A stretch of DNA of 64,000 nt from Hydrogenophaga intermedia (GTDB lineage Bacteria; Pseudomonadota; Gammaproteobacteria; Burkholderiales; Burkholderiaceae_C), in the NCBI RefSeq assembly GCF_000723405.1, contig NZ_CCAE010000005.1:62001-126000 (forward strand), read 5' to 3'. Shown in pieces: positions 1 through 64,000 of this stretch. How positions within the stretch are numbered: the first letter of the stretch is position 1; the number at the start of each line of letters is the position of its first letter. Made by a program: the position numbers and the translations under genes. Below the pieces are notes generated by a model. It had not been told where the DNA came from. It saw only the letters and a list, made by a program, of their open reading frames with translations, and ran no database searches.

Positions 1-182
1 TTGGCCTGCACCCATTCGCGCAACGCCAGCTTGTCGGTGATGGGCAGGTTGGTGAGTTGCGGATCGCGCGCCGTGCCGGCGTTGCCCGGGGCCACGAAGA
101 CCTCGCTCACACCCTCGGATTGTTTCAGGCGCCAGGCCAGCGCGTGTTCGCGGCCACCGCCGCCAATGACGAGAACCTTCAT
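1..182 (-). CDS. purD: Phosphoribosylamine-glycine ligase (GAR synthetase), N-terminal fragment
   Basis: Only the first 60 codons are in the window; the gene runs off the left edge. The product ligates glycine to 5-phosphoribosylamine in de novo purine synthesis, in the cytoplasm. The start [17 protein letters not shown] and the following APGNAGTA are hallmarks of the PurD N-domain. The ATG (182-180) overlaps the stop of yebC by four bases (ATGA), so translation is probably coupled. The yebC-purD order is common in Burkholderiales. Identity is clear despite the truncation. Confidence 0.95.
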
Positions 183-904
183 TCCGAGATTTCAGCGTTG
201 TGGAAAACGTTCTGCACGTCGTCCAGGTCTTCCAGGATGTCGAGCAGCTTCTGCATGCGGGCGCCGTCTTCGCCGCTCAGGGCGATGGTGTTCTCCGCGC
301 GCATGGTCACTTCGGCGAACTCGGCCTTCAGGCCCTTGGCCTCCAGCGCGTCCTTCACCGCCTCGAAGTCGGCGGGCGGGGTCAGCACCTCGATGGCGCC
401 CTCGTCGTCGGTGATCACGTCCTCGGCGCCGGCTTCCAGCGCCGCCTCCATCACCGCGTCTTCCGACGTGCCCGGCGCGAAGATGAGCTGGCCGCAGTGC
501 TTGAACTGGAAGGCCACCGAGCCTTCGGTGCCCAGGTTGCCACCGTACTTGCTGAAGGCGTGGCGCACCTCGGCCACGGTGCGCACGCGGTTGTCGGTCA
601 TGGTGTCCAGGATGACCGCCGCCCCGCCGATGCCATAACCCTCGTAGCGGATTTCTTCCAGCGACAGGCCTTCCAGCGTGCCCGAGGCCTTGTCCACGTT
701 GTACTTGATGCGGTCGGCCGGCATGTTGGCCGCCTTGGCCTTCTCGATCGCCAGGCGAAGGCGCGGGTTCATGGCCGGGTCGCCGCCGCCGCTGCGCGCG
801 GCCACCGTGATTTCACGGATCACACGGGTCCAGATCTTCCCCCGCTTCTCGTCCTGGCGCCCCTTGCGGTGCTGGATGTTCGCCCACTTGCTGTGTCCGG
901 CCAT
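179..904 (-). CDS. yebC: YebC/PmpR family protein (TACO1-like)
   Basis: The protein is 241 aa, the usual family length. It starts with the signature [14 protein letters not shown] and contains [15 protein letters not shown] and the conserved YEGYG segment. Family members are cytoplasmic; some were described as transcriptional regulators (PmpR), and more recent work links them to relief of ribosome stalling at proline stretches. It is followed by purD with an ATGA overlap. The frame stays open far upstream on this strand, but the family start motif fixes the ATG at 904. Confidence 0.95.
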
Positions 905-1001
905 GGGAAGTCCTCGAAATGCCTGCTGGCTTTGATCTAATGAGCCCGCGATTTTACGATCGTGCCCAACCTGCCCCGCCCCCCCCCACCAGGACCCGAC
1001 C

Positions 1002-2543
1002 ATGGCCGAACCCCTGCTGATCGCCAAGAACGCCCAGACCACCTGCCAGGTGCTGCCCGGCCTGGCCAACCGCCACGGCCTCATCACCGGCGCCACCGGC
1101 ACCGGCAAGACCGTGACCCTGCAGGCCATGGCCGAGGGTTTCTCGCGCATCGGTGTGCCGGTGTTCATGGCCGACGTGAAAGGCGATCTTTGCGGCATCA
1201 GCCAGACCGGCAGGATCGGCGAGAAGATGGCCGCAGTGCTGGCCGAGCGCGGCATCGAGTTGCCGCAGCCCACCGAATGCCCCACCACCCTGTGGGACGT
1301 GTTCGGCGAACAGGGCCACCCCGTGCGTGCCACCGTCAGCGACATGGGCCCGCTGCTGCTGGCGCGCATGCTCAACCTGAACGACACGCAGACCGGCGTG
1401 CTCAACCTGATCTTCAAGATCGCGGATGACAACGGCCTGCTGCTGCTCGACATGAAGGACCTGAGGGCCATGCTGCAGCACGTGGGCGACAACGCCAAGC
1501 AGTTCACCACCGAGTACGGCAACATCAGCGCGGCCTCCATCGGCGCCATCCAGCGCGGGCTGATGCAGGTCGAATCGCAGGGCGGCGACAAGTTCTTCGG
1601 CGAACCCATGCTGGACATCGCCGATTTCATGCAGACGGTGGACGGCAAGGGCGTCATCAACATCCTGGCGGCCGACAAGCTGCTCAACGCGCCGCGCCTG
1701 TACGCCACCTTCCTGCTGTGGATGCTGTCGGAGCTGTTCGAGACCCTGCCCGAGATCGGCGACCCCGACAAGCCGAAGCTGGTGTTCTTCTTCGACGAGG
1801 CCCACCTGCTGTTCGACGAGGCGCCCAAGGTGCTGGTCGAGCGCATCGAGCTTGTGGTGCGCCTGGTGCGCTCCAAGGGCGTGGGCGTGTACTTCGTGAC
1901 GCAGAACCCGCTGGACATCCCCGACAGCGTGCTCGGCCAGCTCGGCAACCGCGTGCAGCACGCGCTGCGCGCCTTCACCCCGCGCGACCAGAAGGCGGTG
2001 AAGTCCACCGCGCAGACCATGCGGCCCAAGGCGGGGCTGGACATCGAGGCCGCCATCACCGAACTCGCCGTGGGCGAGGCCCTGGTGAGCTTCCTGGACG
2101 CCAAGGGTCGCCCCTGCGAGACCGAGCGCGCCTACGTGGTGCCGCCGGGCAGCCAGATCGGCCCCATCACGCCCGAGCAGCGACAGGCCTTGATCAAGGG
2201 CTCGCTGGTGGCCGGCACCTACGAAAAGCTGGTGGACCGCGAGAGCGCCTACGAGATGTTCCGTGCCCACGCCGGAGCGCGCGTGGAGGAAGCCGCCGAG
2301 GCCGCTGAAGGCAAGCCCGCCGCCAAGGCCCCGCGCATCCCCGGCGCGGCCAAGGGCGCCCCGGCTGCGGAGGAAAAGAGCGTCATCAACGAGGTGCTGT
2401 TCGGCCGCACCGGCCCGCGCGGCGGCCAGTACGACGGCCTGGTGCAGACCATGGCCAAGACAGCCGCGCGCACCGTGGCCAGCGGCCTGGGCCGGCAGAT
2501 CCTGCGTGGGGTGCTGGGCGGCTTGCTGGGCGGCAAGCGCTGA
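1002..2543 (+). CDS. YjgR-like HerA/FtsK-superfamily ATPase (DUF853)
   Basis: A 513-aa cytoplasmic P-loop ATPase. The Walker A motif GATGTGKT lies at residues 30-37 and a Walker B segment (LVFFFDEAH) near residue 260, followed by YFVTQNPLD, which resembles sensor motifs of HerA-type ATPases. The C-terminal ~80 residues are Ala/Gly/Lys rich and end in a glycine-rich tail (LGGLLGGKR), typical of YjgR. It is divergent from yebC with about 100 bp between them. The physiological role of YjgR is not established; DNA-pumping activity is inferred from fold only. Confidence 0.88.
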
Positions 2544-2576
2544 GCCACCCCGCGCCACGGGAGCGGCGGGCGGCGC

Positions 2577-3536
2577 TCAGTCGAGCCCGAGCGCCTTGGC
2601 CGTCCGGATCACCGTGGCCTCGAAGGCCGCCACCACCGGCGACGGTTCGATGTCGCCGCGCACCATCAGGCTGATGGGCGCGACGTTGGCCGCCTGTTTC
2701 GGCCGCAGGATGGCCAGATCACCGTTCGCCTGCGCGGTCTGCGCAATCGAGTGCGGCAGCACGCCCAGCAGCGACCCCGCGCCGATCACGTAGCGCATCT
2801 GGTGAAAGCTGCTGGACGCGACGGCCACCTCCGGGCGGAGGGTCCCCCGCACCGTGAACATGCTTTCGGCGATCTCCCGCAGAGGCGTGCCGACGGCCGG
2901 CAACACCCACCGCGCTTTGGCGAGGTCCTTCCACTTCACGTCCACCTGCTTGGCCAGGGGGTGATGCGGGCCGCAGACGATGTCGAACGCTTCCGTGTAG
3001 ACCTTCGTCACACGCAGATGGCGCGGCTGATCGGCGTGCAGCACGCGCCCGAAGATGATGTCCAGTTCGTTGCGGGCCATTTGCTGCATGAGCCCGTCGG
3101 TGGCCCCCTCCTGCAAGGCGAAGCGCGTCCCCGGGTGCGCCTGCAGCAGCCCGTTGATGCATTGCGCCAGCAAGGTCGACGACAGCGAGGGAATGATGCC
3201 GAGGCGGATCGTGCCGCCCCCCCCCAGCGTGAAGCGGTCCAGATCTTCCGCGATGTGGCCGATGTCCGTCATCACGACACCGATGTGCCGCCGCAGGATC
3301 TCGCCATGCGGCGTCATCTGCATGCCGCGCCGTGTGCGCTGGAACAGCATCACCTGGAACATGTCCTCCAGCTCGTGGATGAGCTTGGTCGCGGCAGGCT
3401 GGGTCATGTTCGACGCCACCGCGGCCTTGCGGATCGTGTGGAGTTCGCAGACGTGCCGGAACACCTCGAAGTGCTTGAGCCTCAGTCGCGACCGGATGAC
3501 GGAGCGGACGGGATCTGCCGGTGCGTTCGCAAGCAT
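2577..3536 (-). CDS. LysR-family transcriptional regulator
   Basis: The protein is 319 aa with an N-terminal winged helix-turn-helix at about residues 20-80 (LKHFEVFRHVCELHTIRKAA then MTQPAATKLIHELE) and a periplasmic-binding-protein-like effector domain after it. It is divergent from the Bug receptor at 3650 with a 113-bp shared promoter region, the classic LysR arrangement, so it probably controls the receptor/aconitase-X operon. The ligand is unknown. It resembles the CbL/GbpR subgroup, which often pairs with uptake or aromatic catabolism genes. Confidence 0.92.
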   Translation of the reverse strand: MLANAPADPVRSVIRSRLRLKHFEVFRHVCELHTIRKAAVASNMTQPAATKLIHELEDMFQVMLFQRTRRGMQMTPHGEILRRHIGVVMTDIGHIAEDLDRFTLGGGGTIRLGIIPSLSSTLLAQCINGLLQAHPGTRFALQEGATDGLMQQMARNELDIIFGRVLHADQPRHLRVTKVYTEAFDIVCGPHHPLAKQVDVKWKDLAKARWVLPAVGTPLREIAESMFTVRGTLRPEVAVASSSFHQMRYVIGAGSLLGVLPHSIAQTAQANGDLAILRPKQAANVAPISLMVRGDIEPSPVVAAFEATVIRTAKALGLD

Positions 3537-3649
3537 GGTGCGGCCTCTTTCTGTGATAACCAGATCGCTGCATTAACTACGAAATTGTGATTATCCAAGA
3601 ATGTAAAAACGGCGCACAGTGCGTTGCGCCGACCAACAAGGAGACATTC

Positions 3650-4624
3650 ATGCACGGCAGACGCACCATCCTCACGGCCCTCGCCGCCGCTTGCCTGGCG
3701 GCGGGCGCCCCCTCCGCTTTCGCCGCCTTTCCCGACAAACCCATCCGACTGATCGTGCCCTTTCCCGCGGGCGGCGCGACCGATGTCGTGGCGCGCCTGC
3801 TCAGCGCACACCTGAGCCAGACTCTGCAGCAGCCGGTGGTGGTCGAGAACAGGACGGGAGCCGGGGGCAACATCGGCGCGGGCATCGTGGCGAAATCGGC
3901 GCCGGACGGCTACACGGTGCTGGTCGCCTCGCCCGCCGAGGTCGCCATCAACGAGTTCCTCTACGCGAAGATGAGCTACGAGCCGGCCAAGGACCTCGTG
4001 CCCGTCGCCAAGCTGGCGTCCGCGCCGCTGGTCCTGGTCGTGAACAGCCAGTCGCCCGCCGACTCCGTCCAGGGGCTCGTGCGCCGCGTCAAGTCGCAGC
4101 CCGACGGCATGAACTTCGCGTCCTCCGGCACCGGCGGGCCACAACACCTCGCGGGCGAGCTGTTTCGCCTGCTGTCCGGCACGCGGTTGACGCACGTGCC
4201 CTACAAGGGCGGCGCGCCCGCCATGACCGACCTGCTGGGCGGGCGGGTCGATCTGTTCTTCTCCGGCCTGCCGCCCGCGCTGCCGCACATCCAGGCGGGC
4301 AAGCTGCGCGTCCTGGGCGTCAGCACGGCGCAGCGCTCCCCACTGCTCCACGAGGCGCCCACCGTGGCCGAACAAGGCCTGGCCGGCTTCGACATCGAGA
4401 ACTGGCAGGGTGTTTTCGTCCCCGCCGGCACGCCCGCCCCCGTCGTGGAATTGCTGGCGCGCAGCATCGGTGAGATCGCGGCGAACAAGTCGTTCGCGGA
4501 CCAGCTTCAGGCGCAAGGCGCGGCCCCCGCGTTCATGGAGCCGAAAGCGTTTGCCGCCTTCGTCGCCGCGGAGCGGACGAAGTACGCCAAGCTGGTGAAG
4601 GATTCCGGCGCCAAGGCCGATTGA
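3650..4624 (+). CDS. Bug-family (TTT) periplasmic solute-binding receptor
   Basis: A 324-aa protein. The signal peptide spans residues 1-25 (basic start HGRR, hydrophobic core, cleavage around SAFA-AF), followed by the Bug hallmark FPDKPIRLIVPFPAGGATD and later the VPYKGGAPA and PTVAEQGL motifs. These receptors capture carboxylates or similar small molecules for tripartite tricarboxylate transporters or for signalling. No TctA/TctB membrane genes are nearby. The start is set by an AAGGAG ribosome site seven bases upstream. It is the first gene of an operon with the aconitase-X subunits, 19 bp before acnX. Substrate unknown. Confidence 0.93.
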   Translation: MHGRRTILTALAAACLAAGAPSAFAAFPDKPIRLIVPFPAGGATDVVARLLSAHLSQTLQQPVVVENRTGAGGNIGAGIVAKSAPDGYTVLVASPAEVAINEFLYAKMSYEPAKDLVPVAKLASAPLVLVVNSQSPADSVQGLVRRVKSQPDGMNFASSGTGGPQHLAGELFRLLSGTRLTHVPYKGGAPAMTDLLGGRVDLFFSGLPPALPHIQAGKLRVLGVSTAQRSPLLHEAPTVAEQGLAGFDIENWQGVFVPAGTPAPVVELLARSIGEIAANKSFADQLQAQGAAPAFMEPKAFAAFVAAERTKYAKLVKDSGAKAD

Positions 4625-4643
4625 CGAGCAAAGGACAGTCATC

Positions 4644-5927
4644 ATGAACGACACCATCGAGGTGGTGGACCTGCACACGGGCACCCTGCAACTGACACCC
4701 GAGGAACACGCCATGCTCCGGGGAGACAAGGGGCCGGCCGTGCAGGAAGCCATCCGGTTCCAGATCGAAGTGGGCAGCTTCTTCGGCGCACGGCGCTTTG
4801 TTCCGATCACCCACGCGCACGTCATGGGCGACATCGAGGTGATGGGCGACGGCGGTTTGCAGCACCTGCGGTCCATGGGCGATCAGCACGCGCGCTGCGT
4901 CGTGCCGACGTCCAGCAACGCGCAGTGCATGCACTTCCACGACGACGCGCGCTTGCGCCAGGATGTGGACGAAGGCGCCAAGGAGCGCGAGATCCTCGCC
5001 CGGTACAAGACGATGCGCATCGCGCCAACGGACTCCTGCATTCCCTACCAGCAGGTGTACCAGCCCAAGCTGGGTGAACACGTGGCCTGGGGCGACACCG
5101 GCACGGTGATCTACGCCAACTCCGTGCTGGGCGCGCGCACCAACTTCGAGGCAGGCAAGGCCAGCTTTGCCGCCGCGCTCACCGGCCGCACGCCCGCGTA
5201 CGGCTTTCACCTCGACGAGGCGCGCGCCGGCTCGCTGCTGGTCGACCTTCGGGCGCCGATGCGCGACCCGGCCGACTGGGGCGCCCTGGGCAAGCTCGTC
5301 GGCCACCCCCACCAGGACTACTTCGCCGTGCCGGTCTTCGACGGCCTGGGCCGCATGCCCTCATCGGACGAGTTGAAGCACCTCGGCGCGTCGCTGGCGA
5401 GCTACGGGTCGATGGCCATGTTCCACATGGTCGGCGTGACCCCCGAGGCGAAGACGCGAGAGGCCGCCTTCCAGGGGCGTGCGCCCCGCGAGACCATGGT
5501 CATCACCGGGGCCGACATCCAGGCCGTCTACGACAGCTACCGCTACGTCGAGGGCGGCGCCAACATCGTGGTCTTCTCCGGGCCGCAGCTCTCCCTGTTC
5601 GAGATGCAGGACCTCGCCGAGCGGTTCGAAGGCCGCCGGGTGGCACCCGGCATGGCCGCGGTGGTGACGACCAACCACATGGTCCACAGCGACGCCAAGC
5701 GCCTCGGCTACGTCGACACCCTGGAAAAGGCCGGCGTCACCATCCTGCAAGGGGTGTGCTTCTACATCCTCCAGCGCCTGTCGCAGATCCGCGAGGAGAA
5801 CGGCTGGACCAACCTGATCTCCAACTCTGGCAAGCTCGTCAACACCATCACGGCCCATCGCTTCAACACGGTGCTGCGCCGCACGGACGACTGCGTGGAT
5901 ATCGCCTGCACGGGGACACTGGCATGA
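4644..5927 (+). CDS. Aconitase X catalytic (large) subunit
   Basis: A 427-aa protein of the AcnX/DUF521 family. Supporting segments are ITHAHVMGD (56-63), the Cys85 and Cys95 region, APTDSCIPY with a further Cys, and a late ISNSGK segment. AcnX proteins are dehydratases with an Fe-S cluster; characterised members act on cis-3-hydroxy-L-proline in bacteria and mevalonate 5-phosphate in archaea. The actual substrate here is not deducible. It lies 19 bp after a Bug receptor and its stop overlaps the small-subunit ATG (ATGA), so the two subunits are made together. Confidence 0.88.
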   Translation: MNDTIEVVDLHTGTLQLTPEEHAMLRGDKGPAVQEAIRFQIEVGSFFGARRFVPITHAHVMGDIEVMGDGGLQHLRSMGDQHARCVVPTSSNAQCMHFHDDARLRQDVDEGAKEREILARYKTMRIAPTDSCIPYQQVYQPKLGEHVAWGDTGTVIYANSVLGARTNFEAGKASFAAALTGRTPAYGFHLDEARAGSLLVDLRAPMRDPADWGALGKLVGHPHQDYFAVPVFDGLGRMPSSDELKHLGASLASYGSMAMFHMVGVTPEAKTREAAFQGRAPRETMVITGADIQAVYDSYRYVEGGANIVVFSGPQLSLFEMQDLAERFEGRRVAPGMAAVVTTNHMVHSDAKRLGYVDTLEKAGVTILQGVCFYILQRLSQIREENGWTNLISNSGKLVNTITAHRFNTVLRRTDDCVDIACTGTLA

Positions 5928-6337
5928 CAACCATTCATGTGAAGCGCGCCTGGGGCAAGCCCGTGCGAGCCCAGGCGCTCGTCATGCGCGAGGGCTTCAG
6001 CCCGCGCTACGACCTCGACCGCTGGAACGGGGTGATCTCCCGGATCGGCCACAGCGCCGAAGGCGAATCGATTCGCGACCGCGTGCTCATCATCCCCACC
6101 AGCAAGGGTGGCGTGGCCGGCGGCTGGGCCTTCTTCGACCTGCTCAACAAGGGCATCGCACCGAAAGCGCTGGTCTTCGGCAAGCTCAATCCGGTCATGG
6201 TCCAGGGCGCGGTGCTGGCCGGCCTGCCCATCATGGAGGGCTGGGACCAGGACCTTCTGGCGCTGGTCCGTACAGGCGACGAGGTCCACCTCGACCCCTC
6301 GGCCAGGACCCTCAGGTTCACACCTAATCCACCTTGA
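5924..6337 (+). CDS. Aconitase X swivel-domain (small) subunit, DUF126
   Basis: A 137-aa protein matching the aconitase swivelling-domain family: IPTSKGGVAGGWAFFDL, then KLNPVMVQGAVLAG and a C-terminal GDEVHLD typical of the domain closing strand. It is expected to cap the active site of the large subunit just upstream (4-bp overlap). Its last 14 bp overlap, on the opposite strand, the 3' end of the convergent Bug receptor gene, so the two operons meet with no terminator between them. Confidence 0.88.
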   Translation: MTTIHVKRAWGKPVRAQALVMREGFSPRYDLDRWNGVISRIGHSAEGESIRDRVLIIPTSKGGVAGGWAFFDLLNKGIAPKALVFGKLNPVMVQGAVLAGLPIMEGWDQDLLALVRTGDEVHLDPSARTLRFTPNPP

Positions 6338-7304
6338 TGTTCGCGGCGCGCGCCACCGGCTCCCAACGCGCGCGTTCCGACAGCACGAGCTGGCGGAACT
6401 CCTGCGGCGAGCCCCCGGTCGGCTCGGCCCCCATCTCCAGCAGCCGCGCGCGCACGTCCGGCGTGCGCAGCACGCCGGTGATCTCGCTGGAGAGTTGCTG
6501 AACCAGCGGTGCCGGCGTGCCCCCGCGCACGAAGAAGCCGATGGACGACACACCGTACAGGTCCGGATAACCGGATTCGACCAGGGTGGGAATGTCGGGC
6601 GCCAGGGCCGAGCGCCTGGCGCCGCCGGTGGCCAGGATGCGGACGCGCTCGGCCTTGTGTTGCGCGAGGTAGTCGGAGATGACGGAAACACCGGCGGGAA
6701 TCTGGTTGCCCATCAGGTCCGCCAGCAGCGGCTGCCCGCCCTTGTACGCCACCAGTTGAAGCGACTCCACCCCCGACAGTTGCCTCAGGCGAAGCATGAG
6801 GAGTGCCCCGACGCTGCTCATGCTGGACGTGCCGATGCTGCCTTTGAGGGGGTCGGCCTTCACGGCATCGAGGTATTGCGCCAAGGTGCGCGCGTTCTGC
6901 CCCGGACTCACGGTGAGCGCGTGCGGGATGTGCACGCCATCGCAGACCGGCACCAGGTCGGTGTCGGGCTCGAAGGGGAGTTTGCTGTAGAGGAAGGGGA
7001 AGAAGGCGGCGACCGCCAGCGGCGCGAACATGATGAGGCCGCCATCCGCGGCGGAGTTCTTGAGGAACCCCGACGCCACCAGGCCGGTGCCGCCCACCTT
7101 GTAGTCGACGATCACGTTGCGCTTGAGCGTGTCCTTCAACCGGTCGGCCGTGAGGCGCGCGATGTTGTCCATCGTGGCGCCCGGCGGCACCACCACGATG
7201 ATGCGAAGGGTGCCTGGCAGCGACTGAGCCCAGGCCGTTCGGCCGAAGGATGCGATGGCGCTGGCTGCGCCGGTGCCCACGATCAGGTGGCGTCGTTTCA
7301 ACAT
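6324..7304 (-). CDS. Bug-family (TTT) periplasmic solute-binding receptor
   Basis: A 326-aa protein with an N-terminal signal (MLKRRHLIVGTGAASAIASF then cleavage near AWAQS). The Bug fold is seen in LRIIVVVPPGATMDNIARL, VAYKGGQPLLADLMG and PTLVESGYPDL. The hallmark proline/glycine loop is PPGATMD rather than PPGGSTD, so the binding pocket may differ from its neighbours. It is last of a three-gene operon (receptor, FAD oxidoreductase, receptor), 10 bp after the oxidoreductase. Two receptors in one operon without permease genes is notable. Confidence 0.9.
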   Translation of the reverse strand: MLKRRHLIVGTGAASAIASFGRTAWAQSLPGTLRIIVVVPPGATMDNIARLTADRLKDTLKRNVIVDYKVGGTGLVASGFLKNSAADGGLIMFAPLAVAAFFPFLYSKLPFEPDTDLVPVCDGVHIPHALTVSPGQNARTLAQYLDAVKADPLKGSIGTSSMSSVGALLMLRLRQLSGVESLQLVAYKGGQPLLADLMGNQIPAGVSVISDYLAQHKAERVRILATGGARRSALAPDIPTLVESGYPDLYGVSSIGFFVRGGTPAPLVQQLSSEITGVLRTPDVRARLLEMGAEPTGGSPQEFRQLVLSERARWEPVARAANIKVD

Positions 7305-7314
7305 GCGGTTCTCC

Positions 7315-8730
7315 TCAGAACAGGGGTTCGGTCCATGGCAACTGCTTGGGCGTGATGCCAGCCTGCACGGACCGCGCCGCCGCCAGGCCCGCGATCTCGC
7401 CGGTCTGCGTGCACCAGGGGAAGTTGCGCATCACCATGAAGATGGTCTCGAAGGTGAACGACAGCGAGGCCCCGGTGAGCAGCAGGTTGTTCACCTCCTT
7501 CGGCAGGAAGCACCGGTACGGCACCTCGAACGTGTACTTGCGGTACGCGTCCCAGAAGAAGGTCTTGGTCATGGGCCGGGTCACCGCGTCCGGGAAGCGG
7601 CGTTCCTGTCGGGCGTCGTCGATCGAGAACACGTACTCACCGATCGGGTGGCGGCCATCGCGCACGCCGACATAGCGGCCCACGTGGGCGATCACGGCGT
7701 TCTGGAAGCCCGGCACGTACTTCGTCAGGAACCGCGCCTCGGCGTGGATGAGTCGACGCAGCTCCACCTTGGCGCGCGACGCGTGCGCGGCGTCCTCGTC
7801 CATGTGCAGCGCCCATTCGTAGGGCACGTTCTGCCAGAGGATGAAACTGCCCGGCCCGTGGATGGGGCTCATGTCCACGGTGGGGTGGCCGATGTAGTGC
7901 TCGCCGTAGACGTTCTTGCCGCCGTCCATGCGCGGGCGGTACAGCTCGGGCGGAATGTCGCCGGCGGCGCGGGCTTTGTTGATCAGCCGGGAGAGCGTCG
8001 GATCGTTCTCTTGCCGCTGATAGGCCGCGGTCTGCGCGAAGTCGACGCCGTTCATGATCCAGAGCAGTCCCCCGGGAATCGGCCGCTGCTCGGGATCGGC
8101 GGTGACGGTCTCGGGCTGGCGGCCGCCACCGCTCACGAAGGGCGCGCCGCATCGGGCCACCACCTCCGCCGTGCCAGTGCCTTCGACGAAGACCCGGCCG
8201 CGCAGCGCCTGGCGGCCGGCCACGGTCTCGATGATGGCGTGCGTGATGCGGCGCCCTTCCCCGTCCCTGTCCATTTCCACGTCCACGAACGACGCGCCAT
8301 AGATGGCCTGCACACCGGCTTCTTCGAGCATCCGCACCATCACGTTGCCCGCGCCGTCCGGGTTGAACGAGGTGCGCTTGAACGGGCTGCCGGGCGCCAG
8401 GTAGTGGTCGTAGTGCGCCAACGGGTTGCCGGCCCAATCCGGCAGGCTGATTTCGTCCGCCGTGTAGAGGCAGCCCTCGCGGTCGAAGCGGTCCATCAAC
8501 TCGGTGTGGATGCCGCCAACGCCGGTGTTCGCCGCACCCTGCAGCCCGGAGGTGTGGACGCCCCCGGGCATGTCGAAGCGCTCCACCATCACCACGGTGC
8601 AGCCCTCCCGCCGGGCGCGCAAGGCCGCGGCGAAACCACCCGGCCCGCCGCCGATCACCACCACGTCCACATCGGCCACGACGGGGACGCCGCCCGGGCT
8701 GATGCCCAGCGGCTGTTCTCTCTCGATCAT
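7315..8730 (-). CDS. FAD-dependent oxidoreductase
   Basis: A 471-aa cytoplasmic flavoprotein. The dinucleotide-binding motif VVVIGGGPGGFAAALRARR is at residues 23-41, with an acidic residue ending strand 2 (MVERFD) as expected for FAD binding. The C-terminal part has LLLTGASLSFTFETI and a final GEIAGLAAA segment of the FAD-dependent oxidoreductase superfamily (PF12831-like). It lies between two Bug receptor genes with 10-13 bp gaps, so it presumably oxidises the imported compound or a product of it. The substrate cannot be told from sequence. Confidence 0.85.
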   Translation of the reverse strand: MIEREQPLGISPGGVPVVADVDVVVIGGGPGGFAAALRARREGCTVVMVERFDMPGGVHTSGLQGAANTGVGGIHTELMDRFDREGCLYTADEISLPDWAGNPLAHYDHYLAPGSPFKRTSFNPDGAGNVMVRMLEEAGVQAIYGASFVDVEMDRDGEGRRITHAIIETVAGRQALRGRVFVEGTGTAEVVARCGAPFVSGGGRQPETVTADPEQRPIPGGLLWIMNGVDFAQTAAYQRQENDPTLSRLINKARAAGDIPPELYRPRMDGGKNVYGEHYIGHPTVDMSPIHGPGSFILWQNVPYEWALHMDEDAAHASRAKVELRRLIHAEARFLTKYVPGFQNAVIAHVGRYVGVRDGRHPIGEYVFSIDDARQERRFPDAVTRPMTKTFFWDAYRKYTFEVPYRCFLPKEVNNLLLTGASLSFTFETIFMVMRNFPWCTQTGEIAGLAAARSVQAGITPKQLPWTEPLF

Positions 8731-8743
8731 CTTGTTTCCTGTG

Positions 8744-9745
8744 TCAGTCTTGGGGTGTGAAGCCGGATGCCTTCACGATGCCGCCCCAGCGCCCATGCAG
8801 CGCCTTGAGGCTGGCCTTGAATTGCGCGGGTTGCTGGGGCGCGACCTCCAGCCCCATCTGCGCGAACCGGGCCTGTATGTCCGCTTGCGCGAGCATCTGG
8901 TGCGTGAGTTCCGCGAGCTGCCGGGCGCTGTCCGCTGAAAGCGAGGCCGGCCCGTACAGCGAGAAGGATTCCTCGATCACGATGTCGGGATAGCCCAGTT
9001 CGGCGTAGGTCGGCACCTCGGGCGCGAAGCGGGAGCGCCCGGTGCCGGTGGCCGCGATGAGCCGCAGCTTGCCCGTCGACAGGATCGGCAACGCCTCGAC
9101 CGGCGTCAGCACGCCGGAGGGAATCTGTCCGCCGAGCAGGTCCTGCACCACCGGCGCCATGCCGCGGTACGCCACGTGCGTGTACTCCATGTCGGCCCGG
9201 CGCCCGAGCATGATCCCGGAAAAATGCGCGCTGGTGCCCGCACCGGGCGAACCGAACGACGCCTGCTTGGGGTTCGCCTTGCACCAGGCGATGAAGTCCG
9301 CCAGCGTACGCACCTCCGCCGGCACCATCGGCCCGATGGCCAGGAAGAACGGGAACTTGGCCAGCGGCGTGATGGGCGTGATGTCCACCAGCGGGTCGTA
9401 GCGCAGGCTTCGGTAGATGTGGGGGAACAGCACCATCATGCCGCTGGGGCTGATGAGCAGGCTGCTGCCGTCACCGGGGCTGTTCTTCACGTGCTCCACC
9501 GCCAGCCGGCCGCCGGCGCCCGCCTTGGCCTCCACGATCACCGCGTCGGCGTGCTTGCCACGCAGGTGCTCCGCGAGGATGCGGGCCAGCACGTCCGACG
9601 AACCGCCCGGGGGGAATCCCGTGGTGATCGTGGCGAGCTTGAGCCGCTGTTGCGCCTGCGATGGCAGCGCGCCGAGGGCGAGCAGCGCGCCGGTGGCGCA
9701 CAACAGCGCGCGGCGCGTCAATTGGAATGCTGACGGGTCTGTCAC
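8744..9745 (-). CDS. Bug-family (TTT) periplasmic solute-binding receptor, GTG start
   Basis: About 333 aa. I chose the GTG at 9745 because an AGGAGA ribosome site sits seven bases before it and it gives a good signal peptide (FQLTRRALLCATGALLALGA, cleavage near SQAQQ). The frame is open to 9811 but upstream starts lack such a site. Bug motifs include GFPPGGSSDVLARIL, VAYRGMAPVVQDLLGG and PTYAELGYPDI. First gene of the receptor-oxidoreductase-receptor operon, and divergent from the IclR regulator (92 bp apart), which probably controls it. Confidence 0.9.
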   Translation of the reverse strand: MTDPSAFQLTRRALLCATGALLALGALPSQAQQRLKLATITTGFPPGGSSDVLARILAEHLRGKHADAVIVEAKAGAGGRLAVEHVKNSPGDGSSLLISPSGMMVLFPHIYRSLRYDPLVDITPITPLAKFPFFLAIGPMVPAEVRTLADFIAWCKANPKQASFGSPGAGTSAHFSGIMLGRRADMEYTHVAYRGMAPVVQDLLGGQIPSGVLTPVEALPILSTGKLRLIAATGTGRSRFAPEVPTYAELGYPDIVIEESFSLYGPASLSADSARQLAELTHQMLAQADIQARFAQMGLEVAPQQPAQFKASLKALHGRWGGIVKASGFTPQD

Positions 9746-9837
9746 GGTGCTTGTCTCCTGTTGATCTGCGACCACGAAGGTACGTTTGCGCGCGCCGGGC
9801 ACCAAGCACAATCGAGCGAAATTACACTGGGTGAAAT

Positions 9838-10704
9838 ATGGACAGCGTGAAGACGATTCGATCGGTGGAGCGGGCGTTCGCCGTCCTGCAGGCGTTGGGC
9901 GAGGCGCCGCAGGGCGCCACGCTCGTGCAGCTCACTGCGTCAACGGGTTTGTCCGGCCCGACCTTGCTGCGCCTGCTCAAGACCCTGATCGGCGTGGAAG
10001 CCGTGCGCCGCAGCACCACCGACCAGCGCTACCGCACCAGCGTGCGCCTCCACGCGCTCGGTCAGGCGGTGATCGCGGCGGAACAGCTCGCGGACCTGGC
10101 CGCGCCCTGGCTCGACAGCCTGTGCCAGCAGGTCGAATGGCCGTCCGATCTGGCGATCCACACGGGCGATGACGACTTCATGCGCGTGCTGGAGTCCAGC
10201 CTGCGCCAGTCCAGGTTCTACGTGCGCCGCACCAAGGGGCGCGTGCGCGTGACCCTGCTGGGCTCGGCGGCCGGCACGGCCTTTCTGTCCGCCCTGGACG
10301 CCACCCGGCGCCAGGAACTGGTGCGGGCCGCCCGGCAGGGTCGGGACGTTCACAACACCCGCATCGGCGCCGTGGAGGACATGGCCGCGAGGGTCCGCGC
10401 GGTCCGCGCGCGCGGCTACGCCTTGCGCCACCCGCTCTATCGGGGGGGCAGTTTCGACGGCAGGGCCCGCGACGACGCGCTGGAAGCCATCGCGGTGCCA
10501 CTGGTGCACGCGGGCCAGGTGTTCGGCACCCTGAACATCAACTGGAACCGTGGCGCGATGACGGAGCAAGAGATGGTGCGCCGGCACCTGACGGTGCTGC
10601 GGGCCGCTGCTGCCGGTATTGCCAAGGCCGCGGGCCAGCAGGGGTTGCACCTGGAGCTGGCGAGCCAGCTCCAGGCCGAGCAGTCGGTGTGGCGCGGTCC
10701 ATGA
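9838..10704 (+). CDS. IclR-family transcriptional regulator
   Basis: A 288-aa protein with an N-terminal helix-turn-helix (SVERAFAVLQALGEAP, then LVQLTASTGLSGPTLLRLLKTL) and a C-terminal IclR effector domain ending in AIAVPLVHAGQVFGTLNINW. It faces away from the Bug/FAD oxidoreductase operon, which is the likely target. Its last 167 bp overlap, on the opposite strand, an extended reading frame of the DksA-like gene; the IclR frame there still encodes the expected C-terminal helix, so the end is credible. Confidence 0.92.
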   Translation: MDSVKTIRSVERAFAVLQALGEAPQGATLVQLTASTGLSGPTLLRLLKTLIGVEAVRRSTTDQRYRTSVRLHALGQAVIAAEQLADLAAPWLDSLCQQVEWPSDLAIHTGDDDFMRVLESSLRQSRFYVRRTKGRVRVTLLGSAAGTAFLSALDATRRQELVRAARQGRDVHNTRIGAVEDMAARVRAVRARGYALRHPLYRGGSFDGRARDDALEAIAVPLVHAGQVFGTLNINWNRGAMTEQEMVRRHLTVLRAAAAGIAKAAGQQGLHLELASQLQAEQSVWRGP

Positions 10705-10978
10705 TCAAGGCACAACCGGTGCACAGATCGCTGTCGGGCGCCAGGGTGCGGCGCGTCAGGCAGATAGGTTCCCCGCAGCGCAGGCAGCAGGCGATGCCCG
10801 GGGCATCGAGTCGCGCCAGTGAGCTGTCCAGGTAGACCAACTCCTCGGCGATCTCGTCATGCTGCTCGGCCGGCAGCGCGTCGCGGCGCAAGCGGTTCGC
10901 CAGTTGCTCGCGGCGCTGGTTCAGCAAGGCGCGCAGGTGGTCCTGCGCGCCCGGTGGCGTGGAATCGCGGTCAGACAT
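10538..10978 (-). CDS. DksA/TraR-like C4 zinc-finger protein with antisense-overlapping tail
   Basis: A 146-aa protein. The ATG at 10978 has a strong GAGGAGG ribosome site five bases upstream. Residues ~15-65 are helical (ALLNQRREQLANRLRRDAL), then comes CLRC-X17-CTGC, the C-X2-C-X17-C-X2-C spacing of DksA/TraR. The acidic DxxDxA tip motif of DksA is not visible, so direct RNA-polymerase secondary-channel activity is uncertain. After the zinc finger the frame runs another ~55 Pro/Ala/Arg-rich residues into the 3' end of the IclR gene on the other strand; this tail looks non-functional and a stop codon may have been lost. Confidence 0.75.
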   Translation of the reverse strand: MSDRDSTPPGAQDHLRALLNQRREQLANRLRRDALPAEQHDEIAEELVYLDSSLARLDAPGIACCLRCGEPICLTRRTLAPDSDLCTGCALIMDRATPTARPGAGSPAPGATPAGPRPWQYRQQRPAAPSGAGAPSLAPSSRHGSS

Positions 10979-11146
10979 GTACGCCTCCTCGTGTTCATCG
11001 ACGATGAGCAGCAGTTGCCAGGGAATGTCGGCGTACGAAATGCCGTCCACGATGACGCACGCGAGTGACAGCGTCAAGACATTCCATCGGCCTGCGCCTC
11101 GGCAGACAGCGTCACTGGAGATGGTCCGAACAGCCGGCCCGACACT

Positions 11147-11160
11147 GGCAAGGGCCAGGC
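11147..11160 (+). promoter_or_regulatory. Possible sigma-54 -24/-12 element before the PEP-CTERM gene
   Basis: TGGCAAGGGCCAGGCA (11146-11161) has GG and GC separated by ten bases and matches 9 of the 12 defined consensus positions, but lacks the TT of the -12 box. It would start a transcript around 11172, 64 bases before the ATG. PEP-CTERM genes are often RpoN-controlled in other betaproteobacteria. In such GC-rich DNA a chance match is quite possible. Confidence 0.3.
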
Positions 11161-11235
11161 ACTGCGGCAACACCGGCTTCCTAGCCTTGGTGTGCATTCC
11201 ATCCGGGTGCGACATCCACAACCAAGGAAGACAAG

Positions 11236-12213
11236 ATGCCTCTGAAATCCCTTCGCGCGGCCCTCCTCGCCGCATTGGCCGGGGCCGCGCTCGCACCCAG
11301 CCTGTCCCACGCCCAGGCGCTGGACCTTTCGCGCTACAGCCTCAGCGCCACCTACCACGCCATGGTCGGTGAGGCCTCCGGCATCACCTACAACTGGGAC
11401 AACGACTCCCTCTTCATCGTGGGCGACTCCCTGCAGTTCTCCGAGCTGACCAAGACGGGCGAGATCTACTCCTACCCCTTGCCTGGCTCCAACGGCAGCG
11501 GCATCGAAGCTTTCAAGGACTCGGAAGGCATTGCCTACATCGGCAACGGCCAGTACCTGCTGGCCGACGAGCGCGCCATGACCGTGTCCCTGATGGTTCC
11601 GGAAGCCACCTGGGACATGGGTGGCGGCAAGACGCGCACCGCGTACAGCAGCAAGCCCGGCGCGCCCACGTACACCTTCGGCCCCGAGTCGCCGAACCAG
11701 GGCATCGAGGGCGTTACCTGGGAGCGCTCCACCGGCACGGTCTTCGCCATCAAGGAGCGGCGCGAGCAGGGCGTGTTCGAGGCCGACATCGACTTCGCCA
11801 ACGGCGCCAGCGGCTCGCACGTGTCCCTTTTCGACCCGGCCTTGCTGGGGGTGCAAAGCCTGTCGGACATTTCCGTGCTCTCCAACTCGACGGCCTTCGC
11901 CGGCCGCTCCTTCGCCGACAACCTGCTGATCCTGAGCGCCACCTCGCAGGTGCTGCTGGAAGTGACGCGCACGGGTGAGATCGTCAGCCGCCTCGATCTC
12001 ACGGGAATGGCGACGAAGATCGAGGGCGTGACCGTCGACAACGACGGCGTGATCTACCTGGTGGGCGAGAGCGGCGGCCCGTCGGGCGCCTCGGCGCTGC
12101 TGGTGCTCACGGCTCCTGTGCCGGAGCCCGAGGCCTACGCCATGATGCTGGCCGGCTTGGCCGCGGTGGGGGCGTTCGCCCGCCGGCGCAGCGCGGCCCT
12201 GCGCAAGGCCTGA
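11236..12213 (+). CDS. SdiA-regulated-like beta-propeller protein with PEP-CTERM sorting signal
   Basis: A 325-aa exported protein. The signal peptide is at 1-27 (cleavage SHA-QA). The body has repeated propeller-type strands (ASGITYNWDNDSLFIVGD, SEGIAYIGNGQYLLADE, IEGVTWERSTGTVFAIKE, EGVTVDNDGVIYLVGE) as in SdiA-regulated/esterase-like phytase domains. The C-terminus is a textbook PEP-CTERM tripartite signal: VPEPEAYAMM, a hydrophobic helix, then ARRR. Such proteins are processed by an exosortase and attached to or released from the envelope, often with exopolysaccharide. No exosortase gene is in this window. Exact role unknown. Confidence 0.85.
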   Translation: MPLKSLRAALLAALAGAALAPSLSHAQALDLSRYSLSATYHAMVGEASGITYNWDNDSLFIVGDSLQFSELTKTGEIYSYPLPGSNGSGIEAFKDSEGIAYIGNGQYLLADERAMTVSLMVPEATWDMGGGKTRTAYSSKPGAPTYTFGPESPNQGIEGVTWERSTGTVFAIKERREQGVFEADIDFANGASGSHVSLFDPALLGVQSLSDISVLSNSTAFAGRSFADNLLILSATSQVLLEVTRTGEIVSRLDLTGMATKIEGVTVDNDGVIYLVGESGGPSGASALLVLTAPVPEPEAYAMMLAGLAAVGAFARRRSAALRKA

Positions 12214-12240
12214 GCGCGCACCCGGCGAACGCCAGAAAGA

Positions 12241-12268
12241 AAGAGGCCCCGCGTGAGCGGGGCCTCTT
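12241..12268 (-). terminator. Rho-independent terminator of clpA, possibly bidirectional
   Basis: A perfect 12-bp stem (AAGAGGCCCCGC / GCGGGGCCTCTT) with a GTGA loop lies between the convergent PEP-CTERM and clpA genes. On the minus strand it is followed by a T-rich run (CTTTCTTTC), so it mainly serves clpA. Confidence 0.85.
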
Positions 12269-12292
12269 GTGTCTCACCAGGGAGCGACCGGA

Positions 12293-14629
<2,337 letters not shown>

Positions 14630-14710
14630 GTGGCACGTCCTTTGGCTGGGAGTATCGGGATAAGCACGTTCTGGAGACGAATGTAGGGTCTAGATGGGGA
14701 GCTTGAACGC

Positions 14711-15076
14711 CTATTCAACAGGTTCGCTCACGCATTGCAAGGGGTGTCCCGCCGAGCGGGCGGCCTGCAGCACCTGGTCAACCTTGGTGCTGGCGACGTC
14801 GCGCGAATAGACGCCGCAAACCCCTTTGCCCTCCAGGTGAATCTTCAACATGATCTGGGTGGCCGTCTCGCGGTCCTTGCTGAAGTACTCCTGGATGACC
14901 TGCACGACGAATTCCATCGGGGTGAAATCGTCGTTGAGCAGCACCACCTGGTACATCTGGGGGGGTTGAACGCGCTGCGTGCGCCGTTCCAGAACGACCG
15001 CGTCGTCGCTGCCCGTGGCGGGCGGAGCCACGGGGGTTTCCGGTTTCTTGGGAATCTGCGAAGCCATGAAATTCAT
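14711..15076 (-). CDS. clpS: ClpA adaptor protein ClpS (N-recognin)
   Basis: A protein of about 121 aa, or 118 aa if translation begins at the inner ATG at 15067; neither ATG has a clear ribosome site. The core [18 protein letters not shown], then [16 protein letters not shown] and the C-terminal [10 protein letters not shown] are diagnostic. It binds N-degron substrates and delivers them to ClpA, which is encoded just downstream. The N-terminal ~35 residues are Pro-rich and flexible, as in the family. Confidence 0.95.
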
Positions 15077-15344
15077 TCTAGCGAGCGCGCCCCACCCCCG
15101 ATGCCGTCCGGGACACCGCCGGTTGGCCGGGCGGTGGATACCGCCAGGGACTATTGTGAGGCCCGGCAGAACCGGCCATGCGTCAAGCAGCGCACGCAAA
15201 GCCGGTCAAATTCCGTCGATCGGCCGGCGGCAACGCCATGCTTGCCGTTGCGCCGGCCACACCAGTCGGCGGTGTCCGAGCAGCGGGCACGCCGATTGCC
15301 CGGCAGTTCCCGTATGCCCCGCCAACCCCTGCCGTGGACGCCCC

Positions 15345-15884
15345 ATGCCCCGCACCGCCGCCGCCAACCAACCGCCCCATCACCGGGCGCGCGCCTATCA
15401 GCGGGTGGTGCGCCTGGGCTGGCTGGAATGGATCGGCATTCCCGCGCTGGCGCTTCTGCCGCTGCTGGCGCTCGCTGGTTGGCTTGGGCCCGCCAGCCAG
15501 CGGCTGGAAGCCACCGTGCCGCACGGGGCGGGCGCTCTGAAGCTGGAGGTCAGCTACCCCTCGCGCACGCGGCACAAGGCGGGCAGCGAACTGGCCATAC
15601 AGGTGACCAACAGCGGCCCGGACGAGGCGCGGGATCTGGCGATCGGCATCGAGGACGCCTACCTGGCGCACTTCTCGCGCGCCGACGCACTGCCGACGGC
15701 CGACGCCGTGGCGGCGGGGCGCGTGCGGGTGCCGCTGCCACCGCTGCGCGCCGGCGACAGCACTGCGGTTCGCGTTCGCCTGGAGGCCGACGGGTGGGGC
15801 CGCCTGCCGGGCTGGATCGAGCTCGGTCCGCGCGAACGGCCCGCGCTGACGCGGCAGCACTTCAGCACGCTGGTGCTGCCCTGA
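15345..15884 (+). CDS. Hypothetical single-pass membrane protein with Ig-like extracytoplasmic domain
   Basis: A 179-aa protein. A positively charged N-terminus (HHRARAYQRVVR) precedes one strong membrane helix (IGIPALALLPLLALAGWLG, about residues 30-49). The rest reads as alternating beta strands (LKLEVSYPSRTRHKAGSELA then IQVTNSGPDEARDLAIGI), like a CARDB/DUF11-type Ig domain, probably periplasmic. It lies 21 bp before the YetF-like gene and may form a unit with it. I do not recognise a named family. Confidence 0.6.
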   Translation: MPRTAAANQPPHHRARAYQRVVRLGWLEWIGIPALALLPLLALAGWLGPASQRLEATVPHGAGALKLEVSYPSRTRHKAGSELAIQVTNSGPDEARDLAIGIEDAYLAHFSRADALPTADAVAAGRVRVPLPPLRAGDSTAVRVRLEADGWGRLPGWIELGPRERPALTRQHFSTLVLP

Positions 15885-15905
15885 CCCACCGCCCCGCGCG
15901 CCACC

Positions 15906-16406
15906 GTGGACATCGTCCTGCGCATCACCGTCGTCTACCTGTTCGTGCTGGTGGGCCTGCGCATTCTGGGCAAGCGCGAATTCGGCCAACTGTCTCCGCT
16001 GGAGCTGGTGTCGTTGCTGATGATTCCGGAAGTCGTCTCTCAGGCGATGGTGGGCAGCGACTACTCGCTGACCACGGGGCTTGCCGGCCTGGCCACCCTG
16101 CTGGTGCTGGTGTTCCTCACCTCGTTGCTGGTGCAGCGCTTCGAGTCGGTGGAGCACCTCATCGCGGGGCAACCCACCGTGCTGGTGCGGGACGGCGAAT
16201 TCATCGCCCGGGCCATGAACCGCATGCGCGTAACCCCCGAAGAGGTGTTCACCGAAATGCGCAAGGCCGGCATGGAGCAGCTGGCCGAAGTGAAGTGGGC
16301 CATCCTGGAGCCCGACGGCAGCATCGCGATCGTGGCGCGGGGAGAACCCCAGAGCGCCCCGGGCGCCCCACCCCACCCGCGCGACGAGCGCAAGAAAGGC
16401 ATCTGA
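15906..16406 (+). CDS. DUF421/YetF-family membrane protein
   Basis: A 166-aa protein with a GTG start. Two or three membrane helices fill the first ~80 residues (VVYLFVLVGLRILGKREFGQL is the family hallmark start, then LLVLVFLTSLLVQRFESVEH). A soluble beta domain follows, with LIAGQPTVLVRDG and VTPEEVFTEMRKAGMEQLAEV, matching the YetF C-terminal domain. Function unknown; some members are linked to envelope or spore coat assembly in Bacillus. It is in tandem with the Ig-like membrane protein upstream. Confidence 0.85.
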   Translation: MDIVLRITVVYLFVLVGLRILGKREFGQLSPLELVSLLMIPEVVSQAMVGSDYSLTTGLAGLATLLVLVFLTSLLVQRFESVEHLIAGQPTVLVRDGEFIARAMNRMRVTPEEVFTEMRKAGMEQLAEVKWAILEPDGSIAIVARGEPQSAPGAPPHPRDERKKGI

Positions 16407-16594
16407 TGACCATGAGCGCCACCCCTCCCACGCCGCAGCCGCCCACGCCGCAGCCGCCCGCGCCGCCGCCATTTACCGACCCTGTGCCACCCCCCGTGGG
16501 CGATCCACCGCCCGCGCCCCCGGTGCCCGGGCCGAACGCGCCGCCGCCCAGCGAACCGGAAGGGCTCAGTGCGGTGGTGCCGCATCCCCCTTGA
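16406..16594 (+). CDS. Small proline-rich hypothetical protein
   Basis: A 62-residue frame whose ATG shares one base with the YetF-like stop (TGATG), suggesting coupled translation. About half the residues are proline, in repeats such as PTPQPPTPQPPAPPP. It could be a disordered linker-like peptide, or a chance frame in GC-rich DNA. The last 29 bp overlap the end of the small gene on the opposite strand. No function can be proposed. Confidence 0.4.
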   Translation: MTMSATPPTPQPPTPQPPAPPPFTDPVPPPVGDPPPAPPVPGPNAPPPSEPEGLSAVVPHPP

Positions 16595-16802
16595 TCGAAG
16601 GATTGGTCGGAGGTCGCGGGTCGACCAGCGCCTCCACGCTGGCGCCGGGGTCTTCCTCGCCCACCGCCGAACGGGCCAGCCAGTCGGCGTCGTCGCGCAG
16701 CGCCACGGTGGCATTCACGTACGCGCGGCCCCGCAGCCGCGCCAGCAGGCCGCCCAGCCAGCGCAAGCCCCGTGGCCAGCGGGTTGATGTGGTGTCCTTC
16801 AT
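16566..16802 (-). CDS. Small hypothetical protein
   Basis: A 78-aa frame divergent from the hybrid kinase gene. It has a basic, moderately hydrophobic N-terminal half (WPRGLRWLGGLLARLRGRAY), then an acidic half (DDADWLARSAVGEEDPGASVEALV) and a Pro-rich tail. An AAGGA stretch abuts the ATG, which is too close to be a good ribosome site. The frame is open farther upstream, inside the kinase gene, so the start is uncertain. No family recognised. Confidence 0.4.
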   Translation of the reverse strand: MKDTTSTRWPRGLRWLGGLLARLRGRAYVNATVALRDDADWLARSAVGEEDPGASVEALVDPRPPTNPSIKGDAAPPH

Positions 16803-16814
16803 TCCTTGCACAAG

Positions 16815-19625
16815 ATGAACCCGAAGCAGTACCGTCAGGAGATGTCGAATGTCCAACGATACGCCATCGCCTTGTTGATCGCGATGGTGGCCGGCGGCCT
16901 GCATTGGCTGCTGTGGCCCGCCGTGGGAGCGCTGCGCGCCTTCGTGTTCTACCTGCCGGCGGTGGCCGCGGCGGCGGCGGCCCTGGGGCCGGGGCCCGGC
17001 ACGCTGCTGCTGTTCGTGGGCGCCATCGGCACAGGCTGGCCGCTGGGCGGGCTGGACGAATGGCCTCAGGCCCACCTGGCCGACCCCACGCGTCTGGTGC
17101 TCTACCTCGTGCTCGGCGGACTGCTGGTGGGCATGGGTGCTTCGCTGCGGCGCAATCGGGCTCGGGCGGTGTCGGCCGAGGACCGACTGATGATGGCCAT
17201 CGAGGGCACGGGCATCGGCGTGTTCGACATCGACCTTGCCGCTCGCACCATCAGCGCCTCCCCCGCGCTGGCCCGTCTGGCCGGCGCACCGGTGTCACCG
17301 GACCCCGTGCCGCTGGACGCCTGGACGGCCCGCCTGCCGCCCCAACTGCTGCTCGACAGCCGGGAGCACCTGCGGCAGAAGCTCAAACAGGGTGCCACCT
17401 TTTACGAGCGCGAAGTTCCCCTGCCGTCGCCGGAGGGCGGCGACCACCGCGTGCTGCTGCGCGTGCACGTGGTCTGGCGTGGCACGCGGGCCGTGCGCCT
17501 GCGCGGCGCCTGCGTGGACATCACCGAGCGCAAACAGGTGCATGCGCAGCTCGCGGCCACGCGCGGCCAGCTCAACCAGCAATTCGACGACCTCAACCAG
17601 CTGCACGAGCTGAGCTCGCAACTGCCCGAGACGACCGACATCGCCCGGCAATTGCACATGATCCTGGCCACGCTGGCGCACTTTCACGGCGCGCACCAGG
17701 GCATGGTGTCGCTGCTCGACCCCCTCACCGACGAATTGCGCATCGCGGCCAGCCTGGGATTCGATGCCACGGCACTGGCCACGGCGCAGCGCCTGAGCGA
17801 CGGGCCCTGCGCCCAAACCTGCCGCCAGCGCACGCGCACGACGCTGGAGGACACGCAGACGGCCCCGATGGACGATGAGTGCCGCGGGTTCCTGGCGGCC
17901 CACGCCATCCGGGCCGTGCACAGCACGCCGCTCATCAGTTCACAGGGGGAGGTGCTGGGCGCGATCACCGTGCACCTGGGCGAGCCGCGCCACCCCACCG
18001 AACGCGAATGCCGCCTGGCCGATATCTGCGCCCGCAAGGCGACCGTGTTCATCGAACGCACCCGCGCCCGAGACGAACTGCTCGTCTCGCAAGGGCGATT
18101 CGAAGCCGTGCTCGAAACCTCGGGCGCACCCTTCGTGATCCTCAAGCCCCTGCACCAGGGCGAGCGCATCGTCGACTTCCTGTGGATGTACGTCAACCGC
18201 GCCGCTGCCGAGGCGCTGGAGTGCACCCCGGAGCAACTGGTGGGCCACCGAGTGCTGCACTCCTCGCCCTGCCGCTGGATGGGCAACCCCGCCTTCAGCT
18301 ACTGCGTGCAGGCCGTCGAGTCCCACACCATCTGCGAGTTCGACACCACCGACACCCAGGGCGCGGACACGCGCTGGTTCCACTGCATCGCCTCGCCCAT
18401 TCCCGAAGGCGTGGGCGTGTGGTTCACCGACATCTCCGAGCGCATGCGCAACGAACAGTTGCTGCGCGACAGCGACCGCCGCAAGGACGAGTTTCTCGCC
18501 ACGCTGGCGCACGAACTGCGCAACCCGCTTGCACCGATCCGCCAAGCGACGCTGCTGGCCATGTCGCCGCACGCCACGGACGCGCAGAAGCAGTGGAGCT
18601 GCGAAGTGATCGACCGCCAGGTCTCGCACATGGCCCTGCTGCTGGACGACCTGCTCGACGTCTCGCGCATCACGCGCGGCGCGCTGCCGCTGCGCCGCGC
18701 GCCCACCGACCTGGCCAATGTGCTCGCCTCGGCCGTCGAGACCGTTCGACCGCTGATCGACGCCAAGGGCCACCAGTTGCTGATCGACGTCGACGAAACA
18801 CCCGTCGTCTTTGACGCCGACCCGCTGCGCCTGGCGCAGGTGGTGGCCAACCTGCTGACCAATGCGGCCAAGTACACCGACCCAGGCGGCACCCTCGGAC
18901 TGCGGGCCGGTCGGCGCGACGGTGTCATCACCATCGAGGTGCGCGACAACGGCATCGGCATTCCGCCCGAGGCGATTCCCGACGCGTTCCGCATGTTTGC
19001 GCAGTTGCACCACGCGGGCGATCGCACGAGCGGCGGCCTGGGCATCGGTCTGGCCCTGTCCAAGGGCCTGGTAGAGCTGCACGGAGGCACCCTCACCGCC
19101 AGCAGCGAGGGCCCCGGCCGCGGCAGCGTGTTCACCGTGCAACTGCCTGCGGGCGAGGACGCCTCGGCCAGCCCGACACCCACCGGCCCCACCGCCGCAC
19201 CCCGGCGTCGGCGCCTGCGCGTGCTCATCGCCGACGACAACCGCGACGCGTCCGACACGCTGGCCGCGCTGTTGCAGGTGCAGGGCCACGACGTGCGCAT
19301 GGCCTACGACGGCGACCAGGCCCTGGCGCTGTGGCGCGAGGAGCGTCCCGACGTCTGCCTGCTCGACATCGGCATGCCCGGGCGCACCGGGCATCAGGTG
19401 GCACGCGAGATCCGCCGCTCGCGCGGTGGCGAACTGGCGCTGCTGGTGGCCGTGACGGGCTGGAGCCAGTTGCACGACCGCGAACTCGCGCTGGAGGCCG
19501 GCTTCGACATGCACTTGACCAAGCCCGTGAGTCCGGCGCAGCTCAGCCACTTGCTCGACAACATGGTGAAGCCGCTCACCCACCCGGCCGACGCAGCCTC
19601 CGCGAGCGGCGTCGCCCGCCCGTGA
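16815..19625 (+). CDS. Hybrid sensor histidine kinase/response regulator (DUF4118-PAS-GAF-PAS-HisKA-HATPase-REC)
   Basis: A 936-aa inner-membrane sensor. Residues ~12-110 hold three to four membrane helices of DUF4118/KdpD type. A PAS-like region (~125-240), a GAF domain (~255-400) and a second PAS (~415-545) follow. The H-box LAHELRNPLAP has His566. The N-box LLTNAAKYTDPGG and the DNGIGIP and GGLGIGLAL glycine boxes are intact, so it should be an active kinase. The C-terminal receiver has Asp851 (CLLDIGMPG) and Lys in LTKPV. An ATG at 16815 is used; a TTG at 16806 is an alternative. Likely partner of the sigma-54 activator at 20050. Confidence 0.9.
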   Translation: MNPKQYRQEMSNVQRYAIALLIAMVAGGLHWLLWPAVGALRAFVFYLPAVAAAAAALGPGPGTLLLFVGAIGTGWPLGGLDEWPQAHLADPTRLVLYLVLGGLLVGMGASLRRNRARAVSAEDRLMMAIEGTGIGVFDIDLAARTISASPALARLAGAPVSPDPVPLDAWTARLPPQLLLDSREHLRQKLKQGATFYEREVPLPSPEGGDHRVLLRVHVVWRGTRAVRLRGACVDITERKQVHAQLAATRGQLNQQFDDLNQLHELSSQLPETTDIARQLHMILATLAHFHGAHQGMVSLLDPLTDELRIAASLGFDATALATAQRLSDGPCAQTCRQRTRTTLEDTQTAPMDDECRGFLAAHAIRAVHSTPLISSQGEVLGAITVHLGEPRHPTERECRLADICARKATVFIERTRARDELLVSQGRFEAVLETSGAPFVILKPLHQGERIVDFLWMYVNRAAAEALECTPEQLVGHRVLHSSPCRWMGNPAFSYCVQAVESHTICEFDTTDTQGADTRWFHCIASPIPEGVGVWFTDISERMRNEQLLRDSDRRKDEFLATLAHELRNPLAPIRQATLLAMSPHATDAQKQWSCEVIDRQVSHMALLLDDLLDVSRITRGALPLRRAPTDLANVLASAVETVRPLIDAKGHQLLIDVDETPVVFDADPLRLAQVVANLLTNAAKYTDPGGTLGLRAGRRDGVITIEVRDNGIGIPPEAIPDAFRMFAQLHHAGDRTSGGLGIGLALSKGLVELHGGTLTASSEGPGRGSVFTVQLPAGEDASASPTPTGPTAAPRRRRLRVLIADDNRDASDTLAALLQVQGHDVRMAYDGDQALALWREERPDVCLLDIGMPGRTGHQVAREIRRSRGGELALLVAVTGWSQLHDRELALEAGFDMHLTKPVSPAQLSHLLDNMVKPLTHPADAASASGVARP

Positions 19626-19649
19626 CGCCGGGCCCGCACGAGCTGCAGG

Positions 19650-19871
19650 TCACGACGCGGGCGGGTCGCGCAGCGGCTGGCCGCCCTCGCCTTCCCAGCG
19701 CTCCAGTGCCGGCGGCTTGGCCGCCGGCCGCGCGGCGTTCGCGCGGCGTCGGCCAAGCTCGCGATAACCCGTCCAGGCCTGCCACAGCACCAGGCCCACG
19801 GCCGCCAGCATCAGCCTGTTGCCGCCGCGCGAGCCTCGGCGCACCGGGCTTGCAGCCTTCGCATGTTTCAT
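19650..19871 (-). CDS. Small single-pass membrane protein
   Basis: A 73-aa protein. It has a Lys/Arg-rich N-terminus (KHAKAASPVRRGSRGG), one membrane helix (LMLAAVGLVLWQAWTGY, about residues 20-36), then a basic stretch and a Pro/Glu tail. A GGAGG ribosome site lies nine bases before the ATG, and a near-consensus sigma-54 promoter sits 30-45 bases upstream, which argues that it is real. It is divergent from the sigma-54 activator gene. No family recognised. Confidence 0.6.
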   Translation of the reverse strand: MKHAKAASPVRRGSRGGNRLMLAAVGLVLWQAWTGYRELGRRRANAARPAAKPPALERWEGEGGQPLRDPPAS

Positions 19872-19900
19872 GGCACGTCACCTCCGCAAATGCCATGCAG

Positions 19901-19916
19901 TGGCAACCGGCGTGCC
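19901..19916 (+). promoter_or_regulatory. Overlapping sigma-54-like element toward the sigma-54 activator gene
   Basis: The same DNA read on the plus strand is TGGCAACCGGCGTGCC, with GG (19902-19903) and GC (19914-19915) also ten bases apart and 8 of 12 consensus matches. It would start near 19927, giving a 123-base leader before the ATG at 20050. It is weaker than the minus-strand reading. Confidence 0.4.
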
Positions 19917-19917
19917 C
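19902..19917 (-). promoter_or_regulatory. Strong sigma-54 promoter toward the small membrane protein gene
   Basis: Read on the minus strand the element is GGGCACGCCGGTTGCC: GG (19916-19915) and GC (19904-19903) ten bases apart, with TTGC at -12, matching 10 of 12 defined consensus positions. It predicts a start near 19891, just ahead of the GGAGG ribosome site at 19885-19881. Confidence 0.65.
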
Positions 19918-20049
19918 GTGCACACATTTCGATACAGACATGCTCCTACACCGGCGCCCATCATGGCCCGTGACAATCGCCACACGAATCGCTCCTCACA
20001 CGCAGACCAACACACACACCGACACGCAGACCTCAAAGGGCCCGTTCCG

Positions 20050-21474
20050 ATGAACCACGTGCTGATCGTCGACGACGACACCGACTCCGCGACCACCCTG
20101 CGCGAACTCGTGCGCGCCGATGAGTTTTCGGTGGCCATCGCCCACACGCTGCGCGACGCGCGGCGCCAGATCGCCCTGCAAACGCCGGACCTGGTCCTGC
20201 TGGACCTGCAACTGCCCGACGGCAACGGCCTGGACCTGTTCTCCGATCCGCAGTTGGTCAGCGACACGGACATCGTGCTCGTCACCGGCCATGCGAGCCT
20301 GGACACGTCAATCGAGGCCATGCGCCGAGGCGCGGCCGACTACCTTGTCAAACCCATCGCCATGAAGCAGTTGCAGCGCGTGCTGTCGCGCTGTGGCGAA
20401 CGCACCGCGCCAACCGCGGCGGCCAATGCCGCGCGGGCCGCGCCGCGCGACCCGGGCGCCGAAAGCGGGCGCTTCGGCCTGATGTGGGGGCAGACCGCGC
20501 CCATGCGCCGGGTGTACCAGCAGATCCACCGGGTCGCGCCCACATCGGTGCCCGTGTTCGTCATGGGTGAAAGCGGCACCGGCAAGGAACTGGTGGCGCA
20601 GACGGTGCATGCGCTCAGCCGCCGTCGCGCCGGGCCCTGCCTGGCGGTGAACTGCGGTGCGATCTCACCCCACCTGATGGAAAGCGAGATCTTCGGCCAT
20701 GAAAAGGGCAGCTTCACTGGCGCCGACCGCCAGCACCTGGGCTTCTTCGAACGTGCCAGCGGCGGCACCCTCTTCCTCGACGAGATCACCGAGATGCCGC
20801 TGGACCTGCAGGTCAAGCTGCTGCGCGTGCTGGAAACCGGGCGTTTCATGCGCGTGGGTTCCACACAGAGCATCCAGACCGACGTGCGCATCATCGCCGC
20901 CACCAACCGCTTGCCCCTGGAGGCGGTGGCCGCGGGCAAGCTGCGCGAGGACCTGCTGTATCGGCTGAACGTGTTTCCGATCGAGCTGCCGCCGCTGCGG
21001 GAGCGGCTGGACGACGTGCCCCTGCTTGCGCAGCACTTTCTAGACGAGATCGCGAACCGCGAAGGACAGGTGAGGCGCTTTGAGCCCGCGGCGCTGCATC
21101 AGTTGGCACAGTACCCCTGGCCCGGCAACGTGCGCGAACTGCGCAACGCAGTGCAACGCGCCTACGTCATGGCCGACGGCGAAACCATCGACGCCTTGTG
21201 GCTGCCCAAGCCGCCCGCCACAGTGGCCGGCGACGCCGCGCCATCCACCCGCCGGGCCCTGCCCGAGCCCACCGCGCAGAACGGTGTGGGCGAACCCGTC
21301 ATCACCCTGCCTGTGGGCGTGTCGATGGCGCAGGCCGAACGCCTGCTGATCCAGGCCACCCTGCGCCAGTGCGAGCAACAGAAGGAGCGCACCGCCGCCG
21401 TGCTGGGCATCAGCCTGAAGACGCTCTACAACCGGCTCAAGGAATACGCGGGTGACTCGCCGTCGCGGCACTGA
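20050..21474 (+). CDS. NtrC-family sigma-54-dependent response regulator
   Basis: A 474-aa activator. The receiver domain (1-120) has acidic residues in IVDDDTD, the phospho-acceptor Asp52 (VLLDLQLPDG) and Lys in VKPI. The AAA+ domain has Walker A GESGTGKE at about 173, GSFTGA at about 220 (the sigma-54 contact loop, canonical GAFTGA) and Walker B TLFLDEITEMP. The C-terminal Fis-type helix-turn-helix includes RTAAVLGISLKTLYNRLKEY. It should bind upstream of, and remodel, RpoN promoters. Two hybrid kinases and an rpoN gene are neighbours, suggesting one circuit. The next gene starts inside its last codons. Confidence 0.95.
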   Translation: MNHVLIVDDDTDSATTLRELVRADEFSVAIAHTLRDARRQIALQTPDLVLLDLQLPDGNGLDLFSDPQLVSDTDIVLVTGHASLDTSIEAMRRGAADYLVKPIAMKQLQRVLSRCGERTAPTAAANAARAAPRDPGAESGRFGLMWGQTAPMRRVYQQIHRVAPTSVPVFVMGESGTGKELVAQTVHALSRRRAGPCLAVNCGAISPHLMESEIFGHEKGSFTGADRQHLGFFERASGGTLFLDEITEMPLDLQVKLLRVLETGRFMRVGSTQSIQTDVRIIAATNRLPLEAVAAGKLREDLLYRLNVFPIELPPLRERLDDVPLLAQHFLDEIANREGQVRRFEPAALHQLAQYPWPGNVRELRNAVQRAYVMADGETIDALWLPKPPATVAGDAAPSTRRALPEPTAQNGVGEPVITLPVGVSMAQAERLLIQATLRQCEQQKERTAAVLGISLKTLYNRLKEYAGDSPSRH

Positions 21475-22147
21475 GCGCGGACATCCGCACCGACCCGCAC
21501 GCCTGGCGCGCGGCGGGGCGTGCCTGATGCTGGCCACCGCCCTGACGGTCGGGGCCGCCGCAGCGCAAGCGGCGCCCGGTCTCAGCGAATCCGCGCAGCA
21601 GTTGCTGCAATGGATCGAGCGTGAGTCCGACAACCAGAACCGGCCCTTCGTGCTCATCGACAAACCGCAGGCGCGGCTGTGGGTCTTCGACGGGCAGCGC
21701 CGTGCCCTCGCCGATGCACCCGTGCTGCTGGGCAGCGCTTTGGGCGACACCTCCGCGCCCGACATCGGCACGCGGCCCCTCTCGCGCATTGCACCCCATG
21801 AGCGCACCACGCCTGCCGGCCGCTTCGTGCTGGAACCCGGTGAGAACCACAAGGGTGAAGACATTTTCTGGATCGACTACGACGCCGCGGTATCGCTGCA
21901 CCGGGTGCGCAGCGCGCACGCGGGCGAGCGCCGGCTCGAGCGCCTGGCCACACCGACGGAGGCCGACAACCGCATTTCCTACGGCTGCGTGAACGTGCCC
22001 ACGGCCTTCTACGACCGCGAACTGCACCCACGCTTCAGCCGGACGCCGGGCCTCGTCTATGTGCTGCCCGACCGGCAAGCCCTGCACGAGGCCTTCCCCC
22101 GCTTCACGCCGGGGAAGGGGGCGGCGTCCCCGCCACCCCCACGCTGA
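21452..22147 (+). CDS. L,D-transpeptidase (YkuD family), exported
   Basis: A 231-aa protein. The GTG start overlaps the activator gene by 23 bp and has AAGGA seven bases upstream; the ATG at 21527 is an alternative. A long signal peptide ends near AQAAPG. The YkuD domain is seen in FVLIDKPQARLWVFDG, THERTTPAGRF-like PHERTTPAGRF, and the catalytic motif ISYGCVNVP with Cys179. The usual SHGC is SYGC here, replacing the conserved His beside the Cys, so activity may differ. Family members cross-link peptidoglycan or attach lipoproteins. Probably co-transcribed with the activator. Confidence 0.85.
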   Translation: MTRRRGTERGHPHRPARLARGGACLMLATALTVGAAAAQAAPGLSESAQQLLQWIERESDNQNRPFVLIDKPQARLWVFDGQRRALADAPVLLGSALGDTSAPDIGTRPLSRIAPHERTTPAGRFVLEPGENHKGEDIFWIDYDAAVSLHRVRSAHAGERRLERLATPTEADNRISYGCVNVPTAFYDRELHPRFSRTPGLVYVLPDRQALHEAFPRFTPGKGAASPPPPR

Positions 22148-22156
22148 GCGCCTGGC

Positions 22157-22447
22157 TCAGCCTCGATCGGCCCGCGCCGCTCGTGGCGTCGTACCCTGGT
22201 TCATGTCGGTGCTGCTGCCGGGGCTTGTGCCCGTGGTGCCCTGATTGGTGCCGGCCGGCGGTGTCGTGCCCATGCCAGGCTGGGCGGGCGCTGCCGGCGG
22301 GCTGGTGTTCGGCATGGGCGCCTGCTGCGGGGATGCTGGCGGGGTCGGAGCCGGCGGCGGCGGGCTGGTCTGTGCCAGTGCGAAGCCCGATGCGATGAGG
22401 GCGGTGGCCGCCATCGCCAGGCGGATTCGGGTGAGCTTGCTGTCCAT
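22157..22447 (-). CDS. Small exported Pro/Thr/Gly-rich protein
   Basis: A 96-aa protein with an AGGAG ribosome site seven bases before the ATG. Residues 1-26 form a signal peptide (basic DSKLTRIR, hydrophobic core, cleavage at FALA-QT). The mature part is low-complexity and disordered, rich in Pro, Thr and Gly (PPPPAPTPPASPQQAPMP, then GTTGTSPGSSTDMNQGTT). It lies 32 bp after the PA2169-family coding segment, so it is probably the last gene of the kinase operon. No catalytic feature seen. Confidence 0.65.
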   Translation of the reverse strand: MDSKLTRIRLAMAATALIASGFALAQTSPPPPAPTPPASPQQAPMPNTSPPAAPAQPGMGTTPPAGTNQGTTGTSPGSSTDMNQGTTPRAARADRG

Positions 22448-22479
22448 GTACAACTCCTGTGTTTGGGTGAAAGACCGAC

Positions 22480-22935
22480 TCAATCTGCCATGGCACGGGC
22501 CTGATCGCGCAGCGCCCTCACCTGCATGTGATTGCGCTTGGCGCCTTCGTACTGGCGCTCCACGACCACACGCACATCGGGTGGCAGGTCCTTGGCAAGC
22601 GCCTCGCGGTAGCGCTCGATCGCCACGTCCTCGCCACGCTCGGCCTCTTCGAGCATGTTGACGTCGCTGTAGCCCGCCAGCGTGCCCTTGACGGCCACCC
22701 AGCCCCGGTGCGCGGCACCGGCGACGGAGCCGTGGTCCTGCGCATTGCCCCCCAGTTGCACCACGAGGGCTTGCAACTCGGAAGCCGCCTGCTTGCACTC
22801 TTCGGCGCGGGCGGCGAAGACGCTTTGCAGATCCGCGGTGTGCAGGTGCTCGGCGGTGCGGCGAAAGCCGTACTCACCGTCCTTGCAGGTTTCGATGAGA
22901 TCGTTCAGACAATTGATCAGGGATTTCTGGTCCAT
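22480..22935 (-). CDS. PA2169-family four-helix-bundle protein (DUF2383-like), internal start or fused domain
   Basis: A 151-aa segment. Four amphipathic helices are visible (LINCLNDLIETCKDGEYGF, SVFAARAEECKQAASELQAL, VNMLEEAERGEDVAIERY, VRVVVERQYEGAKRNHMQVRAL), the ferritin-like arrangement of the PA2169/DUF2383 family. Members are normally independent stress-associated proteins of this length. An AGGA sits nine bases before the ATG at 22935, so separate translation is plausible even though the frame is also continuous with the hybrid kinase upstream. Confidence 0.75.
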   Translation of the reverse strand: MDQKSLINCLNDLIETCKDGEYGFRRTAEHLHTADLQSVFAARAEECKQAASELQALVVQLGGNAQDHGSVAGAAHRGWVAVKGTLAGYSDVNMLEEAERGEDVAIERYREALAKDLPPDVRVVVERQYEGAKRNHMQVRALRDQARAMAD

Positions 22936-24972
22936 GGCGGTGTGTCCTCGGTGTGGTTGAACGGAAGTCGCGCACGCAACACGTTTTGCACGCGGACAGC
23001 CCTGTGGGGCACATGGCGTGCCCGCCGCTCGCCACCGGTCCCTTGCCGGCTCACGCCGCAGCGCGGCGATCAGCACGGCGGGGGGGCAAGGTTTCCTCAG
23101 CACCGGAAAGTCGTCCCCCGGGCCGAGCGACGGCCCCTGCGCGCTGATCAACACCACATGCACCGCAGGCCAGCGCTGGCGCACCGTGCGAGCCAGGCCC
23201 AAGCCATCGAGCGCGCCGGGCATGTTCACGTCGCTCAGCAGCACGTCGACCGCGGGGCCGCGTTCAAGCCGATCCAGCGCCTGCCCGGCGTGCGCGGCGC
23301 GTTCCACCCGCGCACCCATGGTCTCCAGCATCGCCGCCGTGACGTCGCCCAGGGCCTCGTTGTCTTCGGTCAGCAGCACGCGCGCACGCAACGGCGGGCC
23401 ACCCGCCGGAACGGGCTCGCTCTCGCGCGCCTGAGGCGGCGCCACCGGCACCAGCGGCAACACCAGCGGCGCTGGATCTGTCTCCCGCGGCAGGCTCAGC
23501 GCCGCCGCCACGCCGGGGCCGTTGCCGCGCAGCGTGATGCTCAGGTAGCGCCCGGCGGGCAAGCCCGCCACCAGGGCTGGCGCGGCGCGCTCGGTGCCCA
23601 GGTGCACCCGACCACCGTCGGGCAGGGCCTCGCGTGCGTCGAGGGCCAGATCGACGATGGCCAGTTCGAGTGCGTCGGGGTCGGCGCGCACGCACAGCCC
23701 CTCGTCGGGCACGTCAATGCTCAGTTCGATGCGCCGGCCCAGCACCACGCCCAGCATTTCGCGCAGGTTCGGGAGCCAGTCATGCAGCGCCAGCGTGCGG
23801 GGCTGCGCGGGGCGTTGGCCGCCGAAACGCAGCAGTTGCCCCGTGAGCCGACTGGCCGCCTCCACGGCGCGCAGCGTGGCAGCTATCGGCATGGCCAGGG
23901 TGGGCTGCGTGGACTGGCGCTCCATCAAGTAAGCGCTGTTGCTGATCACCCCGAGCAGGTTGTTGAACTCGTGCGCCACTCGCGCGGTCAGGCGGCCCAG
24001 GGCCTGCACGCGCTCGCGGCCAGCGGCCAGCCGCTCCTCGCGGCGCGTGCGCGCCACCGTCGCGGCCAACTGGCGCCGCAGTTCGGCACGCGCCATCCAC
24101 AGCAGCGCGCCCGCCGCCAGCGCCAACAGCACGAAGGCGGCCAGCAGCCGCTGCGCGGGCGCCGATGCAAAGGCGGCGTCAAGCTGCGCGCGCGGCACGG
24201 TGGTGAGGGCGGTCCAGCCTTGCGGCGCACGGCTGAAGTACACGCGCAACGGCTCGCCGCCGACGCTGCGCAGCGCGAAGCGCCCCTCGGCGCGGCCCGC
24301 CAGGCTCTCGCGGACCCAGGCGTCGAGCGGACCGTCGCGGCTGCCCTGCGCTGCCGCTGGGTGGCGCAGTACCACCTGGCCGCGCGGATCCAGTAGCCAG
24401 GTGCTCCAGCCGGCATTCGGGGCGCGCTGTTCCATCAGCCGTCGCAGATCGGCCGGCGTCAACACCACCTTCAGGTTCATGAGGGGCCCGGTGCCCGAAC
24501 GGAACACCGGCTCCACCACCACCACGCCGGCGCCCTCGGGGCCGGATGCCGCCAGCGCGTGCACGCCCGCCGAGCGCCAAAGCGCGGCGCCGCCCGCGCC
24601 CAAGGAACGAGGTGGCGAGCCGGGCTGCCACCGGGTGTCGATCCAACGCACCGATTCGCTGACCAGCTCCACCGACACGGGCGAGCCCTGGATCGCACGC
24701 CTCACGGCCTGATCGAACGCCTCGCGCTCATGTTCGGTCAGGCGCGGCGCCTGGTCCAGCAAGGGCGATGCCGCCAGCGCGCGCGCAATGGCCCCGTAGC
24801 GCGTGAATTCACGATCGAGAGACAACGCCATCGTGCGTGCGCTGTCACCGCCCTGGCGGTCAAGCGCGACGTGACCGGTGCGCCAGGTGGCCCACACGCC
24901 CCAGGCGAGCGCACCTAACGCCGGCAGCATCAACACGAGCGCGATGAGGATCAGACGGAAGCGAATGGACAT
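22480..24972 (-). CDS. Hybrid histidine kinase-like protein with degenerate ATPase domain, reading through into a PA2169-family domain
   Basis: An 830-aa frame. The N-terminus has a membrane helix (FRLILIALVLMLPALGALAW), then a periplasmic sensor region to a second helix near residue 280. The H-box LTARVAHEFNNLLG holds His334. The ATP domain is degraded: N-box Asn is Asp (LALDAREALPDGG), the G1 Asp is Gly (RGNGPGV), and the lid and G2 box are missing. A complete receiver follows (LLTEDN, LLSDVNMPG, LRKPC). No stop comes after it; about 30 Cys/Arg-rich residues lead straight into the PA2169-family protein at residue 680. Real fusion and lost stop are both possible. Start chosen at ATG 24972; 25011 is an alternative. 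Confidence 0.75.
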   Translation of the reverse strand: MSIRFRLILIALVLMLPALGALAWGVWATWRTGHVALDRQGGDSARTMALSLDREFTRYGAIARALAASPLLDQAPRLTEHEREAFDQAVRRAIQGSPVSVELVSESVRWIDTRWQPGSPPRSLGAGGAALWRSAGVHALAASGPEGAGVVVVEPVFRSGTGPLMNLKVVLTPADLRRLMEQRAPNAGWSTWLLDPRGQVVLRHPAAAQGSRDGPLDAWVRESLAGRAEGRFALRSVGGEPLRVYFSRAPQGWTALTTVPRAQLDAAFASAPAQRLLAAFVLLALAAGALLWMARAELRRQLAATVARTRREERLAAGRERVQALGRLTARVAHEFNNLLGVISNSAYLMERQSTQPTLAMPIAATLRAVEAASRLTGQLLRFGGQRPAQPRTLALHDWLPNLREMLGVVLGRRIELSIDVPDEGLCVRADPDALELAIVDLALDAREALPDGGRVHLGTERAAPALVAGLPAGRYLSITLRGNGPGVAAALSLPRETDPAPLVLPLVPVAPPQARESEPVPAGGPPLRARVLLTEDNEALGDVTAAMLETMGARVERAAHAGQALDRLERGPAVDVLLSDVNMPGALDGLGLARTVRQRWPAVHVVLISAQGPSLGPGDDFPVLRKPCPPAVLIAALRREPARDRWRAAGTPCAPQGCPRAKRVACATSVQPHRGHTAMDQKSLINCLNDLIETCKDGEYGFRRTAEHLHTADLQSVFAARAEECKQAASELQALVVQLGGNAQDHGSVAGAAHRGWVAVKGTLAGYSDVNMLEEAERGEDVAIERYREALAKDLPPDVRVVVERQYEGAKRNHMQVRALRDQARAMAD

Positions 24973-25069
24973 CGGGAAACCATTCCAGAGGGGTCGCATC
25001 GGCCAGGGCAAATGGCGCGCCCCGCCCGCCGGGATTCGCGGGCAGCCTCATGCCGGCCGGCATCTTTTG

Positions 25070-25087
25070 CGGCAATTCGCATTCCCG
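25070..25087 (-). promoter_or_regulatory. Candidate sigma-54 promoter of the hybrid-kinase operon
   Basis: On the minus strand, GGGAATGCGAATTGCC has GG (25085-25084) and GC (25073-25072) ten bases apart and TTGC at -12; 8 of 12 consensus positions match. It predicts a start near 25060 and an 88-base leader to the ATG at 24972. Confidence 0.45.
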
Positions 25088-25106
25088 CACGGGCAGATTC
25101 GTCCTC

Positions 25107-25138
25107 GCCCGCGCTCGCGGGCGACCGCGAGCGCGGGC
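25107..25138. repeat. Perfect 14-bp inverted repeat with GCGA loop between kinase and rpoN
   Basis: GCCCGCGCTCGCGG and CCGCGAGCGCGGGC flank a GCGA loop. There is no T-run, so it is unlikely to be a terminator. It lies about 108 bases upstream of the predicted rpoN start point, the usual distance for a sigma-54 activator site, and about 62 bases upstream of the kinase start point. As RNA it would form a very stable GNRA-capped hairpin. The rest of this 304-bp divergent gap (24973-25276) shows only the two promoter candidates and the rpoN ribosome site. Confidence 0.6.
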
Positions 25139-25204
25139 GCCGATCGTCCGCCAGGCCAGTACCGGTGCGGCTTGCAGCCCGTTTGCGCCGGCCGCCACCG
25201 ATTC

Positions 25205-25220
25205 CGGCACGGTGCTTGCA
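25205..25220 (+). promoter_or_regulatory. Near-consensus sigma-54 promoter of rpoN
   Basis: CGGCACGGTGCTTGCA matches the consensus TGGCACGNNNNTTGCA at 11 of 12 defined positions, with GG at 25206-25207 and GC at 25218-25219. The predicted start is near 25231, 46 bases before the ATG and upstream of the AAAGGAGG ribosome site (25265-25272). It implies that this sigma factor drives its own gene. Confidence 0.75.
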
Positions 25221-25276
25221 AACCCACGGGTTTCGGCGTCGATGGCGATGCCGTGCATACGCTCAAAGGAGGCTCC

Positions 25277-26737
25277 ATGGGACCGCAAATGCGCGCCGAG
25301 ATCCGGCCATCCCAAACCCTGTCGCCGCGCCTGCAACGGGCCGTGCAACTGCTGCAGATGCCGTCGTTGGACTTCGCGGCGCTGGTGCGCCAGAAGCTGG
25401 GCGAGAACCCCTTCCTCGAAGGCGAGGATGAGAGCGATGCGGCCGTCGACCCCCACGAAACGGGCCCGCTCGATGCGCGCGAGGACGAAGGCGAAGGCCC
25501 GGGCTCGGCCGCGCCCGAGGCGGCCAACACGGTCTGGGACGAGGGCGTGCGACGCGACGGCGCCGACGACCGCGACCTGTGGATGCAGGACGCGGTCAAC
25601 GGGTCGCGCGCGGCCAGCGACGGCGAGTTGTCGGCCATGGAGATGACCGCCAGCGAGACCACGCTGGCCATGCACCTGCACGGGCAACTCAACGTGATGG
25701 CGCTGACCGAGCGCGACCTGTGCCTGGCGCGGGGCGTCGTCGAATCGCTCGACGACGATGGCTACCTGCGCACGCCGCTGGAAGACATCGCGGACGTGAT
25801 CCCCTGCGAGCCCCCCGCCAGCGCACAGGACATGCTGGTGGCCCTGCGCCTGGTGCAGTCGCTGGAGCCCGCTGGCGTGGCCGCGCGCGGCGTGGGCGAA
25901 TGCCTGGCACTGCAGGTGCGGCAAATGGAGGACGGGCCATGCCGCGAACTGGCCGAGCGCATCGTGAACGAGCACCTGGACGCGCTCGCCGCGCGCGACA
26001 TTCCGGGCCTGGCCAGCGTGCTGCGCGTGCCGGCGGCGCGCGTGGAGGCGGTCGTCGATCGCATCCGCCACCTCGACCCCCGCCCCGGCTGGCGCGTGGG
26101 CAACTCGCGCATCGACTACGTGGTGCCCGACGTGATCGTGCGCCGCCAGCGTGGCCAGTGGTCGGTGCAGCTCAACCCCGCCGTGGTGCCCCGGGTGCGG
26201 CTGAACCAGGTCTATGCGGACCTGTTCCAACGCCACCGCTCGCGCCAGAACGGCGAGCTGGGCGAGCAACTGCAGGACGCGCGCTGGACCCTGCGCAACG
26301 TGGAGCAGCGCTTCGCCACCATCCTCGACGTGGCACAGGCCATCGTGCAGCGCCAGCGCCACTTCCTGGAGTTCGGCCCGATGGCGATGAAGCCGCTGGT
26401 GCTGCGCGAGATCGCCGAGGAGGTGGGCGTGCATGAGTCCACCGTCTCGCGCGTGACGAGCAACAAGCACATGGCCACACCGCTGGGTGTGTTCGAGCTG
26501 AAGTACTTCTTCTCGCGGCCCATGGTGAGCGCGGCGGGCAACGCCTGCTCGGGCACCGCCATCCGCGGCCTCATCGGCGACATCATCCAGGCCGAGGATT
26601 CAACGCGCCCGCTGTCGGACGCCGAGATCACGCGCCAACTCTCCACGCAGGGGCTGGTGGTGGCGCGCCGCACGGTCACCAAGTACCGGCAGTTGCTGCG
26701 CATCGAGCCCGTGGACAAGCGGCGGCGCCACGCCTGA
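25277..26737 (+). CDS. rpoN: RNA polymerase sigma-54 factor, probable second copy
   Basis: A 486-aa protein. Region I is Gln/Leu rich (SQTLSPRLQRAVQLLQMPSL, then GENPFLE). An acidic region II follows, then the core-binding region and the helix-turn-helix VLREIAEEVGVHESTVSRV with FELKYFFSRP. The C-terminal RpoN box is ARRTVTKYR, one residue from the canonical ARRTVAKYR. The ATG has AAAGGAGG four bases upstream. The standard Burkholderiales rpoN sits next to lptB/hpf-type genes; this one sits among kinases, an NtrC-type activator and stress genes, so it is probably a dedicated paralogue. A consensus sigma-54 promoter precedes it. Confidence 0.93.
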   Translation: MGPQMRAEIRPSQTLSPRLQRAVQLLQMPSLDFAALVRQKLGENPFLEGEDESDAAVDPHETGPLDAREDEGEGPGSAAPEAANTVWDEGVRRDGADDRDLWMQDAVNGSRAASDGELSAMEMTASETTLAMHLHGQLNVMALTERDLCLARGVVESLDDDGYLRTPLEDIADVIPCEPPASAQDMLVALRLVQSLEPAGVAARGVGECLALQVRQMEDGPCRELAERIVNEHLDALAARDIPGLASVLRVPAARVEAVVDRIRHLDPRPGWRVGNSRIDYVVPDVIVRRQRGQWSVQLNPAVVPRVRLNQVYADLFQRHRSRQNGELGEQLQDARWTLRNVEQRFATILDVAQAIVQRQRHFLEFGPMAMKPLVLREIAEEVGVHESTVSRVTSNKHMATPLGVFELKYFFSRPMVSAAGNACSGTAIRGLIGDIIQAEDSTRPLSDAEITRQLSTQGLVVARRTVTKYRQLLRIEPVDKRRRHA

Positions 26738-26747
26738 GGCGCGGCCG

Positions 26748-27047
26748 TCAACGGCGCGTGCGCCGCAGCAGTTGCTCGCGGCGCTGCGCGTCCAGGCCAG
26801 GGGTGTTGCGCAGGTCGGTGTCCACCTGGCCCGAGGCAAGGTCGCGGCCCGCCTGTTCGATCACCGGATCGGGCTCTGCCCTGGTGGCCTGAAGGCCTTC
26901 GTCGCGCTCGTGCGGCAACTCCAGCGGCTCGTGTCCTTTCTTGCCGCGCGCGCCCGGCGCGTGCGGCGGCTTGCCGGTGTTGATCGACTCGCGCGGCGCG
27001 GTGTCGGGGGCAACCGGAGGATGCTTCGGGGAACGGGGCGATGGCAT
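26748..27047 (-). CDS. Hypothetical hydrophilic protein
   Basis: A 99-aa soluble protein with a strong AAGGAGG ribosome site before the ATG. It is rich in Pro, Arg, Glu and Asp, probably disordered, with DPVIEQAGRDLASGQVDTDL and LDAQRREQLLRR at the C-terminus forming likely helices. It lies 47 bp after the SDR gene on the same strand and is probably in its operon. No family recognised; composition resembles small stress proteins. Confidence 0.65.
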   Translation of the reverse strand: MPSPRSPKHPPVAPDTAPRESINTGKPPHAPGARGKKGHEPLELPHERDEGLQATRAEPDPVIEQAGRDLASGQVDTDLRNTPGLDAQRREQLLRRTRR

Positions 27048-27094
27048 GTCGGACCTCCTTCGGATTCCAGTTCGGGCCAGCGGTGCGCCGCCCT

Positions 27095-27985
27095 TCAGAT
27101 CGCGCCCACGCTGCCCGTGATGGGCAGCACGATGCCCGTGATGTAACCCGACATCACCGGCGAGGCCAGGAACACGTAGGCCGGCGAAATCTCCTCGGGT
27201 TGGGCGGCGCGCTTCATGTCGGTGTTCTTGCCGAACTCGGCCACCTTCGCGGCCGGTGAATCGGCCGGGTTGAGCGGTGTCCACACCGGCCCGGGCGCCA
27301 CCGCGTTCACGCGGATGCCCTTGTCGATGAGGTTCTGCGCGAGCGATTTGGTGAAGGCGTGGATGGCGCCCTTGCTCGCCGCATAGTCCAGCAGGTGCGC
27401 GCTGCCGCGCAGGCCCACCACGGACCCGGTGTTGATGATGGCCGCGCCCTTCCCCAGGTACGGCAGGGCCGCGCGCGTCATGAGGAAGTAGCCGTTGACG
27501 TTGGTGTCCAGGGTTTCGTGCAGGCGCTCGTCGGAGATGTCCTCGATCGATTCCGCGTGCTCCTGGAAGGCCGCGTTGTTCACCAGCACGTCGAGGTGGC
27601 CGAGTTCGTCCACCGTGCGCTGGACGGCCTGCCGGCAAAAGGCACCGTCCTTCACGTCGCCCGCGATCAGCAGGCAGCGCCGACCCTCGGCCTGCACGCG
27701 GCGCTGCGTCTCGGCCGCGTCCTCGTGCTCGGCGAGGTAGACGATGGCGATGTCGGCACCCTCGCGCGCGAACAGCACGGCCACCGCCCGGCCAATGCCC
27801 GAGTCACCACCGGTGATGAGCGCAACGCGCTCGCGCAGCTTGGCGCTGCCTTCGTACTGCGGCGCCAGGAAGCGCGGCGCGAGTTCGAGCTCGGCCTCCA
27901 GGCCGGGCTTGTCGATGTGTTGCGCGGGCATGTCCGCGGGTTGGCGGCGCGCGCTGGCCTGAACGGCGGTCTCGGGTGGGCTCAT
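27095..27985 (-). CDS. Short-chain dehydrogenase/reductase, YghA/general-stress type
   Basis: A 296-aa NAD(P)-dependent oxidoreductase. A ~50-residue N-terminal extension precedes the Rossmann motif TGGDSGIGRA (58-67). NNAA follows, then the catalytic Ser in NTGSVVGLRG and YAASK (Tyr201, Lys205). The C-terminus GYITGIVLPITGSVGAI is typical. This longer SDR subgroup includes E. coli YghA and Bacillus general stress protein 39. Substrate unknown. A good sigma-54 element precedes it. The next gene downstream is a small hydrophilic protein. Confidence 0.9.
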   Translation of the reverse strand: MSPPETAVQASARRQPADMPAQHIDKPGLEAELELAPRFLAPQYEGSAKLRERVALITGGDSGIGRAVAVLFAREGADIAIVYLAEHEDAAETQRRVQAEGRRCLLIAGDVKDGAFCRQAVQRTVDELGHLDVLVNNAAFQEHAESIEDISDERLHETLDTNVNGYFLMTRAALPYLGKGAAIINTGSVVGLRGSAHLLDYAASKGAIHAFTKSLAQNLIDKGIRVNAVAPGPVWTPLNPADSPAAKVAEFGKNTDMKRAAQPEEISPAYVFLASPVMSGYITGIVLPITGSVGAI

Positions 27986-28017
27986 GGGTGGCTCCGGTGG
28001 GGGTGTTGCCGCCCGGC

Positions 28018-28033
28018 GGCAAACCCCGCGCCC
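28018..28033 (-). promoter_or_regulatory. Sigma-54 promoter of the SDR operon
   Basis: On the minus strand, GGGCGCGGGGTTTGCC has GG (28032-28031) and GC (28020-28019) ten bases apart and TTGC at -12, matching 9 of 12 consensus positions. It predicts a start near 28007, giving a 22-base leader that contains the GGAG ribosome site. Confidence 0.55.
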
Positions 28034-28042
28034 GCTGGCACC

Positions 28043-28058
28043 GGGCATGGTGATTGCC
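28043..28058 (+). promoter_or_regulatory. Sigma-54 promoter of the Gln-rich protein gene
   Basis: GGGCATGGTGATTGCC has GG (28044-28045) and GC (28056-28057) ten bases apart and TTGC at -12, matching 9 of 12 consensus positions. The predicted start near 28069 lies 39 bases before the ATG. It stands back to back with the SDR promoter, ten bases away. Confidence 0.55.
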
Positions 28059-28107
28059 ACACCAGGGTGTCGGCGATGTTGCCGGCTCAGCCCTTCAGGA
28101 GCTCAAG

Positions 28108-28365
28108 ATGCCCAACCAGCAGAACCCTCAGCAAGACCAGAAGAAGCAACAGGAACAGCAGAACCAGAACCGCCAGCAGCAGGACAGCAACAACAACGCC
28201 AGCAACACGCCGCAGGAGCAGGAGCGCCAGCGCCGTGAACAACAACAGGCGCAGGAAAACCAGCGCTCGCAGCAAGGCGGACAGCAGGACAAGCAGCGCC
28301 AGCAGCCCGGCGCCGATCGCGACGACAACTCGCGCCAGAACCAGCCCGGCGGCCAGCAGCGTTGA
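28108..28365 (+). CDS. Gln/Asn-rich intrinsically disordered small protein
   Basis: An 85-aa protein with AGGAG seven bases before the ATG. It is made almost entirely of Gln, Asn, Arg, Lys, Asp, Glu, Ser, Gly and Pro; there are no hydrophobic stretches and no Cys, Trp, Phe or Tyr. Repeats such as QNPQQDQKKQQEQQNQN and ERQRREQQQAQENQRSQQGG dominate. The composition resembles hydrophilins or KGG-type general stress proteins, though no KGG motif is seen. It is divergent from the SDR gene and has its own sigma-54-like promoter. Confidence 0.75.
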   Translation: MPNQQNPQQDQKKQQEQQNQNRQQQDSNNNASNTPQEQERQRREQQQAQENQRSQQGGQQDKQRQQPGADRDDNSRQNQPGGQQR

Positions 28366-28396
28366 GGCCCCCCGCGAGGGGACCCTGCATGACGAA

Positions 28397-28431
28397 ACCC
28401 CTGGGGGCCTCGCGGCCTCCAGGGGTCTTTT
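28397..28431. terminator. Terminator between the Gln-rich protein gene and icd
   Basis: A 12-bp stem with one wobble (CCCCTGGGGGCC / GGCCTCCAGGGG) and a short loop is followed on the plus strand by TCTTTTC. Flanked by AAACCCC on the other side, it may also act on icd, which is convergent. Confidence 0.75.
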
Positions 28432-28461
28432 CGTGTGTGCGGGCGGCGCGCGCGCAGCGCC

Positions 28462-29715
28462 TCACATGTGTTCGATCATCACCTCGCCGAAGCCCGAGCA
28501 GCTCACCTGCATGGCGCCGTCCATGAGGCGCGCGAAATCGTAGGTGACTTTCTTGGACTGGATGGCCAGCTCCATCGACGCGATGATCAGGTCCGCGGCT
28601 TCCTTCCAGCCCATGTGGCGCAGCATCATCTCGGCCGACAGGATGCTAGAGCCAGGGTTCACGTAATCCTTGCCGGCGTATTTGGGTGCCGTGCCGTGCG
28701 TGGCTTCGAAGCAGGCGACGGAATCGCTCATGTTCGCGCCCGGGGCGATGCCGATGCCGCCTACCTGCGCCGCCACCGCGTCGGAGATGTAATCGCCGTT
28801 CAGGTTGAGCGTGGCGACCACCGCGTACTCGGCCGGACGCAGCAAGATCTGCTGCAGGAAAGCGTCGGCGATCACGTCCTTGATCACGATGTCGCGGCCG
28901 GTCTTCGGGTTCGGCAACCGGCACCACGGGCCACCATCGATCGGCTGCGCGCCGAACTCGCGCTGGGCCAGCGCGTAGCCCCACTCGCGAAAGCCCCCTT
29001 CGGTGAATTTCATGATGTTGCCCTTGTGCACGAGCGTCACGCTGGGCTTGTCGTGGTCGATGGCGTACTGGATCGCCTGGCGCACCAGGCGCTCGGTGCC
29101 TTCGATGGACACGGGCTTGACGCCGATGGCCGAGGTCTCGGGGAAACGGATCGTGGTCACGCCCATTTCCTCCTGCAGGAAGCGGATGAGCTTGCGCGCC
29201 TTGTCCGAGCGCGCCTCGTACTCGATGCCGGCGTAGATGTCTTCCGAGTTCTCGCGGAAGATCGCCATGTTGGTCTTGTGCGGCTCCTTCAAGGGCGAGG
29301 GCACGCCCTTGAAGTAGCGCACTGGGCGCAGGCACACGTACAGGTCCAGCGCCTGGCGCAGGGTCACATTGAGGGAACGGAAGCCACCGCCCACCGGCGT
29401 GGTCAGGGGGCCCTTGATGGACACCGCGTAATCGCGGAGCGCGGCGACGGTCTCGTCGGGCAGCCAGACGCCGGGGCCGTACAACTTGACCGCCTTCTCG
29501 CCCGCGTACACCTCCATCCAGTGGATCTTGCGGCGCCCGCCGTAGGCCTTGGCCACCGCGGCATCCACCACCTTGAGCATCACCGGCGTCACGTCCACGC
29601 CCACGCCGTCGCCTTCGATGTACGGCACGATCGGCTCGTCGGGCACCTGCAGGGACAAGTCGTCGCGGACGGTGATCTTCTGGCCTTGCGGGGGCACCTG
29701 GATGTGCTGTGGCAT
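28462..29715 (-). CDS. icd: NADP-dependent isocitrate dehydrogenase, dimeric type
   Basis: A 417-aa TCA-cycle enzyme that oxidatively decarboxylates isocitrate to 2-oxoglutarate in the cytoplasm. Supporting motifs are [22 protein letters not shown] (with Ser114 at the position phosphorylated in E. coli), [11 protein letters not shown] and the family signature in [20 protein letters not shown]. Length equals E. coli Icd. A second, unrelated monomeric IDH is encoded 0.6 kb away, so the cell carries both isozymes. Confidence 0.96.
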
Positions 29716-29850
29716 GTCGGGGATGTGACGAAGGGCTGATGAAAAAAGGGAACGGAAATTCTAGACGGTGGTCTCTTGCCAGGCGCCCTGGCCCGCCCTG
29801 CCCCGTTGACAGACAATGCCAGCCCACACCCATCGACACCCACACGCCGA

Positions 29851-30300
29851 ATGAAAGCCCTCTTCACCCCGCTGCTGTGCCTGGGCCTGCTGGCCTCGGG
29901 CCCGGCCTGGTCCCAGGACGGCCCGCAATTGAACCTGCCGCGCACCACGCTGTCGGCCGGCATGCGCCTCATCCACGCGCAGGTGGCCGACACGCCGCAG
30001 TCTCGCACCGTGGGCCTGATGTTCCGCCGGGAGATGCCCGACAACGAAGGCATGCTCTTCGTGTTCGAACAGCCCGCCACCCAGTGCTTCTGGATGAAGA
30101 ACACCCTGCTGCCGCTGACCGCCGCCTTCGTGGCCGACGACGGCACCATCGTGAACCTGGCCGACATGCAGCCGCAGAGCCTGGACTCGCACTGCTCCGC
30201 CAAGCCGGTGCGCTACGTGCTGGAGATGCACCAGGGCTGGTTCGCCAAACGCGGCATCAAGGCCGGGGCACGGCTGAGCGGGCCGCCCTTCGGCAAATGA
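29851..30300 (+). CDS. DUF192 family exported protein
   Basis: A 149-aa protein. The signal peptide spans ~1-21 (LFTPLLCLGLLASGPAWSQ). The DUF192 body has SRTVGLMFRREMPDNEGMLF, CFWMKNTLLPLTAAFV and a late EMHQGWFAKRGIKAG, all conserved in the family. Function is unestablished; the domain is widespread and usually secreted or lipoprotein-anchored. It sits between the two isocitrate dehydrogenase genes, divergent from icd by 135 bp and convergent with the monomeric enzyme across a shared terminator. Confidence 0.88.
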   Translation: MKALFTPLLCLGLLASGPAWSQDGPQLNLPRTTLSAGMRLIHAQVADTPQSRTVGLMFRREMPDNEGMLFVFEQPATQCFWMKNTLLPLTAAFVADDGTIVNLADMQPQSLDSHCSAKPVRYVLEMHQGWFAKRGIKAGARLSGPPFGK

Positions 30301-30329
30301 AAAAAGCCACCGTCACCGGTGGCTTTTTT
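30301..30329. terminator. Bidirectional terminator between DUF192 gene and monomeric IDH
   Basis: A 7-bp stem GCCACCG / CGGTGGC with a 4-base loop is flanked by A5 on the left and T6 on the right, so each strand shows a stem plus U-run. It lies directly after the DUF192 stop codon and 15 bases from the end of the convergent IDH gene. Confidence 0.9.
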
Positions 30330-30343
30330 CCTGAAGGGCCCGA

Positions 30344-32584
<2,241 letters not shown>

Positions 32585-32741
32585 GGCTTATCTCCAGGGT
32601 TGTTGGCTTCCGCGCGGATACGGGTCATCGGTATCCCCACGATTGTGCTGTTACCGCGATGCCCGATCCGCCGATTCTGGGACCGTACTCCCACAATACA
32701 AAAACGACGCGAAGAAATTTGCGCTTGATCCGGCGCCCGCC

Positions 32742-32778
32742 AAACAAAAAGGGCCCGAAGGTCGCCCTTCGAGCCCTT
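32742..32778 (-). terminator. Rho-independent terminator of sodB
   Basis: On the minus strand a 13-bp stem with one wobble (AAGGGCTCGAAGG / CCTTCGGGCCCTT) and a GCGA loop is followed by TTTTTGTTT. It lies 18 bp after the sodB stop codon. Confidence 0.92.
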
Positions 32779-32795
32779 GTTCATCCGCACGGGAA

Positions 32796-33377
32796 TCAGG
32801 CGAAGTTCTTCTCGGCGAAGGACCAGTTCACCAGCTTGTCGAGGAAGGTCTCGACGAACTTGGGGCGCGCGTTGCGGTAGTCGATGTAGTAGGCGTGCTC
32901 CCACACGTCCACGGTCAGCAGGGCCTTGTCGGCGGTGGTCAGCGGCGTGCCGGCGGCGCCGGTGTTGACGATGTCCACCGAGCCGTCGGCCTTCTTCACC
33001 AGCCAGGTCCAGCCCGAGCCGAAGTTGCCCACGGCGCTTTTGGTGAAGGCTTCCTTGAAGGCGGCGTAGCTGCCCCACTTGGCCTTGATGGCCTCGGCCA
33101 GCGCGCCCGAAGGCTCGCCGCCGCCAGCGGGTTTCATGCAGTTCCAGAAGAAGGTGTGGTTCCAGATCTGCGCGGCGTTGTTGTAGATGCCGCCGCTGGA
33201 GTTCTTGACGATGGACTCGAGGTCCATGCTTTCGAACTCGGTGCCCTTTTGCAGGTTGTTGAGGTTCACCACATAGGCGTTGTGGTGCTTGCCGTGGTGG
33301 TACTCCAGCGTCTCGCGGCTGTAGTGGGGGGCCAGGTCGTCCAGGCCGTAGGGCAGCGGGGGCAGGGTGTGTTCCAT
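32796..33377 (-). CDS. sodB: Superoxide dismutase, Fe type
   Basis: A 193-aa cytoplasmic enzyme that dismutates superoxide. Metal ligands are His27 (LEYHHGKHH), His74 (IWNHTFFWN), Asp157 and His161 ([11 protein letters not shown]). The segment [11 protein letters not shown] is typical of the iron form. The ATG has AGAGGA just upstream. It is monocistronic, with its own terminator. Confidence 0.95.
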
Positions 33378-33482
33378 GTGCGTCCTCTTTTTTGGTGGGT
33401 TGTGGGTGGGGTCGGGGCGGATTGTAGGCAGCGAAGGTGACGGCACCGGGCGCGGGGTTTTATGTGCGGCCGTAAGGTGCCC

Positions 33483-34838
33483 TCAGGTGCCAGGCTCGCG
33501 CACGCGCAGGGGCAGCACACCATCGGCGAGCATGGCCTGCACCGCAGCCCCCGGCAAAGCCTGTGCCACGCTCGTCACAGCCTGGCCTTTCGCATCGGTG
33601 AGGTAGGCGTAACCACGCTGCAACACCAGACGCGGATCGAGCAGGGCCAGCGAATTCTCGGCGCGCTGCAGGCGCAGCGTGCTGGTGTGCAGGCCGCGGT
33701 GCACGGCGGGCGGCAGGCGCGATTGCAGCTCCTCAAGCCGCCAGGTCTGGCGCCGCAGCGCGAGTTCCAGCGATTTGTGCAGACGGCCTTGCGAGCGCGT
33801 GAGCTGCTCGGCCGCGCGCGCCAGGCGGCCCGAAGGCCGGCCCAGGTGCGCCGCGAGCCGGTCGAGGCGCTGCGCGCGCTGGTCGAGGGCGCTTTCGACG
33901 CCGCGCCGCATCAGGCTCTGCACGCGCTCGAGTTCGAGTTCACGTTGGCGCCGTTCGGGCGCGCACAGCTCGGCCGCCGCCGTGGGCGTGGGCGCGCGCA
34001 GGTCGGCGGCGAAGTCGGCCAGGGTGAAGTCGGTCTCGTGCCCGACGCCCACCACCACCGGCAGGGGCGAGGCGGCGACCGCGCGCACGACGGCGGCGTC
34101 GTTGAACGCCCAGAGGTCTTCCAGCGAGCCGCCGCCGCGCACCAGCAGCAGCACGTCGCAGGCGCCGCGCGGCCCGCGGTGCACCGCCGCCGTGGCCAGT
34201 GCGGCCACCAGCTCGGCCGGCGCCTGCGCGCCCTGCACCGAGGCGGGAAACACCGTCACCGCGATGTGCGGCGCGCGTCGGCGCAGTGCGGTGACCACGT
34301 CGCGCAGCGCGGCGGCACCCAGCGAGGTGACCACGCCGATGTGCCGGGGCTGCACCGGCAGCGGCCGCTTGCGCTCGGCGTCGAACAGGCCTTCGGCCTG
34401 CAGCGCGGCCTTCAGGCGCAGGAACTGCTCGTACAGGCTGCCCTGCCCCGCCAGGCGCAGGCTCTCGACAATGAGCTGCAGATCGCCGCGCGGGCCGTAC
34501 ACGTCCAGCCGGCCCTGCACCTGCACGCGCTGGCCGTCGCGCACCGCGAAGCCCACCTGCTCGGCGGCGCGACGGAACATGGCGCAACGCAACTGGCCGG
34601 CGTCGTCCTTGAGCGAGAAGTAGCAATGCCCGCTGGCCGCGCGCGAGAAGCCGGAAATCTCGCCCTGGACCGCCACGGGATTGAAGCGCGAAGCCAAAGC
34701 GTCCGCCACGGCTCGCACCAGCGCGCCAACCGCCCAGAAACGCGCGCCAGATGGGCCATCGCTCGCGCCGGATGGCGTCGCTGCTGGTTCGAAAGGGTCA
34801 AATGTGTCCACAAGCCGCGCCCATGCTGGGGTTTCCAT
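33483..34838 (-). CDS. xseA: Exodeoxyribonuclease VII large subunit
   Basis: A 451-aa nuclease subunit that works with XseB on single-stranded DNA ends. It has an N-terminal OB fold (VQGEISGFSRAASGHCYFSLKD), the catalytic domain with IGVVTSLGAAALRDV and LLVRGGGSLEDLWAFND, then VGVGHETDFTLADFAADLRAPTP, a long Arg/Leu/Gln coiled coil and the C-terminal DPRLVLQRGYA. It is divergent from the exbB-lpxK operon; the 276-bp gap between them holds no gene I can see. Confidence 0.96.
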   Translation of the reverse strand: METPAWARLVDTFDPFEPAATPSGASDGPSGARFWAVGALVRAVADALASRFNPVAVQGEISGFSRAASGHCYFSLKDDAGQLRCAMFRRAAEQVGFAVRDGQRVQVQGRLDVYGPRGDLQLIVESLRLAGQGSLYEQFLRLKAALQAEGLFDAERKRPLPVQPRHIGVVTSLGAAALRDVVTALRRRAPHIAVTVFPASVQGAQAPAELVAALATAAVHRGPRGACDVLLLVRGGGSLEDLWAFNDAAVVRAVAASPLPVVVGVGHETDFTLADFAADLRAPTPTAAAELCAPERRQRELELERVQSLMRRGVESALDQRAQRLDRLAAHLGRPSGRLARAAEQLTRSQGRLHKSLELALRRQTWRLEELQSRLPPAVHRGLHTSTLRLQRAENSLALLDPRLVLQRGYAYLTDAKGQAVTSVAQALPGAAVQAMLADGVLPLRVREPGT

Positions 34839-35114
34839 CCGAAAGGCCTACTGCCACGGGGCCTGCGGCGCAGTGCCTTGATTCCAAAGCACTTTGTGCT
34901 GCCCAAATTTTCATCAATCTGTCGAAAAGCGCGGAAACGCTGGGCCCGTGGGGCTTGTTCGCGGGGTTCTTCACAAAGATGTCCACAGGAGATGTGGATG
35001 TCGCGGGCCGGCTCCGGTTGTCCCGGGGGGAGCACGCGCATCGCCTGAAACGAGGGGGTGGCACAGAGGGCTGGGACATAATCCGGCGCTGTTGTCCTAG
35101 CCCGGAGCCCTGAG

Positions 35115-35756
35115 TTGTTGTCCATCATACAAGCGGCCGGTTGGCCGATCTGGCCCCTGATCGTGTGTTCCGTGCTCGGTCTGGCCCTCGTCATCGAGCG
35201 TTTCGTCAGCCTCAAGGCCAGCAAGATCGTGCCGGCCAAGCTGCTCGATGAAGCCATCATGGTGTCGCGCAACGGCATCCCCGGCCCGGACGTGGTGACC
35301 CAGCTCGAGCAGAACTCGGTGCTCGGCGCGGTGCTGGCCACGGGCTTTCGCACCTTCAATGCCAACCCCAAGGCCACGCCGGAGGATCTGCGCGCCAACC
35401 TGGAAGGCGCGGGCCGCCAGGCCGCGGCCAAGCTGCAGCGCTACCTGGGCGCCCTGGCCACCATCGCCTCGGCGGCGCCGCTGCTGGGGCTGCTGGGCAC
35501 GGTCATCGGCATGATCGAGATCTTCGGCTCGCAGGCGGGTGATGGCATGGGCGTTTCGGCCGGCGGCGGCAACCCCGCGCAGCTCGCCCATGGCATCTCC
35601 ATCGCGCTCTACAACACCGCGTTCGGCCTGATCATCGCCATCCCGGCGCTCATCTTCTGGCGTTACTTCCGCGCCCGCGTGGACGAGTACCTGCTGGCCA
35701 TGGAGGTGTCCACCGAGCGCTTCGCGCGCCACCTGCTGAGCGTGCGCAAGCCATGA
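35115..35756 (+). CDS. exbB: MotA/TolQ/ExbB proton-channel family protein
   Basis: A 213-aa inner-membrane protein with three membrane helices: residues 8-28 (WPIWPLIVCSVLGLALVIE), the GLLGTVIGMIEIF hallmark segment, and the last near IIAIPALIFWRYF. It pairs with the ExbD-like protein to use the proton gradient. It starts with TTG (35115 or 35118), as GTG and ATG are absent there. It leads the operon exbB-exbD-lpxK-trm112-kdsB-adk. In this location the pair is also annotated as TolQ/TolR-like; no tonB is next to it. Confidence 0.9.
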   Translation: MLSIIQAAGWPIWPLIVCSVLGLALVIERFVSLKASKIVPAKLLDEAIMVSRNGIPGPDVVTQLEQNSVLGAVLATGFRTFNANPKATPEDLRANLEGAGRQAAAKLQRYLGALATIASAAPLLGLLGTVIGMIEIFGSQAGDGMGVSAGGGNPAQLAHGISIALYNTAFGLIIAIPALIFWRYFRARVDEYLLAMEVSTERFARHLLSVRKP

Positions 35757-36193
35757 ACTTCCGCTCCACGGGCCACCGCGATGAGCCCGAGATCAACCTG
35801 ATCCCGTTCATCGACATCCTGCTGGTCGTGCTCATCTTCCTGGTGCTCACGACGACGTACAGCAAGTTCACCGAGCTCCAGGTGAACCTGCCCACGGCCG
35901 ACGCCGAGGCGCCGAAGCAGAACCCCAAGGAGATCGTGGTGACGGTGGGCGCCGACGGCCGCTACGCCGTCAACCGCACCGTGCTCGAAGGCACCAGCGT
36001 CGAGCTCGTCGCCAGCGCCCTGCAGGCCAGCGCGCCCGAGGGCCAGGACACCGTGGTGGTGATCAGCGCCGACGCCGCCGCGACCCACCAGGCGGTGATC
36101 AACGTGATGGACGCCGCGCGCCGCGCCGGCCTGGTGCAAATCACATTCGCCACGCAGCAAAGCGGCAACGCCGCCCCGGCGCGCAAGCGCTGA
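35753..36193 (+). CDS. exbD: ExbD/TolR family biopolymer transport protein
   Basis: A 146-aa protein with a cytoplasmic start (RSTGHRDEPEINLIPFIDI), one membrane helix (ILLVVLIFLVLTTTY) carrying the conserved Asp of the FIDI segment, and a periplasmic domain ending in VINVMDAARRAGLVQITF, the family signature. The ATG overlaps the exbB stop by four bases. Confidence 0.93.
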   Translation: MNFRSTGHRDEPEINLIPFIDILLVVLIFLVLTTTYSKFTELQVNLPTADAEAPKQNPKEIVVTVGADGRYAVNRTVLEGTSVELVASALQASAPEGQDTVVVISADAAATHQAVINVMDAARRAGLVQITFATQQSGNAAPARKR

Positions 36194-36200
36194 CCCCACC

Positions 36201-37238
36201 ATGGCCCGGGCCCGTCTCGAGGCCTGCTGGCGCGCGCTGAGCCTGCGCCGCGGGCCGGCCGCGCGCCTGCTGCTGCCGCTGGCCTGGCTGTATGGCGCGC
36301 TGCTGGCCGCGCGCCGCTCCGCTTACCAATCTGGCCGCCGACAGCCCACGCGTCTGCCGGTGCCCGTGGTCGTCGTGGGCAACGTCGTCGTGGGTGGCGC
36401 GGGCAAGACACCGACCACGATCGCGCTCGTCGAGCACCTGAAGGCACGCGGCTGGCGGCCCGGCGTGGTCTCGCGCGGGCATGGGCGCGCGGACGGATCG
36501 CCCCAGGCCGTGCACACCGACACCGATCCGGCGCTGGCCGGCGACGAACCGCTGCTGATCCACCGCGCCACTGGCGTGCCGGTGTGGGTGGGCCGGGCCC
36601 GCGCCCACGCGGCGGCGGCCTTGCTGCAAGCCCACCCCGAGGTGAACCTCATCGTCTGCGACGACGGCCTGCAGCACTGGGCCTTGGCCAGCGACCTGCG
36701 CGTGGCCGTGTTCGACGACCGCGGCCTGGGCAATGGCTGGCTGCTGCCGGCCGGCCTGCTGCGTGAGCCCTGGCCGTCCAGCGATGCGCCGCGCGCACCG
36801 CAGCTCGTGCTGCGACAGGCGCCGCAGGGCGCGCCGCCGCCAGCCGCCTTGCCCGGCGGCCTGCCGTTGTTCCAGGCGCGGCGCGCGTTGGGTGCGCACG
36901 CGGTGAACGCTCAGGGCGAGCGCATGGCGCTGAACGCGTTCGCGGACCAGGCCGTCACGGCCGTGGCCGGCATCGCGCGGCCAGAGGCCTTCTTCGGCAT
37001 GCTGCGCGGGCGCGGCCTGCGGCTGGCGGCCACGGTCGCCTTGGGCGACCACGCCGAAGCCAGCGCCCTCGCCCAGGCGGTTGACCACGCGACGGGGCCG
37101 GTGCTGTGCACCGAGAAGGACCTCGTGAAGCTCGCCGGCACCCCGCGCCAAGACCTTTGGGCCGTGCCGCTGGTGCTCGACATCGACCCGGCGTTCTTCG
37201 CCGCCATCGATGAGCGGCTGGGCCCGCCGCGCGCCTGA
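36201..37238 (+). CDS. lpxK: Tetraacyldisaccharide 4'-kinase
   Basis: A 345-aa inner-membrane-associated kinase that adds the 4'-phosphate of lipid A. The N-terminal region has a hydrophobic helix ([18 protein letters not shown]), then [19 protein letters not shown], the Walker A of LpxK, and [11 protein letters not shown] with the conserved DDGLQH. It lies 7 bp after exbD in the envelope-biogenesis operon. Confidence 0.96.
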
Positions 37239-37267
37239 GCCCGGCCGCTCGCGCCTATCATCGCCGC

Positions 37268-37474
37268 ATGGATTCCAAACTCCTCGAACTGCTGGTGTGC
37301 CCCGTCACCAAGGGCCCGCTCCTGCTCGACCGCGAGCGCCAGGAACTGCTCTCGCGCAGCGCGCGCCTGGCTTACCCCATCCGAGACGGCATCCCCGTGC
37401 TGCTGGAGCACGAGGCGCGGCCCCTGAGCGAAGAAGAAGCCGCCCGCCCGCCCAAGCCCGCGCCACTGGACTGA
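37268..37474 (+). CDS. Trm112-family zinc-ribbon-like protein
   Basis: A 68-aa protein. [17 protein letters not shown] and [12 protein letters not shown] are the conserved Trm112/YcaR ends. Only one Cys is present in the usual CPxCkgpL position (CPVTKG), so it should not bind zinc, as is common for proteobacterial YcaR. In other organisms Trm112 partners methyltransferases; the bacterial role is unclear. Its place between lpxK and kdsB is conserved in proteobacteria. Confidence 0.92.
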
Positions 37475-37476
37475 CG

Positions 37477-38232
37477 GTGGCCGGCTTCACGGTGCTCATC
37501 CCGGCGCGCCTGGCCTCCAGCCGCCTGCCGGACAAACCTCTGGCCGACATCGCCGGCCTGCCGATGGTGGTGCGCGTGGCGCAGCGCGCCGCGCTGAGCG
37601 GCGCCACGCGTTGCGTGGTGGCGGCCGACGACGAACGCATCCTGCAGGCCTGCGCGCAGCACGGCGTGGCGGCGTTGGCCACACGCGCCGACCACCCCAG
37701 TGGCAGCGACCGCCTGGCCGAGGCCTGCACCGCCCTGGGCCTGGCCGACGATCAGATCGTGGTCAACGTGCAGGGCGACGAGCCCCTGATCGAACCCGCG
37801 TTGATCGACGCCGTGGCCGCCGAACTGCAAGCCCGCCCCGACTGCGCCATGAGCACCGCCGCACACGCCATCCACCGGCGCGAGGACTGGCTGGACCCCA
37901 ACGTGGTGAAGGTGGTGACCGATGCACGCGGCACCGCGTCGTACTTCAGTCGCGCGCCCATACCCTGGTGGCGCGACGGCATGGCGCGCGACGAACTGCC
38001 CTCGCCCGCGCCGCTGCGCCACATCGGCATCTACGCCTACCGCGCGGGCTTTTTGCGGCGCTTCCCCACCCTGCCCCCCGCCCCCACCGAGCGGCTGGAG
38101 TCGCTCGAACAGCTTCGCGTGCTGTGGCACGGCGAGCGCATCGCGGTGCACCTCACCGCGCTCGCGCCCGGCCCGGGGGTCGACACCCCGCAGGACCTGG
38201 AGCGCGTGCGCGCCTTGATCCGCGCGGCCTGA
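37477..38232 (+). CDS. kdsB: 3-deoxy-manno-octulosonate cytidylyltransferase
   Basis: A 251-aa enzyme that activates Kdo as CMP-Kdo for lipopolysaccharide. [20 protein letters not shown] at the start, [22 protein letters not shown] and [10 protein letters not shown] are hallmark segments. A GTG start is used, two bases after the Trm112 stop. It belongs to the lipid A/Kdo operon. Confidence 0.96.
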
Positions 38233-38296
38233 AGCGCTGCCCCACGCTGCGCCGCTGCGCGGGTCGCGGCCCCCGCACCGCCCTGGTGCGGCGTAA

Positions 38297-39067
<771 letters not shown>

Positions 39068-39104
39068 CGACATCTGCGCCCGGCTTCCCGTCGAGGCCTT
39101 CCAA

Positions 39105-39135
39105 GAAAAATGCCCCGCTCGACGGGGCATTTTTT
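39105..39135. terminator. Bidirectional terminator after adk
   Basis: A 7-bp stem TGCCCCG / CGGGGCA with a 5-base loop is flanked by A5 and T6. It serves adk and, on the other strand, the convergent orphan gene ending at 39173. Confidence 0.9.
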
Positions 39136-39172
39136 CGGGCGGGCCGCCCCTGCGACAGTGCGATCGGACGGA

Positions 39173-40195
39173 TCAGGAGTTCTCGGATTTTTGCTGTTGC
39201 TGTTTGGCAGCGTCATCCGCTTCACCGGATGTCATCGAGAGCAAGTCGTTATACACATGGTCCACCTGCGCCAGTTCTTCCTCAAGCATTTTCAAGTTGA
39301 GCATGTTGGCGTGGCCTGCGATCACCGCGTTCGCTTCCTTCCGAAGGGCGATGCGCTGCTTCTTGACCGAATCCAGTGGCACGGCGCCTCGCTTGATCAA
39401 TTCCCTCGGCGCAGCTGCCCGCCTGGTGCGTGTCGAAGTGGTCTTCGGCTGCTCCGCCGGCAGCTCGGTCCGCCGTTGGGTGAGGGCTGGTGCGCTCACG
39501 TCCTCGATGTGCCGGGGAGGCAGGTAAACGGACAGTGGACGCCCTCCTTTTGGAGCAAGCATTCGAGCGCGATTTTCGTTCCCGCTCGTCTGCTTCCTGG
39601 GCGATACAGGCACGAAGGCGGACGTTGGTAATGCCGCAGACTGGGTCGACGTCTTCGCCTCGCTTTCTGGCGACTGCACTGGAGACGAATTCAGCATCGA
39701 CACACGCTTCTTCTTGTCATGCTGTTGAATGCCAAGTTTCAACCGCCAATTTTTCGGGCTAGAAGTGCTCGTGGTTGAGCGCTGAATCCCGGAATCAGGC
39801 GGCTGCAACGCATCAGTGAAAATTTGAGCCCTTGTCAACTCAAACAGGAAGTCGGGCAAGGCCAACTCGTCATTTTCCGATGGGGTGTTCGAAAAGCCCG
39901 TGCCCGGTTTTTCGACGTTCGTGACGGTGGTCGCCATCTCCACCGAGCACAGCTCAATGCGAATCTTGGGCTTGGATGAAACCTTGTCGTCCTCGCCACC
40001 GCTCTCGTCAGACGCGTAGCTGAGGTTGGACGAATCGGCCTGCAGCTCAGGAGCGTTGTGTTCTCCGTCAGGACGGGCGTCAGCCGACATGGTGTCGAAC
40101 CCATCGCCAACGCGCGGAGGAACCGCAGGCAGTGGTCTTGTCGTGTTGAAGCCTGGTCGGCGATCGATTGGGGTGATCCCCTTGGACTTGTTCAT
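39173..40195 (-). CDS. Orphan Ser/Thr/Pro-rich hypothetical protein
   Basis: A 340-aa protein without membrane segments, signal peptide or domain I recognise. It is rich in Ser, Thr, Pro, Lys, Gln and Asp and looks mostly disordered, with a probable C-terminal coiled coil (SVKKQRIALRKEANAVIAGH, then LNLKMLEEELAQVDHVYND) and a Gln-rich tail. Its codons use more A and T than any neighbour, which suggests acquisition by transfer. The composition is effector-like, but no secretion signal or secretion genes are visible. Function unknown. Confidence 0.7.
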   Translation of the reverse strand: MNKSKGITPIDRRPGFNTTRPLPAVPPRVGDGFDTMSADARPDGEHNAPELQADSSNLSYASDESGGEDDKVSSKPKIRIELCSVEMATTVTNVEKPGTGFSNTPSENDELALPDFLFELTRAQIFTDALQPPDSGIQRSTTSTSSPKNWRLKLGIQQHDKKKRVSMLNSSPVQSPESEAKTSTQSAALPTSAFVPVSPRKQTSGNENRARMLAPKGGRPLSVYLPPRHIEDVSAPALTQRRTELPAEQPKTTSTRTRRAAAPRELIKRGAVPLDSVKKQRIALRKEANAVIAGHANMLNLKMLEEELAQVDHVYNDLLSMTSGEADDAAKQQQQKSENS

Positions 40196-40348
40196 GGTGG
40201 AAGGCTCGCTCAGTGATTCAAGGAGTCATGGGCCCCGCGCTTCGGGCGGGATGGATGCAACGATCCACCCCGCTCAGTGCCTCACCAATACGCGCAGTCC
40301 CTCACCTTTTCCTCACGTCAGGCAAGCTCCAAGCGCTGACCACCCCAC

Positions 40349-40825
40349 TCACGCCGGGCTCGACCTCAACCCGTAGGTCTTGTCCCCGATGAACAGGTAC
40401 TCCACGCGAAGGACCGGCTCGCCGCGCTCGCCCTCGAAGGTGAAGCCGACCATGGCCACGCTGTCGCCCACCTTCACCTCCGGCACCTGCCACTGGTTCA
40501 TGCGGAAGATGGGCGCGAGTTCGATTTCCCAGCGCCGGTCCTTGCGCTTTGGCACCGTGGCGCGCGCCAACAGCGCGGCGCCATCCACCGTGGCCGACTG
40601 CGCCGGCACCGGCCGCTGCGCCAGGCCCGCGGGCACGGCCAGGTTCTCCGGCACCTCCAGCACCAGCTCGGCGTGCGGGTTGCGCCAGGCCACCTGCACG
40701 GCCTTGCCTTCCAGGTAAAGGGGGCGGTTCTGGTCGAAGCTGCTCCAGCCATGGTGCGCGCGCGCCGCGCCGGCCACACCGCCCAGCGCCAGGGCGCCGG
40801 CCTGCAACAGGGTTCGTCTGTCCAT
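40349..40825 (-). CDS. DUF6152-like exported protein
   Basis: A 158-aa protein. The N-terminus DRRTLLQAGALALGGVAGAARA is a signal peptide with twin arginines, possibly Tat-dependent, ending before HHGW. The following HHGWSSFDQNRPLYLEG and VAWRNPHAELVLEVP match the DUF6152 family of small secreted proteins found next to membrane proteins of this kind. An AGGAGG ribosome site precedes the ATG. It is 13 bp after the membrane protein gene, so they form one operon. Confidence 0.8.
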   Translation of the reverse strand: MDRRTLLQAGALALGGVAGAARAHHGWSSFDQNRPLYLEGKAVQVAWRNPHAELVLEVPENLAVPAGLAQRPVPAQSATVDGAALLARATVPKRKDRRWEIELAPIFRMNQWQVPEVKVGDSVAMVGFTFEGERGEPVLRVEYLFIGDKTYGLRSSPA

Positions 40826-40838
40826 CGGGGTACCTCCT

Positions 40839-41258
40839 TCAGACGTAGCCGATCCAGCGGCCACAGGTGATCACCAACAACCACAGCAGCGTCGACAGCG
40901 CCATCAGCGCGCGCGCCGTGCCATCCAGGCGCTGCAACGAATGCCGTCCGTGGAACCAGCCCGCGTTGCACGCCGCCAGCGCGATCAGCGCCATCTTGGC
41001 TGTGAATACGCGGTTGGCCAACAGTTCCGATGGCATGGTGGCGAACATCGTCAGGCCGCTGGCCGCCGCCAGGCCGAAGCCCAGGCCCGCCAGGCACAGG
41101 CTCAAGCGCGCCAGCGGCTGCACCGGCAGGGCCGCGCCCAGGCCGAACACCCGCGCCTCCAGCAGCAGCAGGTTGCCCAGCAGCAAGGCGATGCCCACGA
41201 TGTGCACCACCTCCAGCATGGGGTAGGCCCAGGGGTGCGCGCCCAGCGCAGCGAACAC
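40839..41258 (-). CDS. Multi-pass membrane protein (DUF6644-like)
   Basis: A 139-aa protein with about four membrane helices (MLEVVHIVGIALLLGNLLLLEA, LCLAGLGFGLAAASGLTMFA, FTAKMALIALAACNAGWFHG, LMALSTLLWLLVITCGRWIG). The His in EVVHIVGIALLLG and the GWFHGRH segment could bind heme or metal, as in cytochrome-like families. A GTG start is chosen because GGAGG sits seven bases before it, overlapping the asparaginase stop. Encoded between asparaginase and the DUF6152 gene. Confidence 0.75.
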   Translation of the reverse strand: MFAALGAHPWAYPMLEVVHIVGIALLLGNLLLLEARVFGLGAALPVQPLARLSLCLAGLGFGLAAASGLTMFATMPSELLANRVFTAKMALIALAACNAGWFHGRHSLQRLDGTARALMALSTLLWLLVITCGRWIGYV

Positions 41259-41260
41259 GC

Positions 41261-42223
41261 TCAAGCCTCCAGCAGGTCCAGCGTCAGCGCCCAGCGCGCC
41301 TTGGGCGGCGACAGGCCGTCGATGTCGGCAAACGGCTGCTGAGGGTACGGCACCGGCGGCGCGCCGTTGCGGTTGGCGATGACCACGCGCACCCCCGCGG
41401 CCTCGGCCTCGCGCAGCGCAGCATCCAGCTCGGTGTGCAGAGACGCATTGCCCGTGCCCGACACCACGATGCCTTGCACGCGCTGCTCCGGCGACGCGGC
41501 GAGCAATGCGCGCACCGGCCAGGCTTGCGCGTCGGCGTGGCTGCTGAGCCAGACCACGCGCGGCATGGCGCTCGCGCGCAGGAAGGCCTCGACGCGGCCG
41601 GTGCGGCGCGCCGCCACCGGCCAGTCGCGAAAGCGCCGCACGCGGCCCTCTTCCACCTGCGCGATCACGCCGGCGTCGCCGGAGTCGAAAGGGTCCGTGC
41701 GGTACGGGTGCTGCTTGGCCACCTCGTGAGGCCCGTGCACGCGACCCGCGCACACCACCACCACGCCGCGCGCGCCGGGCTCGGTGGCCACCGCCACCGC
41801 GTCGCTCAGGTTCTGCGGTCCGTCGGGCGACACGGCCGTGGCCGGGCGCATCGCGCAGGTCAGCACGAGGGGCTTGGCCGGCGCCAGCAGCGTCTGCAGG
41901 AGGTAGGCGGTTTCCTCGATGGTGTCGGTGCCGTGCGTGACGACGATGCCCTGCACCGAGGGGTCGGCCAGGTGCACACGGGCGCGGTCCACGAGGCGCT
42001 GCAAATCCGCCAGGCGCATGTCCTTGCTGTTGATCTGCGCCACCTGCTCGAAGCTCACGTTCCGGCCTTGCAGCACCGGCAGGCCGGCGGCCAGGTCCTC
42101 CACCGGCACGGCGCCGGCGTCATACCCCACGTTGTCGCCCGCGCGCTCGGCCCGGCCGGCGATGGTCCCGCCCATGCCCAGCACCACGACGCGCGCGGCC
42201 TTGGTTGGCTCACCCACTTGCAT
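41261..42223 (-). CDS. L-asparaginase, type I/II family, cytoplasmic
   Basis: A 320-aa amidohydrolase converting asparagine to aspartate and ammonia. The first signature [12 protein letters not shown] carries the nucleophile Thr20; the second, [15 protein letters not shown], has Thr96 and Asp100. There is no signal peptide, so it acts in the cytoplasm. It is divergent from lexA with 86 bp between; the SOS boxes in that gap could touch its expression too. Confidence 0.92.
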
Positions 42224-42233
42224 TCTCCGATCA

Positions 42234-42251
42234 ACTGGTTAAAAATACAGA
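42234..42251 (+). promoter_or_regulatory. LexA (SOS) box 1 upstream of lexA
   Basis: CTGG-TTAAAAAT-ACAG (42235-42250) fits the CTGT-N8-ACAG LexA operator with one mismatch in the left arm. It lies in the divergent gap between the asparaginase and lexA genes. Confidence 0.75.
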
Positions 42252-42252
42252 T

Positions 42253-42271
42253 ACTGGATACCCAAACAGTA
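42253..42271 (+). promoter_or_regulatory. LexA (SOS) box 2 upstream of lexA
   Basis: TACTGGATACCCAAACAGTA (42252-42271) contains CTGG-N8-ACAG and extends the symmetry to TACTG/CAGTA. Its centre is 19 bp from that of box 1, so two LexA dimers could bind side by side and autoregulate lexA tightly. Confidence 0.85.
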
Positions 42272-42309
42272 TCCATAGCCCGCCCCACCGGCCCTTGATG
42301 CGAGGTTCC

Positions 42310-42984
42310 ATGCTCGACTCATCCGCTCCCAAGCTCACCGCCCGCCAGCAGCAGATCCTGGTGCTGATCCAGACCGCCATCGCGCGCACCGGGGCGCCCC
42401 CCACGCGCGCCGAAATCGCGGCCGAACTGGGCTTCAAATCGGCCAACGCGGCCGAAGAGCACCTGCAGGCCCTGGCGCGCAAGGGCGTCATCGAACTGGT
42501 CAGCGGCACCTCGCGCGGCATCCGCCTGCGCCGGGCCGATCTGCAGAGTATCCACCGCGACAACCAGCTCACCCTGCCCCTGCCGGGCCTGGCGCAACTG
42601 GTGCTGCCCCTCATCGGCCGGGTCGCGGCGGGCTCGCCCATCCTCGCTCAGGAACACGTGGACCAGACCTACAGCGTCGAACCCGGCCTGTTCCAGCGCA
42701 CGCCCGACTACCTCCTGCGCGTGCGCGGCATGTCCATGCGCGACGCCGGCATCCTCGACGGCGACCTGCTCGCCGTGGCCTCCACACGCGAGGCCCGCAA
42801 CGGCCAGATCGTGGTGGCCCGCCTGGGCGACGACGTCACCGTCAAGCGCTACCAGCGCCAGCGCGACCACATCGAGCTGCACGCCGAAAACCCCGACTAC
42901 CCCACCATCGTGGTCGAACCCGGCGAGCCCTTCGAAATCGAAGGGCTCGCCGTCGGCCTGATCCGCAACAACTTCCAGAACTGA
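42310..42984 (+). CDS. lexA: SOS-response repressor LexA
   Basis: A 224-aa self-cleaving repressor. The winged helix has [22 protein letters not shown]. The cleavage site Ala107-Gly108 lies in GRVAAGSP, and the catalytic dyad is Ser142 (GMSMRD) and Lys179 (VTVKRYQ). The ATG at 42310 gives the usual start; an in-frame ATG at 42298 is possible. Tandem LexA boxes upstream show autoregulation. Confidence 0.97.
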
Positions 42985-43117
42985 CCTCCGGGTCGGCGCC
43001 GCCCCTGCGGGTGGCGGGCGTTGCGTGCCACCGGCCCCGGGCCCGGCGCGAAACCCCGCAGCGACGGCATTCCAGATCAATCCTGCCTGTGTTCAACCCC
43101 TTCATGAGGTGTTTCGC

Positions 43118-43426
43118 ATGGGACTGCTCTTTCACTCCTTCGCATCGAACAGCTGGCGCAAACCGCTGCAATTGATCGACTGCTGGCTGCCCGAACCCCG
43201 CACCGGCGCCGCCACGCCCCGCGCGGCATCCACCCCGTCTGCCAGCCCCACCGTGCGCCGCTTCGCCCGCGCCGGCTGGCTGGGGCGTTCGGCCGCCAAC
43301 GGCCCACGCGAGCACGACGGCCGCGTGGCCCTGGCCGGTCGCATCGACGAGGTCTGCCGCGAACTTGACCGACTCGCCGCGCAAGACGAAGCAGCACCCG
43401 CCAGGCTGCGACGGCAAGCGGCCTGA
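43118..43426 (+). CDS. Hypothetical protein downstream of lexA
   Basis: A 102-aa protein, GAGGT eight bases before the ATG. The N-terminus LLFHSFASNSWRKPLQLIDCWLPEPR is partly hydrophobic. An Ala/Pro/Thr-rich middle follows, then an amphipathic helix (DEVCRELDRLAAQDEAAPARL). I recognise no family. It lies 133 bp after lexA on the same strand, so SOS control is possible, but no LexA box is seen before it. Confidence 0.5.
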   Translation: MGLLFHSFASNSWRKPLQLIDCWLPEPRTGAATPRAASTPSASPTVRRFARAGWLGRSAANGPREHDGRVALAGRIDEVCRELDRLAAQDEAAPARLRRQAA

Positions 43427-43507
43427 GCCGCGCGCCGCGCCCCGGCCGCCACTGAACGCCACCGACGCCCACAAGGCGTTACAGGGGCGCCGGGCACAAT
43501 AGGCGGC

Positions 43508-44515
43508 ATGAACATCGTGATCCTCGACGACTACCAGGACGCCGTGCGCAAACTGCATTGCGCCGAGAAGCTCGAGCCCTACCCCGCCAAGGTCTTCACC
43601 AACACCGTCAAGGGTGTCGGCCAACTCTCCATCCGCCTTCGCGACGCCGACGTGCTCGTGCTCATCCGCGAGCGCACGCCCATCACCCGTCAGCTCATCG
43701 AGAAGCTGCCGCGGCTCAAGCTCATCGCGCAGACCGGGCGCATCGGCAGCCACGTGGACGTGGCCGCCTGCACGGAGCGCGGCATCGCCGTGGCCGAGGG
43801 CGTGGGTTCGCCCGTGTCCACGGCAGAACTCACCTGGGCGCTGGTGCTCGCGGCCATGCGACGCATCCCGCAATACGTCTCCAACCTCAAGCACGGCGCC
43901 TGGCAGCAGTCGGGGCTCAAATCCCTGGCCATGCCGCCCAACTTCGGCCTGGGCATGGTGCTGCGCGACAAGACGCTGGGCGTGTGGAGCTATGGCCGCA
44001 TCGGTCAGCTCGTCGCCGGCTACGGCCGTGCCTTCGGCATGCGGGTGGTGGTGTGGGGCTCGTCGGAGGCGCGCGCGCGCGCCGCCGACGACGGGTACGA
44101 CGTCGCCACCTCCAAGGAAGGCTTCTTCGAATGCTGCGACGTGCTGAGCCTGCACCTGCGGCTGGGCGAGCGCAGCCTGGGCTGCGTCAAGCTCGACGAC
44201 CTGCTGCGCATGAAGCCCACCTCGCTGCTGGTGAACACCTCGCGCGCCGAACTCATCGAAACCGATGCCCTGATCACCGCGCTCAACCGGGGCCGCCCGG
44301 GCATGGCGGCGGTGGACGTGTTCGAGTCCGAGCCCATCCTGCAGGGCCATGCGTTGCTGCGGTTGGAGAACTGCATCTGCACGCCGCACATCGGCTACGT
44401 GGAGCAGGACAGCTACGAGATGTACTTCAGCGCGGCCTTCGACAACGTGGTGAATTTCATCAAGGGCACGCCGACGAACATCGTCAACCCCGGCGCCTTG
44501 CAGGTGCGCCGCTGA
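43508..44515 (+). CDS. D-2-hydroxyacid dehydrogenase (NAD-dependent)
   Basis: A 335-aa oxidoreductase. The NAD motif is VWSYGRIGQLVAGYG; the first glycine of the usual GxGxxG is replaced. The catalytic Arg lies in SLLVNTSRAELIET, the Glu in AAVDVFESEP and the His in CTPHIGY. Members reduce 2-oxoacids or oxidise 2-hydroxyacids, for example phosphoglycerate. It differs from SerA in length and lacks an ACT domain. Substrate unknown. Confidence 0.9.
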   Translation: MNIVILDDYQDAVRKLHCAEKLEPYPAKVFTNTVKGVGQLSIRLRDADVLVLIRERTPITRQLIEKLPRLKLIAQTGRIGSHVDVAACTERGIAVAEGVGSPVSTAELTWALVLAAMRRIPQYVSNLKHGAWQQSGLKSLAMPPNFGLGMVLRDKTLGVWSYGRIGQLVAGYGRAFGMRVVVWGSSEARARAADDGYDVATSKEGFFECCDVLSLHLRLGERSLGCVKLDDLLRMKPTSLLVNTSRAELIETDALITALNRGRPGMAAVDVFESEPILQGHALLRLENCICTPHIGYVEQDSYEMYFSAAFDNVVNFIKGTPTNIVNPGALQVRR

Positions 44516-44543
44516 GCGGCAGCGCACCGGCCTTCATCCACGT

Positions 44544-46664
44544 TCAGCGGCGACGCTCGCCCTCGTCGTCGTCCTCGTTGCCCTTGTCCTGTGGGCGCGG
44601 GTCGTTGTCCACGATCTCGAAATCGATCAGGCTGCTCTCGCCGCTGCGCAGGATGCCGCTGCGTCCGGCGGTGGGCTCCACCGGCACGTCCACCTCGGGC
44701 AGCGAGGCCTCGAACTGCGACTCGGCCTCCAGATCCTCCAGGTTCACGTCGAGCGATTGGCGGGCCGACGCGGGCGGGATCACGTGCAGGTCCATGGGCA
44801 CGGTGCGACGCTGAGGGTCCTCGCCGGTCACGGTGAGTGGTGCGTTGCGCGACACCGCCTTGAGCGGCTGCATGGACGTGTTGCGGAATTCCTGCGGCGG
44901 CAGCGTGGCGGACTCGCGCTGAACGATGTCTTTGGCGATCGCGTGCAGCATCAGCAGTTCGCGGTAGGCCTCCAGGTCGAACACCTCCGTGTCGCCTTCC
45001 GCGGCGTCGCGGAACAGGCTGCGTTCGATGAGGTCGAGCACACGCGGCTGCGGCCACAGCGCCTGGATGCGACCGAAGGCCGACTCGTACGCGTCCAGGC
45101 CCCGGCCGCTGTCGGCGTAGCGATCGAACGCTGGCGCGCCGGCGTTGAACACCGTGTTGAACTCCTCGCGCAAGGCTTCGTACTCGGCACGGCGGCCCAG
45201 GCGGTGGTAGAGGCGGAACAGGTCGAGGTAGGCCAGCGGGCTGGGTTCGTGGCTTTCGGCCAAGTGGTTGCGCAGCACGTTGATGGCCTGGTCGTCCTCG
45301 CCAAGGGAGACGAAGAAGTCGGCCTGCTGCTGGATGTCAAAAAGCTCTTCGGCGGCCACGGAACGCGACCCGCCCAGCGCGCTGGGGGCGAAATCGCGGC
45401 GCTCTTGCGGCGGCAGCGTGCTGCCGAAGGTGGGTGCACGTCGGCTGGCCGGCGCCAGCGGCGCGGGCGTGGAGTCCACGTCCAGGTCCACATCGACCGA
45501 ATCCAGCGGCACCGGCGCGCTGGGCTCCAGCGGCGCACGGCGTGAAGCGCGGGGCGGGGCTTCGCCTTCCCCGTCGGGCCCGTTCCACCAGGCGCGCGAG
45601 GCGTCCGACGCGATGGCGGCGTCGCGGCGCTGGCGGCGCATCAACGCGACCAGGGCCGCCAGGGACACCAGCAGCAGGCCGCCCAACAGGAAGACCAGCC
45701 AGTTCGAGTAGCGCTGATCTTGCGCCAGCGCCAGCTGCGCGCTGAGTTCGGCCACGCGCGCCTGATCACGCTGCTGCGCTTCGCGAAAGCGCGCCATTTC
45801 CGATTCCAGCGCGGCCAGGCGCTCGGCGTTGCGGCGCGACTCTTCGTTGGCCAGCGACAGCGCGGCCTCCAGCGGGCTAGGTTCGGCGGAGGCCGCAGCG
45901 GGCGCCGCGGCGTCCGGGGCCGCGTTGGGCGAAGTGCCGGCGCTCAGGTCGGGCGGGTCGAGCCTCAGGCGCGGTGCGCCGGCCGGCGCAGAAGGGGCTG
46001 CGCCGGTGGCACCAGTGGCCGGCACAGGGGCCGGTGCCGCCGTGGTGGGTGCGGCCGGCGCGGATGCAGCCGCCGGTTTGGGTCTCGGCGCCACCGGCAC
46101 CTTGGACGGCCGGATCGGCGCGCGCGGGCGTTCGCGCACCACCGGGGCCGGCGGGCGCGCCGGGGTGGCGGCCGGCGCGGGGCTGGCCGCCGCAACGGGC
46201 GCGGGCGCGGGTGCGGGCGCAGGCGCCGGCACAGGCGCGGCGGGCGCCGGCCGTGGCATGGCGGCCTGGGGAGCCGGCGTCGCTACCACGGCCGGCTCAC
46301 TCACCAAATCGGCCAGAAGAACGTAGCGGCGCGTGAACGGCAGGCCGCAGCCGGCGCGCACCGACAGCGTGACGATGGGTTCGTTGACCGGCAGGCTGGA
46401 GACGACGCGGGCAATGCCCGTGAGCTCACCCGGCGCGACGCGCGGCGTGACCTGGACGAAATTCGGGGTGACCTGGATATCGCCGTAGAAGACGTCGGCC
46501 TGGATGCACTGGGTGGCGATGTCTTCGCCGGGTGAGAGCATGACCTGCACCTGCAGGTCCAGCGGCTGGCCGATCAGCGCGGCGCCGCTGTGTCGCCCGA
46601 GCGTGACCGCCGGAGCGCTCACGGCGGTTGATAGCAAAATGCAGGCTGTCCAGATCTGGCGCAC
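44544..46664 (-). CDS. FimV-like inner-membrane protein
   Basis: A 706-aa protein. The chosen GTG (46664) has GGAGG nine bases upstream and starts a signal peptide (RQIWTACILLSTAVSAPAVT). The FimV-like region follows (GAALIGQPLDLQVQVML), then an Ala/Pro-rich linker, a coiled coil (ERLAALESEMARFREAQQRD), a membrane helix (NWLVFLLGGLLLVSLAALVAL), and a cytoplasmic tail with TPR-like helices (SPLAYLDLFRLYHRLGRRAE). There is no LysM domain, unlike typical FimV. Such proteins organise type IV pilus machinery or the cell pole. Confidence 0.75.
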   Translation of the reverse strand: MRQIWTACILLSTAVSAPAVTLGRHSGAALIGQPLDLQVQVMLSPGEDIATQCIQADVFYGDIQVTPNFVQVTPRVAPGELTGIARVVSSLPVNEPIVTLSVRAGCGLPFTRRYVLLADLVSEPAVVATPAPQAAMPRPAPAAPVPAPAPAPAPAPVAAASPAPAATPARPPAPVVRERPRAPIRPSKVPVAPRPKPAAASAPAAPTTAAPAPVPATGATGAAPSAPAGAPRLRLDPPDLSAGTSPNAAPDAAAPAAASAEPSPLEAALSLANEESRRNAERLAALESEMARFREAQQRDQARVAELSAQLALAQDQRYSNWLVFLLGGLLLVSLAALVALMRRQRRDAAIASDASRAWWNGPDGEGEAPPRASRRAPLEPSAPVPLDSVDVDLDVDSTPAPLAPASRRAPTFGSTLPPQERRDFAPSALGGSRSVAAEELFDIQQQADFFVSLGEDDQAINVLRNHLAESHEPSPLAYLDLFRLYHRLGRRAEYEALREEFNTVFNAGAPAFDRYADSGRGLDAYESAFGRIQALWPQPRVLDLIERSLFRDAAEGDTEVFDLEAYRELLMLHAIAKDIVQRESATLPPQEFRNTSMQPLKAVSRNAPLTVTGEDPQRRTVPMDLHVIPPASARQSLDVNLEDLEAESQFEASLPEVDVPVEPTAGRSGILRSGESSLIDFEIVDNDPRPQDKGNEDDDEGERRR

Positions 46665-46738
46665 GTCGGGTTTCCCTCCAGAAGGTTGAAACATTTTGTC
46701 ATAGGCAATCTGGCTATCAACCGAAATACAACACACAT

Positions 46739-48259
46739 ATGCAAACCTTTTTTAAACGTGCGGCGGTCGTGGGCACCGGCGCGATGGGCCGTGGCATCGC
46801 CCAGATGGCAGCCCAGGCCGGCGCCGAGGTGTGGCTGTTCGACGCCCAGGCCGGGGCCGCCGCCGGCGCCCGCGACGCCCTCACCAAGACTTGGGACACC
46901 CTGCAATCCAAGGGCAAGCTCGACGCCGCCGCGCGCGACGCCAACGTGCAGCGCCTGAGAGTGGCCGAGTCCCTGCAAGACCTGGCTGGCTGCGACCTCG
47001 TGGTCGAGGCCATCGTGGAGCGCCTGGACGTCAAGCAAACGGTCTTCAAACAGCTCGAAGAGGTGATCGCCGCCGACGCGGTGCTGGTCAGCAACACCTC
47101 CTCGCTGTCGGTCACCGCCATCGCCGCCGCGCTCAAGCACCCGCAGCGCTTCGCGGGTTACCACTTTTTCAATCCGGTACCGTTGATGAAGGTGGTGGAG
47201 GTCATCGCCGGCCTCAAGACCGACCCGGCCGTGTGCGAGCGCCTGGCCGGCTTCACGCGCGCCTATGGCCACACCCCGGTCAGCGCGCAGGACACGCCCG
47301 GCTTCATCGTCAACCACGCCGGCCGCGGCTACGGCACCGAGGCCCTGCGCGTGGCGGGCGAGCGCGTGGCCGACTTCGCCACCATGGACCGCATCCTGAA
47401 GGACCAGATGGGCTTTCGCCTCGGCCCCTTCGAGCTGATGGACCTGACCGCCCTGGACGTGTCGCACCCGGTGATGGAGTCCATCTACCACCAGTACTAC
47501 GAGGAGCCGCGCTACCGCCCCAGCGTGATCACCGCGCAGCGCCTGGCCGGCGGCGTGGTGGGCAAGAAGGTGGGCGACGGCTTCTACAAGTACGTGGACG
47601 GGGCCGCCCAGGTACCGCCCGAGCCGCCCGTGCCCGCCGTGGGCACGCTGCCGCCGGTGTGGGTGTCGCCCAAGGCCGCGCGCCGCCAGGAGCTGTACCA
47701 ATTGCTCAAGAACCTGGACGCGCGCATCGAAACCGGCGCCGCGCCGAGCGAGCAGGCGCTGATCATCGTGGCACCGCTGGGCATGGACGTGACCACGCTG
47801 GCCGCCGTGGAGCGCCTGGATGCCACGCGCACCCTGGGCATCGACATGATGCTGGAGGACAGCGCCACCAAACGCCGCGTGCTGGCCACCAACCCCGCCA
47901 CCCGGCCCGACATGCGCGATGCCGCGCACGCCCTCTTCGCTCGCGACGGCAAGGCCGTGAGTGTGGTGCGCGACAGCGGCGGCTTCGTCACGCAGCGCGT
48001 GGTGGCCACCATCGTCAACATCGCGGCCGACATGTGCCAGCAGGGCATCTGCTCGCCGGCCGATCTCGACGTCGCCGTGACCCTGGGCCTGGGGTACCCC
48101 ATGGGTCCGCTGGCCATGGGCGACCGCATCGGGCCCACCAACGTGCTCGAGATCCTGTTCAACCTGCAGACGGTGTACGGCGATCCGCGCTACCGCCCCT
48201 CGCCCTGGCTGCGCCGCCGCGGCGCCCTGGGTCTGAGCCTCACGCACGAAGAAATCTGA
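46739..48259 (+). CDS. 3-hydroxyacyl-CoA dehydrogenase, PaaH/PaaC type
   Basis: A 506-aa NAD-dependent enzyme. The Rossmann motif VVGTGAMGRGIAQMAAQAG is at ~10-28, followed by SNTSSLSVTAIAAAL and AGYHFFNPVPLMKVVEV. Two C-terminal 3HCDH domains follow, with DTPGFIVNHAGRGYG. The ~500-aa length with tandem C-domains is that of the PaaH/PaaC (3-hydroxyadipyl-CoA) group, not the short FadB-like form. The stop overlaps the next ATG by one base (TGATG). Confidence 0.9.
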   Translation: MQTFFKRAAVVGTGAMGRGIAQMAAQAGAEVWLFDAQAGAAAGARDALTKTWDTLQSKGKLDAAARDANVQRLRVAESLQDLAGCDLVVEAIVERLDVKQTVFKQLEEVIAADAVLVSNTSSLSVTAIAAALKHPQRFAGYHFFNPVPLMKVVEVIAGLKTDPAVCERLAGFTRAYGHTPVSAQDTPGFIVNHAGRGYGTEALRVAGERVADFATMDRILKDQMGFRLGPFELMDLTALDVSHPVMESIYHQYYEEPRYRPSVITAQRLAGGVVGKKVGDGFYKYVDGAAQVPPEPPVPAVGTLPPVWVSPKAARRQELYQLLKNLDARIETGAAPSEQALIIVAPLGMDVTTLAAVERLDATRTLGIDMMLEDSATKRRVLATNPATRPDMRDAAHALFARDGKAVSVVRDSGGFVTQRVVATIVNIAADMCQQGICSPADLDVAVTLGLGYPMGPLAMGDRIGPTNVLEILFNLQTVYGDPRYRPSPWLRRRGALGLSLTHEEI

Positions 48260-49038
48260 TGACCGCCAGCCTCAAAAGCCACAGCGTGGGCGCCACCATG
48301 GTGCTCACCATCAGCAACCCCGAGCACCGCAACGCGCTCGGGCCCGAGCTCTACGCCGCCGGTGTGGAAGCCCTCAATGTGGCCGAGAGCAGTGCCGACG
48401 TGCGCAGCGTGGTCATCGTGGGCGAAGGCCGCCACTTCTGCGCGGGCGGCAACCTGCAGCGCCTGCAGGCCAACCGCCAGCAGCCGATCGAGGTGCAGGC
48501 ACAGAGCGTCGGCGGCCTGCACAACTGGATCGAGACCATCCACACCTTCCCCAAGCCGGTGATCGCCGCCGTCGAGGGCGCCTGCGCAGGCGCAGGCTTC
48601 TCGCTCGCGCTGGCCTGCGACTTCATCGTCGCCGCGCGCGACGCCGTCTTCGTCATGGCCTACAGCAACATCGGCATCTCGCCCGACGGTGGCGGCAGTT
48701 GGGCGCTGGCGCGCTCCCTGCCGCGCGCCACGGTGATGCAGTTGCTCATGGCCGGCGAACGCATCACGCCCGAGCGGCTGCAACAGCTCGGTGTGGTCGG
48801 CACCCTCACCGAGGGCGGCGCCGCCATGGGTGAGGCCCTGGCCCTGGCCGAGAAGCTGAACGCGCGCGCGCCGAATGCGTTGGCCAGCATCAAGGAACTC
48901 GTCAACGACGCGGCCACGAACCCGCTGCACACGCACCTGGCGGCCGAGCTCGACCACTTCGTGCGCAACGTGCACCACGCCAACGGTGGCGAGGGCATCG
49001 CGGCCTTCCTGGAGAAGCGGACGCCGCAGTACCGCTGA
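48259..49038 (+). CDS. Enoyl-CoA hydratase/isomerase family protein
   Basis: A 259-aa crotonase-fold enzyme. The oxyanion-hole segments are GEGRHFCAGGNLQRL and VEGACAGAGFSLALACDF; the downstream SNIGISPDGGGSWAL is of the isomerase-like type, in which the hydratase glutamates are not evident. It probably acts with the hydroxyacyl-CoA dehydrogenase just upstream. The acyl-CoA substrate is unknown. Confidence 0.9.
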   Translation: MTASLKSHSVGATMVLTISNPEHRNALGPELYAAGVEALNVAESSADVRSVVIVGEGRHFCAGGNLQRLQANRQQPIEVQAQSVGGLHNWIETIHTFPKPVIAAVEGACAGAGFSLALACDFIVAARDAVFVMAYSNIGISPDGGGSWALARSLPRATVMQLLMAGERITPERLQQLGVVGTLTEGGAAMGEALALAEKLNARAPNALASIKELVNDAATNPLHTHLAAELDHFVRNVHHANGGEGIAAFLEKRTPQYR

Positions 49039-49127
49039 CCCGCCCGGCCGCATCGGACCCACCGGCCCTGGAAGGCAGGTCCCCGGCGCGACAGGCCAGC
49101 CCCCTTCAGTCACTCAAACGACAGACC

Positions 49128-49847
49128 ATGGACGAGCCGATTCTGACAATGGAAGAACGCGAGGCGATCAACGGTGGTCGCTGGTTCAACACCCTCTCAC
49201 CTTCCCTGCGTCACGACATCCTTCGATGCGCCTACGTCAAGCGATTCAAAGACGGCGACCTGATCGTCGCGCGCGGCGAACCGCCCAACGAGTGGAGCGC
49301 GGTGGCCAAGGGAGCGGTGCGCGTGAGCTCTACCTCGCTGTCGGGCAAGCAGATCACGCTGACCTACGTGGAGCCGGGCGTGTGGTTCGGCGACGTGGCG
49401 ATGTTCGACGGCGACCAGCGCACGCACGACGCCTACGCGCATGGTCCCACCACACTGCTGTGCGTGTCCCGAACCGATTTCCAGAAGATCCTGGCCTCGC
49501 ACGTGGAGCTGTACGAGGCGCTGATGCGCCTGCAGGCGCGGCGCATCCGCACCCTGTTCGGCCTGGTGGAAGACCTCAACACCCTGCCCCTGCGCGCGCG
49601 CCTGGCCAAGCAGCTGCTGCACCTGGTGCGCAGCTACGGCGTGCCCTGCCTGAACGACGGCAACGAGACGCGCATCGGCCTGCAACTGGCGCAGGAAGAA
49701 CTGGCGCAGTTGCTGGGTGCCTCGCGTCAGCGCGTGAACCAGGAACTCAAGTCGATGGAGCGCGAGGACGCGATCCGCATCGAACAGGGTGGCCTCGTCA
49801 TCCGCAACCGGGCGGCACTCATGCGCATCGCCGAAGCCGAAACCTGA
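49128..49847 (+). CDS. Crp/Fnr-family transcriptional regulator
   Basis: A 239-aa protein with a cyclic-nucleotide-type sensor domain (FKDGDLIVARGEPPNEW, then GVWFGDVAMFDG) and a C-terminal helix-turn-helix (LAQEELAQLLGASRQRVNQEL). The N-terminal cysteine cluster of Fnr is absent, so it is not an oxygen sensor of that kind. It lies inside the acyl-CoA catabolism run and probably regulates it. Confidence 0.92.
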   Translation: MDEPILTMEEREAINGGRWFNTLSPSLRHDILRCAYVKRFKDGDLIVARGEPPNEWSAVAKGAVRVSSTSLSGKQITLTYVEPGVWFGDVAMFDGDQRTHDAYAHGPTTLLCVSRTDFQKILASHVELYEALMRLQARRIRTLFGLVEDLNTLPLRARLAKQLLHLVRSYGVPCLNDGNETRIGLQLAQEELAQLLGASRQRVNQELKSMEREDAIRIEQGGLVIRNRAALMRIAEAET

Positions 49848-49881
49848 ACCCCATCGCGACACCCCGCACCGCAGCAGCCGA

Positions 49882-50967
49882 ATGAACGACGCACAGAACT
49901 TCACCGGCACGCGGCCGGTGTCCGACCAACACGCCTTCGACGTCGCCGCGCTGGAGCGTTGGCTTGCGCCCCGCCTGGACGGCTTCGCCGGTCCGCTGAC
50001 GGTGGAGATGTTCAAGGGCGGCCAGTCCAACCCCACCTACAAGCTCATCACGCCGCAGCGCGCCTACGTGATGCGCGCCAAGCCCGGGCCGGTGGCCAAG
50101 CTGCTGCCGTCCGCGCACGCCATCGAGCGCGAGTTCCGCGTGATGAGCGCACTGGCCGGCACCGGCGTGCCGGTGGCGCAGATGCACGTGCTGTGCGAGG
50201 ACGAGTCGGTGATAGGCCGCGCCTTCTACGTGATGGAGTGTGTGCAGGGCCGTGTGTTGTGGGAGCAGTCGCTGCCCGGCCTCAGCAACCCGCAGCGTGC
50301 CGCCATCTACGACGAGATGAACCGCGTGCTGGCCGCGCTGCATTCCGTGAAGCCGGATGCCGTGGGCCTGGCCGATTACGGCAAGCCCGGCAACTACTTC
50401 GAGCGCCAGATCGGCCGCTGGAGCAAGCAGTACCAGGCATCCATCACCCAGCCCATCCCCGAGATGGACAAACTCATCGAGTGGCTGCCGAAGAACATTC
50501 CGGCCATGGCGCGCGACGAGTCGCTGGTGTCGGTGGTACACGGCGACTACCGGCTCGACAACCTCATGTTCCACCCGAGCGAGCCGCGCATCCTCGCGGT
50601 GCTCGACTGGGAGCTGTCCACGCTGGGCCACCCGCTGGCCGACTTCAGCTACCACTGCATGTCCTGGCACATCCCGCCGGGCACGTTCCGCGGCATCCAG
50701 GGCCTGGACCTGCCCTCGCTGGGCATCCCCAGCGAGCAGGACTACATCGCCCGCTATTGCGAGCGCACCGGCTTCGCCACGCCCGCGCAACTGCAGACCG
50801 ACTGGTCCTTCTACCTCGCCTACAACATGTTCCGCCTCGCCGCCATCCTGCAAGGCATCGCCAAGCGCGTCGAAGCGGGCACCGCCTCCAGCGCGCAGGC
50901 CGTGAAGTCGGGCGCCGGCGCGCGCCCGCTCGCGGAAATGGCCTGGCGCTTCGCCAACGGCCACTGA
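49882..50967 (+). CDS. Phosphotransferase family protein (ACAD10/11 N-domain-like)
   Basis: A 361-aa aminoglycoside-phosphotransferase-fold kinase. [11 protein letters not shown] binds nucleotide, [12 protein letters not shown] is the catalytic loop with Asp and Asn, and [19 protein letters not shown] is the metal-binding loop. In bacteria and in human ACAD10/11 such kinases phosphorylate 4-hydroxyacyl-CoAs, which an acyl-CoA dehydrogenase then converts. An acyl-CoA dehydrogenase gene follows by 34 bp, fitting that partnership. Confidence 0.9.
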
Positions 50968-51001
50968 GCCGCCCTGCCCCACACACCCCCCAGGAGATCA
51001 C

Positions 51002-52261
<1,260 letters not shown>

Positions 52262-52275
52262 AAGGATCCCCGCCG

Positions 52276-52980
52276 ATGATCGACGTCCACTCCTGGGCCA
52301 CGCCCAATGGTCACAAAGTCCACATCATGCTGGAGGAATGCGGCCAGCAACTGGGACGTGACTGGCAGGTGCACGCGGTCAACATCGGCGCGGGCGACCA
52401 GTTCAAGCCCGACTTCCTGGCCATCAGCCCGAACAACAAGATCCCGGCGATCATCGACCCCAACGGCCCAGGCGGCCAGCCCATCAGCCTGTTCGAATCG
52501 GGCGCGATCCTGGTGTACCTGGCCAGCAAGTTCGACCGCTTCCTGCCCAAGGGCGACCGCGAGCGCTTCAAGGTGCTGGAGTGGCTGATGTTCCAGATGG
52601 GCGGCGTGGGCCCCATGCTCGGCCAGGCGCACCACTTCCGCCTGTACGCGCCCGAAAAGATCGAGTACGCCATCAACCGCTACACGAATGAAGCGAAGCG
52701 CCTGTACGGCGTGATGGACCGCCAGCTCGCGGGCCAGGAGTGGATCGCGGGCAACGAGTACACCATCGCCGACATCGCCATCTTTCCCTGGCTGCGCAGC
52801 TGGCAGAACCAGGGCATCGACTGGGCCGACTTCCCGAACCTGAAGGTGTGGTTCGACCGCATCGCCGCGCGGCCCGCGGTGCAGCGCGGCGTGGCCGTTC
52901 TGGCCGACGCGCGCAAGCCGCTCACCGACGACAAGTCGCGCGACATCCTGTTCGGCAAGACGCAGTACGAGAAGCGCTGA
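52276..52980 (+). CDS. Glutathione S-transferase, Nu-class/YfcG-like
   Basis: A 234-aa protein. The thioredoxin-like half begins IDVHSWATPNGHKVHIMLEE, with SPNNKIPAIIDP and the glutathione-contact LFESGAILVYLA. The helical half has EYTIADIAIFPW. The TPNG start is characteristic of the YghU/YfcG group, which use glutathione disulfide reduction. AAGGA lies nine bases before the ATG; a TTG at 52258 is an alternative. Same orientation as the acyl-CoA genes. Confidence 0.88.
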   Translation: MIDVHSWATPNGHKVHIMLEECGQQLGRDWQVHAVNIGAGDQFKPDFLAISPNNKIPAIIDPNGPGGQPISLFESGAILVYLASKFDRFLPKGDRERFKVLEWLMFQMGGVGPMLGQAHHFRLYAPEKIEYAINRYTNEAKRLYGVMDRQLAGQEWIAGNEYTIADIAIFPWLRSWQNQGIDWADFPNLKVWFDRIAARPAVQRGVAVLADARKPLTDDKSRDILFGKTQYEKR

Positions 52981-53056
52981 AGCGCGCCCCGCCAGAGCCT
53001 GGGCCGCATGCTCGCCAAAAGCGGGCCGGGTTCTGCGGGTAGAATCCGCGCCTTGT

Positions 53057-53133
53057 CGGAGCGTAGCGCAGCCTGGTAGCGCATCTGCTTTGGGAGCAGA
53101 GGGTCGCGAGTTCGAATCCCGCCGCTCCGACCA
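53057..53133 (+). tRNA. tRNA-Pro(TGG)
   Basis: A 77-nt cloverleaf with the 3' CCA encoded. The acceptor stem is CGGAGCG / CGCTCCG, the anticodon arm TCTGC-TTTGGGA-GCAGA (anticodon TGG) and the T arm has GTTCGAATC. Confidence 0.97.
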
Positions 53134-53150
53134 TTTCACGAAACGAACAA

Positions 53151-53175
53151 AGGCCCACCCCCGTGGGCCTTTTTT
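53151..53175 (+). terminator. Rho-independent terminator between the two tRNA genes
   Basis: An 8-bp stem AGGCCCAC / GTGGGCCT with a CCCC loop is followed by TTTTT. It lies 17 bp after tRNA-Pro and ends 20 bp before tRNA-Arg, so the two are separate transcripts unless it is leaky. Confidence 0.9.
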
Positions 53176-53195
53176 CCAGCGGCAGCCGCACCGCA

Positions 53196-53272
53196 CTGCC
53201 CGTAGCTCAACTGGATAGAGCAGCTGCCTTCTAAGCAGCAGGTCGGGGGTTCGAGTCCCTCCGGGCAGGCCA
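53196..53272 (+). tRNA. tRNA-Arg(TCT)
   Basis: A 77-nt cloverleaf with CCA encoded. The acceptor stem is CTGCCCG / CGGGCAG, the anticodon arm GCTGC-CTTCTAA-GCAGC (anticodon TCT) and the T arm has GTTCGAGTC. No terminator follows before the LysR gene 79 bp downstream. Confidence 0.97.
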
Positions 53273-53351
53273 GAATCCCATTTGAATTCAACCGCTTACG
53301 TGCAGCCCGACATTGAGGCTGCAGAATCTTGCCTCCGAGGAGACAAGCGTC

Positions 53352-54269
53352 ATGGATATCAAGCAACTTCGCTACTTCGTCATGGTGGCGGAGGAGTTGA
53401 GCTTCAGCAAAGCCGCGACGCGCCTGCACATGTCTCAGCCGCCACTGTCTCAGCAGATCAAGGCGCTCGAAGAGGAAATGGGCGTCGAACTCTTCGTACG
53501 AAATCGTCGGGCGGTCAGGCTGACCGAGGCCGGACAGGTTTTCCTGAGGGAATCCCGCGTCCTGCTCGATCAGTTCCGTACTGCGGTCAACGTGGCCATC
53601 AACGCCAGTCGCGAAAATGTGGGCACCCTGCGCCTGGGTGTCGCCACCTCAGGGCTGTTCAGCGTGCTGCCCACGCTGCTGGCGCTGATCCGCGCCGAGT
53701 ACCCCAAGGTCGATGTGCAGCTCAGCGACATGCAGTCCGAGGCGCAGATCCAGGCCTTGTCCCAGGGCATGCTCGATCTCGGTATCGTGCATGTGAGCCC
53801 ACAGAAGCTGAGCCTCACGCGGCACCCCGTGCACAGTGAGAACCTGAGCCTGGTCATGCCAGCTTCGCACCGGCTGGCCGCCAGCCCGGATGTGCCTCTG
53901 TCCGAGTTCGCGGACGAACCCATGGTGGCCCTGTCCCGCATCCATGCGCCCACGGTGTTCGACGCCGCCATCGCGTGTTGCGCCGAGGCGGGCTTCAGCC
54001 CGCTCATCAAGCACACGGCGCGCAGTCCGTTCACCATCTTCCAGATGGTCCGCATGGGGTTCGGCGTCGCCCTGGTGCCGCGCTCCTACCGCTTTGGCGA
54101 CTACCCGGGCGTCGTGTTTCACGATCTGCCCGCCAGCGACCTGGGGCGCATCCGCATGGAGCTGGTGTGGGACGAGCGCCGCGGCGCCTCGCTCGCCCGC
54201 ACCTTGGCGCAGCGGCTGGCGCCTCGGTTGGCCGAGGCGCTCGGCACGCTCAGGCCGCCGGCCCCTTGA
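53352..54269 (+). CDS. LysR-family transcriptional regulator
   Basis: A 305-aa protein with an N-terminal helix-turn-helix (MDIKQLRYFVMVAEELSFSKA, then MSQPPLSQQIKALEEEMG) and an effector domain. GGAG lies nine bases before the ATG. Its last 20 bp overlap the 3' end of the convergent dehydrogenase gene. It probably regulates the adjacent catabolic operon. The effector is unknown. Confidence 0.93.
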   Translation: MDIKQLRYFVMVAEELSFSKAATRLHMSQPPLSQQIKALEEEMGVELFVRNRRAVRLTEAGQVFLRESRVLLDQFRTAVNVAINASRENVGTLRLGVATSGLFSVLPTLLALIRAEYPKVDVQLSDMQSEAQIQALSQGMLDLGIVHVSPQKLSLTRHPVHSENLSLVMPASHRLAASPDVPLSEFADEPMVALSRIHAPTVFDAAIACCAEAGFSPLIKHTARSPFTIFQMVRMGFGVALVPRSYRFGDYPGVVFHDLPASDLGRIRMELVWDERRGASLARTLAQRLAPRLAEALGTLRPPAP

Positions 54270-55158
54270 CGCGCCCGTCCACCAGTTGCACCAACACCGG
54301 GTGGTAGTTCAGGCCGAAACCCGCGGCCTTCACCTGGCCGAGCATGTCGTGCGTGTAGGTGGCGATGTGGGGTTCGAAGCCCCCCTCGCGCGCCAGCGCC
54401 AGCGCCAGCGACGCATCCTTGATCGCGTAGTCCACCGGGAAGATCTTCTCGGGGAAGGTATCGGGCACCATGTATTTCATGCCGTGGTTGCGCAGCACGA
54501 AGCTGTCAGCCGATCCCTTGGACAAGGCCTCGAAGAGCGCCTTGCCGTCCATCCCGGCGCGCCGCCCGATGGTGATGACCTCCGACAGCGCGTTCACCGT
54601 CATCATCACCGTGATGTTGTTGAGGATCTTCACGATCTGGCCACAACCGGTCTCGCCGCAATGCAGCACGTCGCTGCCCATGTGGGACAGCAATGGCAGC
54701 AGGCCATCGAACAGGTCTTGCGTGCCGCCCACGGTGATGAACAGCGTGCCCTTGACCGCGGCCTCCGCGGTACGCGCCACGGGTGCGTCCACGAAGGCCA
54801 CGCCAGCCGCTTCGAGTTTCTTTGCGAGGGCGCGAGTGCGCGCCACTTCGCTGGTGCTCATGTCGACGATCAGGCGCGGCCGCGGGTTCGCGGCCAGCAG
54901 TTCCTCGCACACGCTCTCCACCTGAACGATGGAGGGCAGCGAGAGGAACACGATGTCGGCGCTGGCGCCCACGCCCGCGATCGAACCGGCGTCGCGCGCG
55001 CCCGCTGCCACGGCGGTCGCCACGGCCTCGGCGGAGCGGTCATTCACGTGGACGGGCAAGCCCGATTTGCGCACGAGGTTGGCGCACATGGGGCTTCCCA
55101 TGACGCCGAGGCCGATGAAGCCGATGTTCTTGGGGGGAAACAGGTCTTTGGTGTTCAC
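54250..55158 (-). CDS. NAD(P)-dependent oxidoreductase, 3-hydroxyisobutyrate dehydrogenase family
   Basis: A 302-aa enzyme. The Rossmann motif NIGFIGLGVMGSPMCANLV and the substrate motif TGCGQIVKILNNI with the catalytic Lys are conserved; FVDAPVARTAEAAVKGTLFI is of the family pattern. I chose the GTG at 55158 because AAGGAG sits six bases before it; a GTG five codons earlier is possible. It is the last gene of the Bug/ALDH/flavin-reductase operon. The hydroxyacid substrate is unknown. Confidence 0.9.
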   Translation of the reverse strand: MNTKDLFPPKNIGFIGLGVMGSPMCANLVRKSGLPVHVNDRSAEAVATAVAAGARDAGSIAGVGASADIVFLSLPSIVQVESVCEELLAANPRPRLIVDMSTSEVARTRALAKKLEAAGVAFVDAPVARTAEAAVKGTLFITVGGTQDLFDGLLPLLSHMGSDVLHCGETGCGQIVKILNNITVMMTVNALSEVITIGRRAGMDGKALFEALSKGSADSFVLRNHGMKYMVPDTFPEKIFPVDYAIKDASLALALAREGGFEPHIATYTHDMLGQVKAAGFGLNYHPVLVQLVDGRVKGPAA

Positions 55159-55169
55159 GGTGTGCTCCT

Positions 55170-56168
55170 TCACTCGTTCACGCGGATCTTGGCGGTCGCA
55201 ATGACCTCCTTGTAAATCGCCACTTCATTGCGGATGAATGCGCTGAACTCCGCGGGCGAGGACACCACCGGCTGGAAGAACATGGCGCCCAGGCGCGACG
55301 TCACGGCCGGGGCCTGCATCGCTGTTCGGATCTCGCCGTTGAGGCGATCGACCACCTCCTTGGGCGTGCCGGCGGGCGCCCAGAAGCCGTACCAGCTGGG
55401 CATGTCGAAGCCGGCGTAGCCGCTCTCGGCCACGGTCGGCAGATCGGGCAGTTCGGGCAGGCGCTTGGCCGTCGTGACGGCCAGCGCTTTCAAACGGCCG
55501 GCTTTCACGTGCGGGTAGCCCGAAGCCATCGGTTCGACCATGGCCGCCACGTGCATGCCGATCAGGTCCGTGAGCGCCGGGCCACCGCCCTTGTACGGAA
55601 CGATGGGCATGTCCACCTTCGCGCGCATCTTGATCACCTCGGCCGCCAGGTGCCCCGCCGCGCCATAGGCGGCAGTGGCCCACTGCACGCGGCCCGGGCG
55701 CTGCTGGGCGTCGCCCAGCAGATCCTTCAGGCTGTTGTAGGGGCTCTGGGCGGACACCAGCACCAACTGGGGCAAGGCACCGAGGTAAGTGATCGGCGTG
55801 AAGTCCTTCTCGAGGTCGTAGGTCGGCGTGCCCATGATCATGGGGTTCACCACCTGCAGAGAGGCATTGAGCAGGATGGTGTAGCCGTCGGCGGGCGCGC
55901 GCATGGCCGCCTGTGCGTCCAGCACGCTGCTGGCGCCTGGCTTGTTCTCGATGATCACCGGCTGGCCGAGCTGTTGCTGCAAGGTCGGCTGCAGGGCGCG
56001 CGCCACGGTGTCCACCGAACCACCGGGCGGAAACGGCACCACGAGCTTGATGGTCTTGGCGGGATAGGCCTGAGCCCAGGCGCTGCCGATCGAGCAAGCC
56101 AGGGCGCCTGCCGCGCCCGCCAGGACAGAGCGGCGCCGAAGATTCGCTGATGGGGCGTAGTGATTCAT
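55170..56168 (-). CDS. Bug-family (TTT) periplasmic solute-binding receptor
   Basis: A 332-aa protein. The signal contains RRRSVLAGAAGALACSIG, a possible Tat motif, with cleavage near AWAQA. YPAKTIKLVVPFPPGGSVDT, VPYKGGGPALTDLIG and PTVAESGYAGFD are Bug hallmarks. AGGAG lies seven bases before the ATG. It lies between the aldehyde dehydrogenase and dehydrogenase genes and presumably binds the growth substrate of this island. Confidence 0.93.
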   Translation of the reverse strand: MNHYAPSANLRRRSVLAGAAGALACSIGSAWAQAYPAKTIKLVVPFPPGGSVDTVARALQPTLQQQLGQPVIIENKPGASSVLDAQAAMRAPADGYTILLNASLQVVNPMIMGTPTYDLEKDFTPITYLGALPQLVLVSAQSPYNSLKDLLGDAQQRPGRVQWATAAYGAAGHLAAEVIKMRAKVDMPIVPYKGGGPALTDLIGMHVAAMVEPMASGYPHVKAGRLKALAVTTAKRLPELPDLPTVAESGYAGFDMPSWYGFWAPAGTPKEVVDRLNGEIRTAMQAPAVTSRLGAMFFQPVVSSPAEFSAFIRNEVAIYKEVIATAKIRVNE

Positions 56169-56194
56169 GTCTGTCTCCTGTGTTGTCTCGTCCA

Positions 56195-57673
56195 TTAGTT
56201 CTTGATCGCGAACGGATCGCGTTCGGCGTCGGAAAAATCGATCATCACGTTGCGCGTGGTGAGGTACTCGTGCAAGCCAGCCTCGCCGCGTTCGCGGCCG
56301 ATGCCCGACTCCTTGAATCCGCCGAAGGGCGCCTGGGCCGCCAGCGCGCGGTAGGTGTTCACCCACACGCTGCCCGCCTGCATTTCCCGGCTCACGCGCA
56401 TCACGCGTCCGATGTCGCGCGACCAGATGCCCGCGGCCAGGCCGTAGCGGCTGTCGTTGGCGAGCCGGGTCGCCTCGGCCTCGGTGTCGAAGGGAATGAT
56501 GGCCAGCACCGGGCCGAAGATCTCTTCCTGCGCCAGGTGGCTGTCGTTGCTCACGTCGGCGAACACCGTGGGCTGGATGAAGTAGCCGCTGTCCAGGCCG
56601 GGGCCGGTGGCGCGCGCGCCACCGGTGACGAGCCGCGCACCCGCAGCCTTGGCGTTCTCGATCGCGGCGAGGATGCGGCGAAACTGCGGCTCGTTGGCCA
56701 CGGTGCCCATCTCGGTCGCCGAGTCCAGCGGGTTGCCGAGCTTGATCATCCCGGCCCGCTCGGCCACACGGCGCACCACTTCGTCGTACACCCCACGCTG
56801 CACCAGCAGCCGTGAGCCTGCAACACAGGTCTGCCCGGTGGCGCCGAAGATGCCCGCCAGGGCGCCGACGACGGCCTTGTTGAGGTCGGCGTCGTCAAAG
56901 ATGATGTTCGGCGACTTGCCGCCCAGCTCCAGCGTGACCGGCACCAGGCGGCGGCCTGCGGCGGCCGCGATCTCGCGCCCCACGCCCGGGCTGCCCGTGA
57001 AACTCACACGCGCCACTTCGGGTGCATTGACCAGGGCGCGGCCAACCTCGGCGCCACCCGTGACCACGTTGAAGACGCCCGGCGGGAAGCCCGCCTCTTT
57101 GACCAGTTCGGCGAACTCCAGCGTCGACACCGAGGCGTGCTCCGAGGGTTTCACCACCACGCAATTGCCCGCCGCCAACGCGGGCGCCAGCTTGTTGGCC
57201 AGCAACGAGAGCGGCGAATTCCAGGCGGTGATCAGGGCCACCACGCCATAGGGCTCGTACACCATGTAGTCGAGGGTGTCGCGTTGGTCCAGGGGAATGT
57301 GCTGGCCATAGAGCTTGTCGGCGTAACCGGCGAAGAAGCGCAACTGGCGCCCAACCCATTTCATCTGCGAATGGGTTTCTCGCACGATCTTGCCGTTGTC
57401 CGTGGACTCGATGTCCGACATGCGCTTGGCCGATCCTTCGATCAACTCCGCGAGACGGATCATCAGCGCCGCGCGCTGCACGCCCGAGGTCTGGCGCCAG
57501 TGTTCGCGGTAGGCGCGGCTGGCCGCCCGGACCGCCGCCTGCACGTCGGCTTCACTGGCGTCGGGCACCTCGGCCCACACCGCACCGGTGTAGGGGTTGA
57601 CGCTGGGCATCATGCGGCCGCTTCGCGGTGCGACGGATTGGCCGTCAATATGCAGGCTGTACTGCTTGGTCAC
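56195..57673 (-). CDS. Aldehyde dehydrogenase family protein
   Basis: A 492-aa NAD(P)-dependent enzyme. VTLELGGKSPNIIF holds the catalytic Glu, and GATGQTCVAGSRLLV the nucleophile Cys283; EEIFGPVLAII and APFGGFKESGIGRERG are typical. The GTG start has AAGGAG upstream. Member of the minus-strand catabolic operon. It would oxidise an aldehyde intermediate, possibly released by the monooxygenase pathway encoded divergently. Confidence 0.95.
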   Translation of the reverse strand: MTKQYSLHIDGQSVAPRSGRMMPSVNPYTGAVWAEVPDASEADVQAAVRAASRAYREHWRQTSGVQRAALMIRLAELIEGSAKRMSDIESTDNGKIVRETHSQMKWVGRQLRFFAGYADKLYGQHIPLDQRDTLDYMVYEPYGVVALITAWNSPLSLLANKLAPALAAGNCVVVKPSEHASVSTLEFAELVKEAGFPPGVFNVVTGGAEVGRALVNAPEVARVSFTGSPGVGREIAAAAGRRLVPVTLELGGKSPNIIFDDADLNKAVVGALAGIFGATGQTCVAGSRLLVQRGVYDEVVRRVAERAGMIKLGNPLDSATEMGTVANEPQFRRILAAIENAKAAGARLVTGGARATGPGLDSGYFIQPTVFADVSNDSHLAQEEIFGPVLAIIPFDTEAEATRLANDSRYGLAAGIWSRDIGRVMRVSREMQAGSVWVNTYRALAAQAPFGGFKESGIGRERGEAGLHEYLTTRNVMIDFSDAERDPFAIKN

Positions 57674-57784
57674 TGGGTCTCCTTCTGAAATGTCTGCCTG
57701 AGGCAGTGGGCTGTTGGCCGCCCGGAATGCGCCCCACTCTAGGAGGCCGCGCCGGCACCGTCCAATATCGATTTCGTCCTTCTG

Positions 57785-58888
57785 CTATTCGGTTTTGATT
57801 GCCTGTACCGCCGCCACCGGTGAAGTGGTATGCCCCATGCGCGCAGACAGCCGCCGCGCGGCGCCCAGCAGGGCGCAGGGCACCTCGCCATACCAGTCCG
57901 AGCGCAACCGGTCGGCCTGGCAGGTGGTGGACAAGGCCATCACCATGCGTCCCTGGGCATCGAACACCGGCGCACTGAAGGCGTTCACGGTGACCTGGTG
58001 CCGCTGCGAGGGCGCCTTGCCAATGGCTCGGGCCAGACCATGCTGGCGCGCCTCAGCCACCCGGCGCTCGAAGTCGCCCGTATCGGCGTTGCTGGCCGCG
58101 CGGCGCAAACTCAACTCCTCTTCGATGCGCCGCTTCACCTCGGGCGAATCGGAGAACGTGGCGAACGCCAGGCCGGTGGCGGACTGCGTGAGGCTGACCA
58201 CCACGCCGGTCTGCAGATAGGGGCTCACAGGGTTTTTCGAGGGCTCCCATCGCACCATCGTGGGCCCGTGAGAACCCCAGACGGCCAGGCCCAGGGTGCG
58301 CTGGCCGATCTCCTCGCACACCTGCGCCAGAGCGGCGCTGCCGAGCCGGACGGCTTCGATCGACGCAAGGTTGCAGACACCGTTGTCGACGCCGACAGTG
58401 CCGCCCAGGTCGTGCGCGAAGGTCACCATATATTTGCCCTGGGCAAACGCCAGCGAGCCACGGTCGGAGCGCTTGAAGCGCTCGATCAGCCCGATGAAGA
58501 TGGTGTGGTCGCCTCCGGGGTAGGCCGCCACCTTCAGGCACTCCAGGCTGGCCGCGGTGCCATCGATCACCGGCACGCCGCCCAGGCCGGCGTGGGTGGT
58601 GATGTCCTTGAACTTGTCGATGCCTGACCTGGCGAACTGGTTGGCCACCCGCACCTGATCGTCCGCCATGATGTTGACCACGAAGCGCTCGGCGTCGCGA
58701 AACGCCGCGTGGCTGCTGGAGGTATTGGACTGGCTCCAGAGGATCAGCGGCGGATCCAGCGACACCGAGCTGAACGAATTGGCGGTGACGCCATAGGCCT
58801 GACCCGCGGCGTCGATGGTGGTCACCACGGTGACGCCAGTGGGGAAGGCGCCCAGCACCTGGCGCAGTTGCTTGCTGTCGAAGTTCAT
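57785..58888 (-). CDS. Flavin reductase fused to an IclR-type effector-binding domain
   Basis: A 367-aa two-domain protein. Residues 1-165 are a flavin-reductase-like domain (LRQVLGAFPTGVTVVTTID, GVTANSFSSVSLDPPLIL, FVVNIMADDQ). Residues ~170-355 match an IclR C-terminal ligand domain (QVCEEIGQRTLGLAVWGSHG, QSATGLAFATF, VTVNAFSAPVFDAQGRMVMAL) with no helix-turn-helix. A ligand could therefore switch the reductase on, as the C-terminal domain of C1-type reductases does. It should supply reduced flavin to the monooxygenase at 59318. The ATG overlaps the preceding stop by four bases. Confidence 0.88.
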   Translation of the reverse strand: MNFDSKQLRQVLGAFPTGVTVVTTIDAAGQAYGVTANSFSSVSLDPPLILWSQSNTSSSHAAFRDAERFVVNIMADDQVRVANQFARSGIDKFKDITTHAGLGGVPVIDGTAASLECLKVAAYPGGDHTIFIGLIERFKRSDRGSLAFAQGKYMVTFAHDLGGTVGVDNGVCNLASIEAVRLGSAALAQVCEEIGQRTLGLAVWGSHGPTMVRWEPSKNPVSPYLQTGVVVSLTQSATGLAFATFSDSPEVKRRIEEELSLRRAASNADTGDFERRVAEARQHGLARAIGKAPSQRHQVTVNAFSAPVFDAQGRMVMALSTTCQADRLRSDWYGEVPCALLGAARRLSARMGHTTSPVAAVQAIKTE

Positions 58889-59199
58889 GCCATCAACCCC
58901 CGGAACGCCAGCCGCATGTCGCGTTCGTGGCGGCGAAGGCGCTCGGCCTCATCGGTCACCGGGGGCCGCGGCGCCCACGCATCGCGGGTCACGAGCGGAT
59001 CCCCGCGGCGCCGGCGAGATACCGCCTTGCCGGCGACGGTGGATCGGAAATCCTCTGCTTGGGCCTCTGCTTCTGCACGCTGCACTTTGCACTCCTGGGT
59101 GACGACGGGGCGCAGTGTGGAACGCGCACTGGCCAGCAACAAATCGCGCGCATCAATGGAGCTATACGCGGCAGCAATGAATGCCTCGATCGGCCGCAC
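58885..59199 (-). CDS. Hypothetical protein coupled to the flavin reductase
   Basis: A 104-aa frame from a GTG start that ends with an ATGA overlap onto the flavin reductase, so the two may be translated together. It has a hydrophobic first part (IEAFIAAAYSSIDARDLLLA) and a charged, basic second half (KAVSRRRRGD, then DEAERLRRHERDMRLAFRG). No family recognised. It lies first in the minus-strand operon and is divergent from the monooxygenase gene, with 118 bp between them. Confidence 0.5.
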   Translation of the reverse strand: MRPIEAFIAAAYSSIDARDLLLASARSTLRPVVTQECKVQRAEAEAQAEDFRSTVAGKAVSRRRRGDPLVTRDAWAPRPPVTDEAERLRRHERDMRLAFRGLMA

Positions 59200-59317
59200 T
59201 TATTTGCTCGGCCAATAGGTTCATCAGGGTCGAGAAATTGCCTTGGCTGGGCGGCCACCGAATACTTGCCCGCACCCGCCAACCGGCGAGTCAACACACC
59301 ACGCAGGAAGACAAGCA

Positions 59318-60679
59318 ATGTCGAAACCCTCTCGTCAGATGACGCTCATCGCGTTCATGCAGGCCCAGAACTGCACCAACTACGCCGGCTCCTGGCGTCA
59401 CCCGTCGAGCATGACGGACTACCTGACACCCGAGTACTACCAGCGCGTCGCGCGCACGCTGGAAGAAGGCAAGTTCGACATGGCGTTCTTCGACGACCGC
59501 CTGGCCATCCCCGACATCTACGGCGGCAACCACCGCGACACCGTCAAGTACGGCGTGCGCGCCTTCAAGCTGGAGCCGACCTCGGTGCTGATGGCCATGG
59601 CCATGGCCACCTCGCGCCTGGGCCTGGGTGCCACCTACTCAACCAGCTATTACGAGCCCTTCCACATCGCCCGCCTGTACGCGACCCTGGACCTGATGAC
59701 CAAGGGCCGCGTGGCCTGGAACGTGGTCACATCGATGAACGACTCGGAGGCATTCAACTTCGGCAAGGAAGACCACCTGGAACACGACCTGCGCTACGAC
59801 CGCGCCGACGAATTCATGGAAGTGGTCATGGGGCACTGGGACACCTGGGAGGACGACGCGATCAAACCCGACAAGGAAGCGGGCACATTCGCCAATCCGG
59901 ACAAAGTCCATCGCCTGGACCACGTCGGCCAGTACTTCAAGTCGCGCGGCCCCTTGCCCGTGCCGCGCTCGCCCCAGGGCCATCCGGTGATCCTGCAGGC
60001 CGGCCAGAGCGGCCGGGGCCTGGCCTTTGCCGCGCGCTGGGCGGAGGTGGTGTTTTCCAAGTACCCGACGCTGGACAACGGCAAGAAGCAGTACCAGGCG
60101 CTGAAAGACGGCGCGTCCAATGCGGGCCGCGACCCGGGCACGCTGAAGATCGCGCCGGAGTTGAAGATCATCGTGGGCGAGACGGAGAGCATCGCCAAGG
60201 AAAAGCGCGAGCTCATCGCCAGCCTCTCGCGCCCCATCGACGGCCTGACCATGATGGGCGAGACGCTCAACATCGACTTCTCGGGCCGGCCCTACGAGCA
60301 GCCGTTCACCGACGCCGAGCTGGCCGCCATGTCCTGGCAGAGCCTGCGCGACAAGGTGGTGCAGGTCAGCGGCAAGAAGAACCCCTCGGTGCGCGACTTC
60401 GTCGAGGCCTCCGGCCGTGGAACGCTCAATGACGGACCCGTGTTCTGCGGCACCGGCACCCAGGTGGCGGACCAAATGGAAGAGTGGTTCAAGACCGCCT
60501 GCGACGGCTTCGTGCTGTCGGGCACGACGGTGCCGGGCACCTACGAGGACATCGTGCGCCTGGTCGTGCCCGAGTTGCAAAAGCGTGGCCTGTTCCGCAA
60601 GGAATACGCCGGCAATACCTTGCGTGAAAACCTGGGCGTGCGCCGGCCGTACGCCGGCGACTGGAAGCGCAAGGCCTGA
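59318..60679 (+). CDS. FMN-dependent monooxygenase, NtaA/SnaA/DszA (LLM class) family
   Basis: A 453-aa two-component flavin monooxygenase. MTLIAFMQAQNCTNYAGSWR, YYQRVARTLEEGKFDMAFF, GRVAWNVVTSMND, NFGKEDHLEHDLRYDRADEF and PVILQAGQSGRGLAFAA are typical of this family, which includes nitrilotriacetate and dibenzothiophene sulfone monooxygenases. It needs FMNH2 from a separate reductase, and one is encoded divergently 430 bp away. Substrate unknown. AGGA precedes the ATG; the stop overlaps the next start (TGATG). Confidence 0.9.
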   Translation: MSKPSRQMTLIAFMQAQNCTNYAGSWRHPSSMTDYLTPEYYQRVARTLEEGKFDMAFFDDRLAIPDIYGGNHRDTVKYGVRAFKLEPTSVLMAMAMATSRLGLGATYSTSYYEPFHIARLYATLDLMTKGRVAWNVVTSMNDSEAFNFGKEDHLEHDLRYDRADEFMEVVMGHWDTWEDDAIKPDKEAGTFANPDKVHRLDHVGQYFKSRGPLPVPRSPQGHPVILQAGQSGRGLAFAARWAEVVFSKYPTLDNGKKQYQALKDGASNAGRDPGTLKIAPELKIIVGETESIAKEKRELIASLSRPIDGLTMMGETLNIDFSGRPYEQPFTDAELAAMSWQSLRDKVVQVSGKKNPSVRDFVEASGRGTLNDGPVFCGTGTQVADQMEEWFKTACDGFVLSGTTVPGTYEDIVRLVVPELQKRGLFRKEYAGNTLRENLGVRRPYAGDWKRKA

Positions 60680-62076
60680 TGGGATCCGACGCCATGAGCC
60701 AAGCCACCCCTGAAGTGCGCATGATGTCGGCCAGCGGCATCCTGGGCTACGGATTCCCCGAAGCCTCACTGGAAGCCGCGCTGGCCCGCGAGCCCCACAT
60801 GATCGGCGTCGACGGCGGCAGCTCCGACCCCGGCCCCCACTACCTGGGCTCGGGCAAGACGCTGAACTCGCGCCTGGCGATGAAGCGCGACCTGTCCCTG
60901 CTGCTGCGCGGCGCCATCCGCAAGGGCATTCCCATGATGGTGGGCACCTGCGGCGGTGCCGGCGGCGAGCCCCACCTGCAGGTGTGCGCCGACATCATCC
61001 GCGAGGTGGCGCGCGAACACGGCCTGAGCTTCAAGATGGCACTGATCCACGCCGAGCAGGAGAAAGGCTTTCTGCTGGAGCAACTCGCGGCGGGCAAGAT
61101 CCGCCCCCTGGGCGGCGCGCCCGCGCTGCAGGCCAGCGACATCGAAGGCGCCGAGCGCATCGTCGGCATGATGGGCCCGGAGCCCTACCGCCAGGCCCTG
61201 GCCGCGGGCGCGCAGGTCATCCTTGGCGGCCGGGGCACCGACCCGGCGCCCTGGGTGGCGCTGGCCATGCACCACGGCCTGCCGGCCGCGCCAGCCTGGT
61301 ACGCCGGCAAGATGCTCGAATGCGCCTGCAACGCCGCCATCCCCAAGAAGCACGACTGTCTGCTGGTCACCGTGGGCGAGGACTTCGTGCAGGCCGAGCC
61401 GATGAACCCCGAGCTGCGTTGCACGCCGATGTCGGTGGCGGTGCAGGCGCTGCACGAGAACGCCAGCCCGGTGACCCGCTACGAGCCGGGCGGCATCGTC
61501 GACAGCCAGGACTGCGAGATCAGCGCGGTGAACGAGCGCGTGGTCCGCATCACGGGCATGGACTGGAAGCCCGCGCCCTACTCCATCAAGCTCGAGGGCG
61601 CGCGCCGCGTGGGCTTCAGCGCCTTCACCGTGGCAGCCACGCGCGACCCGGGCCTGATCGGCCAGATCCACAGCTTCCTGGAGTTCGTGCGCGAATCCAC
61701 CGCCACCAAAGTGCGCGCACTGGGCATTGCGACCGAGGACTACCGCCTGGTGCTGCGCGTGTACGGGCAGGACGGCGTGATGGGCGAGTGGGAGCCGGTG
61801 AAGGACACCCAGGCCCTGGAGCTGTCCATCCTGGCCGAAGTGGTGGCCTCGACGCAGGAGGTGGCCAACGCCGTGCTCTCGCTGGCACGCGTGACCTTGT
61901 TGCACTCCGACTTTCCGGGCCGCATGTGCCGCGAGGGCAACATGGCCTTTCCCTTCTCGCCCTCGGACATCGAGCGCGGCGCGATCTATGAGTTCATGCT
62001 CCAGCACGTGCTGGACATCGACGACCCGCTGCGCATGTTCCCCATCGAATACGAAACCGTCGGAGCCACGCAATGA
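60679..62076 (+). CDS. AtuA-family acyclic terpene utilisation-like protein
   Basis: A 465-aa protein of the AtuA/DUF1446-like family (MIGVDGGSSDPGPHYLGSG, MVGTCGGAGGEPHLQVCADII and GGRGTDPAPW are conserved). AtuA is needed for citronellol/geraniol use in Pseudomonas; its biochemistry is not settled. The start overlaps the monooxygenase stop by one base; ATG 60694 is an alternative. It overlaps the DUF4387 gene by four bases, and the two families are frequent partners. Confidence 0.85.
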   Translation: MGSDAMSQATPEVRMMSASGILGYGFPEASLEAALAREPHMIGVDGGSSDPGPHYLGSGKTLNSRLAMKRDLSLLLRGAIRKGIPMMVGTCGGAGGEPHLQVCADIIREVAREHGLSFKMALIHAEQEKGFLLEQLAAGKIRPLGGAPALQASDIEGAERIVGMMGPEPYRQALAAGAQVILGGRGTDPAPWVALAMHHGLPAAPAWYAGKMLECACNAAIPKKHDCLLVTVGEDFVQAEPMNPELRCTPMSVAVQALHENASPVTRYEPGGIVDSQDCEISAVNERVVRITGMDWKPAPYSIKLEGARRVGFSAFTVAATRDPGLIGQIHSFLEFVRESTATKVRALGIATEDYRLVLRVYGQDGVMGEWEPVKDTQALELSILAEVVASTQEVANAVLSLARVTLLHSDFPGRMCREGNMAFPFSPSDIERGAIYEFMLQHVLDIDDPLRMFPIEYETVGATQ

Positions 62077-62384
62077 CACGCCTGAAGGACATCGCCAAAG
62101 CCTGCAAGAGCAAGAACGCCGGGCCCTTTCACGTGACACTGGACATCATGTTCGACGACGCCACCCTGTTCGAGCGCGTGCGCCGCACCGGCACCATCCG
62201 TGCCGAACTGATCGCCTCGCTCTATGGGGTGCCGCTCGATCAGGTCCAATTCACCGAGTACCCGCCCGCCCTGGCCTGGAAGGCCACCATTCCCCGCCGC
62301 ATCCCCTCGGGCGCCATCGGCGACACCGACATCTACGGCGCGCAGCAGCACGCCCCGTTGCTGGACATCGACGTCGCCATCTGA
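62073..62384 (+). CDS. DUF4387 family protein
   Basis: A 103-aa protein. TRLKDIAKACKSKNAGPFHVTLDIMF and ITASLYGV-like LIASLYGVPLDQV followed by PALAWKATIPR are conserved in DUF4387. Members occur next to AtuA-like proteins and are probably small subunits. The ATG overlaps the AtuA-like stop by four bases. Function unestablished. Confidence 0.88.
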   Translation: MTRLKDIAKACKSKNAGPFHVTLDIMFDDATLFERVRRTGTIRAELIASLYGVPLDQVQFTEYPPALAWKATIPRRIPSGAIGDTDIYGAQQHAPLLDIDVAI

Positions 62385-62404
62385 GCCCGCCCCAAGAGAC
62401 CCGC

Positions 62405-63811
62405 ATGTCCAAGCTCCCCGACACCCCCGTCACCTTCCCCAACATTGCCGAGCAACTGGCGCGCTTCGCCACCGACCTGCGTGGCGAGGAATTGCCCCCC
62501 GCCGTGTGGGCCAAGTCGGTGCACCACATCGTCGATGCCATCGGCCTGGGTTTTGCCTCGCACCACTTTCCCTTCGCAGCGCCCGGCCTGGCCGGCATCG
62601 CGGCGGCCGGCGCCACGGGCGAAGCCTGCGTCATCGGCAGCCCGCTGCGCCTGTCGGCGCGCGACGCCGCCATGGCCAACGGCTACCTCATGCACGGCCT
62701 GGATTTCGACGACACCCACCCGGCCAGCATCGTGCACCCCACGGTGGCCTGCCTGCCGGCCGCGCTGGCGCTGGCCGAGACGCGCGACCTGAGCTGGGGC
62801 GAACTGCTCGCAGCCTACGCGGGTGGCATGGAGACCTGCATCCGCCTGGGCCAGTCGGTCAACGGCGGCTTTCACCACGCGGGCTTTCACGCCACCGGAC
62901 TGCTGTCGCATTTCAGCGCGGCGGTGGTGGCCAGCCGCCTGCTGGGCCTGTCCGCCGAGCAGTGCATCGGCGCGCAGGGCATCGCGGCCAGCACAGCCTC
63001 GGGCGTGCAGGTCTTTCTGGAGAACGGCGCATGGACCAAGCGTCTGCACCCCGGCTGGGGCGCCATGGCCGGCATCAGCGCCGCGCACCTGGTGCAGCAG
63101 GGCTTCAAGGCGCCGCTGCGTCCGTACGAAGGCAAGTTCGCCTTCTTCGAAACGCACATGCAGACGCACGTGGGAGAGGTCGACTTCGCGTCCATCGCCA
63201 AGGGCCTTGGCGAGCGCTGGACCCTGCTCGACACCGCCATCAAGCCCTACCCCGTGTGCCACTTCATCCACGGCTGCGCCGAGGCCGCCCTGCAACTGCA
63301 CGCCGAACTGCTGACCCGAGGGCCGGTCGCACGCATCACCTGCGAGCTGCCCGAGGCCACGCTGCCCATCGTGGCCGAGCCGGCGGCCGCCAAGGCCGTG
63401 CCGCGCAGCGACTACGAAGCCAAGTTCAGCGCGCCCTTCGTGGTGGCGGCCTGCCTGCTCAAGGGGCGCTTCGGGCTCAAGGAGCTGGAAGACGACAGCC
63501 TGGTGGACGCCGAGACCCTGGCGCTCACGCAGCGCGTGCGCTGCATCAAGGAAGAAGGCTCGCCGTTTCCCAAGTATTTCTCCGGCGCGCTCACGGTCGA
63601 GTTCGAGACCGGCGAGGTGCTCACGCGCCGCGTGCCGGTCAACCTGGGCAGCGGCGAACGCGCGCTCACGCGCGAGGACATCGTCACCAAGTTCAAGGGA
63701 ACGGCCGGCATCGTGCTGGCGCCCACGCGCCTGGACGCCGTGCTCGGCGCCCTGCTCGAGGCCAGGCCGGACACGCCGGTGCGCGCCATCACCCGCCTGC
63801 TGGGCCAATAG
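62405..63811 (+). CDS. MmgE/PrpD family protein
   Basis: A 468-aa protein of the 2-methylcitrate dehydratase/aconitate isomerase-like family. HHIVDAIGLGFASHHF, ANGYLMHGLDFDDTHPASIVHPTV, HATGLLSHFSAAVVAS and KPYPVCHFIHGCAEA are hallmark segments. The common function is dehydration or isomerisation of tricarboxylate-like acids. It ends the plus-strand operon after AtuA/DUF4387, so it may dehydrate a branched hydroxyacid. Substrate unknown. Confidence 0.92.
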   Translation: MSKLPDTPVTFPNIAEQLARFATDLRGEELPPAVWAKSVHHIVDAIGLGFASHHFPFAAPGLAGIAAAGATGEACVIGSPLRLSARDAAMANGYLMHGLDFDDTHPASIVHPTVACLPAALALAETRDLSWGELLAAYAGGMETCIRLGQSVNGGFHHAGFHATGLLSHFSAAVVASRLLGLSAEQCIGAQGIAASTASGVQVFLENGAWTKRLHPGWGAMAGISAAHLVQQGFKAPLRPYEGKFAFFETHMQTHVGEVDFASIAKGLGERWTLLDTAIKPYPVCHFIHGCAEAALQLHAELLTRGPVARITCELPEATLPIVAEPAAAKAVPRSDYEAKFSAPFVVAACLLKGRFGLKELEDDSLVDAETLALTQRVRCIKEEGSPFPKYFSGALTVEFETGEVLTRRVPVNLGSGERALTREDIVTKFKGTAGIVLAPTRLDAVLGALLEARPDTPVRAITRLLGQ

Positions 63812-63870
63812 CCATTCACACCGTGGCGCGCGCCGCCCTGGTGTAAGCTCCGCCCGGCTTTGCAGCCCCC

Positions 63871-63894
63871 AACGCACGCCCTCCGGCGTGCGTT
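63871..63894 (+). terminator. Possible terminator after the MmgE/PrpD gene
   Basis: A perfect 10-bp stem AACGCACGCC / GGCGTGCGTT with a CTCC loop is followed only by GTCGTC, without a real T-run, so efficiency is uncertain. It lies 60 bp after the operon end. Confidence 0.55.
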
Positions 63895-63922
63895 GTCGTC
63901 TGGGCTGAAGCGCCAGGCTCCC

Positions 63923-64000
63923 TTGAACAGACACCCGCAGCTGCGTTTCCATTTACCCGAACTCGAGACCTTCCTGGTCGTGCTCGAGGAGGGCAGCTTC
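63923..64000 (+). CDS. LysR-family transcriptional regulator, N-terminal fragment
   Basis: The last 78 bases form an open frame from a TTG (63923) that runs off the window. It encodes LRFHLPELETFLVVLEEGSF, the opening helix of a LysR DNA-binding domain. A later start may exist outside the visible context, and the rest of the gene is missing. It follows the catabolic operon in the same direction and may be its regulator. Confidence 0.75.
   Translation, partial: MNRHPQLRFHLPELETFLVVLEEGSF

Follow-up and report, generated by a model that had tools for sequence, protein, structure and literature searches.

Fused Reading Frame and Its Junction

In the genome of Hydrogenophaga intermedia, a kinase gene runs without a stop codon into a gene of the PA2169 family, which raises the question of whether the two are made as one protein, whether the second is still made by itself, or whether both products arise. 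The frame concerned (24972..22480 on the minus strand of the window, as we call the whole 64-kb stretch of DNA that was analysed) translates into 830 residues with one terminal stop and passes from a kinase-receiver to a PA2169-family domain with no stop in between. The observation behind the original prediction is thus confirmed, with matches to both Response_reg and TIGR02284 in the same frame; the interpretation given to it is partly supported.

The fused ORF (22480..24972, minus strand, 830 aa) comprises a sensor flanked by two long helices at its N-terminus, which we read as membrane helices, a DHp region, a lid-less remnant of an ATPase domain, a receiver (Response_reg in Pfam, residues 532-613), a linker and the PA2169 domain (DUF2383/TIGR02284 in Pfam and NCBIfam, residues 686-822). 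Residues 1-645 (23038..24972, minus strand) represent the ancestral kinase-receiver part, the equivalent gene ending near position 23038 in most relatives. Residues 646-679 are open, and the PA2169 Met is found at residue 680 (ATG at 22935-22933), just where its start had been placed. The ribosome-site-like AGGA noted at the same time is present as well, 9 nt upstream of the ATG (22945..22948, minus strand, read from 22948 to 22945).

Since the genome is 68% GC, an open junction is statistically unsurprising: at the base composition of the junction, 34 open codons are expected with p = 0.48, and with p of about 0.16 if the right frame is also asked for, and 17 of 28 other loci likewise have no stop in the PA2169 frame over the 102 nt upstream of PA2169. 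What is unusual about the fused ORF is the combination of a kinase without a stop and an in-frame position, seen at 1 of 29 distinct loci. A base-calling slip or frameshift in the C7 run, which lies where the receiver ends, was considered and rejected; the receiver aligns there residue for residue with its relatives.

Of the first full-length structure model, which was built on a poor mixed alignment, only the PA2169 and linker parts were used. The linker (residues 639-676) has pLDDT values below 50, while those of the PA2169 bundle are mostly above 90 with a dip at residues 741-770.

Stop Codon of the Kinase Gene in Related Loci

We examined 67 Hydrogenophaga genomes, including that of the window. 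A PA2169 gene is present in 16 of them and, besides the window, lies directly behind a kinase in 10. When named genomes and family genomes were taken together with those of the genus, a kinase-receiver was found to end less than 600 nt upstream of PA2169 at 38 loci; removal of nine duplicates left 29 distinct kinase-PA2169 loci, among them loci of Hydrogenophaga, Pelomonas, Roseateles, Mitsuaria and Rubrivivax. The in-frame fusion occurs in the window alone. At 27 of the 28 other loci the genes are separate, and at the remaining one (G005) they overlap out of frame, so that, compared with relatives, the window kinase has lost its stop, as had been supposed.

The comparison of orthologues that the original prediction recommended reveals a graded series in the closest clade: the kinase stop is kept at its old place directly after the receiver in G032 and falls within the promoter element described below in G003; in G005, a single-contig genome, the kinase ORF enters PA2169 out of frame and ends 19 nt inside it; in the window, the two are fused in frame. 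The window and its sister species may thus be regarded as two neighbouring genes caught while fusing. Overall, the kinase ORF extends into the promoter element at 7 of the 28 other loci. The PA2169 frame relative to that of the kinase varies (0 in the window, 1 in G003, 2 in G032 and G005), from which it follows that the spacer has changed length as noncoding DNA does. Since the stop has drifted more than once in this clade, the loss in the window is likely real. A stop in relatives together with a sequencing error here had been named as what would undo the prediction; 27 of the 28 other loci do have such a stop, but its drift in sister species speaks against a simple error.

At 18 loci with long open frames (two of which, L187 and L205, are the same place), the 260 residues preceding PA2169 were also inspected by eye, and neither a kinase nor a receiver in frame with PA2169 was seen there. 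At the kinase loci L174 and L183 the long frame seems to run through the kinase region out of the kinase's own frame. Gly-rich extensions precede PA2169 at 12 of the 18; in other Burkholderiales the domain likewise forms the C-terminal part of a longer frame, joined there to a Gly-rich stretch, presumably a glycine zipper, instead of a receiver or kinase.

A Conserved σ54-Type Promoter Sequence within the Linker

The stretch between the receiver and PA2169 had been taken for former intergenic DNA. The linker does derive from intergenic DNA; it is not merely former, however, and holds a conserved σ54-type promoter sequence and a leader, which the original prediction missed. On the basis of conservation and position we recognise a −24/−12 sequence of PA2169, GGGCACGCCATGTGCCC, at 23007..23023 (minus strand), with the GG at 23022-23021 and the GC at 23010-23009. 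Transcription of PA2169 is predicted to start at about 22997, which would give a leader of ca. 62 nt. Since the element and the leader are located there, the Cys/Arg-rich stretch of the linker can be understood as translated promoter and leader.

In an alignment of 11 junctions of the genus (the window and 10 others), the positions GG-AC-CC---TGCC are among the few invariant columns upstream of the PA2169 start. The consensus of σ54 promoters is TGGCACG-N4-TTGCW. As measured against this consensus, the PA2169 element has the GG and GC twelve bases apart and the conserved flanks of a σ54 promoter, and we take it to be a promoter of this type that is probably active. The element is found 72-97 nt upstream of the PA2169 ATG in 16 of 16 Hydrogenophaga genes, as counted with a search expression written after the junctions had been viewed. 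Five of these genes have no kinase directly upstream, which indicates that the element belongs to PA2169.

At the kinase-linked loci, a σ54-type site is located 53–97 nt upstream of PA2169 in 29 of 29 cases. With GG and GC required, a search region of −130 to −35 and this consensus, the best score was at least 8 at all 29 loci, at least 9 at 20 and 10 at 6, against means of 3.6, 0.9 and 0.1 for shuffled sequences. When PA2169 regions were considered with duplicates dropped, 40 of 92 scored 9 and 8 scored 10, against means of 4.0 and 0.5 after shuffling. Scores of at least 9 were reached in the forward direction by 55 of 106 regions, duplicate loci included, and in the reverse complement by 23 of 106; the element is nearly palindromic, which makes the direction of the promoter less certain. 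The window's own PA2169 site scores 9 of 12. Since both strands of the window contain 240 sites scoring at least 8, 65 at least 9, 11 at least 10 and one scoring 11, the weight of the PA2169 site comes from its conservation and position.

When a de novo search by expectation maximisation was run on 59 regions from beyond the genus (after removal of Hydrogenophaga, the listed duplicates, near-identical regions and any PA2169 copy of less than 50% identity), it returned the σ54-like motif CGGGCACG-N4-Y-TGCY, in which GG, T and GC reach 0.94-0.99 and the middle is weak. Its log-likelihood was 293 (120 starts) compared to 53, 55 and 56 for three shuffled sets (40 starts each). The motif exceeded 11 bits in 39 of the 59 regions, came near 8.6 bits in two and was not clear in 18.

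Two other readings of the element were rejected. Of the 67 genomes of the genus, 7 each hold a single copy of the exact 17-base pattern, always just upstream of PA2169 (the reversed-pattern control gave 0), which does not agree with a regulon-wide site of exactly this sequence. An RNA hairpin, GGGCAC-N5-GTGCCC, gave way to the DNA promoter reading since the right arm varies outside the genus (TTGCT or CTGCC), GG and GC being constant.

Degeneration of the Kinase ATPase Domain

The kinase part carries lesions of its ATPase domain, likewise missed before, that can be read directly from the alignment with relatives. The window kinase lacks 39 residues (117 nt) present in relatives, with the F box, the lid and the G2 box, and the deletion is in frame; its surroundings are residues 481-500 (23473..23532, minus strand). 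In the alignment of 29 members, the near-invariant N441 and N445 of the N box and D483 of G1 are replaced in the window by Asp, Asp and Gly. A Pfam scan found HATPase_c in 28 of 29 kinases (four members being cut short at the locus end) and missed it in the window alone, where the fused ORF gave no HATPase_c match up to an E value of 1. An HATPase_c domain with its N, G1, F and G2 boxes is thus not what the window kinase has. Its HisKA match of 18.9 bits lies under the cut-off of 26.9, though the near-invariant His334 is present. In a model of the kinase part (pTM 0.47), the ATPase sheet is kept and the stretch of the lid and G2 is missing.

The receiver, in contrast, scores 46.5 bits against a cut-off of 30.2, D581 and K627 fall in invariant columns, and its blocks mostly have pLDDT values of 87-95 in the kinase-part model. 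The best partial matches in NCBIfam, all far under the curated cut-offs, are to PRK13557, CckA and VirA-like kinases, which share the kinase core and in some cases the receiver; compared to them the ATPase domain of the window kinase is degenerate. The protein had been called a hybrid kinase. The receiver with its Asp and Lys bears this out, but with the F and G2 boxes and key residues of the N box and G1 gone from the ATP-binding domain, the kinase is very probably not active and is probably unable to autophosphorylate. The receiver retains the phosphorylation residues and could accept phosphate from another kinase.

One may ask whether this draft alone lacks the stop codon, the 117 nt of the ATPase domain or both, as an artefact of assembly or sequencing. 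The genome is a draft in 124 contigs, one assembly of the species was compared, and both the stop loss and the ATPase gap are unique to it among the 29 loci. On the other hand, both changes preserve the frame, three separate base-level changes affect near-invariant ATPase residues outside the deletion, and the ordinary stop position has also been lost in the sister species G003 and G005, the latter a single contig. We consider an artefact very unlikely.

According to another reading, the kinase part is a decaying gene, only free PA2169 is made from the σ54 promoter, and the fused frame never yields a meaningful product. The ATPase deletion and the changes in the N box and G1 are in line with this, as are the residues unique to the window when it is compared with two sister species (12 in the DHp region, where they have 1 and 6; 10 in the ATPase part, where they have 6 and 4). 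Decay does not, however, easily account for 1,935 nt of kinase frame that are still open, a deletion that is in frame, a receiver that keeps its phosphorylation residues, or a sensor without any excess of unique residues (10 in the window, 10 and 12 in the sister species). The dN/dS of the kinase part, 0.24-0.53 relative to G003 and G032, resembles the 0.29-0.77 between these two genomes themselves, and selection on the kinase part does not look absent. Simple decay is, in our judgement, unlikely.

The PA2169-Family Domain

The PA2169-family gene itself (22480..22935, minus strand, 151 aa) is the sole TIGR02284 match found in this genome, with an E value of 7.5e-41 and 139.7 bits (curated cut-off 44.8) over model positions 2-139 of 139. 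Its dN/dS of 0.08 relative to G003 and G032 points to strong constraint. P. aeruginosa PA2169, which was crystallised free-standing (PDB 4etr), is described as a four-helix bundle that is akin to the ferritin-like modules and lacks the iron site of ferritin; attempts to demonstrate metal binding are reported to have failed (PMC3539698). The window protein shares the family and the Glu-Asp-His triad of 4etr (the E and D of ERGED align, as does the second His). It lacks the Cys pair of the Cys30-Cys101 disulfide, having Thr and Ala at the aligned places; this disulfide is not known to define the family.

In the data reported for P. aeruginosa, PA2169 RNA rises 14- and 24-fold upon inhibition of lipoprotein transport, and PA2167-PA2173 are induced as a group that the authors tie to envelope stress (PMC7685553). 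A PA2169-family gene of a marine bacterium is listed as strongly changed between 0 and 15 °C (PMC10134870). By analogy, an envelope-stress role for the family may be guessed at. Two reports come near to σ54 control. In a network study of P. aeruginosa, PA2169 was regrouped after an RpoN roadblock (PMC5655620). The Vibrio parahaemolyticus DUF2383 gene VP0095 belongs to a co-regulated cluster, VP0091-VP0102, that includes a "sigma-54 interacting response regulator"; unlike for the window locus, neither a kinase fusion nor a σ54 promoter is stated in the portions of the report available to us (PMC7859628). In the accessible text of the literature naming PA2169 or DUF2383, we found no statement that such a gene is under σ54 control.

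The constraint on the PA2169 domain, together with its being the sole copy found in the genome, bears on a further possibility, namely that selection has favoured the fusion, in which a membrane-anchored receiver with a dead kinase would switch the PA2169 bundle and take its phosphate from another kinase, e.g., the one encoded at 16806-19625. Loss of the ATPase and of the stop in the same gene and lineage and the completeness of the receiver would also be expected if this were so. The fusion is nevertheless found at 1 of 29 loci, its linker is modelled at low confidence and drifts in length like noncoding DNA, the σ54 element and the ribosome site are kept, and the drift of the stop in sister species gives ends that are not fused. 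A selected fusion therefore seems to us quite unlikely.

Proposed Origin and Products of the Locus

The explanation that we favour, with a slight lean in its direction, is that the stop was lost by drift while the σ54 promoter and the ribosome site still work, free PA2169 being the main product, the fusion a by-product and the sensor kinase-dead. The ancestor would have had a hybrid kinase gene followed, ca. 100-150 nt downstream, by PA2169, which had a σ54 promoter to itself. The kinase stop would then have been lost in this species, and the kinase ORF now traverses the promoter and leader into PA2169, the GC-rich leader being open and in frame by chance. With the σ54 holoenzyme and an activator active, the internal promoter would yield the free 151-aa PA2169; kinase transcripts would additionally yield an 830-aa, presumably membrane-anchored receiver-PA2169 fusion, probably a tolerated by-product, whose dead kinase half would leave a receiver open to phosphorylation by another kinase. 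Of the two outcomes originally proposed, a fusion alone or a fusion plus free PA2169, the second is thus the best reading of the sequence, if by a modest preference. Counting against the internal start is that the ribosome site within the frame could be hidden by ribosomes coming from the kinase. We may be dealing with two genes that merge into one, the second of which seems to retain control of its own.

Comparable cases are the E. coli pairs nagB/nagE and yqeC/yqeB, which have separate frames; unlike in these, the outer frame in the window continues into the gene served, and the site is intergenic in most relatives. As far as the E. coli report goes, which includes a table of σ54 motifs, there is proof of intragenic σ54 promoters that serve the following gene, and, as we propose for the window, a conserved promoter within one gene (nagB, yqeC) drives the next (nagE, yqeB), with leaders of 360-760 nt for intragenic promoters compared to the ca. 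62 nt predicted here (PMC4591121).

σ54-Related Genes around the Locus

A second gene for RpoN, the σ54 factor (25277..26737, plus strand, 486 aa), is divergent from the kinase gene. It encodes AID, core-binding and DNA-binding domains, and all three Pfam domains exceed the cut-off. The other of the two RpoN genes in the genome lies on contig 6, and its product is 37% identical. The window's only site scoring 11, CGGCACGGTGCTTGCA (25205..25220, plus strand), stands before this second rpoN. Sites of score 9-11 are found within 260 nt before this rpoN at 23 of 26 loci, some of which are near-identical; two loci have no σ54 site, and one was unscorable due to a misplaced start. Given this distribution, the second rpoN is probably itself under σ54 control.

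Downstream of the fused gene sit a response regulator and a complete hybrid kinase. The former (19819..21474, plus strand; ORF limits, the true start being later) is σ54-dependent by its domains (receiver, σ54 interaction AAA+, HTH_8), and the latter (16806..19625, plus strand, ORF limits) has GAF, PAS, HisKA, HATPase_c and receiver domains. Transcription from a σ54 promoter calls for RpoN and an activator ATPase, and a gene for each is present near the fused frame.

A σ54-like site of score 9, GGGCGCGCCATTTGCCC, lies ca. 34 nt upstream of the kinase ATG (25006..25022, minus strand) and is weakly supported. Within 300 nt upstream of the kinase, sites of score 9-10 are found in the window, at 4 of 9 other Hydrogenophaga loci and at 2 of 4 Pelomonas loci; 4 further Hydrogenophaga loci have a score of 8, which is near the chance level (compare the 240 window sites of at least 8), and 9 of the 11 remaining loci have no site of at least 8 in the 300 nt searched. 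These sites hint only weakly at σ54 control of the kinase gene.

These surroundings would allow a more elaborate arrangement, a two-form gene in which kinase-driven transcripts give a membrane-anchored, receiver-controlled PA2169 and σ54-driven transcripts the free form, the switch lying within a self-feeding σ54 island with a second rpoN transcribed by σ54. We regard it as speculative and rather improbable.

The neighbourhood of rpoN, kinase and PA2169 recurs in relatives, often with a σ54 activator, and this recurrence in Burkholderiales offers a testable regulator for the PA2169 family. For loci that extend 4 kb or more to each side of PA2169 (the window and duplicates excluded; edges may hide genes), a relative of the activator is present in the flank of 11 of 22 kinase-linked loci compared to 7 of 34 others, and a relative of rpoN in that of 17 of 22 compared to 6 of 34.

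An apparently σ54-dependent second rpoN

A near-perfect σ54 site (25205-25220, plus strand) lies ahead of the second rpoN gene (25277-26737), and sites scoring 9-11, out of a maximum of 12 for the match to the −24/−12 consensus, were found ahead of rpoN in 22 of the 25 other loci compared, some of which are near-identical. Apparently, this σ54 factor gene is itself transcribed by σ54 RNA polymerase.

The kinase and PA2169 in related genomes

The F box is also altered in the kinase of the sister Hydrogenophaga genome G003 (locus L042), where it reads FEPFFMAQ as opposed to FEPFFTTK or FEPFFSTK in most other aligned kinases; the ATPase domain of the G003 kinase is nevertheless complete. ATPase function may be in the course of being lost in the clade.

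In a second sister genome, G005, which is a single contig, the kinase (L044 7173-7296) has no stop ahead of PA2169, and the out-of-frame overlap between the kinase end and PA2169 is 19 nt.

In other Burkholderiales, a Gly-rich N-terminal part shares one frame with the PA2169 domain (L190, L192-L194, L196, L200-L202 and L206-L209). As read by eye, the Gly-rich part of these frames contains NRDP...GAHPxGTG.

Other features of the window

A σ54-like site scoring 10, GGGCACGCCGATTGCCC, is located at 15285-15301 (plus strand); a Pfam scan gave no match in the surrounding ORFs scanned. Directly behind the fused gene, 22157-22447 (minus strand) encodes a small protein that is rich in Pro and Thr and has a signal-like N terminus; a Pfam search gave no match for it. 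An Iso_dh-family gene (28462-29715) lies near that of monomeric isocitrate dehydrogenase (30344-32584), both on the minus strand.
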